Shown piece by piece: positions 1 to 59,270 of a DNA stretch of 59,270 nt. A model generated the notes under the pieces. That model saw nothing but the letters and a program-made list of their open reading frames with translations. It did not search any database and was not told the origin of the DNA. The stretch spans positions 1-59,270 of the forward strand of contig JBDIWM010000006.1 of the NCBI GenBank assembly GCA_039638595.1, given 5' to 3'. This DNA comes from Atribacterota bacterium. GTDB taxonomy: Bacteria > Atribacterota > Atribacteria > Atribacterales > Caldatribacteriaceae. How positions within the stretch are numbered: the first letter of the stretch is position 1; every line of letters begins with the position of its first letter. The translations under genes were made by a program, and so were the position numbers.

Positions 1-999
1 CTTGAAGCTGGTGTTCCCCTCCTTTCGGCCCTGCGGAGTATTGCCAAACAACTCAGCAACCTCAACTTTGTTGTTACCATCGAAGAAATCGCCAACAAAA
101 TTGAACGGGGGTACTCTCTGTCCCAAGCCCTTGCCGATTATCCCAAAACCTTCAATCGGGTTTTTCTGGGTATGGCTCAGTCTGGGGAAGCAGGTGGAAA
201 CCTCGACTGGACTCTGGGACGGCTTGCCGACTACCTCGAATGGGAAAAGGACCTCCGAGATAAAGTCCAGTCGGCGACGTACTACCCCATGATTCTGCTG
301 GTGGCCATGATTGCCGCTTCGTTTTTCCTGGTATACTTTGTTTTTCCCCAGTTTGTCCTTCTTTTTGAAACTTTTACCATTGAACTGCCCCTTATCACCA
401 AAGTGGTTCTCGGATTCATCCGGTTTGTGAATGCCAACTGGTTTTTGATTTATGGTTCTTTTCTGGGTGCAGTCCTTATTTTCTTTCTCTACATCGCTTC
501 CGAAAAAGGCCGAAGGTGGTGGGACCGAAAAAAGTACCGTCTTCCCCTCTTTGGTCAACTCCTCCATAAACTCATTATCTCCCGTTTTGCCTGGATTTTG
601 AATGGTCTTCTTCGTAGTGGCATGCCCATGGTTCAGGCTCTAGAAGTAGTGGCCACTTCCTTAGGTGATACCTATGTTCAGAATATGGTTCTTGAAATTG
701 CCGAAAGCATCCGCCGGGGAAGAAACCTTTCCCAGAGTATCGCCCAGTTTCCCTTCTTCCCTCCGGTTGTGGTCCAGATGGTTAGTGTGGGTGAAGAGTC
801 TGGTAACCTCGAACTCACCCTCAACAAAGTCACCGAACTCTACGACAAAGAGATTGTCCTTTTTGTCAGCCGTCTCTCTTCCACAATTGAACCTGCATTG
901 ACCATAATAATCGGTGTCGGAGTATTCATCGTAGCCCTATCCCTCTTTCTACCAATTTTTGAAATCGCCTCTAAGGGTATGCAAGGGGGTGGTATGTGA
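1..999 (+). CDS. pilC: Type IV pilus / type II secretion inner-membrane platform protein (PilC/GspF family), 5' end cut by window
   Basis: The frame is open from base 1 to a TGA at 997-999 (332 codons), so the start lies outside the window. PilC/GspF proteins carry two cytoplasmic T2SSF domains. The first is entered in its LEAGVPLLSAL segment, and the second has the matching segments LLRSGMPMVQAL and VSVGEESGNLELTL. Hydrophobic stretches after the first domain and at the C-terminus (TIIIGVGVFIVALSLFLPIF) are the expected membrane segments. The family builds the inner-membrane platform on which the assembly ATPase acts to polymerise pilin. Roughly 60-70 N-terminal residues should be missing, by comparison with the usual length of about 400. 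A pilin and a prepilin peptidase follow on the same strand, which supports a pilus role over a dedicated secretion system. Confidence 0.9.
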   Translation, partial: LEAGVPLLSALRSIAKQLSNLNFVVTIEEIANKIERGYSLSQALADYPKTFNRVFLGMAQSGEAGGNLDWTLGRLADYLEWEKDLRDKVQSATYYPMILLVAMIAASFFLVYFVFPQFVLLFETFTIELPLITKVVLGFIRFVNANWFLIYGSFLGAVLIFFLYIASEKGRRWWDRKKYRLPLFGQLLHKLIISRFAWILNGLLRSGMPMVQALEVVATSLGDTYVQNMVLEIAESIRRGRNLSQSIAQFPFFPPVVVQMVSVGEESGNLELTLNKVTELYDKEIVLFVSRLSSTIEPALTIIIGVGVFIVALSLFLPIFEIASKGMQGGGM

Positions 1000-1075
1000 A
1001 TAAATTTGGCAAGATAATTTATCTATAAAGTTTAGAGAGAGGATTTCAATATAGTTTCTTTCTGGAGGTGAAATC

Positions 1076-1522
1076 ATGAACTGGTTCACAAAAAAGAAAA
1101 AGAGAGAAGAAGGTTTCACTTTGATTGAGCTTATCATTGTAGTGGCTATTATTGGATTCCTGATGGCCATAGCCATTCCCCGGTATACCACCTCACGTCT
1201 GGTTGCTGCACAGAATGCCACTAAAGCCAACCTCCATCAGATGGCTACAGCCATTGAGGTGTATTCGACGGAAAATGCTTTGGCCGACTATCCAAGCACT
1301 GCAGCAGGTTTAATAAACGCGATTAAGTCAAGCATCCCGAATCCCCCAAAAACTCCCATTGGAAACGTACCATATCAATGTAAAGCGAATTCCAGCACAG
1401 ACTACCAGATTTGGGATCCGAATACCCCGGCAACAAGTGGCACGACCTACAGGTTTGTTATTGGACCAGGTGGAGTCATTTCTGAATCGAACAATTTAAC
1501 TGGTGGTACAAACATCGAATAA
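1076..1522 (+). CDS. Type IV major pilin-like prepilin
   Basis: This 148-residue protein has a short basic leader, KKKKREEG, followed by the class III cleavage motif G-FTLIE with glutamate at mature position 5. A hydrophobic alpha-1 helix of about 20 residues follows. The first gly-phe junction is around residue 14, so the mature protein is about 134 residues. The C-terminal part is rich in Gly, Ser, Thr and Asn, as in pilin globular heads. A ribosome binding site, CTGGAGGTG, lies just before the ATG. The gene sits between pilC and a prepilin peptidase that could process it. The strong hairpin just downstream may stabilise or attenuate the message, which would suit a highly expressed pilin. 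A GspG-type pseudopilin is the alternative reading. Confidence 0.9.
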   Translation: MNWFTKKKKREEGFTLIELIIVVAIIGFLMAIAIPRYTTSRLVAAQNATKANLHQMATAIEVYSTENALADYPSTAAGLINAIKSSIPNPPKTPIGNVPYQCKANSSTDYQIWDPNTPATSGTTYRFVIGPGGVISESNNLTGGTNIE

Positions 1523-1536
1523 TTGTTCGTTAATCG

Positions 1537-1566
1537 AGAGCCCGGGGAATTCATTCCCCGGGCTCT
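1537..1566 (+). terminator. Strong hairpin between pilin and prepilin peptidase genes
   Basis: Bases 1537-1550 are exactly complementary to 1553-1566, giving a 14 bp GC-rich stem (core GAGCCCGGGGAA). The innermost A-T pairs must open to form a loop. No T-run follows, so this is not a classical intrinsic terminator. It ends 6 bases before the ATG of the next gene and could limit read-through, protect the pilin message or hide the peptidase start. Confidence 0.6.
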
Positions 1567-1572
1567 ATTCCC

Positions 1573-2028
1573 ATGATTCGTATCGCCTTTGGAGTTATTC
1601 TTTTTTTTCTCTCTCTTGTTGATATTAAAACTCAGCGAATTCCCGATACCCTTACCATCTTCCTCTATGGCCTGGGGGGAATTTCACTTGTTTTGAATCC
1701 TTCGATCTACGACAAACTCCTGGGCGGGGGCATCCTTTTTGCTTTTTTCTTTCTTCTTTACCTTGCTCAGCCTAAAGGAGTGGGTTTTGGCGATGTGAAA
1801 CTGGCTGGCGCCATCGGCTTTTTTTTAGGGTGGAAACTTGGTTTGTTGGCTCTCTTTTTTGCTTTTATAGGTGGTGGTATCGTAGGAATCATCCTCATCC
1901 TCACGAAAAGGAAAACCCTCAAAGATCCCCTCCCTTTTGGACCATTTTTGAGTGGTGGGGCAATTACCGCCCTCTTCTTCGGAGTGCGAATCCTTGATTG
2001 GTACATGAATCTCTTTTATTTCCCCTAA
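1573..2028 (+). CDS. Prepilin peptidase, A24 aspartic protease domain only
   Basis: This 151-residue integral membrane protein has the two catalytic aspartates of the A24 family: D17 in SLVDIKTQRIPD and D74 in the GxGD motif GVGFGDVK. Several hydrophobic segments surround them. Classical PilD/GspO enzymes have an N-terminal cysteine-rich methyltransferase domain and run to about 250 residues. This protein starts directly at the protease domain and so resembles the short archaeal or TadV-like forms. It probably cleaves the pilin encoded just upstream. The distant minor pilins at 56.6-58.2 kb may also be substrates. N-methylation of pilin would need another enzyme or does not occur. No clear ribosome binding site precedes the ATG, because the hairpin at 1537-1566 occupies that region. 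Confidence 0.88.
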   Translation: MIRIAFGVILFFLSLVDIKTQRIPDTLTIFLYGLGGISLVLNPSIYDKLLGGGILFAFFFLLYLAQPKGVGFGDVKLAGAIGFFLGWKLGLLALFFAFIGGGIVGIILILTKRKTLKDPLPFGPFLSGGAITALFFGVRILDWYMNLFYFP

Positions 2029-2249
2029 TTATGCTGAGCATAAAACCTTCATCAGAAACGATATTGATTGGGAAACAAACGCATCCTGTTTTGTAAAAGT
2101 GAATTATTCTCTTTCTAAAAGGTTCCGAGGGTAGTCTGAGTTCCAGGTTTTTGTAACGGCTTCTATGCCGCTCTGAGAAAGTGTACACCAAGTCCCTCTT
2201 TAATAGGCAAAAAAGAAGAGTCGATCTGGACTAGTACAGCCCTTATACG

Positions 2250-2278
2250 TTGACCAAAAGAGACTTTTCTTATAAAAT
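2250..2278 (+). promoter_or_regulatory. Predicted sigma-70-type promoter of the rrf2 operon
   Basis: TTGACC at 2250-2255 and TAAAAT at 2273-2278 are separated by 17 bases, and each matches the consensus at five of six positions. The predicted start of transcription, near 2285, lies just upstream of the palindrome at 2294-2307. I see no gene in the preceding interval from 2029. Confidence 0.6.
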
Positions 2279-2293
2279 ATTACCAAAATGATT

Positions 2294-2307
2294 AAATTCA
2301 TGAATTT
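2294..2307 (+). promoter_or_regulatory. 14-bp perfect palindrome, candidate Rrf2 operator
   Basis: AAATTCATGAATTT is a perfect inverted repeat. It lies between the predicted promoter and the ribosome binding site AGGAGG (2309-2314) of the Rrf2 regulator gene. This is where an autoregulatory repressor would bind. Confidence 0.45.
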
Positions 2308-2322
2308 CAGGAGGGATTTCTC

Positions 2323-2760
2323 ATTCGTTTTTCTACCCGATCCCGTTATGGTTTGCGGTTGATGATTCAACTGGCGCTTTCTTACGAAGAACGAAAATTG
2401 CTCTATATAAAGGAGATTGCCGAAAGAGAAGGAATATCTGAGAAATATCTCACCCAGATTGTGATTCCTCTCAAAGCAAAAGGCTTGATTACTTCTCGCA
2501 GGGGTTCAGGTGGAGGTTACCGTCTTTCACGTCATCCTTCACAGATTACGGTGCGAGAAGTGATGGAAGCATTAGAGGGAAACATTTTGCCAGTTGATTG
2601 CTTGGAAGGAAATACACGCTGCGAACGAGCTTCCTTCTGTGTGGCCAGAAAAGTTTGGCAACGGGTGGGAAGAAAGATCATCGAAGCTCTGGAAGAATTC
2701 ACTCTGGAAGACCTGACCAAGATGAATCAAGCAAATCAAATGGTAGAATATTGCATTTGA
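2323..2760 (+). CDS. Rrf2/IscR-family transcriptional regulator with three-cysteine cluster motif; probable AUU start
   Basis: The Rrf2 family starts with a conserved M-R-x-S-T-x-x-R-Y-G-L segment. Here that segment is encoded from 2323 as ATT followed by RFSTRSRYGLRLM, and the consensus ribosome binding site AGGAGGG (2309-2315) lies 7 bases before the ATT. The nearest conventional start (TTG 2353) would delete the first ten residues of the winged helix. From the ATT the protein has 145 residues. It has a helix-turn-helix around 28-52, the wing GSGGGYRLSR, and cysteines C93, C100 and C106, which match the Fe-S ligands of IscR-type members. It is probably an iron-sulfur or redox sensor that controls itself and the genes downstream. 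The next gene starts 3 bases after its stop. An ATG-to-ATT assembly error is possible. Confidence 0.88.
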   Translation: MRFSTRSRYGLRLMIQLALSYEERKLLYIKEIAEREGISEKYLTQIVIPLKAKGLITSRRGSGGGYRLSRHPSQITVREVMEALEGNILPVDCLEGNTRCERASFCVARKVWQRVGRKIIEALEEFTLEDLTKMNQANQMVEYCI

Positions 2761-2763
2761 GGA

Positions 2764-3741
2764 ATGAGAGTGCGAGCCATTGGTCTTATTTCAGGAGGTT
2801 TGGATAGTGCACTGGCGGTTTCCCTCTTGAAGAAGCAAGACATCGAGGTCATTGCCCTCCGATTCCTGAGTCCTTTCTGGGGAAGAGGGAACCAGATAAA
2901 ACAACTCGTGCAAGAATTAGGAGTAGAGTATCGAGAAATCGAAGTAGACGAAAGTTATCTGGCAATTATCAAAAACCCCCGCTATGGGTATGGAAAAAAT
3001 ATGAATTCCTGTATTGACTGCAAAATCTGGATGCTACGCCGGACCAGAGAACTCATGGAAGAATGGGGGGCTTCGTTCGTTTTTACTGGTGAAGTGATAG
3101 GGCAAAGGCCCAAGTCCCAGATGAAGAACACTCTGAGACTCATTGAAAAACAAAGTGGACTGAAAGGATTGTTACTCCGTCCCCTTTCCGCAAAACTCCT
3201 TCCAGAGACGATCCCAGAGAAGGAAGGGTGGATAAAACGAGAAGCATTGCTGGATATTTCGGGACGAGGAAGGGAAAAACAACTCAAACTCGCCGAAGAA
3301 TGGAAAATACGGTCTTTTTCACCTCCGGCTGGTGGTTGCCTTCTGACCGAACCCAACTTTTCGAGGAGGTTACGGGATTTACTTCAACACGGGGGAAATC
3401 TCACCTTTCAAGAAATCGAACTTTTAAAGTTGGGAAGGCATTTCCGTTTTAACCCGACTTTCAAGCTCATCGTGGGACGAGATGCTGGAGAAAATGAAAA
3501 GATTTGGAGTGTTGCTACCCCTGAGGACGTGCTGTTTTTCCCTGTAGAGGGAAAAGGACCCATAGCACTGGGAAGAGGAAGAGAGAATAGAGACACTCTG
3601 GAAGATGCTGCTTCCTTATTAGCCTATTACGTCCGTTATGAGGATCACCATGTTCCCATTGGTATCGAACACCACCGCCTTAAAGAGGTGTGGCGTGTGC
3701 CAAAAATGGAAGAACAAGCAGTCAGGCAAAAAATGATTTAG
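2764..3741 (+). CDS. PP-loop ATP pyrophosphatase, ThiI/MnmA-like tRNA thiolation protein
   Basis: This is a 325-residue protein with the PP-loop SGGLDS at residues 10-15, a CxxC pair (C83, C86, in NSCIDC) and a further conserved-looking SPPAGGC (C192). PP-loop enzymes adenylate a carbonyl or carbon position so that sulfur or nitrogen can replace it. The architecture resembles the proteins annotated as ThiI-like or DUF814-associated tRNA sulfurtransferases in thermophilic anaerobes. The nucleotide it modifies cannot be told from sequence. It is translationally close to the Rrf2 regulator upstream (TGAGGAATG junction). It is followed by a broken cysteine synthase gene and by mnmA, so the cluster has a sulfur-transfer theme. 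Confidence 0.8.
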   Translation: MRVRAIGLISGGLDSALAVSLLKKQDIEVIALRFLSPFWGRGNQIKQLVQELGVEYREIEVDESYLAIIKNPRYGYGKNMNSCIDCKIWMLRRTRELMEEWGASFVFTGEVIGQRPKSQMKNTLRLIEKQSGLKGLLLRPLSAKLLPETIPEKEGWIKREALLDISGRGREKQLKLAEEWKIRSFSPPAGGCLLTEPNFSRRLRDLLQHGGNLTFQEIELLKLGRHFRFNPTFKLIVGRDAGENEKIWSVATPEDVLFFPVEGKGPIALGRGRENRDTLEDAASLLAYYVRYEDHHVPIGIEHHRLKEVWRVPKMEEQAVRQKMI

Positions 3742-3749
3742 GAGGAAAC

Positions 3750-4263
3750 ACGAAAATTACTGACGACGTCACCCGACTAATCAGAAAGGCACCGCTTATG
3801 CGACGGGGAAAAAATTGCAAAAGACTTGCCGGAGGAAGTTGTGGCTAAACTTGAATTTTTCAACCCCCGTAAGAGTCTAAAAGAGGCCCCTTTAGTCATG
3901 ATTGAAGATGCCGAAAAAGGAAGACTCTCAAAACCTGAAACACTCATAGTTGAACCAACCATCGGCAATACCGGAATTGGTTTAACCTTTATCTTTGCCC
4001 GGGGGTGTCGCCCGGTTCTCTCCATGCCGTGTTCAAGGAATTGGGACCGGCTTTATTCCAGACATTCTCCAGGTAGAGCTTCTGAACGCGATTATCACGG
4101 TAAGCAATAAAGACGTCTTTGCCATGTTAAAATGCCTGGCAAAAGAGAAAGACATAGCTGCCTGGTGGTGAGCAATCAAAACCGCAAAAAGAGAGTAAAA
4201 CCAGGAGAGTTCATCGTAGTTATTCTCCCCAACACTGGTGAACGGTATTTATCAATTTTTTGA
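3750..4263 (+). pseudogene. cysK: Decayed cysteine synthase (cysK) pseudogene
   Basis: Pieces of O-acetylserine sulfhydrylase can be read in order across three frames. An N-terminal ITDDVTRLIRKAPLMR follows AGGAGG and an ACG where the ATG should be. After a frameshift comes IAKDLPEEVVAKLEFFNP and, further on, VEPTIGNTGIGL. Then the sequence jumps to GIGTGFIPDIL and VSNKDVFAML, and ends with VVILPNTGERYL before TGA at 4261-4263. About 100 central residues are deleted. A lysine survives at the PLP-binding position (NPRKSLKE instead of NPGGSVKD). The start codon, frame and middle are all lost, so no enzyme can be made. The remnant shows that the Rrf2-controlled operon once carried cysteine synthesis. 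Confidence 0.9.
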
Positions 4264-4279
4264 GAGTGTGGTGAACTTT

Positions 4280-5317
4280 ATGGTAAAGAAGAAAGTTCTT
4301 GTAGCCATGAGTGGTGGGATAGATTCTTCGGTTGCAGCTTTGATCCTTGTTGAAAGAGGATTTGAGGTTGCCGGGGTAACCATGTATTTTGGCCTTTCAA
4401 CTTCTGAAAAGGCTGTCGAAGACGCTACTTCTGTCTGTAAAAAGCTTGACATTCCTCATCATGTTCTTGATTATTCCCACCACATGGAAGATATTGTCAT
4501 TCAAGATTTTGTCAACCAGTATCGACAAGGAAAGACACCTAACCCCTGCGTGGTCTGCAATAAACACCTCAAGTTCGGAAAACTACTGAGTCATGCAAGA
4601 ATTATGGGTTTTGACTACCTGGCTACTGGACACTATGCCAGAATTGAGGAACGCGGGGGGAAATATTTTCTGAAGAGGCCGAAAGATAGACGAAAAGACC
4701 AGACATATTTCCTCTATGGTATTGAACAAACACATCTCCCTTTTATCCTTTTTCCCCTCTCAGAGTTAACAAAAGAGGAAGTGCGAGCCCTGGCAACGTG
4801 GGCTCACCTCCCGGTGGCAACCAAACCCCAGAGCCAGGATGTCTGTTTTCTCCTCCATGGAGATTATCGGAAATTCCTCACCCAGAAGATCCAGGAAGAC
4901 CTTTCTGGATTAATTGTGACATCTGATGGAAGGGTTTTAGGAAGGCATCGAGGATATTTCCAATATACGATTGGCCAGAGAAAAGGATTAAGAGTAAGCG
5001 GTGTAAAACCTTTTTACGTTGTTGCCATAAGGCCGGAACGTCACGAAGTTGTGGTAGGGGGAAGAGGAGAATTGAAGGTACGAGGTCTTATCGCGTCGCC
5101 CTGTAACATTCTTGTGGAAGCGTTTCCAACTCACCTTTTTGCTCAGGTACGGTATCTGCAAAGGGAAAGGCTGTGTTCTGTTAGAATACTGGATTTCCAA
5201 AAAGTGCAGGTGATGTTTGAGGAAGAAGTAGAAATGGTTACCCCTGGACAATCGGTGGTTTTCTACAGTCATGACGAAATTCTGGGCGGAGGAATCATTG
5301 AAAGGGTACTAGAATGA
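4280..5317 (+). CDS. mnmA: tRNA-specific 2-thiouridylase MnmA
   Basis: The 345-residue product has the PP-loop AMSGGIDSS, the catalytic cysteine motif NPCVVCN, the DQTYFLYG motif and the second catalytic cysteine in SQDVCFL. The C-terminal half has the beta-barrel typical of MnmA (FQYTIGQRKGL). It makes 2-thiouridine at the wobble position of Lys, Glu and Gln tRNAs, taking sulfur from a cysteine desulfurase that is not encoded here. I chose the ATG at 4280 because homology begins there. An upstream GTG at 4238 falls inside the cysK remnant. The stop overlaps the nadA start by 4 bases (ATGA), indicating translational coupling. Confidence 0.95.
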   Translation: MVKKKVLVAMSGGIDSSVAALILVERGFEVAGVTMYFGLSTSEKAVEDATSVCKKLDIPHHVLDYSHHMEDIVIQDFVNQYRQGKTPNPCVVCNKHLKFGKLLSHARIMGFDYLATGHYARIEERGGKYFLKRPKDRRKDQTYFLYGIEQTHLPFILFPLSELTKEEVRALATWAHLPVATKPQSQDVCFLLHGDYRKFLTQKIQEDLSGLIVTSDGRVLGRHRGYFQYTIGQRKGLRVSGVKPFYVVAIRPERHEVVVGGRGELKVRGLIASPCNILVEAFPTHLFAQVRYLQRERLCSVRILDFQKVQVMFEEEVEMVTPGQSVVFYSHDEILGGGIIERVLE

Positions 5318-6249
5318 AGGAAGGAAGTGCAAAAAACATGATGGACGATCTTAAAAAAGATATTTTCAAACTCAAACAAGAAAAAAAAGCGCTGATTCTT
5401 GCTCACAATTACCAGTTACCCGAAGTACAGGATGTGGCTGATTTCGTAGGAGACTCGCTGGGCTTGAGCATCGCAGCGAGTCAAACCGATGCCAAGGTGA
5501 TTGTATTTTGTGGTGTTTTCTTTATGGCAGAAACGGCCAAAATCCTTTCCCCTCAGAAGTTGGTTTTATTGCCCGAAGAAAAAGCTGGATGTCCAATGGC
5601 CGACATGATTACTGCACCGCAGCTGAGAGAGCTTAAAAGTCTTCACCCTCAAGCGGTAAGCCTATGCTATGTTAATACCTCGGCAGCAGTGAAAGCTGAA
5701 TGTGATTATTGCTGCACTTCAGCAAACGCCGTGAAAATTGTAGAGGAGAGCTTGAAATCAGCTGCAGAAATTATTTTTGTTCCAGATCAACATCTTGCCC
5801 GATATGTTGCTTCTCAAACTGGAGGAAATTTCATCATTTGGCCGGGATACTGTCCGGTTCATGTCGATATCACACCAGAACACATTGAAGAGGCAAAAAA
5901 GCGTTATCCTCAAGCCCCTGTCCTTGTCCATCCTGAATGTCGTCAGGAAGTGATCGAACTTGCAGACCACGTTCTTTCCACGGAAGGCATGTGTTGGTAT
6001 ATGAAGAAGTCTTTAGCCTCCACCTTTATTGTGGGAACCGAAGTGGGGATTCTGTATCGCCTGCAAAAGGAAAATCCAACAAAGCGCTTTTATCCTGTGA
6101 GTGAGAATGCCATATGTGTTGATATGAAAAAGATTACCCTGGAAAAAATCGTGTCGAGCTTGGAAAAAATGGAATACCAGATTGAGTTACCAGAAGCAAT
6201 CATTCAGAAGGCACAAAAAAGCATCAAGAGGATGATTCAATCTACATGA
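5314..6249 (+). CDS. nadA: Quinolinate synthase A (NadA)
   Basis: NadA condenses iminoaspartate with dihydroxyacetone phosphate to quinolinate in NAD synthesis, using an oxygen-sensitive 4Fe-4S cluster. In this 311-residue protein the three ligand cysteines appear as C93 (KAGCPMAD), C180 (WPGYCPVH) and C267 (AICVDMK). The substrate motifs AHNYQLPEVQD and VGDSLGLS are intact. The partner nadB and the next enzyme nadC are not in the window. The start at 5314 overlaps the mnmA stop. An internal ATG at 5338 is better spaced from the GGAAGGAAG sequence and could be the real start. An iron-sulfur enzyme fits the putative Fe-S-sensing Rrf2 operon. Confidence 0.95.
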   Translation: MKEGSAKNMMDDLKKDIFKLKQEKKALILAHNYQLPEVQDVADFVGDSLGLSIAASQTDAKVIVFCGVFFMAETAKILSPQKLVLLPEEKAGCPMADMITAPQLRELKSLHPQAVSLCYVNTSAAVKAECDYCCTSANAVKIVEESLKSAAEIIFVPDQHLARYVASQTGGNFIIWPGYCPVHVDITPEHIEEAKKRYPQAPVLVHPECRQEVIELADHVLSTEGMCWYMKKSLASTFIVGTEVGILYRLQKENPTKRFYPVSENAICVDMKKITLEKIVSSLEKMEYQIELPEAIIQKAQKSIKRMIQST

Positions 6250-6254
6250 AGCTC

Positions 6255-8198
6255 CTAAGGGAGTTCACACTCTCCTTTTAATCTCTTAATGCTGGCTTTG
6301 AGGATGGCGTGAAGCATTTCTTGATACGACAATCCCGCAAAGAAGGCCATCTTTGCCAGGTGTCCATCCCAGCACCAGCCGGGGTTAGGGTTCACTTCCA
6401 GGAGATAAGGGTGGCTATCTTTACTAAGACGCCAGTCAAACCGGGCATAATCTCGGCATTCCAACCGTTCGAAGAGCTTCAAAGAGCTTGTAACGATGAC
6501 TTTTTCAGTTTCTTTGTCCAATGTACAGGGAACGGAAGTAACCTTACCGTAAGGCGAATCCGGAAGCCATTTGGCTTCATACCCACAGATGGGTGGTAAC
6601 CCTGGAGCAAGGAAGCTATAGTCTTCCTCGGTGAGCGGGAGGATTTGGTACGATTCAGGGGGATTTCCAATGATTCCCAGGCTCAGATCTTTACCAGTGA
6701 GGAACTCTTCCACTAGGATTGGTTTATCGTAACCAAACTTTCCCCGGATTTCGGAAACGGCTTCCACAAAATCATCCATATTTGTGGCAACACTTTTCTG
6801 AGTGATACCGAAACTGGAATCCCCAAAATTGGGTTTGAGAATAACCGGAAAATGAAAAGGGAGGTTGAAGGTGAAATCGTCAGATTGAATGAGAAAAGCC
6901 TTCGGAACCGGAATACCCATTTCTTTAGCTATACCACGAACCAAAGATTTGTCATAACAATACGCAAGACACCGAGGCGAGGAGCCAGTATATGGAAATC
7001 CCAGAATTTCAAGAAGGGCAGGGATATGGAGTTCTTTGCGAGCATCGTTGCTAAACCCTTCGTCACAAAGGTTAAACACAAGATCAACTTTGCCTCGAAG
7101 TTTCACAAGATCATGAACGAGTGTATCATGCCGATCAAGATAAATAAAAGAATAACCCGAGAGGTCGTTCAGAACACTTTTTAGGCTCTGAACTGTATAA
7201 AGGTCATCTTCGTCAAAAACCGTGTTTGGTTTAATCGGATCTGGTTGATGAGGATCTCCGAGGAGAACAGCGACTCTGAAGCTCTTTTTTTTACTCTTTC
7301 CTAGACGATCAATCGAGACAGGTTTATGCACCCGCGCACTCAGGAGGATTCTCCGTTCCATCATTCCCAGGTCCTGACAACGGGTGGATTCAGAAAAATG
7401 ACTTCCATGACAAATGATATCCTTAAATCCGCTTTCTTCAAGAAATGCGCAAAGATCTTCCTTCGAATAAAGACGCTCGGCATAGAACTGATCAGCAATG
7501 ACCCCATTTTCCACATGGGTAATGATTTCTCTGGAAATTAAGCGCTGACCATCGGTAGAGAGAGAACGTTCTCGAAGTACAAATTGTTTCTTCCCAATCC
7601 ATTCCCAAGAACGGGCTTGGAAATGATCCTTTAGGTATTCGCCATCGGCAACATCGATAAATATTTTCCCAACCGGTTTAAGAACTCGGTGGACTTCTTG
7701 TAACACCCTGAGGTCATCCTGAACGCTTTCAAAATATCCAAAGCTATTTCCAAGAATGAGCACTACGTCGAAACTGCTTACAGGGTAGGGAAGCCTTCGA
7801 GCGTCTCCCTCCTTAAACTGAACATTCAGACCCTCTTTTCTTGCTTGCTGCCGGGCTTTCTGAATCAAATAGTGAGATCGGTCCAGACCGTAAACTTTTG
7901 TAAAACCACGCCGAGCAAGTTCTAGAGAGTGTCGCCCCTGTCCACAGCACAGGTCAAGAATCGCGTCGTCTGGCTGAAGTCCCAGCATCTTAGTAAAAAA
8001 ATCCACCTCTTTTTTAGTGATATTTTGATCGTCAACTACGTCAGCATCGGTTTTGAGATAAAGAGAATTAAAAATATACCTCCACCAGTCAGGGTGCACG
8101 TACTCTTCCAATGATGGGATCGGACCTAAGGAACGTAGCCTTTTACCTCGAATTCTAGCTGGAACCGAAAACCGATGAACATCAGTTTCTTCTTTCAT
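6255..8198 (-). CDS. Fusion: SAM-dependent methyltransferase + D-Ala-D-Ala ligase-like ATP-grasp enzyme
   Basis: The predicted protein has 647 residues. Residues 36-290 form a class I methyltransferase with motif I DLCCGQGRH around 82-90, the acidic motif II at GLDRS and a later LKPVGKIF. Residues 307-640 resemble D-Ala-D-Ala ligase-type ATP-grasp enzymes. They have FNLCDEGF and PYTGSSP in the N-terminal subdomain, VILKPNFGDSSFGI as the ATP-binding grasp loop and the metal-binding LLEVNPNPG near 599-607. I chose the ATG at 8198 because GGAGGAAGAG lies just upstream; the earlier GTG at 8216 is part of that site. The ligase half suggests formation of a peptide or amide bond, with methylation of the same or a linked substrate. 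The substrate is unknown. It is convergent with nadA, with only 5 bases between their stops. Confidence 0.85.
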   Translation of the reverse strand: MKEETDVHRFSVPARIRGKRLRSLGPIPSLEEYVHPDWWRYIFNSLYLKTDADVVDDQNITKKEVDFFTKMLGLQPDDAILDLCCGQGRHSLELARRGFTKVYGLDRSHYLIQKARQQARKEGLNVQFKEGDARRLPYPVSSFDVVLILGNSFGYFESVQDDLRVLQEVHRVLKPVGKIFIDVADGEYLKDHFQARSWEWIGKKQFVLRERSLSTDGQRLISREIITHVENGVIADQFYAERLYSKEDLCAFLEESGFKDIICHGSHFSESTRCQDLGMMERRILLSARVHKPVSIDRLGKSKKKSFRVAVLLGDPHQPDPIKPNTVFDEDDLYTVQSLKSVLNDLSGYSFIYLDRHDTLVHDLVKLRGKVDLVFNLCDEGFSNDARKELHIPALLEILGFPYTGSSPRCLAYCYDKSLVRGIAKEMGIPVPKAFLIQSDDFTFNLPFHFPVILKPNFGDSSFGITQKSVATNMDDFVEAVSEIRGKFGYDKPILVEEFLTGKDLSLGIIGNPPESYQILPLTEEDYSFLAPGLPPICGYEAKWLPDSPYGKVTSVPCTLDKETEKVIVTSSLKLFERLECRDYARFDWRLSKDSHPYLLEVNPNPGWCWDGHLAKMAFFAGLSYQEMLHAILKASIKRLKGECELP

Positions 8199-8246
8199 AC
8201 AGAACTCTTCCTCCACGAAGACTCGTTGTTCATTGAATTAAGAATG

Positions 8247-8274
8247 ATTATAGGTCGAAGGGGAGAAAAAACAA
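8247..8274 (-). promoter_or_regulatory. Predicted promoter of the methyltransferase/ATP-grasp gene
   Basis: On the minus strand, TTGTTT (8269-8274) and a perfect TATAAT (8247-8252) are 16 bases apart. This implies a leader of about 40 bases before the ATG at 8198. Confidence 0.5.
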
Positions 8275-8290
8275 TAATTTTATCTTCCAG

Positions 8291-8319
8291 TTTCAAAAAT
8301 TTTTACAATAGGGTATAGT
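8291..8319 (+). promoter_or_regulatory. Predicted promoter of the esterase-like gene
   Basis: TTTCAA (8291-8296) and TATAGT (8314-8319) are 17 bases apart. The gene's ribosome binding site, GGGAGGA, follows at about 8332. Confidence 0.45.
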
Positions 8320-8347
8320 GATGGAATAAACGGGAGGACAAAAGAAA

Positions 8348-9361
8348 ATGCTTCTCCGGAGCAATGTGGTTTTGGTTTTATTTTTTCTCCTTTTCAGTTA
8401 TATTTCTCTTGAAAGCGTAAGCGAACGATTGACCGCTCAACTTCAAGAGCGATTTGCATTTTCTTATCAGGAAAATGAACGCATTAAAGTTCAGCTATGC
8501 AACTATTTTGGTCTTTCTTGCCCAGAAAAGGAAGGCAAAAGAATTTTTATGCTCCCCGAAACGCTGGCTCAATACGCTCAGGGAATCCTTTATAAAAATG
8601 TCCGATATGGCCGGAAGAAAAATCAGATTCTGGACGTGATGGTTCCTTTATCTCTCCGGCAAGGGGAGAAACTTCCCGTTTTCGCCTTCGCCCATGGGGG
8701 TACCTGGATTGGGGGCAGTAAAGATGAAGTCCTTTATGCCCAGTTCAGTAAGGAAATTATTCGGAATCGATACATTTGGGTAAGCATTGACTATCGGGTC
8801 TACCCTGAGGTCTCAATCTCGGGAATGACCAAGGATATCGTTACTGCACTCACGTGGGTCTATGAACATATCGAGGAATACGGTGGGGATGCGAAAAAGC
8901 TTACTCTCAGTGGGCACCCTGCAGGAGCGCATCTTGTAGCGCTCCTCACAGTTGGGAAAGATTCGTTGCCTTTTCCTCTTTATCAGGCTGTTAAAAAAGT
9001 GCTGCTTCTCAGTGGCCCATATGATCTTTTGGCATATAAGGGAAATATAGACATTCGCTGGAAAGAGGTGGTCGAACTCCTCTTCATTAACCTTTTCGAA
9101 GGACGGAGGAATCTCCGTTCTGTTTCACCAGTGTATCAGGTGGAGAAAGTCCCCTTCCAGTTTCTCCTTATGGTAGGCGAAAAGGATGAGGTCACTCCAC
9201 CTTCCCAAACGGAGTGCCTTTACCGAGCGCTTCGTGAAAAAGGAAACAGAGCCATATTGCACCGCATCTCGGGAAAAGGTCATGGAGGCGTACTCCTGGC
9301 GCTGAATTCTGACTTTGAACAGGATTTTCCCTCAGTACTGGCCCAGTTTCTCAAAAATTAG
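8348..9361 (+). CDS. Alpha/beta-hydrolase (esterase/lipase-like) with Ser-to-Pro change at the nucleophile
   Basis: This 337-residue protein has an N-terminal hydrophobic anchor or signal at about 6-20. It belongs to the hormone-sensitive-lipase/BD-FAE type of hydrolases. The oxyanion motif HGG is at 116-118, the acid D280 is in VGEKDEV and the base H312 is in GKGHGG. The nucleophile elbow, normally GHSAGAH, reads GHPAGAH, with proline at 191 (codon CCT at 8918-8920). TCT, a single base away, would restore serine. As written the enzyme should be inactive, although the rest of the frame is intact. It would act outside the membrane if the signal is real. Its stop overlaps the convergent lipoprotein gene by 4 bases. 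Confidence 0.82.
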   Translation: MLLRSNVVLVLFFLLFSYISLESVSERLTAQLQERFAFSYQENERIKVQLCNYFGLSCPEKEGKRIFMLPETLAQYAQGILYKNVRYGRKKNQILDVMVPLSLRQGEKLPVFAFAHGGTWIGGSKDEVLYAQFSKEIIRNRYIWVSIDYRVYPEVSISGMTKDIVTALTWVYEHIEEYGGDAKKLTLSGHPAGAHLVALLTVGKDSLPFPLYQAVKKVLLLSGPYDLLAYKGNIDIRWKEVVELLFINLFEGRRNLRSVSPVYQVEKVPFQFLLMVGEKDEVTPPSQTECLYRALREKGNRAILHRISGKGHGGVLLALNSDFEQDFPSVLAQFLKN

Positions 9362-9657
9362 CTCAGAACTTCGATTTTCCCAATTTCGATAATTGTACCC
9401 CACATAAAAATACTGGCGTAATCTTCACGAATCTTTGCCCAAAGGTGTACCCGAAGCCCATCTTGGTAGTATTCTTTGGGCAAATTGATGGGTTCATACT
9501 GAGTTCCGTCATCGGCAACCACGCCAAAGAAACCTCCTTCAAGTTCAACAAAACGAACTGTTCCGGTTATTTCAAGAAGCGATTGATTGACCTCCACGAT
9601 ACATCCAGCAAAAGTGACTAAGGTAACAATGAGCACGAGTTGGAGGAATCGCTGCAT
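9358..9657 (-). CDS. Small predicted lipoprotein, function unknown
   Basis: This 99-residue protein has a hydrophobic signal and a lipobox ending in VTFAGC, so it is probably anchored by a lipidated cysteine at about residue 19. The mature part (ITGTVRFVELEGGFFGVVA and onward) reads as a compact beta-rich domain reminiscent of OB-fold lipoproteins, in which a short strand-loop-strand segment contains DDGTQYEP. I do not recognise a named family. I took the ATG at 9657 as the start; a TTG two codons upstream is also possible. The gene is convergent with the esterase-like gene and stands alone on its strand. Confidence 0.72.
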   Translation of the reverse strand: MQRFLQLVLIVTLVTFAGCIVEVNQSLLEITGTVRFVELEGGFFGVVADDGTQYEPINLPKEYYQDGLRVHLWAKIREDYASIFMWGTIIEIGKIEVLS

Positions 9658-9776
9658 CAACAAGACCTAAACCCCCTTTTTCAATTTTTATCTTTTATAC
9701 GTTTGAAGAGGAAAGCTGGTTTACTGGTTTACAGGATTTGGTTCCCATTTTTAGGTAACGCATTGCTGTATCGGGC

Positions 9777-9805
9777 TTGGCAAGAAAATACGAAGTGGTT
9801 ATAAT
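9777..9805 (+). promoter_or_regulatory. Strong promoter placing transcription start at the ATG (leaderless)
   Basis: TTGGCA (9777-9782), a 17-base spacer and a perfect TATAAT (9800-9805) end just 6 bases before the ATG at 9812. The expected transcription start coincides with the start codon, and no Shine-Dalgarno sequence is present. Confidence 0.65.
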
Positions 9806-9811
9806 TACAGC

Positions 9812-10579
9812 ATGGAAGGTAAAAAGGCTTTTCTCATCGATATGGATGGAGTCCTTCTCTATGGTGATCAGGCTATTCCCGGTGCAAAGGAATTTCTTGA
9901 ACGCCTGCAGAAGAATGGGTATAAGTTTCTCATTCTCACCAATAATTCCCGGTACACACCACTTGATTTGCAGCACCGTATGAGTCGGGTGGGTATCGAA
10001 GTCCATGCCAAACATTTCTTTAGCAGTGCTATGGCTACCGCCCATTTTGTCAGCTTGCAGAAACCTAAAGGTTCAGCGTTTGTTCTGGGAGGAACCGGCC
10101 TTTACCAGGCCCTCAATGAAGTTGGATATTCTTTCACCGATTATCGACCCGATTTCGTCATTCTGGGTGAAATGGAATCATACCCGTACGATAAAATCAT
10201 ACGGGCTTGTCAACTTATTATGTCTGGTGTGCCTTTCATTGCCACCAATCCTGACCCTTCTGGTCCCGGTGAAGGTGGCATAGTTCCTGCTTGTGGAGCC
10301 GTAGCGGCACTCCTTGAGAAAGCCTCTGGCTATTCCCCCTATTTTGTTGGAAAGCCGAACCCTCTGATTCTTCGCGCCGCGCTCCGTTACATCGAAGAAC
10401 ACTCCGAAAATACCGTTATGGTTGGAGACCGTATGGATACTGATGTCAAGGTGGGCTTAGAATCTGGTCTTGAGACCATTCTTGTCCTCACCGGTGTGAC
10501 CAAGCTGGAAGATATTCCTCGTTTTCCGTATCGTCCCCATCACATTGTGCAGTCAGTTGCCGAGATAGAGCTTGAATAA
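9812..10579 (+). CDS. HAD-superfamily IIA phosphatase (NagD / p-nitrophenyl phosphatase-like)
   Basis: The 255-residue product has HAD motif I DMDGVLLYGD near the N-terminus, motif II in LTNNSRYTP, a motif III lysine in VGKPNP and motif IV GDRMDTDVKVG. It contains the class IIA cap between motifs II and III. These enzymes dephosphorylate small phosphates such as nucleotides, sugar phosphates or 2-phosphoglycolate, and the specificity cannot be told here. The ATG follows directly after a consensus promoter with no room for a ribosome binding site, so the mRNA is probably leaderless. It stands alone and is followed by a chemoreceptor remnant in another frame. Confidence 0.88.
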   Translation: MEGKKAFLIDMDGVLLYGDQAIPGAKEFLERLQKNGYKFLILTNNSRYTPLDLQHRMSRVGIEVHAKHFFSSAMATAHFVSLQKPKGSAFVLGGTGLYQALNEVGYSFTDYRPDFVILGEMESYPYDKIIRACQLIMSGVPFIATNPDPSGPGEGGIVPACGAVAALLEKASGYSPYFVGKPNPLILRAALRYIEEHSENTVMVGDRMDTDVKVGLESGLETILVLTGVTKLEDIPRFPYRPHHIVQSVAEIELE

Positions 10580-10773
10580 CTTCGCTTGCCGAAGAGAATG
10601 CTACCTTTGGTGAAGAAACCTCAACTGAAACTGAAGAATACAGTGCTTCGTTACGAGAGATTCCCTTCGCCTTAAAAGAATTGACCCATTTCTCACAGGA
10701 ACTCGAAAACCACATGAAAAGCTTCTATCCGGAAAGTGCAGGACAAAGTGTGATTCTTATTGACACCTGGTAG
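10579..10773 (+). pseudogene. Remnant of the C-terminal signalling hairpin of a methyl-accepting chemotaxis protein
   Basis: The frame encodes 64 residues without a start codon. SLAEENATFGEET, STETEEYSASLREI and a following LTHFSQELENHMKSF match the last helix of chemoreceptor signalling domains (the Glu/Ser/Ala-rich EE-SAS-EE heptads followed by LA-L---V--F). The frame closes with TAG at 10771-10773. Everything upstream of it is gone, replaced by the HAD gene. The pattern is a degraded 3' end, not an expressed gene. Confidence 0.6.
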
Positions 10774-10788
10774 GTGAGACTATACAAT
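10760..10788 (+). promoter_or_regulatory. Consensus promoter of tRNA-Arg
   Basis: A perfect TTGACA (10760-10765) and TACAAT (10783-10788) are 17 bases apart, 15 bases before the tRNA. The -35 box overlaps the end of the chemoreceptor remnant. Confidence 0.8.
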
Positions 10789-10803
10789 ATACTTACGTTT
10801 GGT

Positions 10804-10880
10804 GCGCCCGTGGCTCAATTGGATAGAGCAACGGACTACGGATCCGTAGGTTGGAGGTTCGACTCCTCTCGGGCGCGCCA
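10804..10880 (+). tRNA. tRNA-Arg (anticodon ACG), CCA encoded
   Basis: The acceptor arms GCGCCCG (10804-10810) and CGGGCGC (10870-10876) pair fully. The D arm GCTC/GAGC, the anticodon stem ACGGA/TCCGT with loop CTACGGA (anticodon ACG), and the T arm with TTCGACT are all present. The discriminator G is followed by an encoded CCA (10878-10880). A34 would be deaminated to inosine to read CGU, CGC and CGA. Confidence 0.97.
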
Positions 10881-10890
10881 AGGGTTGGGA

Positions 10891-10912
10891 AAAGCCTTTG
10901 CCACAAGGCTTT
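10891..10912 (+). terminator. Hairpin downstream of tRNA-Arg
   Basis: AAAGCCTT (10891-10898) pairs with AAGGCTTT (10905-10912) around a 6-base loop. There is no clean T-run after it, although a pyrimidine-rich tract follows. It probably ends or trims the tRNA transcript. Confidence 0.5.
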
Positions 10913-11112
10913 GAGCGAATCCTCCTCTCTTTTCCTCTTCCTTTTCCTTCTTCTTGAGTCCGCTGACTTCACATAGATTTCCTCTGAAAGGGGAATTGGT
11001 AGGTAGAGCCAGGAATGTTTGGTTGCATTATGTTATAAAATGCCATGATACTTCAAATCGGGATATGATTTATTTTGCGAAAGGCTCTTGATCGGGCGTT
11101 TGAGGATTATAA

Positions 11113-11547
11113 TTAGCCATAGTCTATTATAACAAAGCTCTGGCCTGCGAACGGATGGGTGAAACCGAACAAGCTCTTTCGGCTTACCAGTATTTTTTAG
11201 AGCAAGTTCCCGCAACCAATGTTTTTGCAAAGGATGCAAATAAAAGGGTAGAAATCCTAAGACGAATCCTCGAACAAAGAAGAGAAACCACAATACATTT
11301 TACCCGCGGTAATGGGTACCGTACCCACGGCTTCTATGAAAAGGCAATAGTGATCAAGATGGATTCAAATTTGGTTATGGCTTATTACAACAAAGCGCTG
11401 GCTCTGGAACATATTGGTCAAAAGGAAAAAGCAATCGAAGCTTACCTTTCCTTCATTCAGCGTGCTCAAGAAGGGTATGCTCTTTATGTGGAAATTGCTA
11501 AAAGAAGATTTTACATAATATACATTATGAGAACCAAAGCAGTGTGA
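11113..11547 (+). pseudogene. Degenerate TPR-repeat protein fragment
   Basis: The open frame from 11113 has no sensible start before ATG 11155 and no ribosome binding site. It contains two recognisable tetratricopeptide units: YYNKALACERMGETEQALSA and, later, YYNKALALEHIGQKEKAIEA. The segment between them is unlike a TPR, and the C-terminus (FYIIYIMRTKAV) looks like a random read-out. I read it as the decayed middle of a larger TPR protein. The preceding 10913-11112 holds nothing that I can name. The stop abuts the convergent hflX stop. Confidence 0.55.
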
Positions 11548-12804
11548 CTACAAGATGGAACGAATTCGAGGAAGGGCTTCTTTGCGGACCAAACATTCCA
11601 AAACTACATTCTTGGAACTCTTGGGACGAATGTCTTTGATGTACCCTTGACGATAAATTTCCTTTTCTAAAAGAGGAAGTTTTTCGTATGCTACCTCTAT
11701 AGAAAGACAGCTCATGAGAGGCTGCAAATGTATCGCGATTTCTCTGAAAAGTTCTTCAATACCGATTTTGTTTTTAGCTGAGATAAAGAGACACGGATAG
11801 GTATTTTTTGTCTCGCTTGCTATAAAGGGAATTTCTCCAAGGAGGTCTATTTTATTAAACACAACGATTTGCGGGCATTCATGAAAATTGATTTCCCGGA
11901 GGGTTTCATGAATCGTTCGAAGATGAAGATCGTAATCGGGATCGGAAATATCCACGACTTCAAGTACCAAATCAGCTTCTCGAATTTCCTCAAGGGTGGC
12001 CCGAAAAGCATCTTTAATGGTAGAAGGCATATTATGAATGAAACCCACAGTATCGATAAAAATGACTTCACCAACCTCGGGTAGATACCCCTTTTTGGCA
12101 GCTGGATCAAGCGTGGCAAACATCTTATCAGCAACGTAAGTTCTAGATTTGGTGAGGACGTTAAAAAGTGTTGATTTCCCTGCATTGGTGTATCCCACGA
12201 TAGCCACTTGGGGAATACCCCTTTCAACTCGGGCGATTCTCTGTGTTTCCGTCCGCTGCTGGATTTTTTTCAATTCTCTGCGGAGCAAAGCAAGGCGATC
12301 TTTAATTTTTCTCCGTTCAATCTCGATTTTTTGTTCTCCAGGACCACGAGTTCCAATACCACCGCCCAGACGGGAGAACTCTCTCCCCCTGCCGCTTAGT
12401 CGGCTCAGTTCATACCGGAGTCGAGCTAATTCGACTTTAACCCGTCCCTGAGCAGTGCGGGCACGTTGGGCAAATATTTCATGAATGATTCCATTTTTCG
12501 TGTAAACAGGCACCTGCCAGAGGTCTTCAAGATTCCGTTGCTGAGAGGGTGTAATTTCAACGCTAAAAACCGCAAAGCTCACTGAGGGATTTTGAAGGAT
12601 AAAATCTTTGATCTCTTGGGCTTTCCCCTTTCCCAGGTAATAACGATAAAAAGGATTTTTTACTTTATATTCAAAAATATATAATGGTTCTAGATCTGCA
12701 CTGCGCACAATTTCTTCCAATTCTCGCCTGGAAAATTCAGAAGAAACAATGTCCTTGGTTTCTTGAACCACTAAAAGCACTCCCTTTGCTCGGGCACCAC
12801 TCAT
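11548..12804 (-). CDS. hflX: GTPase HflX
   Basis: The protein has 418 residues. The N-terminal HflX domain ends with the family motif GTRGPGE (151-157) and a basic coiled linker. The G domain has G1 GYTNAGKS (204-211), G3 DTVGF (251-255) and G4 NKID. HflX binds the 50S subunit and splits stalled or heat-damaged ribosomes. It is the last gene of the rpsB transcription unit, beginning 4 bases after the glycosyltransferase stop. It faces the TPR remnant with no terminator visible between them. Confidence 0.95.
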   Translation of the reverse strand: MSGARAKGVLLVVQETKDIVSSEFSRRELEEIVRSADLEPLYIFEYKVKNPFYRYYLGKGKAQEIKDFILQNPSVSFAVFSVEITPSQQRNLEDLWQVPVYTKNGIIHEIFAQRARTAQGRVKVELARLRYELSRLSGRGREFSRLGGGIGTRGPGEQKIEIERRKIKDRLALLRRELKKIQQRTETQRIARVERGIPQVAIVGYTNAGKSTLFNVLTKSRTYVADKMFATLDPAAKKGYLPEVGEVIFIDTVGFIHNMPSTIKDAFRATLEEIREADLVLEVVDISDPDYDLHLRTIHETLREINFHECPQIVVFNKIDLLGEIPFIASETKNTYPCLFISAKNKIGIEELFREIAIHLQPLMSCLSIEVAYEKLPLLEKEIYRQGYIKDIRPKSSKNVVLECLVRKEALPRIRSIL

Positions 12805-12808
12805 CTTT

Positions 12809-13492
12809 TCACTGATCAGCCCCCCGATAGGTATTTTTAATGATTTCCCAGTACATCTTTACTCTTTCTTTAAAACCCTTCACAAGTCCCAACTTTTCTT
12901 CTTTCATGACATGAGTCAAGCCAGCCAGCTTAGCGAGTTTCACCCGCACTCCATTCCTTCGTACATAACGGTTGATGGCCACCTCTACACCATACCGACT
13001 TACTTCCATATCCGGTATATTCTGCAGGATGCTCGCCTTGATTGCCCTTTGACCAGAAAGGAAGGGGGCTATTTTTTGTGCAAAATCGGTAGCAAATCGC
13101 CCTTCTTCAAAGACACCAATGGTGACATCAGCTTCGTCGGCCAAAACTGGTCGGATCAAAGTTTCAACATGCTCCTTCTGGAGACCTACAAGATCGGCAT
13201 CAAGAAGCAGAACAACTTCGGTGCGAATATATTCGAGACCTCGGTAAAGTGCTCCTCCTTTTCCAACGTTGTGGAGTAATTCCAACACTTCCACGCCTTT
13301 GCTACGAGCGATTTCTACAGTTCGATCCGTGGAGCCGTCGCTAACGACCACAATTTGTTCAACCAAAGGCACTTCTTTCAAAACATCAATAATGGGACCA
13401 ATGGTTTTTTCTTCGTTGTATGCCGCAATGATTGCGGTGACTTTGAAAAAATTATCTCTTGTACTCGTTCTAATACTCTCTTGTCTCTCCAT
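12809..13492 (-). CDS. Glycosyltransferase family 2
   Basis: This 227-residue cytoplasmic GT-A enzyme has the N-terminal nucleotide-sugar region AAYNEEKTIG, VVVSDGSTD and the metal-binding DAD (98-100) in VLLLDADL. No membrane segments are seen, unlike dolichyl-phosphate mannosyltransferases with anchors. The closest recognisable relatives are glucosyl-3-phosphoglycerate or polyprenyl-phosphate sugar transferases, and the acceptor is unknown. The ATG lies 23 bases inside the end of proS, so expression is coupled. A compatible-solute or cell-envelope role would be consistent, but that is an inference from family only. Confidence 0.85.
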   Translation of the reverse strand: MERQESIRTSTRDNFFKVTAIIAAYNEEKTIGPIIDVLKEVPLVEQIVVVSDGSTDRTVEIARSKGVEVLELLHNVGKGGALYRGLEYIRTEVVLLLDADLVGLQKEHVETLIRPVLADEADVTIGVFEEGRFATDFAQKIAPFLSGQRAIKASILQNIPDMEVSRYGVEVAINRYVRRNGVRVKLAKLAGLTHVMKEEKLGLVKGFKERVKMYWEIIKNTYRGADQ

Positions 13493-14732
13493 TTTTTTTC
13501 TTGCGCTCTCTTAAAAACTGGACAACCCCCTCCTGACTCACTTCTATTCTCTCACCATTTTTGCGGATCTTAATTTCCAACACTCCATCTTTTTCCATTT
13601 TTTCACCCACAATAATCTGAAAAGGGAAACCAATGAGATCAGCCTCGTTAAATTTGTATCCCGCGCTATATTGTCGGTCATCGATAACCACTTCGAAACC
13701 ACGTTCAAGAAGGGTATAGTAAATTTTTTCAGCCCTTTCGCGATGCGATTCCTTGTTGGAATTTACCGGAATGACAACAACTTCGTAAGGGGCTATAGAA
13801 ACAGGCCACCGAATACCTTTCTCATCGTGGTTCGCCTCAATGGCAGCAGCCATGGTTCGACCGATACCAATACCATAACACCCCATAACCAGGGGCTTTT
13901 CTTTTCCATCTTTGTCAAGGAAGTAAGCTTTCATTGGTTCACTGTATTTGGTTCCCAGTTGAAAAATATGACCGACTTCTATTCCTTTCTCTTCTTCCAG
14001 ATCAGTCTGACACCGGGGACAGGTTTTTTCTTCTTTGGTCGTTCCATATGAACAGGATCCACAAACCATCAATTTTTCTTCTCCTGACTCGGCAAGGATA
14101 AGAAACTCGTGAGAGACGTCACCCCCGATGACTCCACTTTCAGCCGGCACAGCTTTATACTTTAGGCCACAGCGTTCGAAGACCCGACAGTAAGCCTGGT
14201 ACATCTTCTCGTAACTTTCTTTCAAACCTTCCATGTCCCGATCAAAGCTATAAAGATCCTTCATGAGGAACTCTCTTGCTCTCATAATCCCAAAACGAGG
14301 CCGTATTTCGTCTCGAAATTTGGTCTGTATCTGGTAAAGGAGGAGAGGCAATTGCCGATAAGAGCGGATTTCTTTCCGCGCCAGATCGGTGATGACTTCT
14401 TCATGTGTGGGACCAAGACAAAAGTCTCTCTCTCTCCGATCCTTAAATCGGATTAGCTCTGGTCCATAGACCTGCCACCTCCCGGTCTCTTTCCAGAGAT
14501 CAGCAGGGTGCAACGCAGGCAAGAGCAACTCCTGTCCGCCTGCTCTATTCATCTCTTCCCGAACGATGTCGGCAATTTTGTCTAAGACACGCAAGCCCAG
14601 CGGCAAAAATGTATACACACCTGCAGAAACCTGTCTGATTAACCCTGCACGAAGCATTAAGCTATGGCTCACTATTTCTGCTTCCTGTGGGTTTTCTTTC
14701 AAAGTCGGGACAAAGAGACGAGACATTTGCAC
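13470..14732 (-). CDS. proS: Prolyl-tRNA synthetase lacking the editing insert
   Basis: This is a class II synthetase of 420 residues. Motif 2 is visible around the segment with TKFRDEIRPRFG, motif 3 is YGIGIGRTMAAA near 286-297, and the anticodon-binding domain is C-terminal. Bacterial-type ProRS enzymes are normally about 570 residues because an INS domain of about 180 residues, which hydrolyses Ala-tRNA(Pro), lies between motifs 2 and 3. Here that interval is a short linker with a CxxC-x10-CxxC knuckle (C224, C227, C238, C241), probably a zinc site. Cis-editing should therefore be absent. It lies 13 bases after ispG and overlaps the glycosyltransferase start. Confidence 0.94.
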   Translation of the reverse strand: MQMSRLFVPTLKENPQEAEIVSHSLMLRAGLIRQVSAGVYTFLPLGLRVLDKIADIVREEMNRAGGQELLLPALHPADLWKETGRWQVYGPELIRFKDRRERDFCLGPTHEEVITDLARKEIRSYRQLPLLLYQIQTKFRDEIRPRFGIMRAREFLMKDLYSFDRDMEGLKESYEKMYQAYCRVFERCGLKYKAVPAESGVIGGDVSHEFLILAESGEEKLMVCGSCSYGTTKEEKTCPRCQTDLEEEKGIEVGHIFQLGTKYSEPMKAYFLDKDGKEKPLVMGCYGIGIGRTMAAAIEANHDEKGIRWPVSIAPYEVVVIPVNSNKESHRERAEKIYYTLLERGFEVVIDDRQYSAGYKFNEADLIGFPFQIIVGEKMEKDGVLEIKIRKNGERIEVSQEGVVQFLRERKKKNGETREY

Positions 14733-14745
14733 GATTTCTTCCTCC

Positions 14746-15804
14746 CTACTGGATGTTTTCTTGAATTCTCTGTAATAGTTTGGCTAACGCTATTTCTTGG
14801 GGAACAATCTCTACAATTTCCCCTTTTGCAAAGAGCACCGCCTCGCAGTTCTTACTAAGCGCCAGGCCCCAGTCCGCCTCCCTCGCCTCACCCGGTCCGT
14901 TAACCTCACATCCCATGATGGCAACCTTCAGGGGTGTTTCCAACCGGAGAGCTTGAGTCATTTTTTTTAACCCATGTACCAATGATACCACATTCCCCCT
15001 CCTTCGAGCACAGGTGGGACAGGAAATGATTTGAAGATTTCGGTGTCTCAAACCCATCGATTCAAGGAGTGCCCAGGCAACCTTCGTTTCCAAAATTGGC
15101 TGAGAAGCAGTGAGGGAGATTCGGATATTGTTCCCAATACCCTCCCGGAGCAAAATCCCCAGGGCAACAATAGACTTTGTGATCCCCTCAAGACCGCTTC
15201 CTGCTTCGGTAAGACCGACGTGCAAAGGATAGGAAAAGGCCGAAGCAAGTTTTTCATAAGTCGAAATGGTTTCTTCCACATCTGTTGATTTGGCTGAGAG
15301 AATAATATTATGTATCCCCTTTTCCTCGATAACTCGTACCGATTCCGCAATGCTCTCAAAAAGGGCTTTGACCCGGTCTCTACCCCTAAAGCGGGGTAGA
15401 ATGGACCCAGTGTTAGCACCAAGTCGCAATGTGGTATTCTTCAACTTCGCGATTTCGAGAAACGCTTCGAAGTTCGCTTTATTGCCTATCGTCCCGGGAT
15501 TCACCCGCACCGCTTCCACTCCAAGAATGGCTGCTTCAGCACCGAGACGAAAGTCAAAGTGAATATCAGCAATCAAGGGGATACGGACACAGTTTTTGAT
15601 TTCTTCCAAACCCCTCAGGGATTCGCGATCCGGGATCGCGATTCGAAAAATTTCGCACCCAGCTTCCTGAGCTGCGGCAATCTCCCGAAGACATTCCTCC
15701 ACTTGAGCAGGATGTCTTCGCCCCATCGCTTCCACCCAGATTGGGTTTTTCCCCCCAACTGTAATTCTTCCTAACGGGACTTCTCTGGTTTCTTCACGAT
15801 TCAT
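14746..15804 (-). CDS. ispG: 4-hydroxy-3-methylbut-2-enyl diphosphate synthase (IspG/GcpE)
   Basis: IspG reduces methylerythritol cyclodiphosphate to HMBPP in the MEP pathway, using a 4Fe-4S cluster. The 352-residue form has the TIM-barrel N-terminal part (LIADIHFDFRLG, RVNPGTIG). The C-terminal cluster domain has C262 and C265 (SCPTCAR), C299 (MGCEVNGPGEA) and the ligand E306. It overlaps the rseP stop by 4 bases and follows dxr in the same unit. With ispH at 26.6-27.4 kb, three MEP enzymes are in the window. Confidence 0.96.
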   Translation of the reverse strand: MNREETREVPLGRITVGGKNPIWVEAMGRRHPAQVEECLREIAAAQEAGCEIFRIAIPDRESLRGLEEIKNCVRIPLIADIHFDFRLGAEAAILGVEAVRVNPGTIGNKANFEAFLEIAKLKNTTLRLGANTGSILPRFRGRDRVKALFESIAESVRVIEEKGIHNIILSAKSTDVEETISTYEKLASAFSYPLHVGLTEAGSGLEGITKSIVALGILLREGIGNNIRISLTASQPILETKVAWALLESMGLRHRNLQIISCPTCARRRGNVVSLVHGLKKMTQALRLETPLKVAIMGCEVNGPGEAREADWGLALSKNCEAVLFAKGEIVEIVPQEIALAKLLQRIQENIQ

Positions 15805-16850
15805 TTTCCCGTTACCATCCTCATCACGTCCTGATAAGTGACAAAAATAGCTAGAAGGAAAATAAACACAATACCGATAAAGTAGACAAACCCTACTTTT
15901 TCAGGTTCCAGAGGTTTCTTTCTTATTTTTTCGTAAAGAAAAAGTAACAGATGCCCTCCATCAAGCACTGGAATGGGAATAAGGTTAAAGATGGAGAGAA
16001 AAACACTGATTACCGCTGCGAAAAGAAGCAGATTTAAAAAACCAAAACTCGCTGCTTGACCGGCCATCTGAGCGATACCCAGCGGCCCAGTAGCTTCAAA
16101 AGGAATTTTTCCCATTATTGTGTATAGAAGTCCCACTACACTCAACACGAACCAGGTAATAGCAGTTCGCGTTCCTCGAGAGAGTGCCTGAAAAAGGTTC
16201 AGCTTCTGATTCTCTCGTCCAAAGACCACCTTAATCAGGGCCCTTTTTTCTGCCTCGTTCCACTCCGGTGTCACACGAACATTGAGTTCCTGAGTGTTTC
16301 TTCGGATCGTGAGCGTAATACTTCTACCATTGCTTGTGGAAATAATCTTCACCACTTCCTCCAAATCGTTAATCGGCTTCCCATTGATGGCGATCAGGAC
16401 GTCATTTTTCTGGACACCCGCTTTTTCTGCAGGACCACCAGGCATTACTTCTGAAACCATGAGATTCCCAGTGGGAGCACCAGCAGTACCAAAGACGAGC
16501 GAAACCAGAAAAATTGCGAGCAGGAAATTCATCGCTGGTCCCGCCACCACAATCAGACTTCGCTGCCAAAGTGGTTTTCGGTCGAACCGTTCTTCAGGAG
16601 AAAATTCAGCTTCTCCATATCCCTCGATAGGATTCCCTTCCATTCCTGCCATCCGAACATACCCACCGAGGGGCAGAACCCGAATCGAAAATTCAGTATC
16701 ACCTCGCTGGATAGCCCATATTTTTGGTCCATACCCCAACGCAAAACTGAGGACTTTGACTCGGAAAAGTCGAGCCATGATGAAATGACCAAACTCATGT
16801 ACCAGAATGAGAAGACTGATGACAAATATGAAAGCCAGAACAGTTATCAT
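15801..16850 (-). CDS. rseP: Site-2 intramembrane metalloprotease RseP
   Basis: The 349-residue protein has the zinc motif HEFGH (18-22) in its first membrane helix. A single PDZ domain lies at about 110-190 (MPGGPAEKAGVQKNDVLIAI region), and the C-terminal helix carries NLIPIPVLDGGHLL with the third zinc ligand. Enterobacterial RseP has two PDZ domains; one is usual in Gram-positive and thermophilic groups. The family cleaves membrane-bound anti-sigma factors and leftover signal peptides. It sits between dxr and ispG and overlaps both genes by 4 bases. No anti-sigma factor is seen nearby. Confidence 0.95.
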   Translation of the reverse strand: MITVLAFIFVISLLILVHEFGHFIMARLFRVKVLSFALGYGPKIWAIQRGDTEFSIRVLPLGGYVRMAGMEGNPIEGYGEAEFSPEERFDRKPLWQRSLIVVAGPAMNFLLAIFLVSLVFGTAGAPTGNLMVSEVMPGGPAEKAGVQKNDVLIAINGKPINDLEEVVKIISTSNGRSITLTIRRNTQELNVRVTPEWNEAEKRALIKVVFGRENQKLNLFQALSRGTRTAITWFVLSVVGLLYTIMGKIPFEATGPLGIAQMAGQAASFGFLNLLLFAAVISVFLSIFNLIPIPVLDGGHLLLFLYEKIRKKPLEPEKVGFVYFIGIVFIFLLAIFVTYQDVMRMVTGK

Positions 16851-17992
16851 CCCGGGATACTCCTCTCAGTAATCAAATCCTCGGCAATTTTCATCCCTAG
16901 TCGATATACTTTTTCGACCTCTTTCACATTTCTCGGGTTAGCGACTCTTCTCTCTAAGACCCTTTCTAGAATCAACGGTATTTCATCAAACATTATCTTT
17001 CTCTTCAAAAAGGCCTGCACGCACGCTTCGTCAGCACCACAAAAAAGCGTCGGGTACCCCGAAGCCCGCTTTCCTGCTTCCAGAGCCAGGTAAAAACCGG
17101 AAAACCTGGATGGAACTGGATAATCGAAATGGAGAACGCCGAACTTAGAGAAGTCCGGAAGACAAAAAGGGTTGTGCACATTCCTTTCCGGATGAAGAGC
17201 ATTGAAAATGACTGACCGCATGTCGGGTGGAGAAAGGAGAGCCAGCGTGAAACCATCGTTCAACTCCAGAAGTGCGTGGATGTAACTCTCCTTTTGCACG
17301 ATAACATCAAGGCTCTGAAAATCAAGATCAAAAATGATCGAAGCTTCAATGACTTCCAATCCTTTATTGATGAGATTGGCTGAATCGATGGTTATTTTTG
17401 TTCCCATCTTCCAGTTCGGATGAGCCAGGGCCATTTCGGGAGTAATATCTGAAAGTTTCCCCTGCCACTCATAGAATGGTCCCCCCGAAGCCGTTAGGTA
17501 CACCTTGCGTATCGCTTCTTTCTTTACCATTCTAAACATTTGCCAGAGGGCGTTGTGTTCGCTGTCGAGAGGAATAAAGTGTGCTCTTTTTTGGAAAAAA
17601 CCACGAGGCTTTATCTCCCCCGCCAGGATGATCATCTCTTTACTCGCCACCCACAGCCATTTCTGGGTATCAAGTAACTCCAGGAAGAGCTCCAGAAAAA
17701 AAACTCCACCGGCGGCAAAAAAGATACCCTCAACTTCTCCACCGAGGAGAATTTCTCGCAACACTTCTATCTCTTTTACCAATCTGGTTCCAAAAACATG
17801 GATCTTCTCCTCGTGTTCAGTAAAGTAGGGACTGAAAGCGTAACGAGGACGCAGAGTGTGCACCTGACGAAGCAATTTATCAATATTTTGGTAACCCGAT
17901 AACAGCACAACTTCGTAGTCCTTTTCCTGAAAAAGCACTTCTAGAATCTGTTCTCCTAAGAATCCGGTTGACCCCAAAACTGCCACTCGCAT
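16847..17992 (-). CDS. dxr: 1-deoxy-D-xylulose-5-phosphate reductoisomerase
   Basis: Dxr makes 2-C-methylerythritol 4-phosphate with NADPH, the first committed MEP step. The 381-residue product has the N-terminal nucleotide-binding GSTGFLG (7-13), the central ASKEMI and PLDSEHNALWQ motifs, and the substrate loop with SGGPF. I chose the ATG at 17992 because GGAAAGG lies 9 bases upstream. An ATG at 18001 overlaps the cdsA stop but leaves no spacing to that site. It lies between cdsA and rseP, the usual order in many bacteria. Confidence 0.95.
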   Translation of the reverse strand: MRVAVLGSTGFLGEQILEVLFQEKDYEVVLLSGYQNIDKLLRQVHTLRPRYAFSPYFTEHEEKIHVFGTRLVKEIEVLREILLGGEVEGIFFAAGGVFFLELFLELLDTQKWLWVASKEMIILAGEIKPRGFFQKRAHFIPLDSEHNALWQMFRMVKKEAIRKVYLTASGGPFYEWQGKLSDITPEMALAHPNWKMGTKITIDSANLINKGLEVIEASIIFDLDFQSLDVIVQKESYIHALLELNDGFTLALLSPPDMRSVIFNALHPERNVHNPFCLPDFSKFGVLHFDYPVPSRFSGFYLALEAGKRASGYPTLFCGADEACVQAFLKRKIMFDEIPLILERVLERRVANPRNVKEVEKVYRLGMKIAEDLITERSIPG

Positions 17993-17997
17993 TTTCG

Positions 17998-18798
17998 TCA
18001 TCCTTTCCAGATGATCCAACTCAGGAAGTAAACCAGTGGTCCCACCACAAAGAAGGAATCAAAGCGGTCCAAGATTCCTCCGTGGCCAGGGAGAAATTTT
18101 CCCGAATCTTTGACTCCAGCTTTTCTTTTCAGAGCTGATTCAAAAAGATCTCCCACAAAGGCAAGGAGGGCGACTGAACATCCTGCTATAGAACCCATCC
18201 ACGGAGGGATCCCGAACCAGAGAAATCCCAGAAGCATGGAGAAAAGTACCGTAGCTAAGACTCCCCCTCCCAAACCTTCCCAACTTTTTTGGGGACTGAG
18301 GGTAGGTGCCACTTTATGTTGTCCCCACCTCACCCCTATAAGATATGCAAAAATATCATTGATCCAGACCAGAAGGACAAAGAACAAAAGGAGCCACCTT
18401 GAATACTCTATGCCCACTTTAACCCAGAAAAAAGGAAAGACGAAACAGTAGACACAACCCCACAGGTAGGTTCCACTCCGCTCCAGAACCTGCGACGGAG
18501 GGAAGAGACTCCAGATGATGAGGACAAGAAAAAAAATATACCAGCCCAGCATCTGCAAAAAAGGGCTGAATACGAAGGAACAGTAAACCAGTACCAGAGG
18601 ATAAAAAGAGAACCAGAGTGCAAAAGCGAACGGTTCTTTTCCCACCATTCTCCAGTATTCTCGAAAGGAAAGATACGAAAGGAATATAAACATACCGATG
18701 AACGTCCACCGACTGAGCAATAAAAGAATGATAAAGGGAGGCACACCCAGAGCAATTCCTAGAACCCTGTGTATAAACTCACTCTTTCCAGACTTCAA
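17998..18798 (-). CDS. cdsA: Phosphatidate cytidylyltransferase (CdsA)
   Basis: CdsA makes CDP-diacylglycerol, the precursor of phospholipids, in the inner membrane. This is a multi-span protein of 266 residues with the signature near the C-terminus: GGILDRFDSFF with the upstream PQKSWEG and VGDLFESALKRKAGVKD segments. I chose the TTG at 18798, which overlaps the uppS stop (TTGA) and follows GGGGG. A longer frame running back into uppS adds 33 residues unlike the family. Confidence 0.93.
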   Translation of the reverse strand: MKSGKSEFIHRVLGIALGVPPFIILLLLSRWTFIGMFIFLSYLSFREYWRMVGKEPFAFALWFSFYPLVLVYCSFVFSPFLQMLGWYIFFLVLIIWSLFPPSQVLERSGTYLWGCVYCFVFPFFWVKVGIEYSRWLLLFFVLLVWINDIFAYLIGVRWGQHKVAPTLSPQKSWEGLGGGVLATVLFSMLLGFLWFGIPPWMGSIAGCSVALLAFVGDLFESALKRKAGVKDSGKFLPGHGGILDRFDSFFVVGPLVYFLSWIIWKG

Positions 18799-19523
18799 CG
18801 AATACCCCCAAACTTCCGTTTTCTGGAAGCAAAGTCTTCTAAGGCCTTTCGGAACTCGATAACAGTAAAGTCGGGCCAGAACGTATCTGTGAACCACAGT
18901 TCAGTATATGCAATCTGCCAGAGGAGGAAGTTACTGATTCTTTTTTCCCCCCCGGTACGGATGAGAAGGTCAGGGTCGGGGCACAACGCTGTATCCAGGT
19001 AAGAACGGAATGTATCCTCATCCAGAGACAATAGAGATTCGGGATTTCTTTTATAGATGTGCTGCACAGCCCGAAGAATTTCATCTCTTCCACCATAGTT
19101 AACAGCCAAATTTAGGGTTAAACCCTGATTCAAGGCTGTTTTTTCTTCTAGCCCTATTATACTTCTCACTATCTCTCTTGGAAGCCCTTCTCGCCTTCCC
19201 AGAAAACGTACCCGCACATCATTTTCGTTCAGCTCATCTCCGTACCGCTCGATACTCTCTTCAAAAAGGTGCATAAGCCCCTGTACCTCGCTAATCGGAC
19301 GTTTCCAGTTTTCAGTAGAAAAAGAATAAAGAGTAAGAAATCTAATGCCCACTTTTCCGCTTTCCTCAACAATGGATCTGGTCACTTCCACTCCTCTTCG
19401 ATGTCCCTCAAGGCGGGGAAGCCCCCGCCTTTCAGCCCATCTACCATTTCCATCCATGATGATGGCCACATGTTTCAAGATGAAATCTAAACGCTCATGA
19501 TTTCCTTTTCTTTCTTTTCCCAT
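18795..19523 (-). CDS. uppS: Undecaprenyl diphosphate synthase (UppS)
   Basis: This cis-prenyltransferase has the catalytic aspartate D24 in IMDGNGRWA, the helix motif RRGVEVTRS and the terminal RTGGEKRISNFLLWQ. It builds the C55 carrier for peptidoglycan and other envelope polymers from isopentenyl diphosphate supplied by the dxr-ispG-ispH route. The 242-residue reading begins 37 bases inside frr. No start has a well-placed ribosome binding site, and a TTG about 15 codons downstream, just before the conserved core, is a possible alternative. Translation is probably coupled to frr. Confidence 0.95.
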   Translation of the reverse strand: MGKERKGNHERLDFILKHVAIIMDGNGRWAERRGLPRLEGHRRGVEVTRSIVEESGKVGIRFLTLYSFSTENWKRPISEVQGLMHLFEESIERYGDELNENDVRVRFLGRREGLPREIVRSIIGLEEKTALNQGLTLNLAVNYGGRDEILRAVQHIYKRNPESLLSLDEDTFRSYLDTALCPDPDLLIRTGGEKRISNFLLWQIAYTELWFTDTFWPDFTVIEFRKALEDFASRKRKFGGIR

Positions 19524-20053
19524 ACCCCGTCCAGTTCATTAATATGTTCATCGGTGAGTTTCTGAATCTCGGCCTGAGTGGCTTTTTCATCGTCCTCAGA
19601 AATTTCTCCCTCTTTGGCCATCTTTTTGATTTCTTCGTTTGCTTCTCTTCGTAAATTCCGAATGGCCACTTTGCCCTCCTCCACGATCTTCTTTGCCATT
19701 TTGGCAATTTCTTTTCTCCGTTCTTCCGTAAGAGGGGGCATGGTAATCCGGATTACCGCGGAATCGACGACGGGGTTGAAACCAAGCTCAGACTTCCAGA
19801 TGGCTTTTTCAATAACACCAATGACACTCTTATCCCAAGGTTGAATCAGGAGTGTTTTTGCATCTGGCGTAGTAATGGAAGCGATTTGCTTTAATTCCAC
19901 TGTACTTCCATAATAGTCCACTGCTATGTTCTCCACCAAAGCTGGTGATGCTCTACCAGTTCGCACGTGCGAGAGTTCTTCTCGAACCACATTTACTGCC
20001 TGTTTCATTCTCTTTTCAATATCTTTAAGTAGGGACTTTAAAATTTCGGTCAC
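19487..20053 (-). CDS. frr: Ribosome recycling factor
   Basis: The 188-residue protein has the usual RRF length and helices, including [27 protein letters not shown] and [14 protein letters not shown]. With EF-G it splits post-termination ribosomes. The GTG start overlaps the pyrH stop as GTGA and is preceded by GGAAGGGAGGG. The gene order rpsB-tsf-pyrH-frr-uppS-cdsA-dxr-rseP is widely conserved. Confidence 0.97.
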
Positions 20054-20787
20054 GCTTTTCCCTCCCTTCCTACCAGAGTACCAACTTTGTGACCAGTAAC
20101 AATCCGATAAAGGTTATCTGGTTCGTTGATATTGAACACAATGATGGGAACATGATTTTCCATACATAAAGAGATCGCCGTGGAATCCATCACCTGCAAT
20201 CCCCTGTTAATCACTTCCAGATAGTCAAGCCTTTCAAATTTACAAGCATTCTGGTTGGCAACTGGATCTGCTTCGTATACACCGTCAACTTTGGTGGCTT
20301 TGAGAAGTGCTTCAGCTTTTATTTCTGCCGCCCTCAAAGCGGCAGTCGTATCCGTGGTGAAATATGGATTACCGGTTCCACCAGCAAAGATGACGATTCT
20401 CCCTTTCTCAAGATGACGAATGGCCCTGCGGCGGATGTACGGTTCAGCAACTTCTCTCATCTCAATCGCGGTCTGCACTCGGGTCGGGATACCTTTGTTT
20501 TCCAGAAAATCCTGCAGCGCCAGGGCGTTAATCACTGTAGCCAACATCCCCATATAGTCAGCAGTAACACGATTAATTCCCTGTTCTTTCGCAACCCTTC
20601 CCCGAAAGATATTGCCTCCACCAACCACAATGGCAATTTCGACTCCCAGATTTTTCACCTTTTCGATTTCCTCGGTTAAATATGAGAGAACCCTAATATC
20701 TATCCCCGAAGGAAGATCCCCTTTCAAGGCTTCTCCAGAGAGTTTCAGCATAATCCGCTTAAAGCGAATTTCGGGTGAACTACTCAT
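20050..20787 (-). CDS. pyrH: UMP kinase
   Basis: This is a bacterial UMP kinase of the amino-acid kinase fold, 245 residues. It has [10 protein letters not shown] at the N-terminus, VGGGNIFRG for phosphate binding, the uridylate-binding [17 protein letters not shown] segment and [12 protein letters not shown]. It phosphorylates UMP to UDP and is normally hexameric and GTP-activated. The ATG overlaps the last 8 bases of tsf. Confidence 0.97.
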
Positions 20788-21385
20788 TCTCTCCTTCCCC
20801 TAATTTAAAGCGGACAAAACGCTTCACCACAATGTTTTCTCCAACCTTGGCAATTGTCTCTACTACAAGGTCCTTGACTTTTTTCTCCGGTTCCCGAATA
20901 TATTCCTGTTCCAAAAGACAATTTTCCTCAAAAAATTTCTTCATTTTTCCTTCCACGATTTTCTGCTTCACAGCCTCTGGTTTTCCACTCTCTGCAAGTT
21001 GCTGCCAGTATATTTCCTCTTCTCTCTTTTTGATTTCTTCCGGAACATCATCAGGTGAAACCCAGCGTGGTGCCTGAGCTGCAACCTGAAGGGTCAACTC
21101 CTTGACCAGGTTTTTAAACTCGTCAGTCCGAGCAACAAAATCAGTCTCACAATTTACTTCTACCAACACTCCGATTTTCCCATCGGTGTGAACATAGGCT
21201 CCGATAAGACCATCCTTAGCAGTTCGGGTCTGTTTTTTGGTGGCAGTTTCGATCCCCTTGCGTCGTAAAATTTCACAGGCCTTTTCCAAGTCTCCATTAG
21301 CCTCAATGAGTGCTTTTTTGCAATCCATCACTCCGGCACCAGTTCGGGTTCGCAATTCGAAGACCACTTTTGCATTCGAGTCCAT
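20780..21385 (-). CDS. tsf: Elongation factor Ts
   Basis: This is a short-form EF-Ts of 201 residues. It has an N-terminal UBA-like domain ([16 protein letters not shown]) and the EF-Tu-contacting [10 protein letters not shown]. Only one of the two core subdomains seen in the longer E. coli protein seems to be present, as in several thermophiles. It exchanges GDP for GTP on EF-Tu, whose gene ends at the right edge of the window. Its ATG shares one base with the rpsB stop (TAATG). Confidence 0.97.
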
Positions 21386-22224
21386 TACCGTTCCTCCTCT
21401 TCTTCGATTTCTTCAAATTCCTCATTTTGGAAGTCCTGGAGTACCTGCAACGCCTCCTCTTCCAAATCTGCGGGTATAGTGGCTTCTTCCTGATGGATAG
21501 CCGTGGTTACTTCTCCAGCAATCATCATTTCTGCACCTTCCTGGGCGATTCGTTTCCCTTCAATGACCGCATCAGCAATAATGGAAGCAAATAATCGTAT
21601 AGCCCTAATCGCATCATCATTTCCCGGAATAACATAGTCAACTTCGTCCGGATCACAGTTTGTGTCAACCACACCAACTATGGGGATACTGAGTTTTCTG
21701 GCTTCAAGAACTGCATTTCTTTCTCGCCGTGGGTCAACCACAAACAGACAATCCGGTAAGTGTTCCATATCTCGTATACCACTCAGGTATTTGGTAAGCT
21801 GGGCTTTTCTCTTCATGATCTGCATGACCTCTTTTTTCGGTAATTTTCCAAGAAGTCCCTTTGCTTCCATCGCCTCAATTCTCTTCAAACGTTCAATGCT
21901 ATTGCGGATCGTGGAAAAATTAGTCAACATTCCTCCCAGCCATCTCTGGTTCACGTAGAACATTCCACAACGAAGTGCTTCCTGTTGAATTGCCTCCTGA
22001 GCCTGTTTCTTGGTCCCCACAAAAAGGAGCGTTTTTCCTTCCTGAGCGAGTCCCTTTACAAACTGGTACGCTTTCTCAGTGAGCTCCACGGTTTTTTGCA
22101 AATCGATGATATAAATGTTGTTTCGCTCGGTAAAGATGTAAGGCTTCATTTTGGGGTTCCAGCGTCTGGTCTGGTGTCCAAAGTGGACTCCTGCTTCCAA
22201 AAGTTGCTTCATTGTAACAATCAT
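21385..22224 (-). CDS. rpsB: 30S ribosomal protein S2
   Basis: S2 signatures are clear: [20 protein letters not shown] at the N-terminus, [22 protein letters not shown] and [20 protein letters not shown]. The 279-residue start at ATG 22224 is chosen because GGAAGGAGG lies 11 bases upstream and homology begins here. A longer frame reading into the leader is not conserved-looking. A very acidic tail ([12 protein letters not shown]) ends the protein. It opens the second transcription unit, behind its own promoter and a structured leader. Confidence 0.97.
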
Positions 22225-22323
22225 GAATAAAAAAACCTCCTTCCGGTTTTTCCTCTGCAGGGTGTGCAAGCCCAAAAGAACACCGGCAAACGTAGACCCT
22301 GCATGTGTTTTCGGTCCGAGACC
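22225..22323 (-). promoter_or_regulatory. Structured 5' leader of rpsB, candidate autoregulatory element
   Basis: The leader between the predicted transcription start and the rpsB ATG is about 100 bases. TGCAGGGT (22303-22296 on the minus strand) pairs with ACCCTGCA (22263-22256), closing a 32-base loop that contains GC-rich sub-helices. Ribosomal protein S2 represses its own message through the leader in other bacteria. The structure suggests the same here, but I cannot test it. Confidence 0.35.
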
Positions 22324-22329
22324 TGGCTA

Positions 22330-22359
22330 AGTATATCACGAAGAAAAAAAACTTTGCAA
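22330..22359 (-). promoter_or_regulatory. Predicted promoter of the rpsB-tsf unit
   Basis: On the minus strand TTGCAA (22354-22359) and TATACT (22330-22335) are 18 bases apart. The interval between hslU and rpsB is the only real gap (152 bases) in the whole minus-strand gene train. Confidence 0.6.
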
Positions 22360-22377
22360 CATCTCTTTCAAAGATGC
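22344..22377 (-). terminator. Weak terminator-like hairpin and T8 tract after hslU
   Basis: GCATCT and AGATGTTGC (minus strand, starting in the hslU stop codon) can form a short hairpin. It is followed after four bases by eight Ts. The T tract also lies inside the spacer of the rpsB promoter, so termination and initiation elements are interleaved. Confidence 0.35.
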
Positions 22378-23759
22378 TAAAGGATGTAACGAGTTACGTC
22401 TTCATCGCGAAGGATTTCAGCAAGCTGTTGAACCACGTACTCCCTATCAATGACAATTTGTTCCCCTTTCATGCGGGGAGCATTAAAAGAAATATCCTGG
22501 AGAAGTTTTTCCACCACGGTATGAAGTCGTCGTGCTCCGATGTTTTCCATCTTCTGATTCAGCTGGTACGATATACGGGCAATCTCCCTCAAAGCATCCT
22601 CAGTAAATTCGATAGACACTCCCTCAGTAGAAAGGAGGGCCTTATACTGTTTGATCAGTGAATTGTAAGGTTCAATCAATATCCGATAAAGATCGTCTTC
22701 GGAAAGTGATGAGAGCTCCACTCGAATAGGGAATCTCCCCTGAAGCTCTGGTAAAAGGTCGGATGGCTTCGATTGCGAGAAAGCACCGGCAGCAATGAAA
22801 AGGATATGATTGGTCCGTACTGGACCGTGTTTGGTGAGGACTGTAGAACCTTCCACGATGGGGAGTAAATCCCTTTGTACCCCTCCCCGGGAAACATCCG
22901 GACCATAACCACCGCCTGGGGGAGAAACAATTTTATCAATCTCATCGATAAAGACGATACCATTCTCTTCCGCCCTTCGTATTGCTTCCTGGATTATCTC
23001 TTCCTGATCAATCGCCTTTTGAATTTCCTGATTCAGCAAGATTTCCCGGGCGTTTTTAACTTTGACTTTTCTTCTCTTCTTTCGGGGAGGAAAAATGCTT
23101 CCAAAGACATCCTTCAAATCGATGCCCAAGTTGTCCATGCTGCTTGCCGCAACAATCTCTATGGGAACCGTACTCTCCTCGACTTCAATTTCAATGAAAC
23201 GCTCATCGAGCTCGCCTTTTTTGAGCCTTTCTCTCAATTTCTCCCGGGTACGGATAGAGGGCTGGGGAAAAACCACATCCACCCGCGGTGATTCCTCACG
23301 GTTTTGTTCTTCCCATTCTTGAGTTGCATTACCCCTACTGAGAAGGATATCCAAAATTCTTTCTTCCACAACCTCTTTCAATTTCTCTTCCTGAGCCTGG
23401 ATTTTCTCGCTTTTGACCATCCTTATAGAGAGTTCTACAAGGTCACGGATAATCGATTCTACATCCTTGCCCACGTAGCCCACTTCGGTAAACTTGGTTG
23501 CTTCCACCTTGATGAATGGAGCATCGGTCAGCTGAGCAATACGACGGGCAATTTCTGTTTTTCCTATCCCTGTAGGTCCAATCATGATGATGTTTTTGGG
23601 AGTTATCTCTTCTGCAATCTCGGGAGGAAGCATGCGACGCCTGACCCGGTTTCGCAAAGCGATCGCCACACATTTTTTTGCCTCTTTTTGCCCTACGATG
23701 TACTTGTCGAGTTCCTTGGTGATTTCTTCCGGAGTGAGGTTCTCTTCAACAAGGTTCAT
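22377..23759 (-). CDS. hslU: ATP-dependent protease ATPase subunit HslU
   Basis: This is a 460-residue AAA+ unfoldase. The Walker A motif GPTGIGKTE is at 61-69. The variable I-domain insert follows, then Walker B as [10 protein letters not shown], sensor 1 in ILFIAAGAF and a C-terminal [12 protein letters not shown] with the sensor 2 arginine. The extreme C-terminal residues (EDVTRYIL) are those that dock into HslV. It overlaps hslV by 4 bases. HslUV degrades damaged and regulatory proteins, with heat-shock induction in many bacteria. No heat-shock operator is visible here. Confidence 0.97.
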
Positions 23760-24298
23760 GGTTGACCCCCTTCGATGACTTCCAAGCTAATTGTATCATT
23801 GGTATAGATACAGATCTCAGAGGCAATCTGAATAGAAAGGGAAGCGATTTCTTTTGCTTCGAGGCTCGTTGTGCGAAGAAGCGCCTTGGCTGCAGCCAAG
23901 GCAAAATTACCCCCCGAACCAATTGCCGCCACCGGCTCATCAGGTTCCACGACATCTCCTTTACCGGAGATAATGAAAAGGTGCGACCGATCCATTACGA
24001 GAAGCAGGGCATCCAGTTGGCGCAAGATTCGATCCGTTCTCCACATTTTGGCCAGTTCAATAGCTGCTCGAGAAAGATTACCACTGTATGCATTAAGCTT
24101 CTCTTCAAATCGTTCTAAAAGGGTAAGCGAATCTGCACCACTTCCTGCAAAACCAGCCAAAACCTGATCCTGGTAAAGACGCCGTATCTTACGAGCACCC
24201 TTTTTGAGCACTGAATCATTGAAGGTCACCTGACCATCGCAGGCCATAGCCCCTCGACCATTTCGCAGCACTCCGATCACCGTCGTTGACCTAATCAT
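23756..24298 (-). CDS. hslV: ATP-dependent protease peptidase subunit HslV
   Basis: This is a proteasome-like threonine peptidase of 180 residues. The catalytic N-terminal threonine must be exposed by removal of preceding residues. Here the sequence begins [10 protein letters not shown], so T5 (first of the TT pair) would be the nucleophile after loss of a four-residue propeptide, rather than simply Met as in E. coli. The core [14 protein letters not shown], a lysine in [12 protein letters not shown] and [14 protein letters not shown] match the family. The ATG overlaps the xerC stop by 8 bases. Confidence 0.96.
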
Positions 24299-25226
24299 TT
24301 TGCTTCACCTTCTTTGAATGAGGATGAGTGTTATCGTATACCGCTTTCATTCGTTCCCAGTCGAGATGGGTGTAAATCTGCGTAGTTGAAAGACTGGAAT
24401 GCCCGAGTGCCTCTTGGACGATCCGTAATTCTGCCTGTCCCGCCAAAAGATGGGTAGCAAAACTATGACGGAAAGTGTGAGGTGCAACCTTTTTTTCTAT
24501 CCGTAACGCACAAACGATATCTTTGAGAATCTTTCGTACCCCTCGGGAGGTAAGAGGCCCACCCCGCTGGTTTAGAAAAATCTGTTCAGGACCACCGGGG
24601 AAATCTTGAAAGCGCACTTCAAGGTACCGGAGAAGACTTTTTTGAGCACTTTCATTAAAAGGAACGAATCGTTCTTTCCCACCCTTCCCTTTTACCCTTA
24701 CCATTCGGCTGGAAAAATCAAAATTATAGCGAGTGAGCTGAATCAACTCCCCCACCCGGAGACCACTTGCGTAGAGCAACTCAAAAAGTGCTGCGTTTCG
24801 CAAAGAGGCAAAATCAGCACTATGCTGTGCCTTTTCCTCGAGATACCGAAGGATTTTCTCCACTTCAGAGATGGTGAGAAAAAGAGGCAATTTTTTCTCA
24901 ACTTTCACCGTGCTGACACCATCGCATGGATTCACAGCAACCAAACCTCGTCTCCTTAAAAACCGATAGAAAGTCCGCAGTGCTGATAACCGATTCACCT
25001 GAGAAATTCTTTTAAGTCCCCTTTGGGTCTTCAAAAATACAAAGAAACCACCGATATCCTGGGCAGAAGCCTGGAGAAGGCTCTTACTTTCCTCATTTTT
25101 TGCCAAGAACTGAGCAAATTGGGTTAGAACTCGGAGGTAATTTTCTACCGTGTGTGGCGAGTATCGCCTTTCCTCTCGAAGATAATCACGGTAAATGTTT
25201 AGTAATTCTTGGTTTGGGCCGGACAA
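24291..25226 (-). CDS. xerC: Tyrosine recombinase XerC-like
   Basis: The protein has 311 residues from the TTG at 25226 (GGAG just upstream). The N-terminal SAM-like domain begins with IYRDYLREERRYS. The catalytic residues are R157 (SGLRVGEL), a lysine in VKGKGGKERFVPF, H250 and R253 (HTFRHSFATH), H276 and the nucleophile Y285 (TTQIYTHLDW). XerC/XerD resolve chromosome dimers at dif. The position next to hslVU matches the order in Firmicutes and thermophiles, where a single Xer may serve. A longer frame inside der adds 51 residues without homology, so I rejected that start. Confidence 0.93.
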   Translation of the reverse strand: MSGPNQELLNIYRDYLREERRYSPHTVENYLRVLTQFAQFLAKNEESKSLLQASAQDIGGFFVFLKTQRGLKRISQVNRLSALRTFYRFLRRRGLVAVNPCDGVSTVKVEKKLPLFLTISEVEKILRYLEEKAQHSADFASLRNAALFELLYASGLRVGELIQLTRYNFDFSSRMVRVKGKGGKERFVPFNESAQKSLLRYLEVRFQDFPGGPEQIFLNQRGGPLTSRGVRKILKDIVCALRIEKKVAPHTFRHSFATHLLAGQAELRIVQEALGHSSLSTTQIYTHLDWERMKAVYDNTHPHSKKVKQND

Positions 25227-26556
25227 ATTCGACTCCGATTGGCACACCTTCCCAATCCACCTCCTCCCGCAACACTTTTTCCAGAACCCGGGTATAGTAT
25301 TCTCTTCGCCGAACATTCCCGCAACTTTTATCATGAGAGTACACCACAAATACAGGCGGAGCGATGCTCTCCTGAACAATACGATCGATAAAAGGCGCAG
25401 TATCCGAAAAAACCTTCTGAAAATGCATGTTGACTCTTTGCCGTACCCTCTGATTCAGCATATTCGGATGAACAACCTGATGGTATCGGGTAAGGGTTCC
25501 AGCGATAATGGAAAGCATTTGGTGTCGTAACCCTTTCTCCTTTGCTGACCCAGCCAGAAAGATAGCATATCCCAAAAAATTCAATTCTTGCCGAGCGGCT
25601 TGGAGGAGCTTTTTGGAAGTTATGGGCAAATCTTTGGGAAGGAGATCGGTCTTGTTGAGAAGCACAAGACAGCACTTTTTCTTTTCCGCAATCTCCTGAG
25701 CAATTCTCTGATCCTGCCGGGTAATTCCCTGAAAGAGGTCAAGCACGAGAATGCATACCTGAGATTTCTCAATACTCTCTTTTGTACGAAGATACGCATA
25801 AAACTCAATTCCTTCTTCAGTTTTGCTGCGGTGGGTCAAGCCGGCCGTATCGAGAAAAGCGTACCTTCCGTACTCGGTATCAATGATCGCCCGGAGTGCA
25901 TCCCGAGTGGTGCCAGGCACATCGCCCACAATAGCCCTTTCCATTCCGAGCAGAGTATTGAAAAGTGTCGATTTGCCAACGTTTGGCTTTCCAACAATTG
26001 CTATGTGAATGGCATTCTGCAACGGATTCTTTTTTTCAGTTTCGTAGCGCTGAAGTTCGTACTCGATGAGTTTTTTGAGTACCATAATTCCATCTCCATG
26101 GTAAGCCGATATCTGAACCACCTTTTCAATCCCCAGACGGAGGAATTCTTCCGGCAAAGACTCTTGCGTCATTCCTTCCCGCTTGTTCACTACAAGTACT
26201 ATTGAGCGACTTTCTTTACGCAGCCTCGAGCTGAGCTCCCACTCAATCTGGGTGAGCGGTGCACGACCATCAACCACAAAAAGGACAAGATGTGCTTCTT
26301 TAAGGAGTGACCAGGCTTTCACCTCTATTTTTTTTTGCATGGTATCGCGAGGAGAAACAAAAACTTCTAGACCCCCCGTATCGACGATGCGTACCGTCTT
26401 TGTTCCTATAGTGATAAAATTTTCCAAGAAATCTCTGGTCACCCCTGGAGAAGGATCCACAATGGCAACCCTTTCCTGAGAAAGATGGTTAAAAAGTGTT
26501 GATTTGCCCACATTGGTTCGGCCGATAATGACAATCAGAGGATATACGTTCTTCAC
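25186..26556 (-). CDS. der: Ribosome-assembly GTPase Der (EngA)
   Basis: Der has two consecutive G domains and a KH-like C-terminal domain. The first P-loop is GRTNVGKST and the second GKPNVGKST, each followed by DTGG or DTAG and NKRE/NKTD-type G4 motifs. The 456-residue start is the GTG at 26556. It overlaps the ispH stop as GTGA and has GGAAGG upstream. Der is essential for 50S maturation. Its 3' end overlaps the predicted xerC start by 41 bases. Confidence 0.96.
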   Translation of the reverse strand: MKNVYPLIVIIGRTNVGKSTLFNHLSQERVAIVDPSPGVTRDFLENFITIGTKTVRIVDTGGLEVFVSPRDTMQKKIEVKAWSLLKEAHLVLFVVDGRAPLTQIEWELSSRLRKESRSIVLVVNKREGMTQESLPEEFLRLGIEKVVQISAYHGDGIMVLKKLIEYELQRYETEKKNPLQNAIHIAIVGKPNVGKSTLFNTLLGMERAIVGDVPGTTRDALRAIIDTEYGRYAFLDTAGLTHRSKTEEGIEFYAYLRTKESIEKSQVCILVLDLFQGITRQDQRIAQEIAEKKKCCLVLLNKTDLLPKDLPITSKKLLQAARQELNFLGYAIFLAGSAKEKGLRHQMLSIIAGTLTRYHQVVHPNMLNQRVRQRVNMHFQKVFSDTAPFIDRIVQESIAPPVFVVYSHDKSCGNVRRREYYTRVLEKVLREEVDWEGVPIGVEFVRPKPRITKHLP

Positions 26557-27434
26557 GCCCTTCCACCCGGATACGCTTGACTTCGTAACCAATCAAGCAC
26601 CTGCCGTACTATCCAGTCAGGTGTGGAAGCGCCACTTACGATTCCTATTCGCTCGGAGGGGCGAAATACTTCCTGTGCCAATTCTTCAGGTCCTTCCACC
26701 CATATGGCGCGAACATTTTCTCTACGAGCTAAAAGAAAAAGGGAAGCAGTGTTCGAACTTTTCCGTCCTCCAACCACAATGACTGTGGTGAGCTTGTTTT
26801 CCTTAATTTTCCTGGCGAGGTTACTCTGGCGAGTTTCGGTTTCAGCACAGAGAGTGTGAAATACGTCCATCAAAATTTGGGGCCACTTCGCATTCTTCCA
26901 CCGCAGAAACGTTTCAAAGAGCGTTCTAGGAAAAGTAGTTTGCGCCAGAACCGCGATTCTTTCCTCTCGAAATGGAGAAAAGTCAAAACAGTTCCATTCC
27001 TCTTCGGTTTTAAAAACTAAGGGTCGATTTTTCAAAAAACTCAGGAGAGACCGAATCTCTGGATGTTCCGAATTACCCAGAATAAGCAACATATATCCCC
27101 TCTCTTCAAGATCCTGAGCCAGATCCTGAACTTTTTTCACTCTCGGACAAGTGGTATCGACAATAGTCGCTCCCCGCTCCTTGAGTTTTTGAATGGTATC
27201 CCGTTCGATTCCATGTGAACGAGTAATAACTGTAGTGTGAAGAGGTATTTCTTCGATCTTCTCGGCAAGGTGCACTCCCTCTTCTTGCAATTTTGCAACC
27301 GCATGGCGGTTGTGCACGAGGTCTCCCAAAAGATATACCGACTTTTCTTTCTCTTTGAGCGTTTGCAGCGCAAGCTCAAAGGCTCTTTTGACTCCTGGAC
27401 AGAAACCTGCTGGTTCAATCACCACGATATCCAT
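26553..27434 (-). CDS. ispH: 4-hydroxy-3-methylbut-2-enyl diphosphate reductase (IspH/LytB)
   Basis: IspH makes IPP and DMAPP from HMBPP in the last MEP step. The 293-residue product has the three 4Fe-4S ligands C12 (AGFCPGVKRA), C96 (TTCPRVKK) and C196 (TLCAETETR). The histidine motifs HNRHAV and RSHGI are present, and the conserved SSNT is seen in GGRKSSNTASL. I chose the ATG at 27434, where homology starts, 20 bases inside cmk. The cmk-ispH order is common in Clostridia and thermophiles, where S1 is often fused or adjacent; here no S1 gene follows. Confidence 0.96.
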   Translation of the reverse strand: MDIVVIEPAGFCPGVKRAFELALQTLKEKEKSVYLLGDLVHNRHAVAKLQEEGVHLAEKIEEIPLHTTVITRSHGIERDTIQKLKERGATIVDTTCPRVKKVQDLAQDLEERGYMLLILGNSEHPEIRSLLSFLKNRPLVFKTEEEWNCFDFSPFREERIAVLAQTTFPRTLFETFLRWKNAKWPQILMDVFHTLCAETETRQSNLARKIKENKLTTVIVVGGRKSSNTASLFLLARRENVRAIWVEGPEELAQEVFRPSERIGIVSGASTPDWIVRQVLDWLRSQAYPGGRA

Positions 27435-28095
27435 TTTCTTTACCCATTGCCAGAGTATAAATTTTATGAACGACTTCCTCAATCTTCAAGAAGGAAGTAT
27501 CGATCAATACAGCATCGTCTGCTTTTTTCAAGGGAGCATACTGGCGGTTCGAATCAATCGCATCCCGCTCCAAGATATTTTTTAAAACTCGTTTATAGTC
27601 AACAATGTTTCCCCGGCTGCGAAGCTCAAGCCACCGCCGGTAAGCTCGTACTTCGGGTTTTGCAGTCAGAAACACTTTGAGATCCGCTTCCGGAAGAATG
27701 ACTGTTCCGATGTCCCGTCCTTCCACAACAGATGGCCTTGAAAGGGCGAGTGTGCGCTGAATGCTTCGGAGAAAGTCCCGCACGCCTTTTAACTCGGCAA
27801 CTCGAGATACCATTCTGTCCACCTCTGGCAAGCGGATGAACGCCGTGATATCCTCGCCATCAAGAATTACCCTGGTCCCATCATCACTTGGTTCTAAGGA
27901 AATAGTTATCTGGGCAAGAACGCTTTCGAGGTTCACGGCACCAGGATCGAAGCTTTCGCGCAAGAAATAAAACGTTAATGCGCGATAGAGTGCCCCAGTA
28001 TCGAGATAGAGGTATCCTAACCTTTTTGCCACACCCCTGGCAACAGTACTTTTGCCCGCTCCCGCAGGACCATCAATGGCAATGTGTTGCTTCAC
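27415..28095 (-). CDS. cmk: Cytidylate kinase
   Basis: The 226-residue protein has the P-loop GPAGAGKS (9-16), the NMP-binding LDTGALYRALT, and the LID region with VVEGRDIGTVILPEADLKV. It phosphorylates CMP and dCMP. The start overlaps aroA by 4 bases (ATGA). Confidence 0.96.
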   Translation of the reverse strand: MKQHIAIDGPAGAGKSTVARGVAKRLGYLYLDTGALYRALTFYFLRESFDPGAVNLESVLAQITISLEPSDDGTRVILDGEDITAFIRLPEVDRMVSRVAELKGVRDFLRSIQRTLALSRPSVVEGRDIGTVILPEADLKVFLTAKPEVRAYRRWLELRSRGNIVDYKRVLKNILERDAIDSNRQYAPLKKADDAVLIDTSFLKIEEVVHKIYTLAMGKENGYRGD

Positions 28096-29438
28096 CCCTC
28101 AACCTCCCTCGTTTCCTGCGAATTCAAAAGAGTGAACGTATCGCATCCCAAAGTGACAAGGTCCTGGAAGAAACGCGGGTAACTGATTCTGATACAATCA
28201 ACATCTTCGATCACAACACTCCTTTGTGCCACAAAACCGGCGATGACAAAACTCATGGCAATGCGATGGTCGCCAAAACTCTTTACTCTACCACCCTGAA
28301 ATGGAACCGGTCCATCAAGAACGAAACCATCCGCCCTTTCTTCCACTTCTACTCCCAGAGACCGCAATCCCTGAACTATTGATGTCAGGCGGTCACTCTC
28401 TTTCACGCGCAATTCTTCAGCTCCAGAAATGGTAGTTCTTCCCTCAGCTTGGGTAGCAAGGATGGCAAGGATGGGAATTTCATCAATCAGGGAAGGAATA
28501 AGATCTTTCCCAATCTCGATACCCCGCAAAGAAGACGATTCCACTTCAAGGTCAGCTCTCGGCTCCCCAAATTCTTCTTTCTGGTTGGAAAATTTGAATC
28601 TTCCTCCCATCCTCTCCAGACACCGGAAAAATCCCGTTCTGTGAGGATTGATTCCCACATCGTGAATGGTCACACACGACCCAGGGAGTAATGTCGCCAG
28701 TGCAACCAGGAAAGCGGCTGAAGAAGCATCTCCAGGAAGAGCAAAGGAACGAGCCTGAAGTTCCCGACAGGGTTCTACAACGATCGTGGCGTTTTCCTTT
28801 TCAATATGTGCCCCTACATAGCGGAGCATGTTCTCAGTATGGTCTCGTGAACTTACTGGTTCTTCAATGAGGGAAGGCGTATCTCCTTTCAATGCCGCAA
28901 AAATGAGTGCTGACTTAACCTGGGCACTGGGAACACGAAGTGTGTACCGAATTGACTTCACCCGGGCAGAACCCCTTACGAAAAGGGGCGGAAAATTATC
29001 CTGCGCTCTTCCCCCGATTTCCACCCCGGTTTGACGAAGTGGTTCAATAATCCTGTGCATGGGCCGTTTCCGGAGACTTTGGTCCCCGGTTAACACCGTC
29101 AACCCTTCGATACCAGTGGCAATACCGGAGAGAAGCCGAATGGTCGTTCCAGAATTCTCAGCATTCAACACGTTCTCAGGTTCCCGGAGCGCAGAAAGTC
29201 CTTCACTCTGTACTATGACCCGTTCTTCTTCAGGAAACATCTGAATATCCACTCCCAAGGCCCTTACACACTCGACAGTGGCTAAACAATCCTGACAGAC
29301 CAAGAATCCAGTAATTTCCGTCTCACCCTGGCTCAATGCACCAATCATCACCGCCCGGTGGCTTAAAGATTTGTCCCGAGGACATTGGATGTTTCCTCTC
29401 AAAACACCACGAAATGGATGAATGATTGCTCTACTCAT
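28092..29438 (-). CDS. aroA: 5-enolpyruvylshikimate-3-phosphate synthase
   Basis: The 448-residue two-domain enzyme has the PEP- and shikimate-phosphate-binding RDKSLSHRAVMIGAL, NSGTTIRLLSG (the LP-type motif region) and FSNQ-linked second half with ESDRLT. It makes EPSP from shikimate 3-phosphate. I chose the ATG at 29438, just after GGAAAGGGG and overlapping the chorismate mutase stop by 8 bases. The pathway is completed by aroK, aroB and aroQ further up the same gene train. aroC, aroE and the first aldolase are not in the window. Confidence 0.95.
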   Translation of the reverse strand: MSRAIIHPFRGVLRGNIQCPRDKSLSHRAVMIGALSQGETEITGFLVCQDCLATVECVRALGVDIQMFPEEERVIVQSEGLSALREPENVLNAENSGTTIRLLSGIATGIEGLTVLTGDQSLRKRPMHRIIEPLRQTGVEIGGRAQDNFPPLFVRGSARVKSIRYTLRVPSAQVKSALIFAALKGDTPSLIEEPVSSRDHTENMLRYVGAHIEKENATIVVEPCRELQARSFALPGDASSAAFLVALATLLPGSCVTIHDVGINPHRTGFFRCLERMGGRFKFSNQKEEFGEPRADLEVESSSLRGIEIGKDLIPSLIDEIPILAILATQAEGRTTISGAEELRVKESDRLTSIVQGLRSLGVEVEERADGFVLDGPVPFQGGRVKSFGDHRIAMSFVIAGFVAQRSVVIEDVDCIRISYPRFFQDLVTLGCDTFTLLNSQETREVEG

Positions 29439-29814
29439 CGGATCCCCTTTCCTTACAAAGGTCCTGGCGAAGACTTTGCGCATCCCTCAGATATACGTGT
29501 TTGATTTCATGGGGATAACGCTGGGTCACAGCCAAAACTAGCATTCTGACACACTTAGGTATAGCCCCTTTCACGTCAATCTCTTGAGCGCAAAGCACTG
29601 GAACATAACGGAAATCTTCTTGTTCCCGGATGGCCTCGGCAGGAAAGACCGAGGAGAGGTCCGGAGTCGCAGTAATGAAAACACAAGATATATCGGAGGG
29701 AGCAAGCTGGTTCTGAATCAGAATTTCCCGAAAAAGACTCAAAGTTGCACTTTTAATTTGGTCTTTTTCATCATGGTCTACAGTAATCGCTCCTCTGATT
29801 CCTCGAACCATCAT
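29431..29814 (-). CDS. aroH: Chorismate mutase, AroH type
   Basis: The 127-residue protein matches the monofunctional trimeric AroH fold of Bacillus. It has VRGIRGAITVDHD at the N-terminus, the arginine and glutamate active-site segments FITATPDLSSVFPAEAIR, VPVLCAQEIDVKGAIPKC and HVYLRDAQSLRQDL. It converts chorismate to prephenate. The ATG follows directly after the cobO stop. Confidence 0.94.
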   Translation of the reverse strand: MMVRGIRGAITVDHDEKDQIKSATLSLFREILIQNQLAPSDISCVFITATPDLSSVFPAEAIREQEDFRYVPVLCAQEIDVKGAIPKCVRMLVLAVTQRYPHEIKHVYLRDAQSLRQDLCKERGSDE

Positions 29815-30336
29815 TCAGTACTCAACTCCTTCTCGCGCTTGTACTCCGTGTTGATACGGATGTTTCACGGCTCGTATTTCTGAAACAAGGTCAGCAAAAT
29901 CAATAAGCTCTTGAAGAACTTTTCTTCCAGTGATAACCACCTCAACCTGAGGATTTCTCACATCCATGGTTTTTCGAAATTCTTCCCAGGATAAAAGGTT
30001 ATAGAAAAAGGCATAAGGAAGCTCATCTAAGACAATCAGGTCATACTCTTGATTTTTCAACGCCTCTTGCGCCAAATGCCAGCCACACAGAAATTCCCTT
30101 TTTGTAGCTTCGCTGACTTTGCCTTCCCACACAAACTCCCTACTCCCAAAGCGGTATACTGTAACACCGGGAAGACACTGTAACGAAGCAATTTCACCGG
30201 TAAAAGCATTTTTAAAAAACTGAATGAGGAGTACTTTCCAGTTGTGACCCACCGCCCGGAGAATTAGTCCCAGAGAGGCCGTGGTTTTCCCTTTTCCTTC
30301 CCCATAATAGACCTGAATAAACCCCTTTTCAGGCAT
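29815..30336 (-). CDS. cobO: Cob(I)yrinic acid a,c-diamide adenosyltransferase (CobO/BtuR/CobA type)
   Basis: The 173-residue P-loop protein begins with GEGKGKTTASLGL (12-24) and contains LIVLDELPYAFFYNLL and VVITGRKVLQELIDFADLVSEI, all typical of the family. It adenosylates corrinoids from ATP, either in cobamide synthesis or in salvage. No other cobalamin genes are near, so salvage is plausible. It overlaps rluB by 8 bases. Confidence 0.94.
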   Translation of the reverse strand: MPEKGFIQVYYGEGKGKTTASLGLILRAVGHNWKVLLIQFFKNAFTGEIASLQCLPGVTVYRFGSREFVWEGKVSEATKREFLCGWHLAQEALKNQEYDLIVLDELPYAFFYNLLSWEEFRKTMDVRNPQVEVVITGRKVLQELIDFADLVSEIRAVKHPYQHGVQAREGVEY

Positions 30337-31063
30337 AACCCTTTTTCTCCTTCACGTATTCTTTAAGCCGTACAACCTCATCCTTCCAGAAATACCGCCA
30401 CTTCCCAGGCAAAAGGGTGTTATCCAACATAATAGGACCCATGCTTATGCGTATCAATCTTAACACGGGATGTCCCAGGTAATCAAACAGAATCCTGATT
30501 TCGTGTTTTTTTCCCTCAGCGAGAATAATTTCCACAACGGTATATTCCGGATGGCAAGCCCGTATAACCCCGGATACGATTCGATACGACACACCCTTTA
30601 CGACCACGCCTCGCTCCATAAAGCGTAGGGCTTCTTCTTTCACCTTACCTATAGCGTACACCAGATATCGCTTCTCCACCTGGAAACGGGGATGAGTAAG
30701 AACATAGTTCACTTCACCATCGTTGGTCAAAAAGAGCAATCCCTCACTGTCATAGTCGAGTCTTCCCACTGGAAAAATCCGATTAGGGATCCCTTTAAAG
30801 AAATCCATGACGGTTGACCGACCATGAGGATCCCAGACGGTGGTAAGGTATCCTCGGGGTTTATAGAACATGATGTAGATTGATTTTTCTTCCTGAGAAA
30901 GGGAGTATCCCTCAACCTCAATCTGTGCGTCTTCGTTGACCTTTGTGGCTGGGTTCGTGACCACCTTTCCTGCCACCTTGACCTTTCCCTCTTTAATGAG
31001 TTCATCACATTTTCGGCGGGACGCTATGCCTTTTCGAGCCAGAAACTTATTGAGCCTCTCCAT
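30329..31063 (-). CDS. rluB: Pseudouridine synthase RluB/RsuA family
   Basis: This 244-residue enzyme has an N-terminal S4 RNA-binding domain (LNKFLARKGIASRR) and the catalytic aspartate D103 in PVGRLDYDSEGLLFLTNDG. The family modifies 23S (RluB, RluE) or 16S (RsuA) rRNA. The location next to scpA-scpB, as in Bacillus and many others, argues for RluB. The ATG lies 17 bases inside scpB. Confidence 0.93.
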   Translation of the reverse strand: MERLNKFLARKGIASRRKCDELIKEGKVKVAGKVVTNPATKVNEDAQIEVEGYSLSQEEKSIYIMFYKPRGYLTTVWDPHGRSTVMDFFKGIPNRIFPVGRLDYDSEGLLFLTNDGEVNYVLTHPRFQVEKRYLVYAIGKVKEEALRFMERGVVVKGVSYRIVSGVIRACHPEYTVVEIILAEGKKHEIRILFDYLGHPVLRLIRISMGPIMLDNTLLPGKWRYFWKDEVVRLKEYVKEKKGYA

Positions 31064-31586
31064 TTTCCTTCAACATCTGAAGCATCCTCTGCAACTCGTT
31101 TTCTCCCTCGATACCAAAGATTTCAAAAAACTTCTCGGTAACCCGGTACAAGAATGGTTTCCCAGGGATTTCGCTTCTCCCACAGATGGTAATAAGACCA
31201 TGTTCAAGAAGTGTTTTTATAGCCTGTGAAGAATCCACTCCTCTTCGAAGATCCACGTCTGCCTTGGTAAGAGGTTGATAAAGCGAAATGATGGCCAGAG
31301 TTTCCAGAGTAGCTCGAGAAATGGTTTTTGAAGAAGTACCTTTTGACTTTTTCTTGATGACTGCACCATATTCTGGTCTGGCAACCATTTGCCATTTTTT
31401 CCGCCAGAGACGTATCGCAAGACCTCCTTTCCGTTCTTCGTACTCTTTCTGTAACGTCTCAAGCTGGAGTACAATATCTTCTTGACTTACCTCGATCAAT
31501 TTTGCTATTTCTTCCGCTGTCAGTGGGTAAGGTGAAGAGAACAGCAAGGCCTCAAGAAGGTTTTTCAAGAATTTCGCCTGCTCCAT
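31047..31586 (-). CDS. scpB: Segregation and condensation protein B
   Basis: The 179-residue protein has the two winged-helix ScpB domains. Markers are LLEALLFSSPYPLTAEEIAKL and SRATLETLAIISLYQPLTKADVD, then SSQAIKTLLEHGLI and PGKPFLYRVTEKFFEIFG. ScpB binds ScpA and the SMC ATPase to organise and separate chromosomes. It overlaps scpA by 35 bases; smc is not in the window. Confidence 0.95.
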   Translation of the reverse strand: MEQAKFLKNLLEALLFSSPYPLTAEEIAKLIEVSQEDIVLQLETLQKEYEERKGGLAIRLWRKKWQMVARPEYGAVIKKKSKGTSSKTISRATLETLAIISLYQPLTKADVDLRRGVDSSQAIKTLLEHGLITICGRSEIPGKPFLYRVTEKFFEIFGIEGENELQRMLQMLKENGEAQ

Positions 31587-32160
31587 TCTTTTCGAAGTAG
31601 ATTTTCCCCTGGCTTTCTATCATGCGCAATTCCTTGTGAAAAACAAGATCAAGGAGCACTAAGAATGTGGCAATCGTACTTCTGGAGTTACGGCAATCCT
31701 GAAAAAAAAGTTCCATAGGCAGGGGTCCATTGGAATTACCCTGAACAATCCTTCGTGCTACTGCACGACGCTCGATGAGGAGTTTTTCGAATGAATCATC
31801 GATCGGAAATTCTCTTGTCCTTTCATCCTGATCAATATAGATATGATAAAGGGCCAGAAGGTCTGAAAGAGTTATCCTCTCAAAGTTCAGCGTGCTTCGA
31901 CTCTGAATTGTTTTCCATCTCGTCCATGGCACCTTAAGCGTATTGTCCTCCTTTTCCTTTAGCGTTGATAATAACTGAATAAAAAGCTCAAAGAGGTCAA
32001 TACGTTCCTCCTGAGTAGAAACTTCAACTTCTTCCTCGTTCTCTTCGCCTTTTCCTAATACCTCATCAAGCAGTGCTTCTACCTTTTCCAGAAGTGCTTC
32101 GAGTACTTTAATGCGCTCCTTAAAAAAATCATCACTTACCCAGAAATCCTTCTCCACCAT
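31552..32160 (-). CDS. scpA: Segregation and condensation protein A, N-terminally short form
   Basis: Identity rests on the C-terminal winged helix (IATFLVLLDLVFHKELRMIES, followed by GKIYFEKNG), the location directly upstream of scpB, and an acidic helical middle. ScpA proteins normally begin with an FEGPLDLLL-type segment and an N-terminal helical domain of about 80 residues that binds the SMC neck. I find no such sequence from the ATG at 32160 or in any other start. The product, about 202 residues, begins instead with EKDFWVSDDFFKERI. Upstream lies complete trpS, overlapping by 29 bases. The ancestral 5' part seems to have been lost or has diverged beyond recognition. Confidence 0.75.
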   Translation of the reverse strand: MVEKDFWVSDDFFKERIKVLEALLEKVEALLDEVLGKGEENEEEVEVSTQEERIDLFELFIQLLSTLKEKEDNTLKVPWTRWKTIQSRSTLNFERITLSDLLALYHIYIDQDERTREFPIDDSFEKLLIERRAVARRIVQGNSNGPLPMELFFQDCRNSRSTIATFLVLLDLVFHKELRMIESQGKIYFEKNGAGEILEKPS

Positions 32161-33142
32161 AGTTGATTCCCATAGCCTTTCTGGCCTCATCCAGGGTTTC
32201 CCGGGCAAGAAGGCGTGCTTTTCGGCTCCCTTCAAACAGGATCTCTTCAACGAGTTTCTCTTTCCCCACATACCGATCCCGATAGGGAGAAATTTTTTCC
32301 AGAAAGCGAACCATCCGTTCAGCCATATCTCTTTTACAGTCCACACAGCCCAACTTCCCCTTCCGGCAGTCACTTTCGATGGTAAACAGATTTTCGTTTT
32401 CAGTTGCTCTATGAAAGGAGAAGACGTTACACCGTTCTGGATGACCAGGGTCGTTTTTATAAACTTTTTCGGGATCGGTAAACATAGACATGACTTTACG
32501 GCGGACTTCTTCAGAAGGCTCAGAAAGCGAGATGTAATTTCCCAGACTTTTGCTCATTTTTCTCCCATCAATTCCCAAAATACGCGGTGATTCGGTGAGG
32601 AGAGCCTGGGGCTCCGGAAAGACTTCCCTGTAAAGGGAGTTAAACCGGCGAGCGATTTCCCTGGTAATTTCAATATGCGGTACCTGGTCTTCTCCTACCG
32701 GTACTTTGTTCGCTTTGTAGATAAGGATGTCCGAAGCCATGAGCACTGGATATCCCAGGTGGCCATACCCTACAGCTTCCTTGAGCCCCATATCCTGAAG
32801 TTGCTGCTTGAGAACCGGATTTCTTTCTAACCATCCCACCGGAGTAATCATAGAAAAGAGAAGATGTAGCTCAGCGTGTTCTGGAACCAGAGACTGGATC
32901 ATAAGTATACATTGCTTCGGGTCAATACCCACACCCAGCCAATCTACCACCATTTCAACGACACTCTTTTCCAGGTTTTCAGTATCTTCAAAGCTGGTAG
33001 TGAGGGCGTGCCAGTCTGCGACACCAAAAACACAATCGTACTCTCCTTGAAGTTTTACCCAATTCTTTAGAACCCCAAAATAGTGACCAATGTGCATTCT
33101 CCCCGTTGGTCTCATGCCACTAAATATCTTTTCTTTTTTCAA
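32132..33142 (-). CDS. trpS: Tryptophanyl-tRNA synthetase with iron-sulfur cluster motif
   Basis: This class I synthetase has 336 residues. The HIGH motif is HIGHY (17-21), the KMSKS motif is at 195-199, and the tryptophan pocket lies in between (SDILIYKANKVPVGEDQ). The anticodon-side domain has cysteines C238, C259, C266 and C269 (C-x20-C-x6-C-x2-C). This is nearly the arrangement that binds a 4Fe-4S cluster in Thermotoga maritima TrpRS. The TTG start lies 23 bases inside the neighbouring nucleotidyltransferase gene. The cognate tRNA-Trp is at 58.9 kb. Confidence 0.96.
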   Translation of the reverse strand: MKKEKIFSGMRPTGRMHIGHYFGVLKNWVKLQGEYDCVFGVADWHALTTSFEDTENLEKSVVEMVVDWLGVGIDPKQCILMIQSLVPEHAELHLLFSMITPVGWLERNPVLKQQLQDMGLKEAVGYGHLGYPVLMASDILIYKANKVPVGEDQVPHIEITREIARRFNSLYREVFPEPQALLTESPRILGIDGRKMSKSLGNYISLSEPSEEVRRKVMSMFTDPEKVYKNDPGHPERCNVFSFHRATENENLFTIESDCRKGKLGCVDCKRDMAERMVRFLEKISPYRDRYVGKEKLVEEILFEGSRKARLLARETLDEARKAMGINYGGEGFLGK

Positions 33143-35729
33143 CGTCCTTCATCCTTTCCCAAAAACTTCTGACAAAGTTCTCTTCCTCTTCTCGGTTTTT
33201 TATTTTTCCATCTATTTTTGCCAGTTTGAGCTCCTGAAGAATTTTAGCATAAACTGGTCCCTCTTCAATATTCATTTCTCGCAGGGCATTCCCGCTCAGA
33301 AGGGGTTCTACTGTCTGCCATACTTGCAAGTAATGAATGATCCGCTCCCGCACAAGTGGCACGTCGTAAAATTTAGCCAGAGAAAGGAACAAGAATTCGG
33401 GAGGTATCTCAGAACAGAGGAGATAAATCCTAGAGTTTGGAAGATAGAGATCCTGAATTCCTCTTTCAAAGATTCCCTTCTTCTCTAAGTAACTGCTAAT
33501 TTTATGGACCCGCTTTTTGGATAGGCTCATCTTCTCCCTCAACTTTGGGAGCAACTCCGGTACCATGTCACCCCAGATTGGTGAAAGCTTCAGGAGAAAG
33601 AGGTCAATTTCGTAGCCAGCAAAATCATCAACTATTTCCTGAAGACGTCCATAGACCTCCTCGTACTCCCTTTTCCAAAAACACCCAGGGAAAATAGTGG
33701 GAAACATATCTAATTGATACAGACGGAAGAGATAGCGGTAAAAACCTGGTAGGCGGAGAATCAGCTGAATTTCTTCTTTGAGTCGATCGGGTTTAATCTT
33801 TCCCAAAAGTCCTTCCCGAATGGTTTGCTTCAGGAGACTCATGGTAAATGGTTCAATGCGAAAAGCATATTTTTGCTCAAATCGAACTGCCCGGATTGAC
33901 CGGGCCGGGTCTTCCACGAAGCTTAATGGATGCAAAACACGTAAAATTCCTGCCTCTAGATCTTTGAGGCCACCAAAAAAATCAAACAGCTCTCCCCAAT
34001 TATCGGGGTGAATGCTAATAGCCATGGCATTGACGGTAAAATCCCGGCGAAAGAGGTCTCGTCGTAAGTTACTGTATTCTACCTGAGGAGGTGCACCGGG
34101 GTAAAGGTAAAATTCGTGACGGGCTGAAGCAAAGTCGATTCTTTTACCATCGCGCAGGAAAAAAATAGCCGTGCCGAAGGGTGGATAGGACACCACCTTT
34201 CCAGGAAACAAACCCTGCAGATTTTGGGTAAACTCTATGGCATCACCTTCCACCACGAGATCCAAATCATAGTTGGGGTAACCAAGGATGATATCCCGCA
34301 CCACCCCTCCTACAAGATAAATCTTGACACCCATTCGCTTTGCCAAGGTTCCAATTGCGTTGAGTAACCCCAAAGTATCTTTATCGAAGTGAAGGTAAAG
34401 CTTCTCGGCGAGATTGTGGCGGGTCAATTTTTGTAGAACTGCGTTCTCTCGTTCATGGAAAACACGCAAAACATCGCTCCGGGTAATGATTCCTAGAATG
34501 GTGTCGCCCTGAACTACAGGGATACGACCAATATCCCTTTCCACCATGAGGTTCCGTACCCGGAATACAGAGTCTTCTGGATTGACCTTCACAAGATGGG
34601 TAGACATAAAGCTCTTGACCGGAGCATTCTTCAAACCGTGGTACATGGCTTTTTCTACATCCCGCCGGGCGATCATTCCCACGAGTTTTCCGGTGGCATC
34701 CACCACTGGCAACCCTGCGAAACCGAAGCGAATCATAGTGAGGAATGCTTCTTCAACGGATTGCTCGGGAGCAATGACCTTGACCGGTTGAGACATGACA
34801 TCTTTCGCTTTGATGAAGGAGAGAGATTGCTCGAGGACCTTAAGGATTTCCTCTTTCACTTCTTTCAAGCTTTTCCCTTTAAAAGCCACCGAAGCTGCGC
34901 TACGGTGTCCTCCTCCTCCCATTCTACCAATGATTTCAGTGAGATTCACATCCTCAAGACGGCTCCGAGCGATAACATAAACTTTATTCTCCATTTCGAA
35001 AAGAGCAAAGAGCACCTCGATCTCCTCTAAATCCATGAGTTTATGGACCAAAAGCGACACACCGTCGACGTATTCCAAGAATTTTACCTGGCAGAAATGA
35101 ATCGGAATTCCTCCGATTTCTTTTAACGAGAGTGACTGGATCATTTTTTGCAACGCTTCCCGTTGCTCGGTCGTCAATGGGACTCTGGTAAACCTGGGAA
35201 CATAACTCACCATAGCTCCCTGAGTAAGAAGAAAAGAAGAAGCCCGAAAGTCATTGGCAGTGGTGGTTGGAAAGGTAAAAAATCCAGTATCTTCGTAAAC
35301 GCCGATAAGAAGAAGAGTCGCCTCCAGTGGAGAAAGGGGAAGAGATGCTTCTTGAATCATTTCTACCAGAATCGTGGTACAGGCCCCATACTCTTTGAGA
35401 ACAGCATTGGGAAGATTCTTCAATTTTTCTTCAGGATGATGATCAAAAACCAAAAACTCAGTTTCTCTCTTCTGCCATAGTTCTCCGATCTTTCCCAGGC
35501 GTTCAAAGTATGGAGTATCGACCACATATACTTTCTTGATCTGCTTCCAGTCAACGTCTCTTTCTTTGAGATACTGAAAAAATTTCCCGTAGAGAGAAAG
35601 GAAATGACGCACATTTCGGTTCACGCTCCCACCAAGGACAATTTGAGTTCCTGGAAAAAGTTTGGTGATGGCAAACATGGAAGCAAAGGCGTCAAAGTCA
35701 GTTCCTTCATGACTTACTACAATCTCCAC
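33120..35729 (-). CDS. Tripartite DHH phosphoesterase - CBS pair - tRNA nucleotidyltransferase (CCA/A-adding)
   Basis: This is an 869-residue fusion. Residues 1-300 are a DHH/DHHA1 phosphoesterase with DHH at 96-98 and the C-terminal GGGGHRSA at 271-278. Residues about 306-430 are two CBS domains. From about 450 onward it is a class II nucleotidyltransferase with YLVGGVVRDIILGYPNYDLD (471-490), which includes the catalytic aspartates, and RRDFTVNAMAI. Such fusions are known from Aquifex and other thermophiles, where they act as A-adding or CCA-repair enzymes. Both tRNA genes in this window encode CCA, so repair is the likely role. The GTG start follows CAGGAGGT and overlaps the phosphorylase gene by 13 bases. 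Confidence 0.92.
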   Translation of the reverse strand: MEIVVSHEGTDFDAFASMFAITKLFPGTQIVLGGSVNRNVRHFLSLYGKFFQYLKERDVDWKQIKKVYVVDTPYFERLGKIGELWQKRETEFLVFDHHPEEKLKNLPNAVLKEYGACTTILVEMIQEASLPLSPLEATLLLIGVYEDTGFFTFPTTTANDFRASSFLLTQGAMVSYVPRFTRVPLTTEQREALQKMIQSLSLKEIGGIPIHFCQVKFLEYVDGVSLLVHKLMDLEEIEVLFALFEMENKVYVIARSRLEDVNLTEIIGRMGGGGHRSAASVAFKGKSLKEVKEEILKVLEQSLSFIKAKDVMSQPVKVIAPEQSVEEAFLTMIRFGFAGLPVVDATGKLVGMIARRDVEKAMYHGLKNAPVKSFMSTHLVKVNPEDSVFRVRNLMVERDIGRIPVVQGDTILGIITRSDVLRVFHERENAVLQKLTRHNLAEKLYLHFDKDTLGLLNAIGTLAKRMGVKIYLVGGVVRDIILGYPNYDLDLVVEGDAIEFTQNLQGLFPGKVVSYPPFGTAIFFLRDGKRIDFASARHEFYLYPGAPPQVEYSNLRRDLFRRDFTVNAMAISIHPDNWGELFDFFGGLKDLEAGILRVLHPLSFVEDPARSIRAVRFEQKYAFRIEPFTMSLLKQTIREGLLGKIKPDRLKEEIQLILRLPGFYRYLFRLYQLDMFPTIFPGCFWKREYEEVYGRLQEIVDDFAGYEIDLFLLKLSPIWGDMVPELLPKLREKMSLSKKRVHKISSYLEKKGIFERGIQDLYLPNSRIYLLCSEIPPEFLFLSLAKFYDVPLVRERIIHYLQVWQTVEPLLSGNALREMNIEEGPVYAKILQELKLAKIDGKIKNREEEENFVRSFWERMKDVEKRKDI

Positions 35730-36544
35730 GCTCTGGAAACCTCCTGAATTAGAGCACTGGTAAATTCCTGCATCAGATGTTTCGAACGCAGAGAAAGCTC
35801 CAGGACTTCCTGATGAGAAAGAGGTAAGGAAATCATACCGCTACCCCAGTTGGTTACAAGCGAGAAACCACAAACCGGAAGACCAAGGTTGGCCGCCATT
35901 TTGGTTTCTTTGACCGTAGACATCCCTACCACCTGCCCAAATCGAGCAAGCATTCGGATTTCTGCTGGAGTCTCAAACGAAGGACCCAGCACCCCCACAT
36001 AGGTACCCTGAAAAAGAGAAAAACCTTTGTTTTGCGCTGCTTTCCAAGCGAGATGGCAAAGCTCTGCTGAAAAACAGGGTTTATTTCGAAATACCGGTGG
36101 ATCAGGCACAAAAGTAAAATCAACCTGGTCGGTGAGGAGACAAAGATTCCCAGGCGGGATCTTCCAATGGAGGCTTCCGGCAGCGTTAGTGATAAGAAGT
36201 ACCTTAACCCCGGATAGAAAGGAGACAATAACCGGCAAGACTATTTCTTCGTAACGGTACCCCTGGTAAAGATGAAGCCGACCTCCAAAAACGAGAATCG
36301 GTATGTTATCCTTTTCCAGAAGGCGTACTTGATCGGAGTGTCCTTCCACATCATGGTGAAAAGGAATGCCAAAATCCTGGTAGGAAAATATCTCAAGAAC
36401 CTGTCCCTCAACTACATCTTTCCACCCTGAGCCAGCAATAATGCTCATAAAGGGTATGCGAGGAAACCGGGAAACCACCGCTACGATTTTTTTTAAAGCG
36501 TCAGGAGGATATAAGAAGCGGAGCAAAGCTTGTTCCTTTTCCAC
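35717..36544 (-). CDS. Purine nucleoside phosphorylase, trimeric type
   Basis: The 275-residue protein has the trimeric PNP/MTAP motifs GRLHLYQGY, LLITNAAGSL with the base-binding segment, and GVLGPSFETPAEIRML with the conserved glutamate. It splits inosine or guanosine, releasing ribose 1-phosphate. The next gene upstream is phosphopentomutase, which would take that product to ribose 5-phosphate, so together they make a nucleoside salvage pair. Several starts are possible near the end of deoB. The GTG at 36544 gives a 44-base overlap. Confidence 0.9.
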   Translation of the reverse strand: MEKEQALLRFLYPPDALKKIVAVVSRFPRIPFMSIIAGSGWKDVVEGQVLEIFSYQDFGIPFHHDVEGHSDQVRLLEKDNIPILVFGGRLHLYQGYRYEEIVLPVIVSFLSGVKVLLITNAAGSLHWKIPPGNLCLLTDQVDFTFVPDPPVFRNKPCFSAELCHLAWKAAQNKGFSLFQGTYVGVLGPSFETPAEIRMLARFGQVVGMSTVKETKMAANLGLPVCGFSLVTNWGSGMISLPLSHQEVLELSLRSKHLMQEFTSALIQEVSRAWRL

Positions 36545-37670
36545 TCCAGCTTACCCCTATTATTTCCATGATTGTTGCCCCCAGATCCGCAAAACTCTCC
36601 CGTACACCAAGAGAAATTCCTCTTCGCATTTTCAAGCCAAAAGCAAGGAGCAACGCGTATTCCCGGGAATGGTCAGTGCTCGGCGTGGTTGGATCGCATC
36701 CATGATCACTGGTAATAAAAAGAACCTCTTCACGACCAAGAGAAGGGATGAAATTTCCCAGTTCCCTATCCCATTCTTCAAGAGCCTTTGCAAATCCTTT
36801 GGGGTCATTGCGATGACCGAAAATCGTATCAAAATCGTTAAAATTAGCCCAGATGAGATCCCCATCTCTACTCCGATGAATCTCCCGCAGAACTCGAAAG
36901 GTTTCGAAGTTGTTGGCCGTTTTAATGTTCTCACCGAGACCTCTTCCCGCAAAAACATCTTTAATCTTCCCTATACCAATGACCTTTTTCCCATTTTCCT
37001 GAAGGACATCAAGAATGGTTGTCTCTGGAGGTGGTAAAGAAAAGTCTCTACGGCGGGGAGTCCGCTCGAAATGTCCCGGTTTTCCAACGAAAGGGCGGGC
37101 GATAATTCTGGCTACAGCGTGTTCTCCCTTCATCACTTGTCGTACCTTTTCACACATGGCGTACAGTTGCTCAGGAGGAATAACTTCTTCGTGAGCAGCA
37201 ATTTGCAGGACACTATCTGCTGAAGTATACACGATAGGAAAGCCAGTGCGGAGATGTTCTTCGCCCAGCTCTTCGATAATCGCCGTTCCAGAAGCCGGCT
37301 TATTTCCCAGAATAGGCGTACCAATCACCACTTGCAACGCGTCCACGATTTCCTCGGGAAACCCGGAAGGGTAAACCGGAAAAGGTTGTGAGAGTACAAC
37401 ACCGGCAATTTCCCAGTGCCCACTGGTGGTATCTTTTCCAGGGGAACGTTCCCGCATCTTTCCGTATGAGCCTTCTATGGGAAGTGCGGCATTAACCCCT
37501 GGTATCTCATCAATCCACCCCAGGCCAAGCTTTTCCAGATGAGGAAGCTTAAGTCCTCCGGTTAAAAGAGCCGTGTTCCGGAGGGTATGACTCCCCTCAT
37601 CCCCATAAAGATAGGCATCGGGAAGTTCACCCATTCCTACTCCATCAAGGAGAGTGATGAAAACTCGCAT
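36501..37670 (-). CDS. deoB: Phosphopentomutase
   Basis: The 389-residue metalloenzyme of the alkaline-phosphatase superfamily has LLDGVGMGELPDA at the N-terminus and the phosphorylatable threonine in SPGKDTTSGHWEI. The C-terminal metal ligands lie in NFNDFDTIFGHRND and FITSDHGCDPTTPSTDHSRE. It interconverts (deoxy)ribose 1- and 5-phosphates. I chose the ATG at 37670, preceded by GGAGGAAT, one base after the Nudix gene stop. Confidence 0.96.
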   Translation of the reverse strand: MRVFITLLDGVGMGELPDAYLYGDEGSHTLRNTALLTGGLKLPHLEKLGLGWIDEIPGVNAALPIEGSYGKMRERSPGKDTTSGHWEIAGVVLSQPFPVYPSGFPEEIVDALQVVIGTPILGNKPASGTAIIEELGEEHLRTGFPIVYTSADSVLQIAAHEEVIPPEQLYAMCEKVRQVMKGEHAVARIIARPFVGKPGHFERTPRRRDFSLPPPETTILDVLQENGKKVIGIGKIKDVFAGRGLGENIKTANNFETFRVLREIHRSRDGDLIWANFNDFDTIFGHRNDPKGFAKALEEWDRELGNFIPSLGREEVLFITSDHGCDPTTPSTDHSREYALLLAFGLKMRRGISLGVRESFADLGATIMEIIGVSWSGKGTSFAPLLISS

Positions 37671-37671
37671 T

Positions 37672-38229
37672 CTATTCCTCCACAAATATGTGAACACCAA
37701 TCATGGTCTTCGCATCCTTGATATCACCCCTGCGAAGCATTTCCATGGCTTCGTTCCGGTCCACCCGGAGATAGTATATGACTTCGTCTTCATCCCCCTC
37801 TTTGGCGTTTTCCACCGGGACAGCATTTCGGGCTCGGAAGAAGTGAATGATCTCACTGCTATAACCGGGGGCCAGGAAAACTGGAAAAAGATAACTCCAT
37901 TCTTGAGAAGAAAAACCCGTTTCCTCCTCAAGCTCCCGCTGGGCACATTTCAAAATGTCTTCCCGAGGTTCCAAGGTTCCAGCCGGAATTTCCCACAACC
38001 ATTCCCGGGCAGGAGCTCGAAACTGTTTGATCAAAATAAGCCTGTTATCTAGAGTTGTGGCCACAATGGTTACCGCCCCAGGATGTTCAAGATATACCCT
38101 CTCCATTCCTCCTGCGTAGGTCTTCTTCACCATACGTAAAATATGAGTTTCTACAAGTACCTTCTCCTGAATTTCTTGGGGTAAGGTCAGACCTTCCTTT
38201 CGCCGTTCGTCATAGGGGAAAAACATCAC
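37672..38229 (-). CDS. Nudix hydrolase, ADP-ribose pyrophosphatase type
   Basis: This is a 185-residue protein with a complete Nudix box at 84-106 (G84, E90, R98, E99, E102, E103, G105). The strand sequence IKQFRAPAREWLWEIPAG before it is typical of ADP-ribose or sugar-nucleotide pyrophosphatases (NudF-like), and a conserved downstream acidic segment (EGDEDEVIYY) also occurs. It probably releases ribose 5-phosphate and AMP from ADP-ribose, which would connect it to the adjacent deoB-phosphorylase pair. The start overlaps the CBS-ACT gene by 4 bases. Confidence 0.9.
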   Translation of the reverse strand: MMFFPYDERRKEGLTLPQEIQEKVLVETHILRMVKKTYAGGMERVYLEHPGAVTIVATTLDNRLILIKQFRAPAREWLWEIPAGTLEPREDILKCAQRELEEETGFSSQEWSYLFPVFLAPGYSSEIIHFFRARNAVPVENAKEGDEDEVIYYLRVDRNEAMEMLRRGDIKDAKTMIGVHIFVEE

Positions 38230-38888
38230 TCTGCCTCCTCGGGGCTAATCCATACGTGTTTCACCCTGATCTCCGGATGTCCTTCCAGCTCTCTGACCAG
38301 GTCTTGCGGTTCCAAAGTACTAATGCGTAACACCACATAGCGGTATTCTGGCATTTGTTCATCATAGAAAGTGGCCAGACTAAGAATGTTAACGTTGTGA
38401 TTTTTGATAATCCGGGTCACCTCATAGAGGATGCCAGGTTTTTGAGGAAGCTCCAGAGTGAGTCGGGATCCCCGCTCTCTCATTCCCAGCGTTTCCACAA
38501 AAATCTCAAAGATGTCCGATTCAGTAATAATACCCACCAATTTATCCTCTTCCACAACCGGTAACCCTCCGATGTGATTTTTGTTCATAATAAGGGCCGC
38601 TTCTTCAATGGGCACATCAGGTTCAACGAAAACAACTTTTCGAGTCATGATATCAGCCACGGTCATCCTACTGAGGAGATAGGTGATTTCAAATCGACTC
38701 AGCGAGGTTGCTTTAGAAGGAGAAGCTTCCAGAAGGTCGTTGTAGGTGACAATGCCCACGAGTTTTCCTCCGTTAACCACCGGTAATCTCCTTATCTTTC
38801 GGTCCTTCATAATTTTCTGAGCCTCAAGGATCGTAGTTGAGCTCGGTATCACAATCACTTCCCTCTGCATACGGTCTCTAACGAGCAT
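38226..38888 (-). CDS. CBS-CBS-ACT regulatory protein (AcuB-like)
   Basis: From the ATG at 38888 (GGGAGGG upstream) the protein has 220 residues. There are two CBS domains (VRDRMQREVIVIPSST and ADIMTRKVVFVEPDVP regions) and a C-terminal ACT domain (LTLELPQKPGILYEVTRIIKNHNVNILSL). CBS pairs bind adenosyl nucleotides and ACT domains bind amino acids or related ligands, so this is a cytoplasmic metabolite sensor. Its target is unknown. The immediate neighbours are the 2-oxoacid oxidoreductase genes on one side and the Nudix gene on the other. Confidence 0.88.
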   Translation of the reverse strand: MLVRDRMQREVIVIPSSTTILEAQKIMKDRKIRRLPVVNGGKLVGIVTYNDLLEASPSKATSLSRFEITYLLSRMTVADIMTRKVVFVEPDVPIEEAALIMNKNHIGGLPVVEEDKLVGIITESDIFEIFVETLGMRERGSRLTLELPQKPGILYEVTRIIKNHNVNILSLATFYDEQMPEYRYVVLRISTLEPQDLVRELEGHPEIRVKHVWISPEEAE

Positions 38889-39444
38889 AGACTTTCCCTC
38901 CCTGTTCAACAAAATGTTTCCCTACCCGCAGCGCCTCCAGGTTCAGCTGAAGGAAAACTTCCTTTTTTCCTTTAAGGATCAGCTTCAGGGATTCTTCCAC
39001 GCTCTCAAAGCGTACCACAGTTTTTTGAGCAAGCAAAGCCCCCAGCATGACGATGTTGGTCGTCTCCGGAGCATTCACTTTTTTGCCGGCTAACTCGTTT
39101 GCCGGGATTTTCAAGGTTTCGACTCCTTCGGGGGTAGAGCATCCGGAAATGAGCGAGGAGTTGACCACAATAAGTCCACCCTGCCGCACCAAAGGAGCGA
39201 ATCGGAAAAAAGAAGGTGCATTCATCGCCACAAGTACATGTGGATGATCCGTAACGGTAGCTCCAATTTTTTCTTTAGAGATGATGACGGTACAGTTTGC
39301 CGTCCCACCGCGCATTTCTGGACCATACGAAGGGAACCAGCTCACTTCATATCCTTCTACCATACCGGCAGTGGCAAGAACCCTGCCTAGAAAGAGAATT
39401 CCCTGCCCCCCAAAACCACCGATGAGTATTTCATGATGCTCCAT
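38878..39444 (-). CDS. korC: 2-oxoacid:ferredoxin oxidoreductase gamma subunit
   Basis: The 188-residue protein has the family start EILIGGFGGQGILFLGR and the PSYGPEMRGGTANC motif. It is the gamma subunit of the thiamine-diphosphate enzyme encoded with the next three genes upstream (order delta, alpha, beta, gamma). It overlaps the beta gene by 14 bases. 2-oxoglutarate, branched-chain 2-oxoacids and pyruvate are the possible substrates. The four-gene layout with a separate small ferredoxin favours the 2-oxoglutarate type, but specificity is not proven. Confidence 0.88.
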   Translation of the reverse strand: MEHHEILIGGFGGQGILFLGRVLATAGMVEGYEVSWFPSYGPEMRGGTANCTVIISKEKIGATVTDHPHVLVAMNAPSFFRFAPLVRQGGLIVVNSSLISGCSTPEGVETLKIPANELAGKKVNAPETTNIVMLGALLAQKTVVRFESVEESLKLILKGKKEVFLQLNLEALRVGKHFVEQGGKVYAR

Positions 39445-40189
39445 TGAAATCCCCTTCTTTCACCTTAATCTCCCCCAGTTGAAAGTATGGGATCATTTTC
39501 TCTTCCAGCCACTTGACCGCATCCTCTGGTGTCATTCCCCAGTTGGTAGGACAGGGAGAGAGGATTTCTACCAGAGAAAACCCTTTTTTTTCAATCTGGG
39601 CTAAAAAGGCTTTTTTAATACATTCCCGAGCCTGTTTTATCAAGTGAGGCTGAGTAAGGGCAACTCGGGCAATATAGGCACTCCCCTCAGCAACCTTCAA
39701 CATTTCAGCGAGTCTCAGTGGAAAACCGTGGACCTTAGCATCCCTCCCCAAAGGTGACGTCTTCGTTTTTTGACCAAGGAGTGTGGTTGGAGCCATCTGT
39801 CCTCCAGTCATCCCAAAAACCGCATTGTTGATAAAAAACGAGGTGATAAGCTCACCCCTGTTGGCAACATGGATAGCTTCGGCAGTGCCAATTGCTCCAA
39901 TATCTCCGTCCCCCTGATAGGAAAAGACCACTCGATCTGGAAGGGCTCTTTTAATTCCCGTGGCCACAGCCTGGGCTCTTCCATGACCACCCACGACAAA
40001 GTCAACATTGAGGAATTCGTAGATGTACACCGAGCACCCAATGGGACCCACCCCAATAGTTACTGCTCCGATATCCAGTTCATCAATGACTTCAGCAATT
40101 AACCTCTGAGCAAGCCCGTGATGACACCCAGGACAGTACGTGAATGGTTTTTTAATGAGGGTTCTGGGCCTTTCAAAAACGACTCTCAT
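39431..40189 (-). CDS. korB: 2-oxoacid:ferredoxin oxidoreductase beta subunit (TPP-binding)
   Basis: The 252-residue subunit has the N-terminal YCPGCHHG, and the thiamine-diphosphate/Mg motif is seen as GDGDIGAIGTAEAIHVA followed by FFINNAVFGMTGGQMAPTT. I chose the ATG at 40189 with GAGGTG upstream, 17 bases inside the alpha gene. It carries the decarboxylation site of the complex. Confidence 0.92.
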   Translation of the reverse strand: MRVVFERPRTLIKKPFTYCPGCHHGLAQRLIAEVIDELDIGAVTIGVGPIGCSVYIYEFLNVDFVVGGHGRAQAVATGIKRALPDRVVFSYQGDGDIGAIGTAEAIHVANRGELITSFFINNAVFGMTGGQMAPTTLLGQKTKTSPLGRDAKVHGFPLRLAEMLKVAEGSAYIARVALTQPHLIKQARECIKKAFLAQIEKKGFSLVEILSPCPTNWGMTPEDAVKWLEEKMIPYFQLGEIKVKEGDFNGAS

Positions 40190-41258
40190 GGTACACCTCA
40201 TTTCGAAGGATTTGGCGGGCCTTTTCCAGAATCTCTTCCACTTTGGGAATCATTCCCCCCGTTCGACCATGAAAGAATACCGGGACTATTCCTTCTACGG
40301 CAAGCCTCACGTCCTCCACCATTTGCCCGAGGTTCATCTCTACCACCAGAACCCTCCCCACTCTCCTTGCTTCCTCTTTCAACTGACCATAGGGAAAAGG
40401 AAAAAGCGTTATCGGACGGAAAAGCGCACATTTTATGCCTTCTTTTTTCCCTTCTCTCACTACAGTTTTCAGGATTCTCCCCACGGTTCCAAAGCCAACC
40501 AGAAGCAATTCTGCATCGTCCTCCCCAAGTACTTCAAAATCGGTTTCCTGTTCCTCCATCAGGCGGTATTTCCTCTGCAATTTGAGGTTCAGTTCTTCGA
40601 GTTTCTGGGGGTCAAGCGCGAAGCAGACGATGAATTTTCTTTCGCCTCGGCCTTTACCCTGGATAATCCAGTCTTTAGGAGGAAGCGGGGGAAAATCAGG
40701 TTCGGCAAAAATTACCGGTTCCATCATCTGGGCTAACATTCCGTCTCCCAGGATGATCACTGGATTACAGTACTTGTCAGCGAGATAAAATGCCCGATAG
40801 GTGAAATCCACCAGCTCTTGAACCGAAGAAGGGGCAAGCACAATAACTTTGTAATCTCCATGCCCTCCTCCTTTTACTGCCTGAAAATAATCGCTCTGAG
40901 CCGGCTGGATATTGCCCACACCCGGACCACCTCGCACCATGTTCACCACCACACAGGGAAGCTCTGCGATGGCTAAAGCTGATAGTCCTTCCTGTTTGAG
41001 GCTGATTCCAGGTCCAGAAGAAGAAGTCATAACCCGCATTCCAGTAGCACTGGCTCCATAAACCATATTGATCGCAGCCACCTCGGTTTCAGCTTGCAAA
41101 AAAACTCCCCCCACCTGGGGAAGACGAAGAGACAGATATTCACTGATTTCCGTCTGAGGAGTAATGGGATACCCAAAGTACATCCGACAACCGGCCCTTA
41201 CAGCCGCTTCTGCCAGAGCTTCGTTCCCCTTCATGAGAATTTTTTCCAATGCATTCAC
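40173..41258 (-). CDS. korA: 2-oxoacid:ferredoxin oxidoreductase alpha subunit
   Basis: The 361-residue subunit has MKGNEALAEAAVRAG followed by the YPITPQTE motif of the pyrimidine domain, then SSSGPGISLKQEG and the C-terminal transketolase-C-like domain (LLVGFGTVGRIL). I chose the GTG at 41258, overlapping the ferredoxin stop as GTGA; an ATG at 41234 is also reasonable. A longer frame back through the ferredoxin gene is not conserved-looking. Confidence 0.9.
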   Translation of the reverse strand: MNALEKILMKGNEALAEAAVRAGCRMYFGYPITPQTEISEYLSLRLPQVGGVFLQAETEVAAINMVYGASATGMRVMTSSSGPGISLKQEGLSALAIAELPCVVVNMVRGGPGVGNIQPAQSDYFQAVKGGGHGDYKVIVLAPSSVQELVDFTYRAFYLADKYCNPVIILGDGMLAQMMEPVIFAEPDFPPLPPKDWIIQGKGRGERKFIVCFALDPQKLEELNLKLQRKYRLMEEQETDFEVLGEDDAELLLVGFGTVGRILKTVVREGKKEGIKCALFRPITLFPFPYGQLKEEARRVGRVLVVEMNLGQMVEDVRLAVEGIVPVFFHGRTGGMIPKVEEILEKARQILRNEVYHESRF

Positions 41259-41476
41259 CCCCTGTACACCGTAATGGCAACGTCTGGGCAAACTTGGGCA
41301 CAGAAACCACAACCGATACACTCTTCTTTCTTCACCACACAGGCAGGGTAATACCCCCTGGAATTGAAACGCTCGGCGATAGCCAGAACCCTTTTGGGAC
41401 AAATTCGCACGCATAGCCCACAACCCTTACAAAACTCTTCATCTATCAGGACTATTCCTTTCACTGCCTCTTTCAT
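41255..41476 (-). CDS. korD: 2[4Fe-4S] ferredoxin, delta subunit of the 2-oxoacid oxidoreductase
   Basis: The 73-residue protein has two CxxCxxCxxxCP clusters: FCKGCGLCVRICP and ECIGCGFCAQVCP. It would pass electrons from the thiamine enzyme to free ferredoxin. The ATG at 41476 is chosen because GGGAGGA is properly spaced. It begins 2 bases after the stop of the P-loop gene. Confidence 0.92.
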   Translation of the reverse strand: MKEAVKGIVLIDEEFCKGCGLCVRICPKRVLAIAERFNSRGYYPACVVKKEECIGCGFCAQVCPDVAITVYRG

Positions 41477-41478
41477 AC

Positions 41479-42180
41479 TCATTCCTCCCATGGTAAACGC
41501 AGAAATCTCCGAATAGCCGCCACAGCACCTTCAAAACGTTCCCATCGATGGTCGGCAGATACCATTCCTTCCCAAACTGTAGCAAGAAGAAGGGGCAAAG
41601 AAATCATATGCGAAAGTTCCTTTGTCTTTTGCCAGCTCTTCCAGAGCATAGCCCAATCGGTCAGTTCCATAAGATGAGTATTGGCAATGATGGAGTGAAA
41701 CCGAAGGTCAAACATTTCCTCGATTTTGGCTACAAAGGCACAATAATCCCTTTCTTCTTCAAAAAATGGGCGAGAAAAATTCACCACCAAACTCAAGTGC
41801 CACCTTTTTTTGAGTAAAATGGGTTTTATAACCTGAAATATCTTCATTCCCTGACGGTCGCCTCCCAAATCGATAACGACCTGACCATGAATAGCTGCCC
41901 GGCCCACCAAAGAAAGGAGTTTCTGGTCGATGGTGGGTACATCGGCATAACGGAAAGGATTGTTCCTTTGAGGAACAGGCACTGGAGCACAGAACCGATC
42001 GCTTCGCAGCGTGAAATCACTTTTACAAAAATCGAGATCCACCACTGTAGAATTGGAAAGGAAAGCGGCAAGATTGAGCGTAATCTCTGTCTTTCCAACT
42101 CCAGACGGACCGGCAAGAATAAAAACATCGTTCCCAGACAGGGTATCAGAGAAGAATTGAGTGGATTTAAGAATTCTCAT
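41479..42180 (-). CDS. P-loop NTPase of unknown function upstream of the 2-oxoacid oxidoreductase genes
   Basis: The 233-residue protein has a Walker A motif GPSGVGKTE near the N-terminus, a VVDLDFCKSDFTLR segment, and VVIDLGGDRQG that looks like Walker B plus a switch II region. This is reminiscent of MinD/ParA-type (SIMIBI) nucleotide-binding proteins, but the deviant Lys of those is not evident. I do not recognise a named family. Its position between recN and korD, with 14-base and 2-base spacing, suggests co-expression only. A role in maturing or regulating the neighbouring iron-sulfur enzyme is conjecture. Confidence 0.75.
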   Translation of the reverse strand: MRILKSTQFFSDTLSGNDVFILAGPSGVGKTEITLNLAAFLSNSTVVDLDFCKSDFTLRSDRFCAPVPVPQRNNPFRYADVPTIDQKLLSLVGRAAIHGQVVIDLGGDRQGMKIFQVIKPILLKKRWHLSLVVNFSRPFFEEERDYCAFVAKIEEMFDLRFHSIIANTHLMELTDWAMLWKSWQKTKELSHMISLPLLLATVWEGMVSADHRWERFEGAVAAIRRFLRLPWEE

Positions 42181-43861
42181 TGTGCGCTCTTTCCACTAGA
42201 AGCTCCGCATAGGTCAACGCAGAAATTTCTTTTCCTTCGTCTCCCATCATCCGAGCTATTTCTTTTACTCTTTCCTCTTTTCCTCGTAGATAACTCACCT
42301 GAGTCCAGGTTTTTACAGAGTCATCAAACTTTTCCACCTTCAAATGATGATGAGCAAAAGCCGCAATTTGTGGAAGATGGGTGACGCATATCACCTGATG
42401 GTTTCGGGCCAGTTTCCGGAGCTTATCTCCTACCCAGAGAGCTGTTTTCCCTCCGATACCTTGATCAATCTCGTCAAAAATCAGGGTTGGAACACTGGAC
42501 AAACCAGAAGTAACCGACTTGAGAGCAAGAATAATACGGGACAGCTCTCCACCAGAGGCCACTTCCTCCACTGGCGCAGGTATTTCCCCGGGATTGAGCG
42601 ATACCAGAAAGGAAATCCGGTCAAGACCAGAGTTTCCTGGTTCCTGAAGCTTTTCTAAAAAGGGGACGAATTCAACTTTACGGAATACCAGCTCTTTTAA
42701 CTCTTTTTCTACTTTTTCCCGCAGCACTTGAGCTGCCTCTCTTCGTTCTCGACTCAGCTTCTCCCCCACCTTTCTCATTTCCTCTAAAATAATCCATCTT
42801 TCGTTCTTTAACCGCTCCCGTTCAGCAATTTCCCGCTTGATGGTCTCAAGATCTTGGATAATTCGTTCCCGAAAAGATAATAAATCACCCGTAGTAAGCA
42901 GGCGATACTTACGTTTCAGCCGCTCAATCTCACTGATGTCCCGTTCCAGCTCTTCAACGCGTTCGGGAGAAAACGAGAAAGCCTCTTGAGCCCGGCGCGC
43001 AAGATGCGATAATTCCCGCAAATCAATTTCTACCCTTTCCAGAGTTTCAAACACAGAGGAAGGTAAGAAGAAAGGGAAGTCATCAGGAAGGGTACGCAAA
43101 AGCCCCTTAACCCGCGTTAGACGGCTCAGGAATCCTCCTCCTTCTTCTCCGCCAAAAAGGAGTGCAAGAAGAGAATCAATTGCTTCAAGATAAGCTTGGG
43201 AGTTGCTCAGACGCCGGAATTCTTCTTCTGTTTCTTCAACCCGCCTTGGCTCAATTTTCGCTTCTTCCATTTCCCGTAAAATTTCTTCATACTCTTTCAT
43301 TCGTTCTTCTTTTCCCTGCCATAATCCCTGGAGGTGTTCTTCGATCGATTTGAACCTTTCAAAAAACTCCTGATAGGTTCTTTTCAATGTTTTTCCTTCT
43401 TCAGAAAGGAAGGTATCCAGAATGGTAAATTTATTTTCCGGTTCCAGAAAACGAATTTGATCCCCCTGAGCGTACACATCCACAAGCAAAGAAGCGACCA
43501 CTTTTGCAACTTGAGCCGGGACGACCCTCCCATTGAGACGAGTCTTGCTCCTTCCAGTCCGAGCAATCTCTCGGGAAATAACCACCCTATCGCGTATTTC
43601 ATGGTCAAGATTGAGTTTTCTCATTTTTTCTCTGAGGACATCGTGGCCGGCAATTTCGAAACATCCCTCCACCAAGGCTACATCTCTTTCTTGACGAATC
43701 CACTCTTCCCTGAAACGGCTTCCAAGAAGAAGAAGTAAAGCGTTAACGAGGAGCGATTTACCGGTCCCAGTTTCACCGGTAATAATGTTAAGTCCAGGAT
43801 GAAATTCGATTTCCTGATGTTCTACAATTATAAAATTCTTGACCACGAGCGTCTTTAACAT
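42167..43861 (-). CDS. recN: DNA repair protein RecN
   Basis: This is a 564-residue SMC-like ATPase. The Walker A motif GETGTGKS is at 29-36, and a long Glu/Arg-rich coiled-coil middle follows. The C-terminal signature is in VASGGELSRIILALK, with Walker B LIFDEIDQGIGG and ICVTHLPQIAAFA. RecN acts at double-strand breaks. The upstream nadK and tlyA are its usual neighbours in many bacteria. It overlaps nadK by 7 bases. Confidence 0.97.
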   Translation of the reverse strand: MLKTLVVKNFIIVEHQEIEFHPGLNIITGETGTGKSLLVNALLLLLGSRFREEWIRQERDVALVEGCFEIAGHDVLREKMRKLNLDHEIRDRVVISREIARTGRSKTRLNGRVVPAQVAKVVASLLVDVYAQGDQIRFLEPENKFTILDTFLSEEGKTLKRTYQEFFERFKSIEEHLQGLWQGKEERMKEYEEILREMEEAKIEPRRVEETEEEFRRLSNSQAYLEAIDSLLALLFGGEEGGGFLSRLTRVKGLLRTLPDDFPFFLPSSVFETLERVEIDLRELSHLARRAQEAFSFSPERVEELERDISEIERLKRKYRLLTTGDLLSFRERIIQDLETIKREIAERERLKNERWIILEEMRKVGEKLSRERREAAQVLREKVEKELKELVFRKVEFVPFLEKLQEPGNSGLDRISFLVSLNPGEIPAPVEEVASGGELSRIILALKSVTSGLSSVPTLIFDEIDQGIGGKTALWVGDKLRKLARNHQVICVTHLPQIAAFAHHHLKVEKFDDSVKTWTQVSYLRGKEERVKEIARMMGDEGKEISALTYAELLVERAHNENS

Positions 43862-44718
43862 TCCGGCTCGATCCTTTTCCTAATGTCAATACCCCAGGAG
43901 AGTTTATTCCGGAGAAGCGTATAAAAGTGCCGCTCTGCAAAGAGTTTAATAAAACGCGCCGCAAAAGAAGCTCGATATACTTTGAGGTGTTCCCCTTTGG
44001 AGAGAGCATATCCCCGTTGTCCATCCAGAGTAACCATTGTTCCTTCTTTCAAGGACTCCAGAACTACCTTAACACAGGAAGTTGGCGGTACCACAATGGA
44101 ACGGGCGTACAGGGTATGGGCGCAGATTGGTGTCACAATGAAAACTGCAAGCGTCGGGAATACCACCGGCCCTCCCGCGGAAAGAGAATACGCGCTTGAA
44201 CCAGTGGGAGTGGCCACAATCAGGCCGTCAGCAGGAAAAGAGGCCAGGAATTCATTGTCAACGTAAGTGGAAAGGCGAATCATCTGAGCAAATGGCCCCC
44301 GGTATATGACTACATCGTTCAAAGCGAAATCGGTTTCTACCGTTCCATCTTGATGAACAATTTCACACTGAACCATCATGCGCTCTTCAACGCCGTATTT
44401 TCCTTGCAACAATTTCTCCGCCGCTTCAAGCATATTCTCAACACTGACTTCAGCAAGAAAACCTAATCCCCCCATGTCAATTCCCAGAAGGGGAATACCC
44501 AGTGGGGCGTAATGACGGACTGCCGAGAGAAAGGTCCCGTCTCCACCCAAAACGAAAACCATCTGAGGCTGTTCATTCCTCTCTTCATGTTCAGTAAAGA
44601 AAGCACATTCCACCCGAAAGGAATGAAGCAATACGGCCAATTTCTTGGCTTCCTCCTGAACCCGGGAATTATTTTTCTTGGTAAAGATGTGAACGTAACT
44701 TAGAGAAGACTGATCCAT
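43855..44718 (-). CDS. nadK: NAD kinase
   Basis: The 287-residue protein has the GGDGT motif at 58-62, ALNDVVIYRG and the glycine-rich ATPTGSSAYSLSAGGP. It makes NADP from NAD. I chose the ATG at 44718, preceded by GGTGGGAC, 19 bases inside the upstream gene. With nadA at 5.3-6.2 kb this is the second NAD-pathway gene of the window. Confidence 0.96.
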   Translation of the reverse strand: MDQSSLSYVHIFTKKNNSRVQEEAKKLAVLLHSFRVECAFFTEHEERNEQPQMVFVLGGDGTFLSAVRHYAPLGIPLLGIDMGGLGFLAEVSVENMLEAAEKLLQGKYGVEERMMVQCEIVHQDGTVETDFALNDVVIYRGPFAQMIRLSTYVDNEFLASFPADGLIVATPTGSSAYSLSAGGPVVFPTLAVFIVTPICAHTLYARSIVVPPTSCVKVVLESLKEGTMVTLDGQRGYALSKGEHLKVYRASFAARFIKLFAERHFYTLLRNKLSWGIDIRKRIEPEC

Positions 44719-45218
44719 TGTCCCACCACAAAACCCAAGAGAAAAACAATTGTTCCCCATTCCCATATCTTAAGACCATTGTTTCTGCCGGGGAAAACAA
44801 CCTCTACAATTGTTCCCTCCTCTCCGTCCACCAGAAGCACCGCTTGAGGTTTATACACCAGATAATACTCTAAAAGCTGTCTTCGAGTATGAGATTGAAG
44901 AACGCTAACGGCTTGATCTCCCGTTTTCACCTCAGCAACATAGGTCCTATTTCCTTTGCGGAGAAGGTAGTCAGCCCGAACCCGATAGAGAACCCTTTGA
45001 CCATCAACAATCATAAAAGCTTCTTTTTCCACCTGTTCTCCTAGTACTCGGTACCCCTTTTTTTCAAGTAACTGAAAAGCGTTTTTCTCTACCTCGTGAG
45101 CATGGGCAAAAATTCTCCGCAAGCGCCTTGCTCGCCAGAGAGAAATCATTTTCAGCGTCAAAAATACAACTCCAACCAATACCGAAACAAGAATCAGAAT
45201 AAAATTATTCAACCCCAT
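44700..45218 (-). CDS. Membrane-anchored protein with PD-(D/E)XK nuclease-like core
   Basis: The 172-residue protein has hydrophobic segments at about 5-27 and 152-171, with a soluble domain between. That domain contains HEVEKNAFQLLEKKGYRV, ADYLL with D83, and VAEVKTG with E96 and K98, spaced like the D...ExK core of Holliday-junction-resolvase and restriction-type nucleases. The anchor and catalytic-like core together are unusual, and I do not recognise a named family. It sits between tlyA and nadK, overlapping both, next to the repair gene recN. Confidence 0.7.
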   Translation of the reverse strand: MGLNNFILILVSVLVGVVFLTLKMISLWRARRLRRIFAHAHEVEKNAFQLLEKKGYRVLGEQVEKEAFMIVDGQRVLYRVRADYLLRKGNRTYVAEVKTGDQAVSVLQSHTRRQLLEYYLVYKPQAVLLVDGEEGTIVEVVFPGRNNGLKIWEWGTIVFLLGFVVGQWISLL

Positions 45219-46050
45219 GAACTATTCCTCTGTCTTTAAAAAACATGTGTGCTTCTTCCACCACTTTCATTATTATACTTCTTCTTTCCTCTTTCGTTAA
45301 GGATAGACCTGTTTTACGCCAGCATCCCAGAAATTCGATGTTCCCCTGAGGTCCAAGGAGAGGAGAAAAAGTAAGGCCACAAAGGGAGAGCATAGAGCGT
45401 TCTGCTTCCTGAAGAACGTTCGTGAGAACTTCTTCGTGAACCTGGGGTGCCTTCACCACCCCTTTTTTGACTTTCTCTCTTCCAGCTTCAAACTGAGGCT
45501 TAATTAACGCGATAAGAATGCCTCCTTCCTTCAAAAGGCGTACTAAGGGAGCAAAGAGCAAAGTGAGAGAAATAAAAGAGACGTCGATGGTAACCCCATC
45601 CAGAAATTCCCCAATCTGTTCTAGGGTGAGATACCGAGCGTTCACTCTTTCCAAAACCACGACTCTGGGATCCTGGCGCAAACTTTCGTGGAGTTGCCCA
45701 TATCCCACATCAACGGCGTACACTTTCTTCGCCCCATGTTGGAGAAGGCAATCGGTGAAACCACCGGTTGAAGCACCAATATCGGCAAAAGAAAGACCCT
45801 CAAGAGAAAGAGAGAATTCCTGCAGCGCTTTTTCTAATTTCTCCCCTCCTCGACCTACAAAACGCGGTTTCTTTAGTACAAAGACAACCGCATCAGGCAT
45901 AACTCTTGTAGAAGGTTTAAGGAGATATGGGTATCCTTCAACCCTGACCTGGTTACCAAGGATCAGCCGCTGTGCTTTTTCCCGGCTTTCGCAGAAACCG
46001 GTTTTGACCAGAAACTCATCCAGTCGAACCTTCTTTTCTGGATTCCCCAT
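45205..46050 (-). CDS. tlyA: rRNA 2'-O-methyltransferase TlyA
   Basis: The 281-residue protein joins an S4 domain (RLDEFLVKTGFCESREKAQRLI) to an FtsJ-like methyltransferase. SAM binding is at FADIGASTGGFTDCLLQHGA, and the catalytic lysine and aspartate regions are GVTIDVSFISL and ALIKPQFEAGR. It methylates cytidines in 16S and/or 23S rRNA. The tlyA-nadK-recN order is a common bacterial neighbourhood. Confidence 0.94.
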   Translation of the reverse strand: MGNPEKKVRLDEFLVKTGFCESREKAQRLILGNQVRVEGYPYLLKPSTRVMPDAVVFVLKKPRFVGRGGEKLEKALQEFSLSLEGLSFADIGASTGGFTDCLLQHGAKKVYAVDVGYGQLHESLRQDPRVVVLERVNARYLTLEQIGEFLDGVTIDVSFISLTLLFAPLVRLLKEGGILIALIKPQFEAGREKVKKGVVKAPQVHEEVLTNVLQEAERSMLSLCGLTFSPLLGPQGNIEFLGCWRKTGLSLTKEERRSIIMKVVEEAHMFFKDRGIVHGVE

Positions 46051-46059
46051 ACACTGAAT

Positions 46060-46956
46060 TTAACACCGGCGTTCTACAATAAAACGAGCAATACCCAGAA
46101 GTCGTTCAAAAGAGCGATCCAGAGAAGAAAGGAGCGTTACAGCCTGCTCAAATTCATCCTGCAGAACTTTTTCAGCTGCTTCCATACCCTTTATCTTTAT
46201 CAGAGTTGCCTTATCCTGTTTTACATCTTTACCAGCTGTTTTCCCCAGGATGCTGCTCTCCTGTGTGACATCAAGGAGATCGTCTTTAATCTGAAAACAT
46301 ATCCCGAGCTTCAATCCAAACTTTGCCAGAACTCCTCTCTCCTTCTGGTCTGCTCCTCCTGCTATTCCACCACACATAACCGGAGCCTGAATAAAGCAAG
46401 CTGTTTTCATATGGTAAATTTCATACACCTCATTTTCCTTTACGTCTTTACCCTGGTATTCAAGGTCAAGGACTTGCCCTCCCACCATTCCCTCTCCCCC
46501 CAAGGCTCTCAAGATAACTTGAGCCATCTCAAGGGTCCGTTCCGCCCCAAAAGATTGAATAAAACCTTCATTGTTCATGAAAAGAGACAATCCCTCCACC
46601 AAGAGCGCATCACCCACCAGCACTCCCATGGCCTCACCAAAAGCACGATGCATACTCGGTTTTCCCCGCCGGTAATCATCGTTATCCATGCAGGGAAGAT
46701 CATCATGAACCAGAGAAAATGTGTGGATCATCTCAATTCCCGCGGCCAGAGGCAAAAGGGTTGCCCTACTCACCTCGTACGCTTCACCGGCAGCGAAAAG
46801 GAGTGAAGCTCGGATTTTTTTACCTCCTCCGATAGCACCATAGCGCAGGGCCTTGAACAACTGAGGTGGAACTCTTTGCAAGGAAAGATAGTTTTCAACA
46901 AACTTGTCCACTTCCTGAGCATTTTCCTTCAAGAACTGTTCAATATTACTCATCAT
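46060..46956 (-). CDS. ispA: Polyprenyl diphosphate synthase (farnesyl/geranylgeranyl type)
   Basis: This is a 298-residue trans-prenyltransferase. The first aspartate-rich motif is DDLPCMD (D85, D86, D91) with RRGKP after it, the second is FQIKDDLLD, and GKKIRA binds pyrophosphate. The two-residue insertion in the first motif (DDxxxxD) is typical of bacterial FPP synthases. It elongates IPP and DMAPP made by the MEP enzymes in the window and feeds uppS. Chain length cannot be set from sequence alone. It overlaps nusB by 11 bases. xseA/xseB, often found between nusB and ispA, are absent. Confidence 0.94.
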   Translation of the reverse strand: MMSNIEQFLKENAQEVDKFVENYLSLQRVPPQLFKALRYGAIGGGKKIRASLLFAAGEAYEVSRATLLPLAAGIEMIHTFSLVHDDLPCMDNDDYRRGKPSMHRAFGEAMGVLVGDALLVEGLSLFMNNEGFIQSFGAERTLEMAQVILRALGGEGMVGGQVLDLEYQGKDVKENEVYEIYHMKTACFIQAPVMCGGIAGGADQKERGVLAKFGLKLGICFQIKDDLLDVTQESSILGKTAGKDVKQDKATLIKIKGMEAAEKVLQDEFEQAVTLLSSLDRSFERLLGIARFIVERRC

Positions 46957-47374
46957 TCATGTCCTTCCTGCGATCATCGCCCAATTTTTTCAAAAGGCGC
47001 CCGAGGACTCCATTAATAAATTTCCCCGATTCTTCGGTCCCGTATCGTTTTCCAAGCTCCACGGCTTCATTAATCGCCACAGTAACCGGAATCTCCGGAA
47101 GGAAAAGAATCTCATACGTTGCAATACGTAAGATGTTGCGGTCCACACTTGCTAAGCGCGCCAAAGACCATCCTTCTATACTCTCAGTTAAGGTCTGATC
47201 CACCTCTTCCAATTTTTCTTCTAGACCTTTCGTCAATTTTAAAAAGAAAGAAATGGTTTTTTCGTCCCAAACTTGGGGAACCTTAATCAGCGGGAGAATC
47301 TCGCTCATCTTCTTTCCCCGCAGATCTTTCTGGAAAAGTATACGAAAAGCAATCTCCCGCGCCTGTGTCCTCAC
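46946..47374 (-). CDS. nusB: Transcription antitermination factor NusB
   Basis: The 142-residue helical protein begins with AREIAFRILFQKDL and contains DRNILRIATYEIL and VAINEAVELGKRYGTEESGKFINGVL, which are characteristic of NusB. With NusE (S10) it binds boxA of rRNA leaders. It follows the Asp23 gene, as in Firmicutes. Confidence 0.95.
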   Translation of the reverse strand: MRTQAREIAFRILFQKDLRGKKMSEILPLIKVPQVWDEKTISFFLKLTKGLEEKLEEVDQTLTESIEGWSLARLASVDRNILRIATYEILFLPEIPVTVAINEAVELGKRYGTEESGKFINGVLGRLLKKLGDDRRKDMNDE

Positions 47375-47383
47375 CGTAGCGTC

Positions 47384-47743
47384 CTATTCTGAAATCACCG
47401 AAAAGGGAACGTGTTCCATTCTTCGAGAGTCAAATCCCTGAACATAAACGTTAATCTGCCCCACCCTGATACCGGTACGCTTCTCGATGATTTCCTTGAG
47501 ATTTCTCTGGAGTTCCCAAGCCACTTCTGGAACACGCCTCTCCAGGTTAAAAATGAGAAAAAGATTGAGTGCGATCAATCCCTTGCGAACCTCAATCCGG
47601 ATACTCTCATCCCGACCTTTCTCCAAAGACTCGATTCCTCGATGTTGTAACACGGTTCGCTCCACGATTTTCTGTAAAACCCTGAGTGCATACGTGATTT
47701 TTCCCTGTGAAGAGCCAATTTCAACGCCTTTCAGAATGCTCAC
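47384..47743 (-). CDS. Asp23/Gls24 family envelope stress protein
   Basis: The 119-residue protein has the Asp23 pattern GKITYALRVLQKIVERTVLQHRGIES, then a basic strand and ENLKEIIEKRTGI-like C-terminus ending with VNVYVQG-type residues. In Bacillus and relatives such genes (yqhY) lie between accBC or efp and nusB and help control membrane lipid and envelope homeostasis. The GTG start lies 3 bases after the efp stop. Confidence 0.88.
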   Translation of the reverse strand: MSILKGVEIGSSQGKITYALRVLQKIVERTVLQHRGIESLEKGRDESIRIEVRKGLIALNLFLIFNLERRVPEVAWELQRNLKEIIEKRTGIRVGQINVYVQGFDSRRMEHVPFSVISE

Positions 47744-47746
47744 CCC

Positions 47747-48313
47747 TTAGGCTCTCTCCAGATACTCTTTCGTCCGGGTATCGATTCGGATTCGGTCCCC
47801 AGGATTGACAAAAAGTGGAACTTGAATAGTCAGACCGGTTTCGAGAATCGCAGGCTTAGAACCCCCCGAAGCCGTGTCACCCCGTATCCCCGGAGGGGTA
47901 TCGACCACTTCAAGCTCCACAAATGGCGGCACGTTCACCGTAATGGGTTTCCCTTCGTGAGTCAGGATTTCAACTTCCAAGTTCTCTACCAGAAACTCCC
48001 TGGCTTCACCCACCATATCTTCAGGAAGGGTCATCTCTTCATAGGTTTCAAGATTCAGGAAGTGGTAATCAGAACCAGTCCTGTACATGAACTGAGCGTT
48101 CTTTCCTTCAAGAACTACCCGGGCTACTTTTTCCCCAGCACGAAAGCTTTTTTCCACCGTAAGCCCGGTATTAATATCGCGCAACTTGGTTTTCATGATC
48201 GCCCCCCATTTTCCCACCTTGGTATGCTGGAAGGCCGTAACCACGTATAGGACGCCATCAACTTCAATGCAGGTACCTACACGCAGATCGTTACTCGAGA
48301 TGTAGTCAGGCAT
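47747..48313 (-). CDS. efp: Elongation factor P
   Basis: The 188-residue product has the KOW-like domain I, the OB domains II and III, and the C-terminal signature GLTIQVPLFVNPGDRIRIDTRT. It relieves stalling at polyproline. The tip loop that contacts the CCA end reads HTKVGKWGA, with lysine at 35. Most bacteria have KPGKGxA, so the proline and second glycine are replaced by valine and tryptophan. It lies between pepQ and the Asp23 gene. Confidence 0.96.
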   Translation of the reverse strand: MPDYISSNDLRVGTCIEVDGVLYVVTAFQHTKVGKWGAIMKTKLRDINTGLTVEKSFRAGEKVARVVLEGKNAQFMYRTGSDYHFLNLETYEEMTLPEDMVGEAREFLVENLEVEILTHEGKPITVNVPPFVELEVVDTPPGIRGDTASGGSKPAILETGLTIQVPLFVNPGDRIRIDTRTKEYLERA

Positions 48314-48328
48314 TTTCTTCCTCCCTTC

Positions 48329-49375
48329 TTAGAATGGATTCAGTTGATCGAGCGTAATACAACCATCTCTTTTGACCACCACCATGCTCTCCAGACGAAC
48401 TCCCCCCCATTCTGGAAAATAGAGCCCCGGTTCAACGGTTACCACCATGTTTTCAGAAAGCACAACCTGGCTCTGTGGATTGATGGCCGGTTCTTCGTGA
48501 ATCTCTATGCCCACCCCATGTCCCAAACCATGAGTGAAATACGCTTCGATTTTTTTCTGAGAAAGAGATTTTCTCACGATTTCGTCAATCTGGCAAGCAA
48601 CCATCCCTTCTCTGAGATGCTCTTTAGCTAATTTCTGTGCGTCACGAACCCACTGGAATATCTTTCGAAATTGTTCATTATGCCGATTCCCAAGATATAC
48701 AGTACGGGTGAGGTCGGCACAGTATCCCTTGTACCGAGCTCCCCAGTCAACCAAAACCCAGCTTTCCCACTCAAGCTTCGTCTTTTCAGGGTGGGCATGG
48801 GGAAGTGCCGTGCGCCTCCCTGCGGCGACAATGGTTGGGAAAGCCACTTCTCCTCCCAAAGCCCGCATCTGATAATCAAGTTCAATGGCAACGTCTCTCT
48901 CTCGTATCCCAGGTTTTAAAAAGGGCACAACCCTCTCAAAGGCTTTTTCCGATATGGCCAGTGCTTTCTTGATCATGGCCAATTCCTCAGATTCCTTTTT
49001 CATTCGGAGGTTTCTCACTGGAGAAATCATGGCGGTTGGATTCAATCCTTCCCCTTCTAAAGAACGAATGAACGCACAACTCACCCTTTCATCAACAGAA
49101 AGCTCTCTTTTCCCCTCCTCTTTCATTTTCTCCGCAATATTCTTAGCCACCTGATGGCGAAACTCCAGAATTTGTGCCTTAATTTTTAGCTCTTCCTGCG
49201 CCTGCGTGGTATATCGTCCGTCACAGAAAAAGACCGGTTCTCGTTCTTGGAAAAGAAGCAAAAACCCCGCAGAACCAGTGAAGCCCGAGAGGTAGAAAAG
49301 GTCTGCCGGATGCGTCACAAGCAGAGGGCGCTCCAAAACTTTCGTCAGGGCTTCAACACGTTTCTCCCAGTTCAT
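48329..49375 (-). CDS. pepQ: M24 family Xaa-Pro aminopeptidase
   Basis: The 348-residue protein has a creatinase-like N-terminal domain and a pita-bread catalytic domain. The metal ligands lie in LVDWGARYKGYCADLTRT, THGLGHGVGIEIHEEP and a C-terminal VVTVEPGLYFPEWGGVRLE. It removes N-terminal residues before proline or splits Xaa-Pro dipeptides. Neighbours aroQ and efp match the aroQ-pepQ-efp order of Bacillus. It overlaps aroQ by 23 bases. Confidence 0.93.
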   Translation of the reverse strand: MNWEKRVEALTKVLERPLLVTHPADLFYLSGFTGSAGFLLLFQEREPVFFCDGRYTTQAQEELKIKAQILEFRHQVAKNIAEKMKEEGKRELSVDERVSCAFIRSLEGEGLNPTAMISPVRNLRMKKESEELAMIKKALAISEKAFERVVPFLKPGIRERDVAIELDYQMRALGGEVAFPTIVAAGRRTALPHAHPEKTKLEWESWVLVDWGARYKGYCADLTRTVYLGNRHNEQFRKIFQWVRDAQKLAKEHLREGMVACQIDEIVRKSLSQKKIEAYFTHGLGHGVGIEIHEEPAINPQSQVVLSENMVVTVEPGLYFPEWGGVRLESMVVVKRDGCITLDQLNPF

Positions 49376-49808
49376 GTTTTTCTCCTCTCAGAGCAAATGC
49401 TTCCATTGCCAGAACAAATCCCCAAGGACCGAGACCAGAAATCTGCCCCCAGCATACTGGGGCGATAACCGAGTGATGGCGGAACTCCTCCCGAGCATAG
49501 ATATTGGAAAGATGCACCTCAATGGTGGGAATGTTGACAGCCTTAACAGCATCCCTGATGGCAAGGCTATAATGGGTGTATGCCCCAGGATTCATGATAA
49601 TTCCGTCCACCTCTTTTCGGTTTCTATGAATACAATCGATAATTTCCCCTTCGTGGTTCGACTGGAAAATTTCTATCCTCGCGTTGATCCTTTTGGCTTC
49701 CTCTTCAAGCATCACTTTGAGGCCTTGAAAACTCAATGACCCGTAAACTTCTTTTTCCCTCTCTCCCAAAAGATTAAGGTTTGGTCCAAAGATAATAAGA
49801 AGCCTCAT
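49353..49808 (-). CDS. aroQ: 3-dehydroquinate dehydratase, type II
   Basis: The 151-residue dodecameric-type enzyme has IIFGPNLNLLGERE, the catalytic tyrosine Y22 (KEVYGS), GIIMNPGAYTHYS and IEVHLSNIYAREEFRHHS. I chose the ATG at 49808 (GGGAGGA upstream), sharing one base with the aroB stop. It carries out the third shikimate step, directly after aroB in this unit. Confidence 0.96.
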   Translation of the reverse strand: MRLLIIFGPNLNLLGEREKEVYGSLSFQGLKVMLEEEAKRINARIEIFQSNHEGEIIDCIHRNRKEVDGIIMNPGAYTHYSLAIRDAVKAVNIPTIEVHLSNIYAREEFRHHSVIAPVCWGQISGLGPWGFVLAMEAFALRGEKHELGETC

Positions 49809-50908
49809 TATTCCTCCCTTTTTTCCAGAAAAGATAAAACCCACTCAAGATCGTTTTCGTTCACCTCGACTCCCCACTGGGGGGAACCAAAGTCCTTAAG
49901 AAAAACAAAGCGGATTTGACCTTCCTCTTTCTTTTTATCCCGACAAAGGGCCGAGACACAAGTTAACCTGTCGAGCGGATACTCAAGGGAGACTGGGAGC
50001 CCAAAACTCTGTAAAATTGCTCTCTGTTGCTTGAAAATCTTCTCATTAGACATACCCAATTTCCAGGCCAGGAAAGCCTCTCCCACCATTCCGATGGCCA
50101 CCGCTTCCCCGTGACGGATGACCCCGTAACCCAGCGCTTTCTCCAAAGCATGCCCAACGGTGTGGCCGTAGTTCAAGATGCTCCGCAAACCTCTGTCTCT
50201 TTCGTCTTCCTCCACAATCCTTCTTTTAAAATCCACAGCCAGAATTACCAGTTCTTCCAGTACCTCCCAATCCCTTCTCTTTATGGCTTCTCGATACTTC
50301 TCAACAAATTCAAGGAAATCACCACCACTGAGAAAAGCCACCTTCAAAATTTCACTTAAACCCTCTCGGTACTCTCGCTCTGGAAGTGTTTCCAGGAAAG
50401 AGAGGTCAATGAAAACTCCCCGAGGTTGGTAAAACGTCCCCACCAGATTCTTCCCCTCCTGGAGATTCACTCCCGTCTTCCCCCCGATGGAACTGTCCAC
50501 CTGGGCCAATAAACTGGTGGGAATCTGAAAGTAATCTATCCCTCGCAAAAACGTCGAAGCCACAAAACCGGTGATATCCGTCACCACACCTCCACCAAAC
50601 GAAAGTAGAAAATTCCTGCGGTCTATATCGAACCTGATGAGTTCATGATAAATTGCTTCTACCGTGGTCAGATTCTTGTGTGCTTCTCCATCCGGAATAA
50701 CCACTTTTCCCAGAGTGAATTTTTCCTGTTCGAAAGAGGACACAAGTTTGTCGGTGTGAAGCGCATCCAAAGTGGTGTTGGTAATAAGTACCCCTCTTTT
50801 CGATGGAAAAAAGACGCAATCCTTCCACCCCTTTTCGCCGAACAACATTTTTCCAACGAAAACTGGGTACGACCTCCCTTCAGAGAGCGACACCACAATT
50901 TTTCGCAT
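49808..50908 (-). CDS. aroB: 3-dehydroquinate synthase
   Basis: The 366-residue NAD- and zinc-dependent enzyme has LSFGGGVVTDITGFVASTF, PTSLLAQVDSSIGGKTGVNL, LNYGHTVGHALE and RHGEAVAIGM. I chose the ATG at 50908, with GAGGAG upstream, 29 bases inside aroK. It converts DAHP to 3-dehydroquinate. Confidence 0.96.
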   Translation of the reverse strand: MRKIVVSLSEGRSYPVFVGKMLFGEKGWKDCVFFPSKRGVLITNTTLDALHTDKLVSSFEQEKFTLGKVVIPDGEAHKNLTTVEAIYHELIRFDIDRRNFLLSFGGGVVTDITGFVASTFLRGIDYFQIPTSLLAQVDSSIGGKTGVNLQEGKNLVGTFYQPRGVFIDLSFLETLPEREYREGLSEILKVAFLSGGDFLEFVEKYREAIKRRDWEVLEELVILAVDFKRRIVEEDERDRGLRSILNYGHTVGHALEKALGYGVIRHGEAVAIGMVGEAFLAWKLGMSNEKIFKQQRAILQSFGLPVSLEYPLDRLTCVSALCRDKKKEEGQIRFVFLKDFGSPQWGVEVNENDLEWVLSFLEKREE

Positions 50909-51401
50909 GCCGTATGATCTCCTCAACGATTTCTTCTTTGGTCATTCCATTTCCATCTATTATAACACTGGCTCGTTCATAAAAAGGGAGCCTCTGAAGG
51001 TACAGTGTTTCCAGGTGCTTCAGCGTAGGATATCTTATGGTTAATGGTCTTCCCGGGTCGTTTTTAATCCGCTCGTAGAGCGTGTCCAACTTCCAGCGCA
51101 GAAAAACAGTCAGGAAATACCTCTTGAGGATTTCCCAGTTCTCTTCTTTTATTGGCAGTCCTCCACCAGTGGCCAGAACAATTCTCTCCTTATTAGCGAC
51201 TTCTCTTAACACTCTGGTTTCCCACCGGCGGAAGTATTCCTCTCCATACTGCTCAAAGAGGTGGGGAATAGAAAAGCCGGTTTGTTCTTCAACCAAGGAA
51301 TCAGTATCTAAAAAGCGCCAACGTAATGATTCTGCTACCATCCAGCCAATAGTCGTCTTGCCACTTCCCATAAAGCCCAGAAGAGCAATCCTGGAAATCA
51401 T
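50880..51401 (-). CDS. aroK: Shikimate kinase
   Basis: The 173-residue P-loop kinase has GFMGSGKTT (9-17), the substrate site DTDSLVEEQTG, ATGGGLPIKEENW and the LID RPL segment NDPGRPLT. No good ribosome binding site precedes the ATG. It is the first shikimate gene after the pilus cluster and lies 15 bases from the lipoprotein stop. The pil-aroK-aroB neighbourhood is also seen in proteobacteria. Confidence 0.94.
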   Translation of the reverse strand: MISRIALLGFMGSGKTTIGWMVAESLRWRFLDTDSLVEEQTGFSIPHLFEQYGEEYFRRWETRVLREVANKERIVLATGGGLPIKEENWEILKRYFLTVFLRWKLDTLYERIKNDPGRPLTIRYPTLKHLETLYLQRLPFYERASVIIDGNGMTKEEIVEEIIRHAKNCGVAL

Positions 51402-51416
51402 TTGGTGCTCATTTTG

Positions 51417-52262
51417 CTATGGACCAGGCGTAGGTGTTGGGGAAGCAACCATACAAACCTCTTCCACCTTTGCTACATTCGTTACCGTAGACATACCACC
51501 ATTGATGTCATGCACCAGAGCTACACCAACAACTGAATCATTCGGCTTCATCCTCACGGTATCAGATACAAAAGGTGCTGTGACATCGATACCGGCCGGC
51601 TCCCCATTGATATAGAATTCCACTTTGGTGATGACCATCACGTCATATTCACCCGTAAGAGCACAACCGATATTGGCTGCAGCCGTGTTCCCACAGGAAG
51701 CACAGCCCTCTTCAACGGTACAGAAGAATTCCAGTGTTAACCCTGAAGGCAGTCCTTCCAACATGTTGAATCTGAATGCCCCTCCCTCATAACTCACATC
51801 ATGCATCGCATAATCCACACCGCTGAAGGTGATGGTAACCACTACGGCTGGGATACGATTTGACTTTAGGTACGCTTCAACATCCGCAGGCAAAAGGTCA
51901 ATTTCTCGAGTCACTGAAAAAGCTTCGGTACCAGCAAAAGAAGCCATGGGTGTATCCGGTGGAATAACATCGATGCTGGTACTCAAAGTGGCAGTAAGAT
52001 GAGGAAGGGCCGTACCATCCTTCTTCTTGTATTCAAGGCGATATTGAGTTATCTGCACACCAACTTTATTTAGCGGTGTAAAAGTAAATTTCACCAGTCC
52101 CAAGTTATTCGTAAATGTTTCGGAAGGCATAACCACTTCACCAGTGATACTCACCTTAGCTCTGGGAAACATGGGATTATCGGAAAACCAGCCACAACCA
52201 GCAAGGGACAAAAACAGCGCCAATACGCTTACTACAAGACCAAAGAACCTTAATTCCTTCAT
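51417..52262 (-). CDS. Predicted lipoprotein of the pilus cluster, function unknown
   Basis: The 281-residue protein begins with a signal peptide and lipobox LSLAGC, lipidated cysteine C23. A beta-rich body follows (repeated VSITGEVV, VVVTITFSGVD and VEFYINGEPAGI segments). The middle has four cysteines within about 25 residues (CTVEEGCASC and IGC) that could form disulfides or bind metal. A Pro/Thr tail SPTPTPGP ends the protein. The ATG at 52262 is preceded by AAGGAGGA. I do not recognise the family. As the gene directly after the secretin, it could be a pilotin or a surface subunit, but this rests on position alone. Confidence 0.75.
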   Translation of the reverse strand: MKELRFFGLVVSVLALFLSLAGCGWFSDNPMFPRAKVSITGEVVMPSETFTNNLGLVKFTFTPLNKVGVQITQYRLEYKKKDGTALPHLTATLSTSIDVIPPDTPMASFAGTEAFSVTREIDLLPADVEAYLKSNRIPAVVVTITFSGVDYAMHDVSYEGGAFRFNMLEGLPSGLTLEFFCTVEEGCASCGNTAAANIGCALTGEYDVMVITKVEFYINGEPAGIDVTAPFVSDTVRMKPNDSVVGVALVHDINGGMSTVTNVAKVEEVCMVASPTPTPGP

Positions 52263-52274
52263 CACTGTCCTCCT

Positions 52275-53966
52275 TCAATACCCAATGAGATGAGGAGTCA
52301 GAAAAACAACGAGCTCTGTCTCTTTATGGGTTTTGCTCCGGAGAGTAAAGAGACTTCCGATGAGCGGAATTTCGCTCAAAATAGGAATACGGGTAATGTT
52401 TTCGATATCTTCACTCCGGATGAGTCCTCCAATCACTAAAGTTTCTCCCGGATGCAGACGGGCAGTGGTATCGGCATTCTTAATACTTGTTTGCGGGTCC
52501 TTAAAGGCCAGTCCAGCCAGTACGTACTCTCTCTCGGTGTAGGTGCTCACTTCAGGTTTGACGTGCACCACGACCGTCCCCTCTGAAGTGAGGATCGGAG
52601 TCACTTCCAAGGTAATTCCCACATCGAGAAACTGCAATTCTCCAGGAAGAATTCGTCCTTCTTCATCGGTGCGGAGGTTCCGAAAGGGAATAGAATCTCC
52701 AACATGAATGGTGGCTGTTTTCCCACTGAGGGTCAAAATTCTGGGATTCCCCACCAACCTAGCCAAATTTCTCTTTTCTAGAGCCTTAAGAGTAACTTCC
52801 ATCAATTCCTGGCGCTCCATGGAACCACCCAGGGTGAGTTCTCCAAAGGCGATCTGTCCTTCTTTTCCACCAGAAGTCCAGGTCACACCCAGGTCTTTAA
52901 CCTTTTCCCGGTTAATTTCTATGAGCTTGGCCTCAATCATAATCTGAGGGAGCTTACGGTCTAAATTTACGAGCAGTTCCTCACAAGCTTTGATTTCTTC
53001 TTCTGTTCCCCGAACAATGAAGGCCTTCTGCATGAAATCGTAATTCACCCGTTCTTCTTCATGAACAACAATTCTCAGAAGTTCCCGGATTTTCTGAAGT
53101 TGTGCTTCATCTTCATAAATATTATTGGAAAGGTAAAAAGTCTGAGTTTTCAGAGCAACGTCGATTTTATTCAGAATTTCTACTATCTGATTGAACTCCT
53201 CTTCCTTTCCCCGAATAACAAGAGCCCGGCTTCCTTCGTCAACGGCCACACGTTCCGCTGGAACAACAAGGTTCAAAATTTCTCGGGCCTTTTCAGGGGC
53301 GATACTTTTGAGAGGAAACCTGCGCACTTCAAATAGTCCAAAAGATTCGTCGAGTTTTTCTTTTCGAGCAACGATAATGTTATTTCCTAGTTTTACCTGC
53401 CCCAGACCACGTATGGTGAGTATATATCCCAGTGCCTGATCAAAGGTAAGGTTTTCAAAAGAAGCAGTAATCTTCCCCTCTACCGAGTCATCGACAACCA
53501 CATTGACACCAGCCACTTTGGCTAAGGCTACGATCGCGTCTCGTACTTCGGTATCGTAAAAATCAAAGGAATAGAGATTTTGTTTCTTTGGCCTCGTTTC
53601 AAACGGGCCTTTCAGAATGACACTGACCAGACGCCCTCCGGCTTCATCATAGGCTTCATATGTCGTAGGTCGATCGAGTTCAACCCAGATGACGAGCTTT
53701 AACTCTCTTTCGGTAAAAATAATTTTCTGCAAAGGGCCGACAGTCATGGATCTTTCAGCGTAGGGCAATCCACTATGCGCACCTTCCACTTCTAAAGCCA
53801 GATGGTATTCATCGGGTGAGACATCCTTCCACTTCACCGGCGCGTTGAATTTGAAGGTGAGCTTAATCTCACCGTGGTCCGCCCGCCAAAATAAATCCTT
53901 GAGCGTTGCACCGTATAGAGGTGCGACAAAGGCAAGGAGAAAAAGGACTGTAAGACTAACATCCAA
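52275..53966 (-). CDS. pilQ: Type IV pilus secretin (PilQ-like)
   Basis: The 563-residue protein has a signal peptide ending near residue 19 (APLYGA). An AMIN-like domain occupies about the next 100 residues. A secretin short domain (FDFYDTEVRDAIVALAKVAG) and an N1 domain follow, then the secretin core with VPIL, IGGLI and a terminal ETELVVFLTPHLIG. Secretins form the outer-membrane gate for pilus or pseudopilus, so the cell should have an outer membrane or an equivalent layer. The gene order pilM-N-O-P-Q is classical. Confidence 0.93.
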   Translation of the reverse strand: MDVSLTVLFLLAFVAPLYGATLKDLFWRADHGEIKLTFKFNAPVKWKDVSPDEYHLALEVEGAHSGLPYAERSMTVGPLQKIIFTERELKLVIWVELDRPTTYEAYDEAGGRLVSVILKGPFETRPKKQNLYSFDFYDTEVRDAIVALAKVAGVNVVVDDSVEGKITASFENLTFDQALGYILTIRGLGQVKLGNNIIVARKEKLDESFGLFEVRRFPLKSIAPEKAREILNLVVPAERVAVDEGSRALVIRGKEEEFNQIVEILNKIDVALKTQTFYLSNNIYEDEAQLQKIRELLRIVVHEEERVNYDFMQKAFIVRGTEEEIKACEELLVNLDRKLPQIMIEAKLIEINREKVKDLGVTWTSGGKEGQIAFGELTLGGSMERQELMEVTLKALEKRNLARLVGNPRILTLSGKTATIHVGDSIPFRNLRTDEEGRILPGELQFLDVGITLEVTPILTSEGTVVVHVKPEVSTYTEREYVLAGLAFKDPQTSIKNADTTARLHPGETLVIGGLIRSEDIENITRIPILSEIPLIGSLFTLRSKTHKETELVVFLTPHLIGY

Positions 53967-53971
53967 GATTC

Positions 53972-54520
53972 TTACTCGGCCAGTGAAAATACAAATTCCC
54001 TCCCCTGATACTCAAGAGTTACCTGTTTTCCCTCTACTTTAACCAATTTCACACCTTCTTGCAATGGTTTTTGAGAAGTAAGAATGCGAATATTCCCGTC
54101 AATTTCTACAATAATAGCCTTCCCCTGTGGAGAAACAACCATCCCTTTCACAGTTACCTGGACAGATTGTTCCTCTGGAAGTGGTTCGAGTTCGACTTCT
54201 GGAATCTTTTTCTCTGTTGATGAATCCGGCTCTTCCACGGCAATGATGAACTCTTCTACTGAGGAAATCCCCCTTTTCGCCAGGAAAATATCGCGAAAAG
54301 ACCGTAACTCCTGGTCAGAATACGCTGGAAGAAAGAAATTTTGCACTGGTTCATTCTGAGGTGGAGAAAGGTTGGACTTCGGTACCACAATGATGGGGGG
54401 CAAAACGGGCGCAGAGGACGGATTTCGCAGCCCCATTCCCATGAAATCATAACTGAGAAAAACCATCACACCGAATCCTACGGCCAAGAGAAGAACCGCA
54501 TAACTTTCTTTTCCCCTCAC
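53972..54520 (-). CDS. PilP/GspC-like inner-membrane pilus assembly protein
   Basis: The 182-residue protein has one N-terminal membrane helix (about 7-28), a proline-rich linker, and a small C-terminal beta domain (VTVKGMVVSPQGKAIIVEI onward) resembling PilP or the homology region of GspC. It would connect the PilMNO platform with the secretin. The identification rests mainly on its slot between pilO and the secretin. The GTG start overlaps the pilO stop (GTGA) and follows GGAGGGG. Confidence 0.75.
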   Translation of the reverse strand: MRGKESYAVLLLAVGFGVMVFLSYDFMGMGLRNPSSAPVLPPIIVVPKSNLSPPQNEPVQNFFLPAYSDQELRSFRDIFLAKRGISSVEEFIIAVEEPDSSTEKKIPEVELEPLPEEQSVQVTVKGMVVSPQGKAIIVEIDGNIRILTSQKPLQEGVKLVKVEGKQVTLEYQGREFVFSLAE

Positions 54521-55074
54521 GGTGTCCCCTCCTTAGTCTGGATCTCCGGTAAAGGTAAACTCAAAAGGTACGTCACCAACTGAGCGTTCACCAGGAATCC
54601 TTCCTGTTCTCTGCGAAAATTGAAACTTTTGACCTGAACAAGGCGTGGTGACTGACGAAGACAATTTAAAAAGAGCAAAAAGTCGAGAAAAGAGGTACGC
54701 AAAGAAACCTGCAACGGAAACTCCATATAATCGCTTCCCGATTGCATTCCCTGGGGCACAAGAGAAAGGAGTTCCACGTTCGAGAGGAACGAAGCGTCCT
54801 CAATGGTCAAAAGGAGGTTGGGAATTTCTTTCTCATTAGGAATCCGTTCTTCCAAGATCTGGGCCATGTCTTTCAAGCTTTCTAACCTAGTTTCGAGTAC
54901 TTCAAGTTGCTGGACCCTTTTTTGCAGGACCATAATTTCCTGCTGCAGGCGGTCTCTTTCCTGCAACAGCATATCAACTTTGTGCAAAACCGGCGTGATT
55001 ACAAAAAAAAGAAAAAGAATCAAAGCACCAACCCACGAAAGAAGGTACAGCGACCAGTTCTTTTCAAAATTCAT
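54517..55074 (-). CDS. pilO: PilO-like pilus alignment protein
   Basis: This 185-residue bitopic protein has a short cytoplasmic tail, a membrane helix (LLSWVGALILFLFFVITPVL), a coiled coil (about 35-75, rich in Leu, Glu and Gln) and a ferredoxin-like globular end. PilO pairs with PilN in the periplasm. It overlaps pilN by 4 bases and the pilP-like gene by 4. Confidence 0.85.
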   Translation of the reverse strand: MNFEKNWSLYLLSWVGALILFLFFVITPVLHKVDMLLQERDRLQQEIMVLQKRVQQLEVLETRLESLKDMAQILEERIPNEKEIPNLLLTIEDASFLSNVELLSLVPQGMQSGSDYMEFPLQVSLRTSFLDFLLFLNCLRQSPRLVQVKSFNFRREQEGFLVNAQLVTYLLSLPLPEIQTKEGTP

Positions 55075-55628
55075 AGTTTTTTCAGCTCCAGAGAAAGGTC
55101 AAAGTTGTACATTACTCCATCCGGAGTGAGATTGAGGGAGCGGAAGTCCGCCGAGGAAAAAATGTCCGGATAACGAGAAATCATTTCAATAAACCGTGCA
55201 ACACTGAAAATACTCTGTGCTTTACCCTTACAGTCAATTTTATTGGAGTCGAAACTGGCTTCCTCAAGATAGAGATCCGGAGGCATACTCCTTCCGAGGA
55301 TAGCCAGAATCTTTAGCCAATCCGGTTCCTTGACGACCAGAGACTTGAGGACCTCAACCCTTTTTTCAATTCGATTGATTTCCTCCTGAACCACTTTGAA
55401 TCTTTTTTCCCTTTCTCTGAGCTGTCCCAATTCAGCTTCAAGAATTGTATTTTGGCTAATAAGAGAATTGACTTCCAGCCAGGTAGTAAGGTACGTATAA
55501 ACATAAAATGTGGTAAAACTCAGAAGTAAAGTCAGAAAAAATAATCGCACCCAGTTTGGGGCGCGTCTCACCACGTACTTCTTGGGCAGGAGATTAATTT
55601 TTACTGGGTAACTCACCTTCAGTTCCAT
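55071..55628 (-). CDS. pilN: PilN-like pilus assembly protein
   Basis: The 185-residue protein begins with the PilN cytoplasmic motif INLLPKKYV that contacts PilM. It then has a membrane helix (LFFLTLLLSFTTFYVYTYLTT), a coiled coil (LGQLREREKRFKVVQEEINR) and a ferredoxin-like domain. It overlaps pilM by 10 bases. Confidence 0.9.
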   Translation of the reverse strand: MELKVSYPVKINLLPKKYVVRRAPNWVRLFFLTLLLSFTTFYVYTYLTTWLEVNSLISQNTILEAELGQLREREKRFKVVQEEINRIEKRVEVLKSLVVKEPDWLKILAILGRSMPPDLYLEEASFDSNKIDCKGKAQSIFSVARFIEMISRYPDIFSSADFRSLNLTPDGVMYNFDLSLELKKL

Positions 55629-56617
55629 AAACTCACTCCTACTGCGGTTAAAAATCTCCCACTGAGAACCTTTTCCTTACCCAGTAAAAGAGGTTTGACC
55701 TCCTGACAATCAAGCGCCACGTTTTGCAGGATTTCTTTTCTCAATGGATAAAGCGAAGCACCACCACCTGTAAGCAGGCACTTGCCGCTTGTGGTATCCA
55801 GTTTGAATTCACTCTGAAAAAAGGCGATAGAGCGACGCAATTCCACAATCAAATCCTGGCTGACATCTTGCACAGCCTCTTCCAACTGGTATGGAATGTC
55901 CACTTCGTTCTTCCCCCGGTTCATGACTTCCATGATTTCCACTGGGAGTAGATTGAACTTCTCACGTAATGCATTCCACACCCTTTTCAATCCCCAGCTA
56001 AAATACCGAGAAAAAACCAGCTTTCCTCCTGAAAAGTAGGTGATCATGCTTTTCTGAAATCCAACGTCCAGAATAACGAAAGAAATCTGCAATAAACCCT
56101 CTTCCATACTCAGAACGCCACGAAGAAGACTCAGGGACTGGGGTTCCATCGCTTCTACTTTGATTCCAGCCTTCAAAAAGGATTCGACACAAGCATTTAC
56201 GGCAATCGCCGGAAAGGCAGAAAAAAGAATTTCTAATCCCCGTTCGTCTTTTTTGAGAATCTGCCAGCCAACCTGAAGATTGTCTTCACCGACAATGATT
56301 GAACTGGCTTCCCATCGAATGGCGTTTTCCAATTCTGCTTCAGACATTTCAGGCAAAGTAATTGTCTGAAGCACCATCTGAGGATGGTAAAACGCAAGAG
56401 CAATTTCACGGGGAAGGCGATGTCTTCGCCAGAATAGACGAAGATTTTCAGTCAGGAGATTCTTGCTCTTGATTTCCCCCTCCGAGAACACTTCTCCTGG
56501 GAGTGCTAACTCCCCGACTCGAAGAACCTCAAACCGCCCCTCCTTTTTCTTCTGTGATAGGCAGTACTTCAAAGAGTAATCGCCTAAATCCACTCCTAAC
56601 ACTTTTTTACCTCGCAT
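55619..56617 (-). CDS. pilM: PilM-like actin-fold pilus protein
   Basis: The 332-residue cytoplasmic protein has the actin/FtsA-type phosphate motif VLGVDLGDYSLK (6-17), a second VILDVGFQKSMITYFSGG and GKCLLTGGGASLYPL. PilM binds PilN on the cytoplasmic face of the membrane. I chose the ATG at 56617, which overlaps the upstream gene by 11 bases. A TTG at 56641 adds eight residues and neither start has a clear ribosome binding site. Confidence 0.92.
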   Translation of the reverse strand: MRGKKVLGVDLGDYSLKYCLSQKKKEGRFEVLRVGELALPGEVFSEGEIKSKNLLTENLRLFWRRHRLPREIALAFYHPQMVLQTITLPEMSEAELENAIRWEASSIIVGEDNLQVGWQILKKDERGLEILFSAFPAIAVNACVESFLKAGIKVEAMEPQSLSLLRGVLSMEEGLLQISFVILDVGFQKSMITYFSGGKLVFSRYFSWGLKRVWNALREKFNLLPVEIMEVMNRGKNEVDIPYQLEEAVQDVSQDLIVELRRSIAFFQSEFKLDTTSGKCLLTGGGASLYPLRKEILQNVALDCQEVKPLLLGKEKVLSGRFLTAVGVSLWN

Positions 56618-57023
56618 ATGGCTTAACGAAGGGATTTTCAACCCACAACAGTTCGATTACTCCTTCCTTCCACCGAAATCGTGCCTCTAGGAGCAGAACC
56701 CCTTCTCTTCTGACGGTTATTGTATCACCAGTTATGGTAACCGTATAGGAGGGCATAAAAGAAGACACCAAATTCTCCTGCATGAAACCCGGTCCTCTTT
56801 CTTCTAAGAGGCTCACCGTTTCCCAGAGAACCCCTTCTATCTCGTACTCTTTTTTCACTTCTCCCACGTAAGCCTGCATAAACTGACTATGGGAACGCAT
56901 CCACACTCCAAGGATAGCCGAAAGGACACAAGATAAAGCCATCAGCATCAGAATGGAAAGCTCCAAAAAACCTTTCCTACCGCTTCCAGAAGTGGGGTCC
57001 CACCAGAAGCACAAGTTCTTCAT
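56607..57023 (-). CDS. Minor prepilin-like protein
   Basis: The 138-residue protein has GRKGFLELSILMLMALS: a basic stretch, a gly-phe junction and a hydrophobic helix. The expected +5 glutamate is instead at +3, so cleavage is uncertain. The rest is short and beta-rich. It is the fourth of four consecutive prepilin-like genes and may be a PilX-type initiator. The ATG at 57023 is preceded by GGAAAG, within the end of the previous gene. Confidence 0.7.
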   Translation of the reverse strand: MKNLCFWWDPTSGSGRKGFLELSILMLMALSCVLSAILGVWMRSHSQFMQAYVGEVKKEYEIEGVLWETVSLLEERGPGFMQENLVSSFMPSYTVTITGDTITVRREGVLLLEARFRWKEGVIELLWVENPFVKPYAR

Positions 57024-57465
57024 GCTTCTTTCCAAACGAAAAAGGAACAGAAATTTTCAAAATTTCGTTATTCTGAGAGAATTTTTCTACCCGGAACCCG
57101 GCTTCCTGATCGCACCACTCTGCGATCGGATTCGCCGCACCTTTATTCAGGACTACCAGAGTCTCGTTTACCTGATAAATTACAATACCATTATTAGGGA
57201 AGTTCAATTTGAGCTTTTTCCCTTCAAGCAAAAGCTCTGCAGAAGAACTGTATCGCGAGAACTGAAAAAGGGTATATCCAGTTACCATCAATGTCTCTGA
57301 GAGCTCTATCCGAGCAATCATGCGTTCATACATCATAAGATACTGTGGTAGCGACGTGAAAACAAGCATTGCAGCCAATAATGCCATATTTCCTCCAAGA
57401 AGGCTTTCCAAGATGGTGAATCCCCTATTTTTTTCGGAGCGTCTGCAAAGAGATAATTTCCTCAT
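56977..57465 (-). CDS. Minor prepilin (PilW-like)
   Basis: The 162-residue protein has a leader rich in Arg and Lys, the cleavage site RG-FTILE with +5 glutamate, and a hydrophobic helix with small residues (SLLGGNMALLAAMLVF). A longer globular region ends with FSFGKKHEELVLLVG. It belongs to the minor pilin set that primes pilus assembly. The ATG follows AAGGGG and overlaps the previous gene by 41 bases. Confidence 0.82.
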   Translation of the reverse strand: MRKLSLCRRSEKNRGFTILESLLGGNMALLAAMLVFTSLPQYLMMYERMIARIELSETLMVTGYTLFQFSRYSSSAELLLEGKKLKLNFPNNGIVIYQVNETLVVLNKGAANPIAEWCDQEAGFRVEKFSQNNEILKISVPFSFGKKHEELVLLVGPHFWKR

Positions 57466-57769
57466 TCCCCTTTTTCACCATCACCTTGAGCCTATAGAGA
57501 GAAGAAGAAAATTCCTCAATCTGGGTAAAGACATAAAACCCCCCTTCTGCTTCCTCTCCAAAACCAACCGAAAGGTCATCTTGTAATTTTAAGCTTTCCA
57601 TGGTATTGATAGCCACATTAAGAGCTCCCATGAGAATTTCGCTTCTTCTTTCCAGCCGGTTGATCATCTGTAGTTGAAAATACACAAGAGAAGCAAACAT
57701 TATGGCTAAACAAACCGAAACTATGGCCTGAATAAGGGTAAAGCCTTCCTCATAACGGTGGTTTTTCAC
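57425..57769 (-). CDS. Minor prepilin (PilV-like) with Gln at +5
   Basis: The 114-residue protein has a short leader YEEG and the cleavage site G-FTLIQ, then a hydrophobic helix. The +5 residue, normally glutamate and needed for efficient packing against the next pilin N-terminus, is glutamine. The GTG start lies 20 bases inside the previous gene. The pattern suggests a tip or initiating subunit, since tip pseudopilins such as GspK also lack this glutamate. Confidence 0.8.
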   Translation of the reverse strand: MKNHRYEEGFTLIQAIVSVCLAIMFASLVYFQLQMINRLERRSEILMGALNVAINTMESLKLQDDLSVGFGEEAEGGFYVFTQIEEFSSSLYRLKVMVKKGNEEIISLQTLRKK

Positions 57770-58229
57770 TGAATCGTACCCTTCCAGTAACTGGAGTAAC
57801 GATGATATACCGCTTCTCCACTTTCCACCTTATAGTAACCGTACCTCCAACGGAGGGAACCCCGGTAGGGTAGAAAAAGAGGGTATTGGAAGGAAAATTG
57901 GTAGCATAGAGCGTCACTTCTCTGGGAAAATTGATGACTTCGGTTTTTCCACTTTTTCCTTTGTAAAGCAGCCGGTTACCAGAGGTGTCAAAAAAAAGGC
58001 GAACGTTCTTCCCACTTTGGATGGATTCAATCTTTGCTTGGCGGATTTTGGTCACTAACTGCCAGCCCACAAGCTTTAAAAGGTAGGCGTTGCGTGTCTG
58101 GACAATCGAAAAGAGTGGGATCACTTCAACGAATACAACCATAAAAACCACAAGGAGCACTTCTACCGCAATAAACCCTTCGCAGCGAAATTCAGAGAAA
58201 GCTACACTCCCTCCCTTCCTTGAGCTCAA
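57750..58229 (-). CDS. Minor prepilin (FimT/GspH-like), first gene of the pilus train
   Basis: The frame encodes a prepilin with CEG-FIAVE (+5 glutamate), a hydrophobic helix (VLLVVFMVVFVEVIPLF) and a GspH-like domain with LVTKIRQAKIESIQSGKNV. The 159-residue reading starts at TTG 58229. That codon sits at the predicted -10 box, upstream of a strong GGAAGGGAGG, so the true start is probably further in. No ATG, GTG or TTG is well placed after that site. Confidence 0.8.
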   Translation of the reverse strand: MSSRKGGSVAFSEFRCEGFIAVEVLLVVFMVVFVEVIPLFSIVQTRNAYLLKLVGWQLVTKIRQAKIESIQSGKNVRLFFDTSGNRLLYKGKSGKTEVINFPREVTLYATNFPSNTLFFYPTGVPSVGGTVTIRWKVEKRYIIVTPVTGRVRFSEKPPL

Positions 58230-58257
58230 ATGTAATAACTAAAGCGTTGCGCGTCAA
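58229..58257 (-). promoter_or_regulatory. Candidate promoter of the 36-kb pilus/housekeeping gene train
   Basis: On the minus strand, TTGACG (58252-58257) and TACATT (58229-58234) are 17 bases apart. An AT-rich tract upstream (58290-58321) could be an UP element. The predicted start, near 58222, lies just before GGAAGGGAGGG. Confidence 0.45.
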
Positions 58258-58922
58258 GGGGGTAAAAGGGAATTTCTATCACCTTTACCAAAATTTTTAT
58301 AAATCAAAAAAAATTTCTAAAAGGTTTTACGAATAATCACCATCTAGGTCAACCCTATTCTTTACCACATTAATTGGAATCCAAGAGGTCCTCCGCGAAG
58401 GATTAACCTTCGATGTCCTTTGGCATTTTAGCTTTGATTTCCGAAAGACCTCCTCTTGGGTCACTGGTGTTCTTGAGTTTTTGTCTCTCCATTTTGCTTA
58501 AAATAACGCATATTCATTTCTCTCTTTCACGAGGAGAGGTTGACACACGATTTTTCGTCCCATCGATGCAAACATTCTCTTTTATTTTAGACTGTTGGGC
58601 TGTAAACCTGTACAAAGCGGCCATATTTCCTTTCCCACTTTGAAAAGAAACCACCGAAATAGTTTGTTTAATGGGGAGAAGATGACATGGGATCCAAAAA
58701 ATAAAGAAGCGCTACTAGACCAAAAAGGAGGGATGGAAACTCCCGCCCGATACTCATTTTCGGGCTATCATCAACAAGCAAAAAGTTTAGAAGCTTTGCT
58801 GTATTCCGACACAGAATAAATGTATGCGTTTACCGTACAGAAAACACATCCTAAACTGAGAAGCGTAACTCTGCAGCTGCAAAATTTTTAGGAAAAACAC
58901 ACCATCAGAGATTATAGAAACC
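58258..58922. other. Gene-poor interval between tRNA-Trp and the pilus genes
   Basis: I find no gene with a recognisable product in this stretch on either strand. It holds an AT-rich tract (58290-58321), a small inverted repeat CGAAGG/CCTTCG (58396-58412) and another GCCCGA/TCGGGC (58745-58765). Short open frames occur on the plus strand (58595-58819) and a 36-codon one on the minus strand near 58530-58640 with a purine-rich leader. None resembles a protein I know. The genes usually found after tuf-rpmG-tRNA-Trp (secE, nusG) are not here. Confidence 0.6.
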
Positions 58923-58999
58923 TGGCAGGCCCGGCAGGATTTGAACCTGCAACCCCCGGATTTGGAATCCGGTGCTCTGGCCGTTAGAGCTACGGACCT
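58923..58999 (-). tRNA. tRNA-Trp (anticodon CCA), CCA end encoded
   Basis: On the minus strand AGGTCCG (58999-58993) pairs with CGGGCCT with one G-T pair. The D arm is GCTC/GAGC, the anticodon stem is CCGGA/TCCGG around a loop with anticodon CCA, and the T arm has GGTTCAAATCC. The discriminator G is followed by encoded CCA (58925-58923). Confidence 0.97.
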
Positions 59000-59018
59000 A
59001 CCCTATCTTTTATTATAT

Positions 59019-59168
59019 TCAACGCATTTCTTTATGTATAGTGTGTTTACGACAGTGGGGGCAATATTTTTTGAATTCCAACCGAGCGGTCTTCTTTTTT
59101 TTATTCTTGCTTCCCTGGTAATTTCGCCTTTTGCATTCGGTACATTCAAAAGTGATGAGCTCTTGCAT
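59019..59168 (-). CDS. rpmG: 50S ribosomal protein L33
   Basis: The 49-residue protein reads [17 protein letters not shown], then a lysine-rich centre, and [14 protein letters not shown] at the end. The two CxxC pairs make it the zinc-binding form. It lies between tuf and tRNA-Trp, as in many bacteria, 13 bases after the tuf stop with a GAGG-type ribosome binding site. Confidence 0.96.
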
Positions 59169-59181
59169 AGAATGAGACCTC

Positions 59182-59270
59182 CTACTCAATAATATCCGAT
59201 ACCACTCCAGCCCCTACCGTTCGTCCTCCCTCACGGATAGCAAAGCGCAAACCCTTCTCCATGGCAATGG
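59182..59270 (-). CDS. tuf: Elongation factor Tu, C-terminal end only
   Basis: The last 28 or so codons of EF-Tu are visible on the minus strand: [19 protein letters not shown], followed by VSDIIE and TAG at 59182-59184. The rest lies beyond the right edge. Its exchange factor tsf is in this window. Confidence 0.97.

Follow-up and report, generated by a model that had tools for sequence, protein, structure and literature searches.

A widely spread protein joining a probable small-molecule N-methyltransferase to an ATP-grasp ligase in bacteria and archaea

The minus strand of the window, by which we mean the whole 59,270-nucleotide stretch of DNA analysed here, carries a gene for a 647-amino-acid protein that joins a class I SAM methyltransferase to an ATP-grasp ligase of the D-Ala-D-Ala-ligase (Ddl) superfamily. 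The protein belongs to an uncharacterised, ancient family of wide distribution in which two known kinds of enzyme are combined, and both halves of the chain are apparently competent catalytic domains. We consider it fairly probable that the protein is bifunctional, an amide ligase and a small-molecule N-methyltransferase acting on one product; the amide nature of that product, its N-methylation and the order of the steps are what we infer. An earlier note, made from the DNA letters, had proposed an undescribed biosynthetic enzyme at exactly these coordinates, without giving the strand. In agreement with it, no account of the fusion was found in the full-text literature searched; reviews of ATP-grasp amidoligases may mention it.

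The gene and its two domains

The host is an Atribacterota bin, 97% complete. Translation of the minus strand from 8198 to 6255 gives 647 residues with no internal stop. The ATG at 8198 is the likely start, since an alternative GTG at 8216 coincides in part with the GGAGG ribosome site (8214-8210). The features are as follows.

6255 to 8198, minus strand: fused methyltransferase / ATP-grasp ligase gene, 647 aa, ATG at 8198 and TAG stop at 6257-6255 (translation, Pfam, homologues)
8210 to 8214, minus strand: ribosome-binding site GGAGG, about ten bases upstream of the ATG (read directly)
8247 to 8274, minus strand: possible promoter TTGTTT-16-TATAAT (read directly from the letters; absent from the scan output)
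7329 to 8111, minus strand: class I SAM methyltransferase domain including a beta-strand cap, residues ~30-290 (Pfam, model; closest solved relative NmbA, 9RI2)
7929 to 7961, minus strand: SAM motif I ILDLCCGQGRH, residues 80-90 (alignment of 54 homologues)
7284 to 7328, minus strand: inter-domain linker, residues 291-305, pLDDT below 50 at 294-304 (AlphaFold model)
6270 to 7283, minus strand: ATP-grasp ligase domain, D-Ala-D-Ala-ligase superfamily, residues ~306-643 (Pfam, model, Foldseek, alignment)
7056 to 7076, minus strand: FNLCDEG replacing the Ddl HGxxGEDG loop, residues 375-381 (alignment)
6567 to 6578, minus strand: EAKW, with Trp544 at the Ddl Tyr216 position, residues 541-544 (alignment)
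6360 to 6392, minus strand: NPNPGWCWDGH, with Mg-binding Asn603 kept and WDG replacing the acceptor-carboxylate Ser281/Leu282 of Ddl, residues 603-613 (alignment)

The gene stands alone, as had been noted earlier: it converges on nadA (stop at 6249), 5 bp away, and points away from an esterase-like gene at 8348. A strong promoter of its own had also been claimed for it, and this stood in part: the TATAAT at 8252-8247 is perfect, but the TTGTTT 16 bp upstream matches the -35 consensus poorly, at three of six positions, and a consensus promoter scan found none above chance. The GC content of the fused gene equals that of the window (0.449 against 0.458) and thus bears no mark of recent foreign origin. 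Elsewhere in the window, at 3777-4110, behind an Rrf2 regulator and between a gene for a ThiI-like/NFACT-R protein and mnmA, lies the remnant of a PLP-dependent, cysteine-synthase-like enzyme gene that is broken across several frames; its PALP match (Pfam, E 2.6e-6) is below the cut-off.

Two catalytic domains in one chain, as the earlier note had read them, are recognised by Pfam above the curated cut-offs: Methyltransf_25 at residues 80-177 (E 9.7e-24) and Dala_Dala_lig_C at residues 425-633 (E 9.9e-25, 87.7 bits against a cut-off of 24). An AlphaFold model built from a 54-sequence alignment (mean pLDDT 84, pTM 0.54) has two well-predicted domains, ~30-290 and ~306-643, joined by a linker that is floppy at 294-304; the relative placement of the domains is unreliable.

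The methyltransferase half keeps D82, C85, G86 and G88 of motif I invariant in the 54 homologues. The closest solved protein by sequence is NmbA (9RI2), which a profile of residues 17-248 matches over NmbA residues 14-242 (E 1.4e-30); the match spans the full length of this half, beta cap included, at ~25% identity, and the adenine-stacking Y134/F135 of NmbA align with Y155/F156. The structural neighbours are for the most part methyltransferases of small molecules or peptides; many act on nitrogen, and these include NmbA, CypM, CcbJ, glycine/sarcosine N-methyltransferase and TylM1. Since NmbA and these others are its nearest relatives, this half is, judged by homology, most likely a small-molecule N-methyltransferase, and it could target another atom or substrate. 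UbiE (ubiquinone/menaquinone) and arsenite methyltransferase identities were rejected on scores far below the curated cut-offs, as was glycine/sarcosine N-methyltransferase itself (57.1 bits against the NF051855 cut-off of 350). The authors of the NmbA structure reported that AlphaFold misplaced the NmbA cap (PMC12719100), and for this reason we draw nothing from the modelled pocket.

The closest structural matches of the ligase half in Foldseek are Ddl structures, for example 3R5X (E 8.6e-20). We aligned this half with E. coli DdlB, in what we take to be its reference sequence, with the genome's own Ddl-like proteins, whose genes are 29-30% identical to it, and with relatives. All of the nucleotide, Mg and oxyanion residues of Ddl are retained: Lys97, Lys144, Glu180, Lys215, Arg255, Asp257, Glu270, Asn272 and Gly276 correspond to K417, K455, E497, K543, R586, D588, E601, N603 and G607. 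The substrate side differs: FNLCDEG stands in place of the HGxxGEDG loop (His63-GxxGED), Trp544 in place of Tyr216, and CWDGH in place of TSHSL with its Ser281/Leu282, where the alignment is uncertain by about one residue. FNLCDEG (375-381) and LLEVNPNPG (599-607), the two signatures picked out in the earlier note, are conserved among homologues, and across 87 diverse fused members NPNPGW, W610, D611, G612 and H613 hardly vary. Because the Ddl substrate pocket is not retained, and with the best NCBIfam Ddl score (122.8 bits) far below its curated cut-off of 243, identity with the cell-wall Ddl (EC 6.3.2.4) is ruled out. A best-hit annotation as "D-alanine--D-alanine ligase" would falsely place the fusion in cell-wall synthesis, in archaea as well as in bacteria. 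The altered pocket may instead accept an acceptor without a carboxylate.

Spread and single origin of the fusion

Full-length fusions make up all 80 of the best database loci (the best 80 of at least 578 relatives); these represent dozens of lineages of bacteria and archaea, with identities of 62-89% across some 615 or more residues. This rules out a sequencing error or artificial fusion, and it answers the earlier note's doubt as to whether the halves are always separate in relatives and its call to search for the same two-domain architecture.

The fused form is present in genomes from 8 or more of the bacterial and archaeal groups sampled; phylum labels outside Atribacterota are taken from the locus at the centre of each genome set. 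A match is present in 33 of 50 Atribacterota genomes, nearly always at full length, and in 18 of the 22 of good quality. The fused form occurs in about 40 of 228 Asgard-like genomes, about 19 of 200 from the Geocrenenecus (Thermoproteota-like) phylum (49-65% identical), about 8 of 297 from the Desulfonema phylum, 4 of 199 from the Planctomycete phylum, 3 of 133 Zixibacteria-like genomes, a handful of 199 that are Aminicenantes/Acidobacteriota-like and 1 of 201 that are Chloroflexota-like. Some odd lineage assignments may be due to contamination of metagenome-assembled genomes. The gene is usually single-copy, and no viral carriage of it was found.

Fused proteins of bacteria and archaea retain 62-69% identity. 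With presence so patchy yet identity so high, transfer may well have moved the gene between lineages; the fusion tree needs six bacteria/archaea changes, of which the starred branches force only one. The same identity, together with the preservation of both active-site architectures, argues that the family must make something useful.

The fusion has a single origin. In the ligase-domain tree the ligase halves of fused proteins form one clade with a long stem (SH-aLRT 100). The sole intruder in it is L154, a ligase-only protein whose branch is long and which may have lost a domain. The two halves have diverged together, their distances correlating at r = 0.87 over 3741 pairs. Separate halves are rare and include a methyltransferase-only protein at 53% identity (L114) and the ligase-only L154 at 40%. 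One archaeal genome has a methyltransferase ORF followed by a ligase ORF with a 14-bp overlap (L144, 7037-8996), which is either a natural fission or a frameshift. At another locus (L028, genome G047) the fused gene has one in-frame TGA.

Gene neighbourhoods and related genes

The fused gene usually stands alone. No general conserved operon partner was found in 80 genome loci, nor among 93 loci whose flanks could be used; in 35 of these 93 no gene of the same direction lies close by. The search for conserved neighbours that the earlier note had called for therefore yielded no general partner, only the recurrence of polyamine genes and of an AstE/DoeB-like deacylase gene; the latter adjoins the fused gene in three loci from two phyla (L039, L094, L107). 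One locus (L084) has a co-directional run of genes for a pyruvoyl arginine decarboxylase (PvlArgDC), a deoxyhypusine-synthase-like (DHS-like) protein and agmatinase, with the fused gene following the agmatinase gene after 8 bp. At another (L076) a bis(guanidino)azanonane-synthase gene, above its cut-off, lies 657 bp upstream, and in three Asgard loci (L180, L184, L188) PvlArgDC and DHS-like genes are within 5 kb. In all, polyamine genes are near the fused gene in 5 of ~120 loci from 3 lineages. This linkage is only modest, because the three Asgard loci are related and a rough chance expectation is about 0.8 loci. Nor is the PvlArgDC/DHS polyamine route a general partner, since in Atribacterota, the host phylum, PvlArgDC is present in 1 of 50 genomes and deoxyhypusine synthase above cut-off in none of the 50.

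Two further neighbours were considered as functional partners and set aside as probable lineage-bound synteny. In one genus of Atribacterota the fused gene shares a 4-bp overlap with a gene for a threonine-aldolase-like, glycine-forming enzyme. The gene for PAN (proteasome-activating nucleotidase) is adjacent in six Asgard loci (L180, L181, L184, L188, L191, L192), at 2-43 bp in five of them; this neighbourhood is probably lineage synteny. Extra ligase-only ATP-grasp genes also lie near the fused gene in Asgard-like loci (L174:4318-5439, 51%, and L186:5508-6503, 25% identical to the ligase half).

Apart from L154, the nearest relatives of the ligase half are pairs of single-domain Ddl-like ATP-grasp proteins (about 30-38% identity), apparently without a name, whose genes are arranged in tandem, or convergently in archaea. 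In Desulfobacterota (L121-L127, L173) these pairs adjoin PvlArgDC, agmatinase and DHS-like genes, and in Thermoproteota-like (L150-L153) and Aminicenantes-like (L158-L162) loci they occur with lysine-2,3-aminomutase-like and GNAT genes; the operons look like an undescribed amide-conjugate pathway. Like the fused ligase half they carry a Trp where Ddl has Tyr216, and in each pair one of the two proteins has an Asp-x-Gly-like acceptor motif. Unlike the fusion they lack a methyltransferase domain, are found in operons and fall outside the fused clade of the tree. A different combination is found in three loci (L094:9371-11530, L170:4594-6759, L172:6380-8524), where a Ddl-like ATP-grasp domain is fused to an M20/CPG2-like peptidase domain and adjoins gamma-glutamyltransferase-like and HutG-like genes.

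Methyltransferase-only homologues with 38-43% identity to the methyltransferase half occur in Desulfobacterota (L115-L120, L128), within a three-gene unit of a DUF885 metallopeptidase, a ~466-aa ATP-grasp-like protein and the methyltransferase. The ~466-aa protein has the ATP-grasp-like motifs KPxxGYSGxGIxVG and weakly matches a putative glutathionylspermidine synthase (E 0.0023). As in the fusion, this methyltransferase is again probably paired with a ligase, but the genes are separate and the partner comes from another ATP-grasp branch. A methyltransferase working with a ligase thus appears to have been assembled twice, the second ligase being a putative call from weak scores and motifs read by eye. 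An hhalign comparison of the methyltransferase with the ATP-grasp-like protein gave no match, as expected.

Proposed function and comparison with known systems

In the reaction that we propose, the C-terminal half would bind ATP-Mg and phosphorylate the carboxylate of an amino-acid-like first substrate, whose amine would be held by the acidic FDEDD loop, and an amine nucleophile would then attack the activated carboxylate to give an amide. The acceptor pocket, with Trp544 and Asp611-Gly612-His613, departs from the Ddl one and would fit an acceptor that lacks an alpha-carboxylate and may be cationic. Candidates are agmatine, putrescine and other polyamines, and a polyamine-like acceptor is a tentative suggestion. 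The N-terminal half would N-methylate the free amine of the amino acid before or after ligation, by analogy with NmbA, which methylates the cysteine amine of bacillithiol (PMC12719100, PMC6282198) after amide linkage. The earlier note's methylated, amide-linked small molecule is a plausible product of this domain combination, but the neighbouring genes, in the window and across about 120 loci, give no hint of the osmolyte, metallophore or peptide tag that the note had named.

Dipeptides are the main products of Ddl-superfamily ligases, Ddl and the L-amino-acid ligases joining two amino acids, which argues for a ligase half that links two amino acids into a dipeptide, a reading close to that of the earlier note; the methyltransferase would then N-methylate the dipeptide to a compound resembling an osmolyte or a betaine. 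The methyltransferase half counts glycine/sarcosine N-methyltransferase among its relatives, and the threonine-aldolase-like gene of one Atribacterota genus would also fit. However, the residues at Ser281/Leu282, which hold the acceptor carboxylate, and at Tyr216 are replaced by a nearly invariant WDG and Trp, and osmolyte genes are not recurrent in either the 80 or the 93 loci; we regard a dipeptide as rather unlikely. The product may instead be a low-molecular-weight thiol, the ligase linking the carboxylate of cysteine to an amine and the other half methylating the cysteine amine. This would parallel BshC plus NmbA in N-methyl-bacillithiol, with an amide at the carboxylate and a methyl on the free amine, and NmbA is the closest solved relative, cap included. 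Identity to NmbA is, however, ~25%, no thiol gene is linked to the fused gene, and the family is common in archaea, where the NmbA authors did not find a complete BSH pathway (PMC12719100); a thiol seems improbable.

Even less probable, in our estimate, is modification of a macromolecule (a protein C-terminus, tRNA or the cell envelope) in place of a free metabolite. The high identity between bacteria and archaea and the adjacency of the PAN gene in several Asgard loci would agree with this, and protein tagging is possible for ATP-grasp enzymes. Against it, the methyltransferase half resembles small-molecule N-methyltransferases, a substrate-recognition domain is absent, and the PAN adjacency is limited to one lineage.

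We therefore return to the bifunctional amide ligase and N-methyltransferase. Its most specific version, that the fusion makes a widespread, hitherto undescribed small molecule in which agmatine or a polyamine is amide-linked to an N-methyl-aminoacyl (perhaps N-methyl-cysteinyl) group, is a long shot; if true, a single fused enzyme would supply anaerobic bacteria and archaea with a compound equivalent in function to bacillithiol or glutathionylspermidine. The fused gene is directly expressible, and for uncultured anaerobes such as Atribacterota and Asgard the identification of its product would reveal a new conserved metabolite.

Among named systems, Ddl (VanA/VanG group, ATP-grasp, PF07478) has the same fold, ATP/Mg and catalytic residues as the ligase half; the HGxxGEDG loop, Tyr216 and the Ser281 region are not retained, and the ligase half is fused to a methyltransferase. 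Glycine/sarcosine N-methyltransferase (NF051855, 5HII) shares fold and core motifs with the methyltransferase half but is not the same family by score. NmbA of Chlorobaculum tepidum (9RI2) resembles that half over its full length, in the cap and in the adenine-stacking Tyr-Phe pair, and loosely matches the conserved N-terminal WW...YLKTDxDV segment of the fusion family. At 25% identity the methyltransferase half falls outside the NmbA authors' network cluster, which takes 35% identity or more (PMC12719100), and NmbA is a stand-alone enzyme, whereas the fusion carries both domains in 647 aa.
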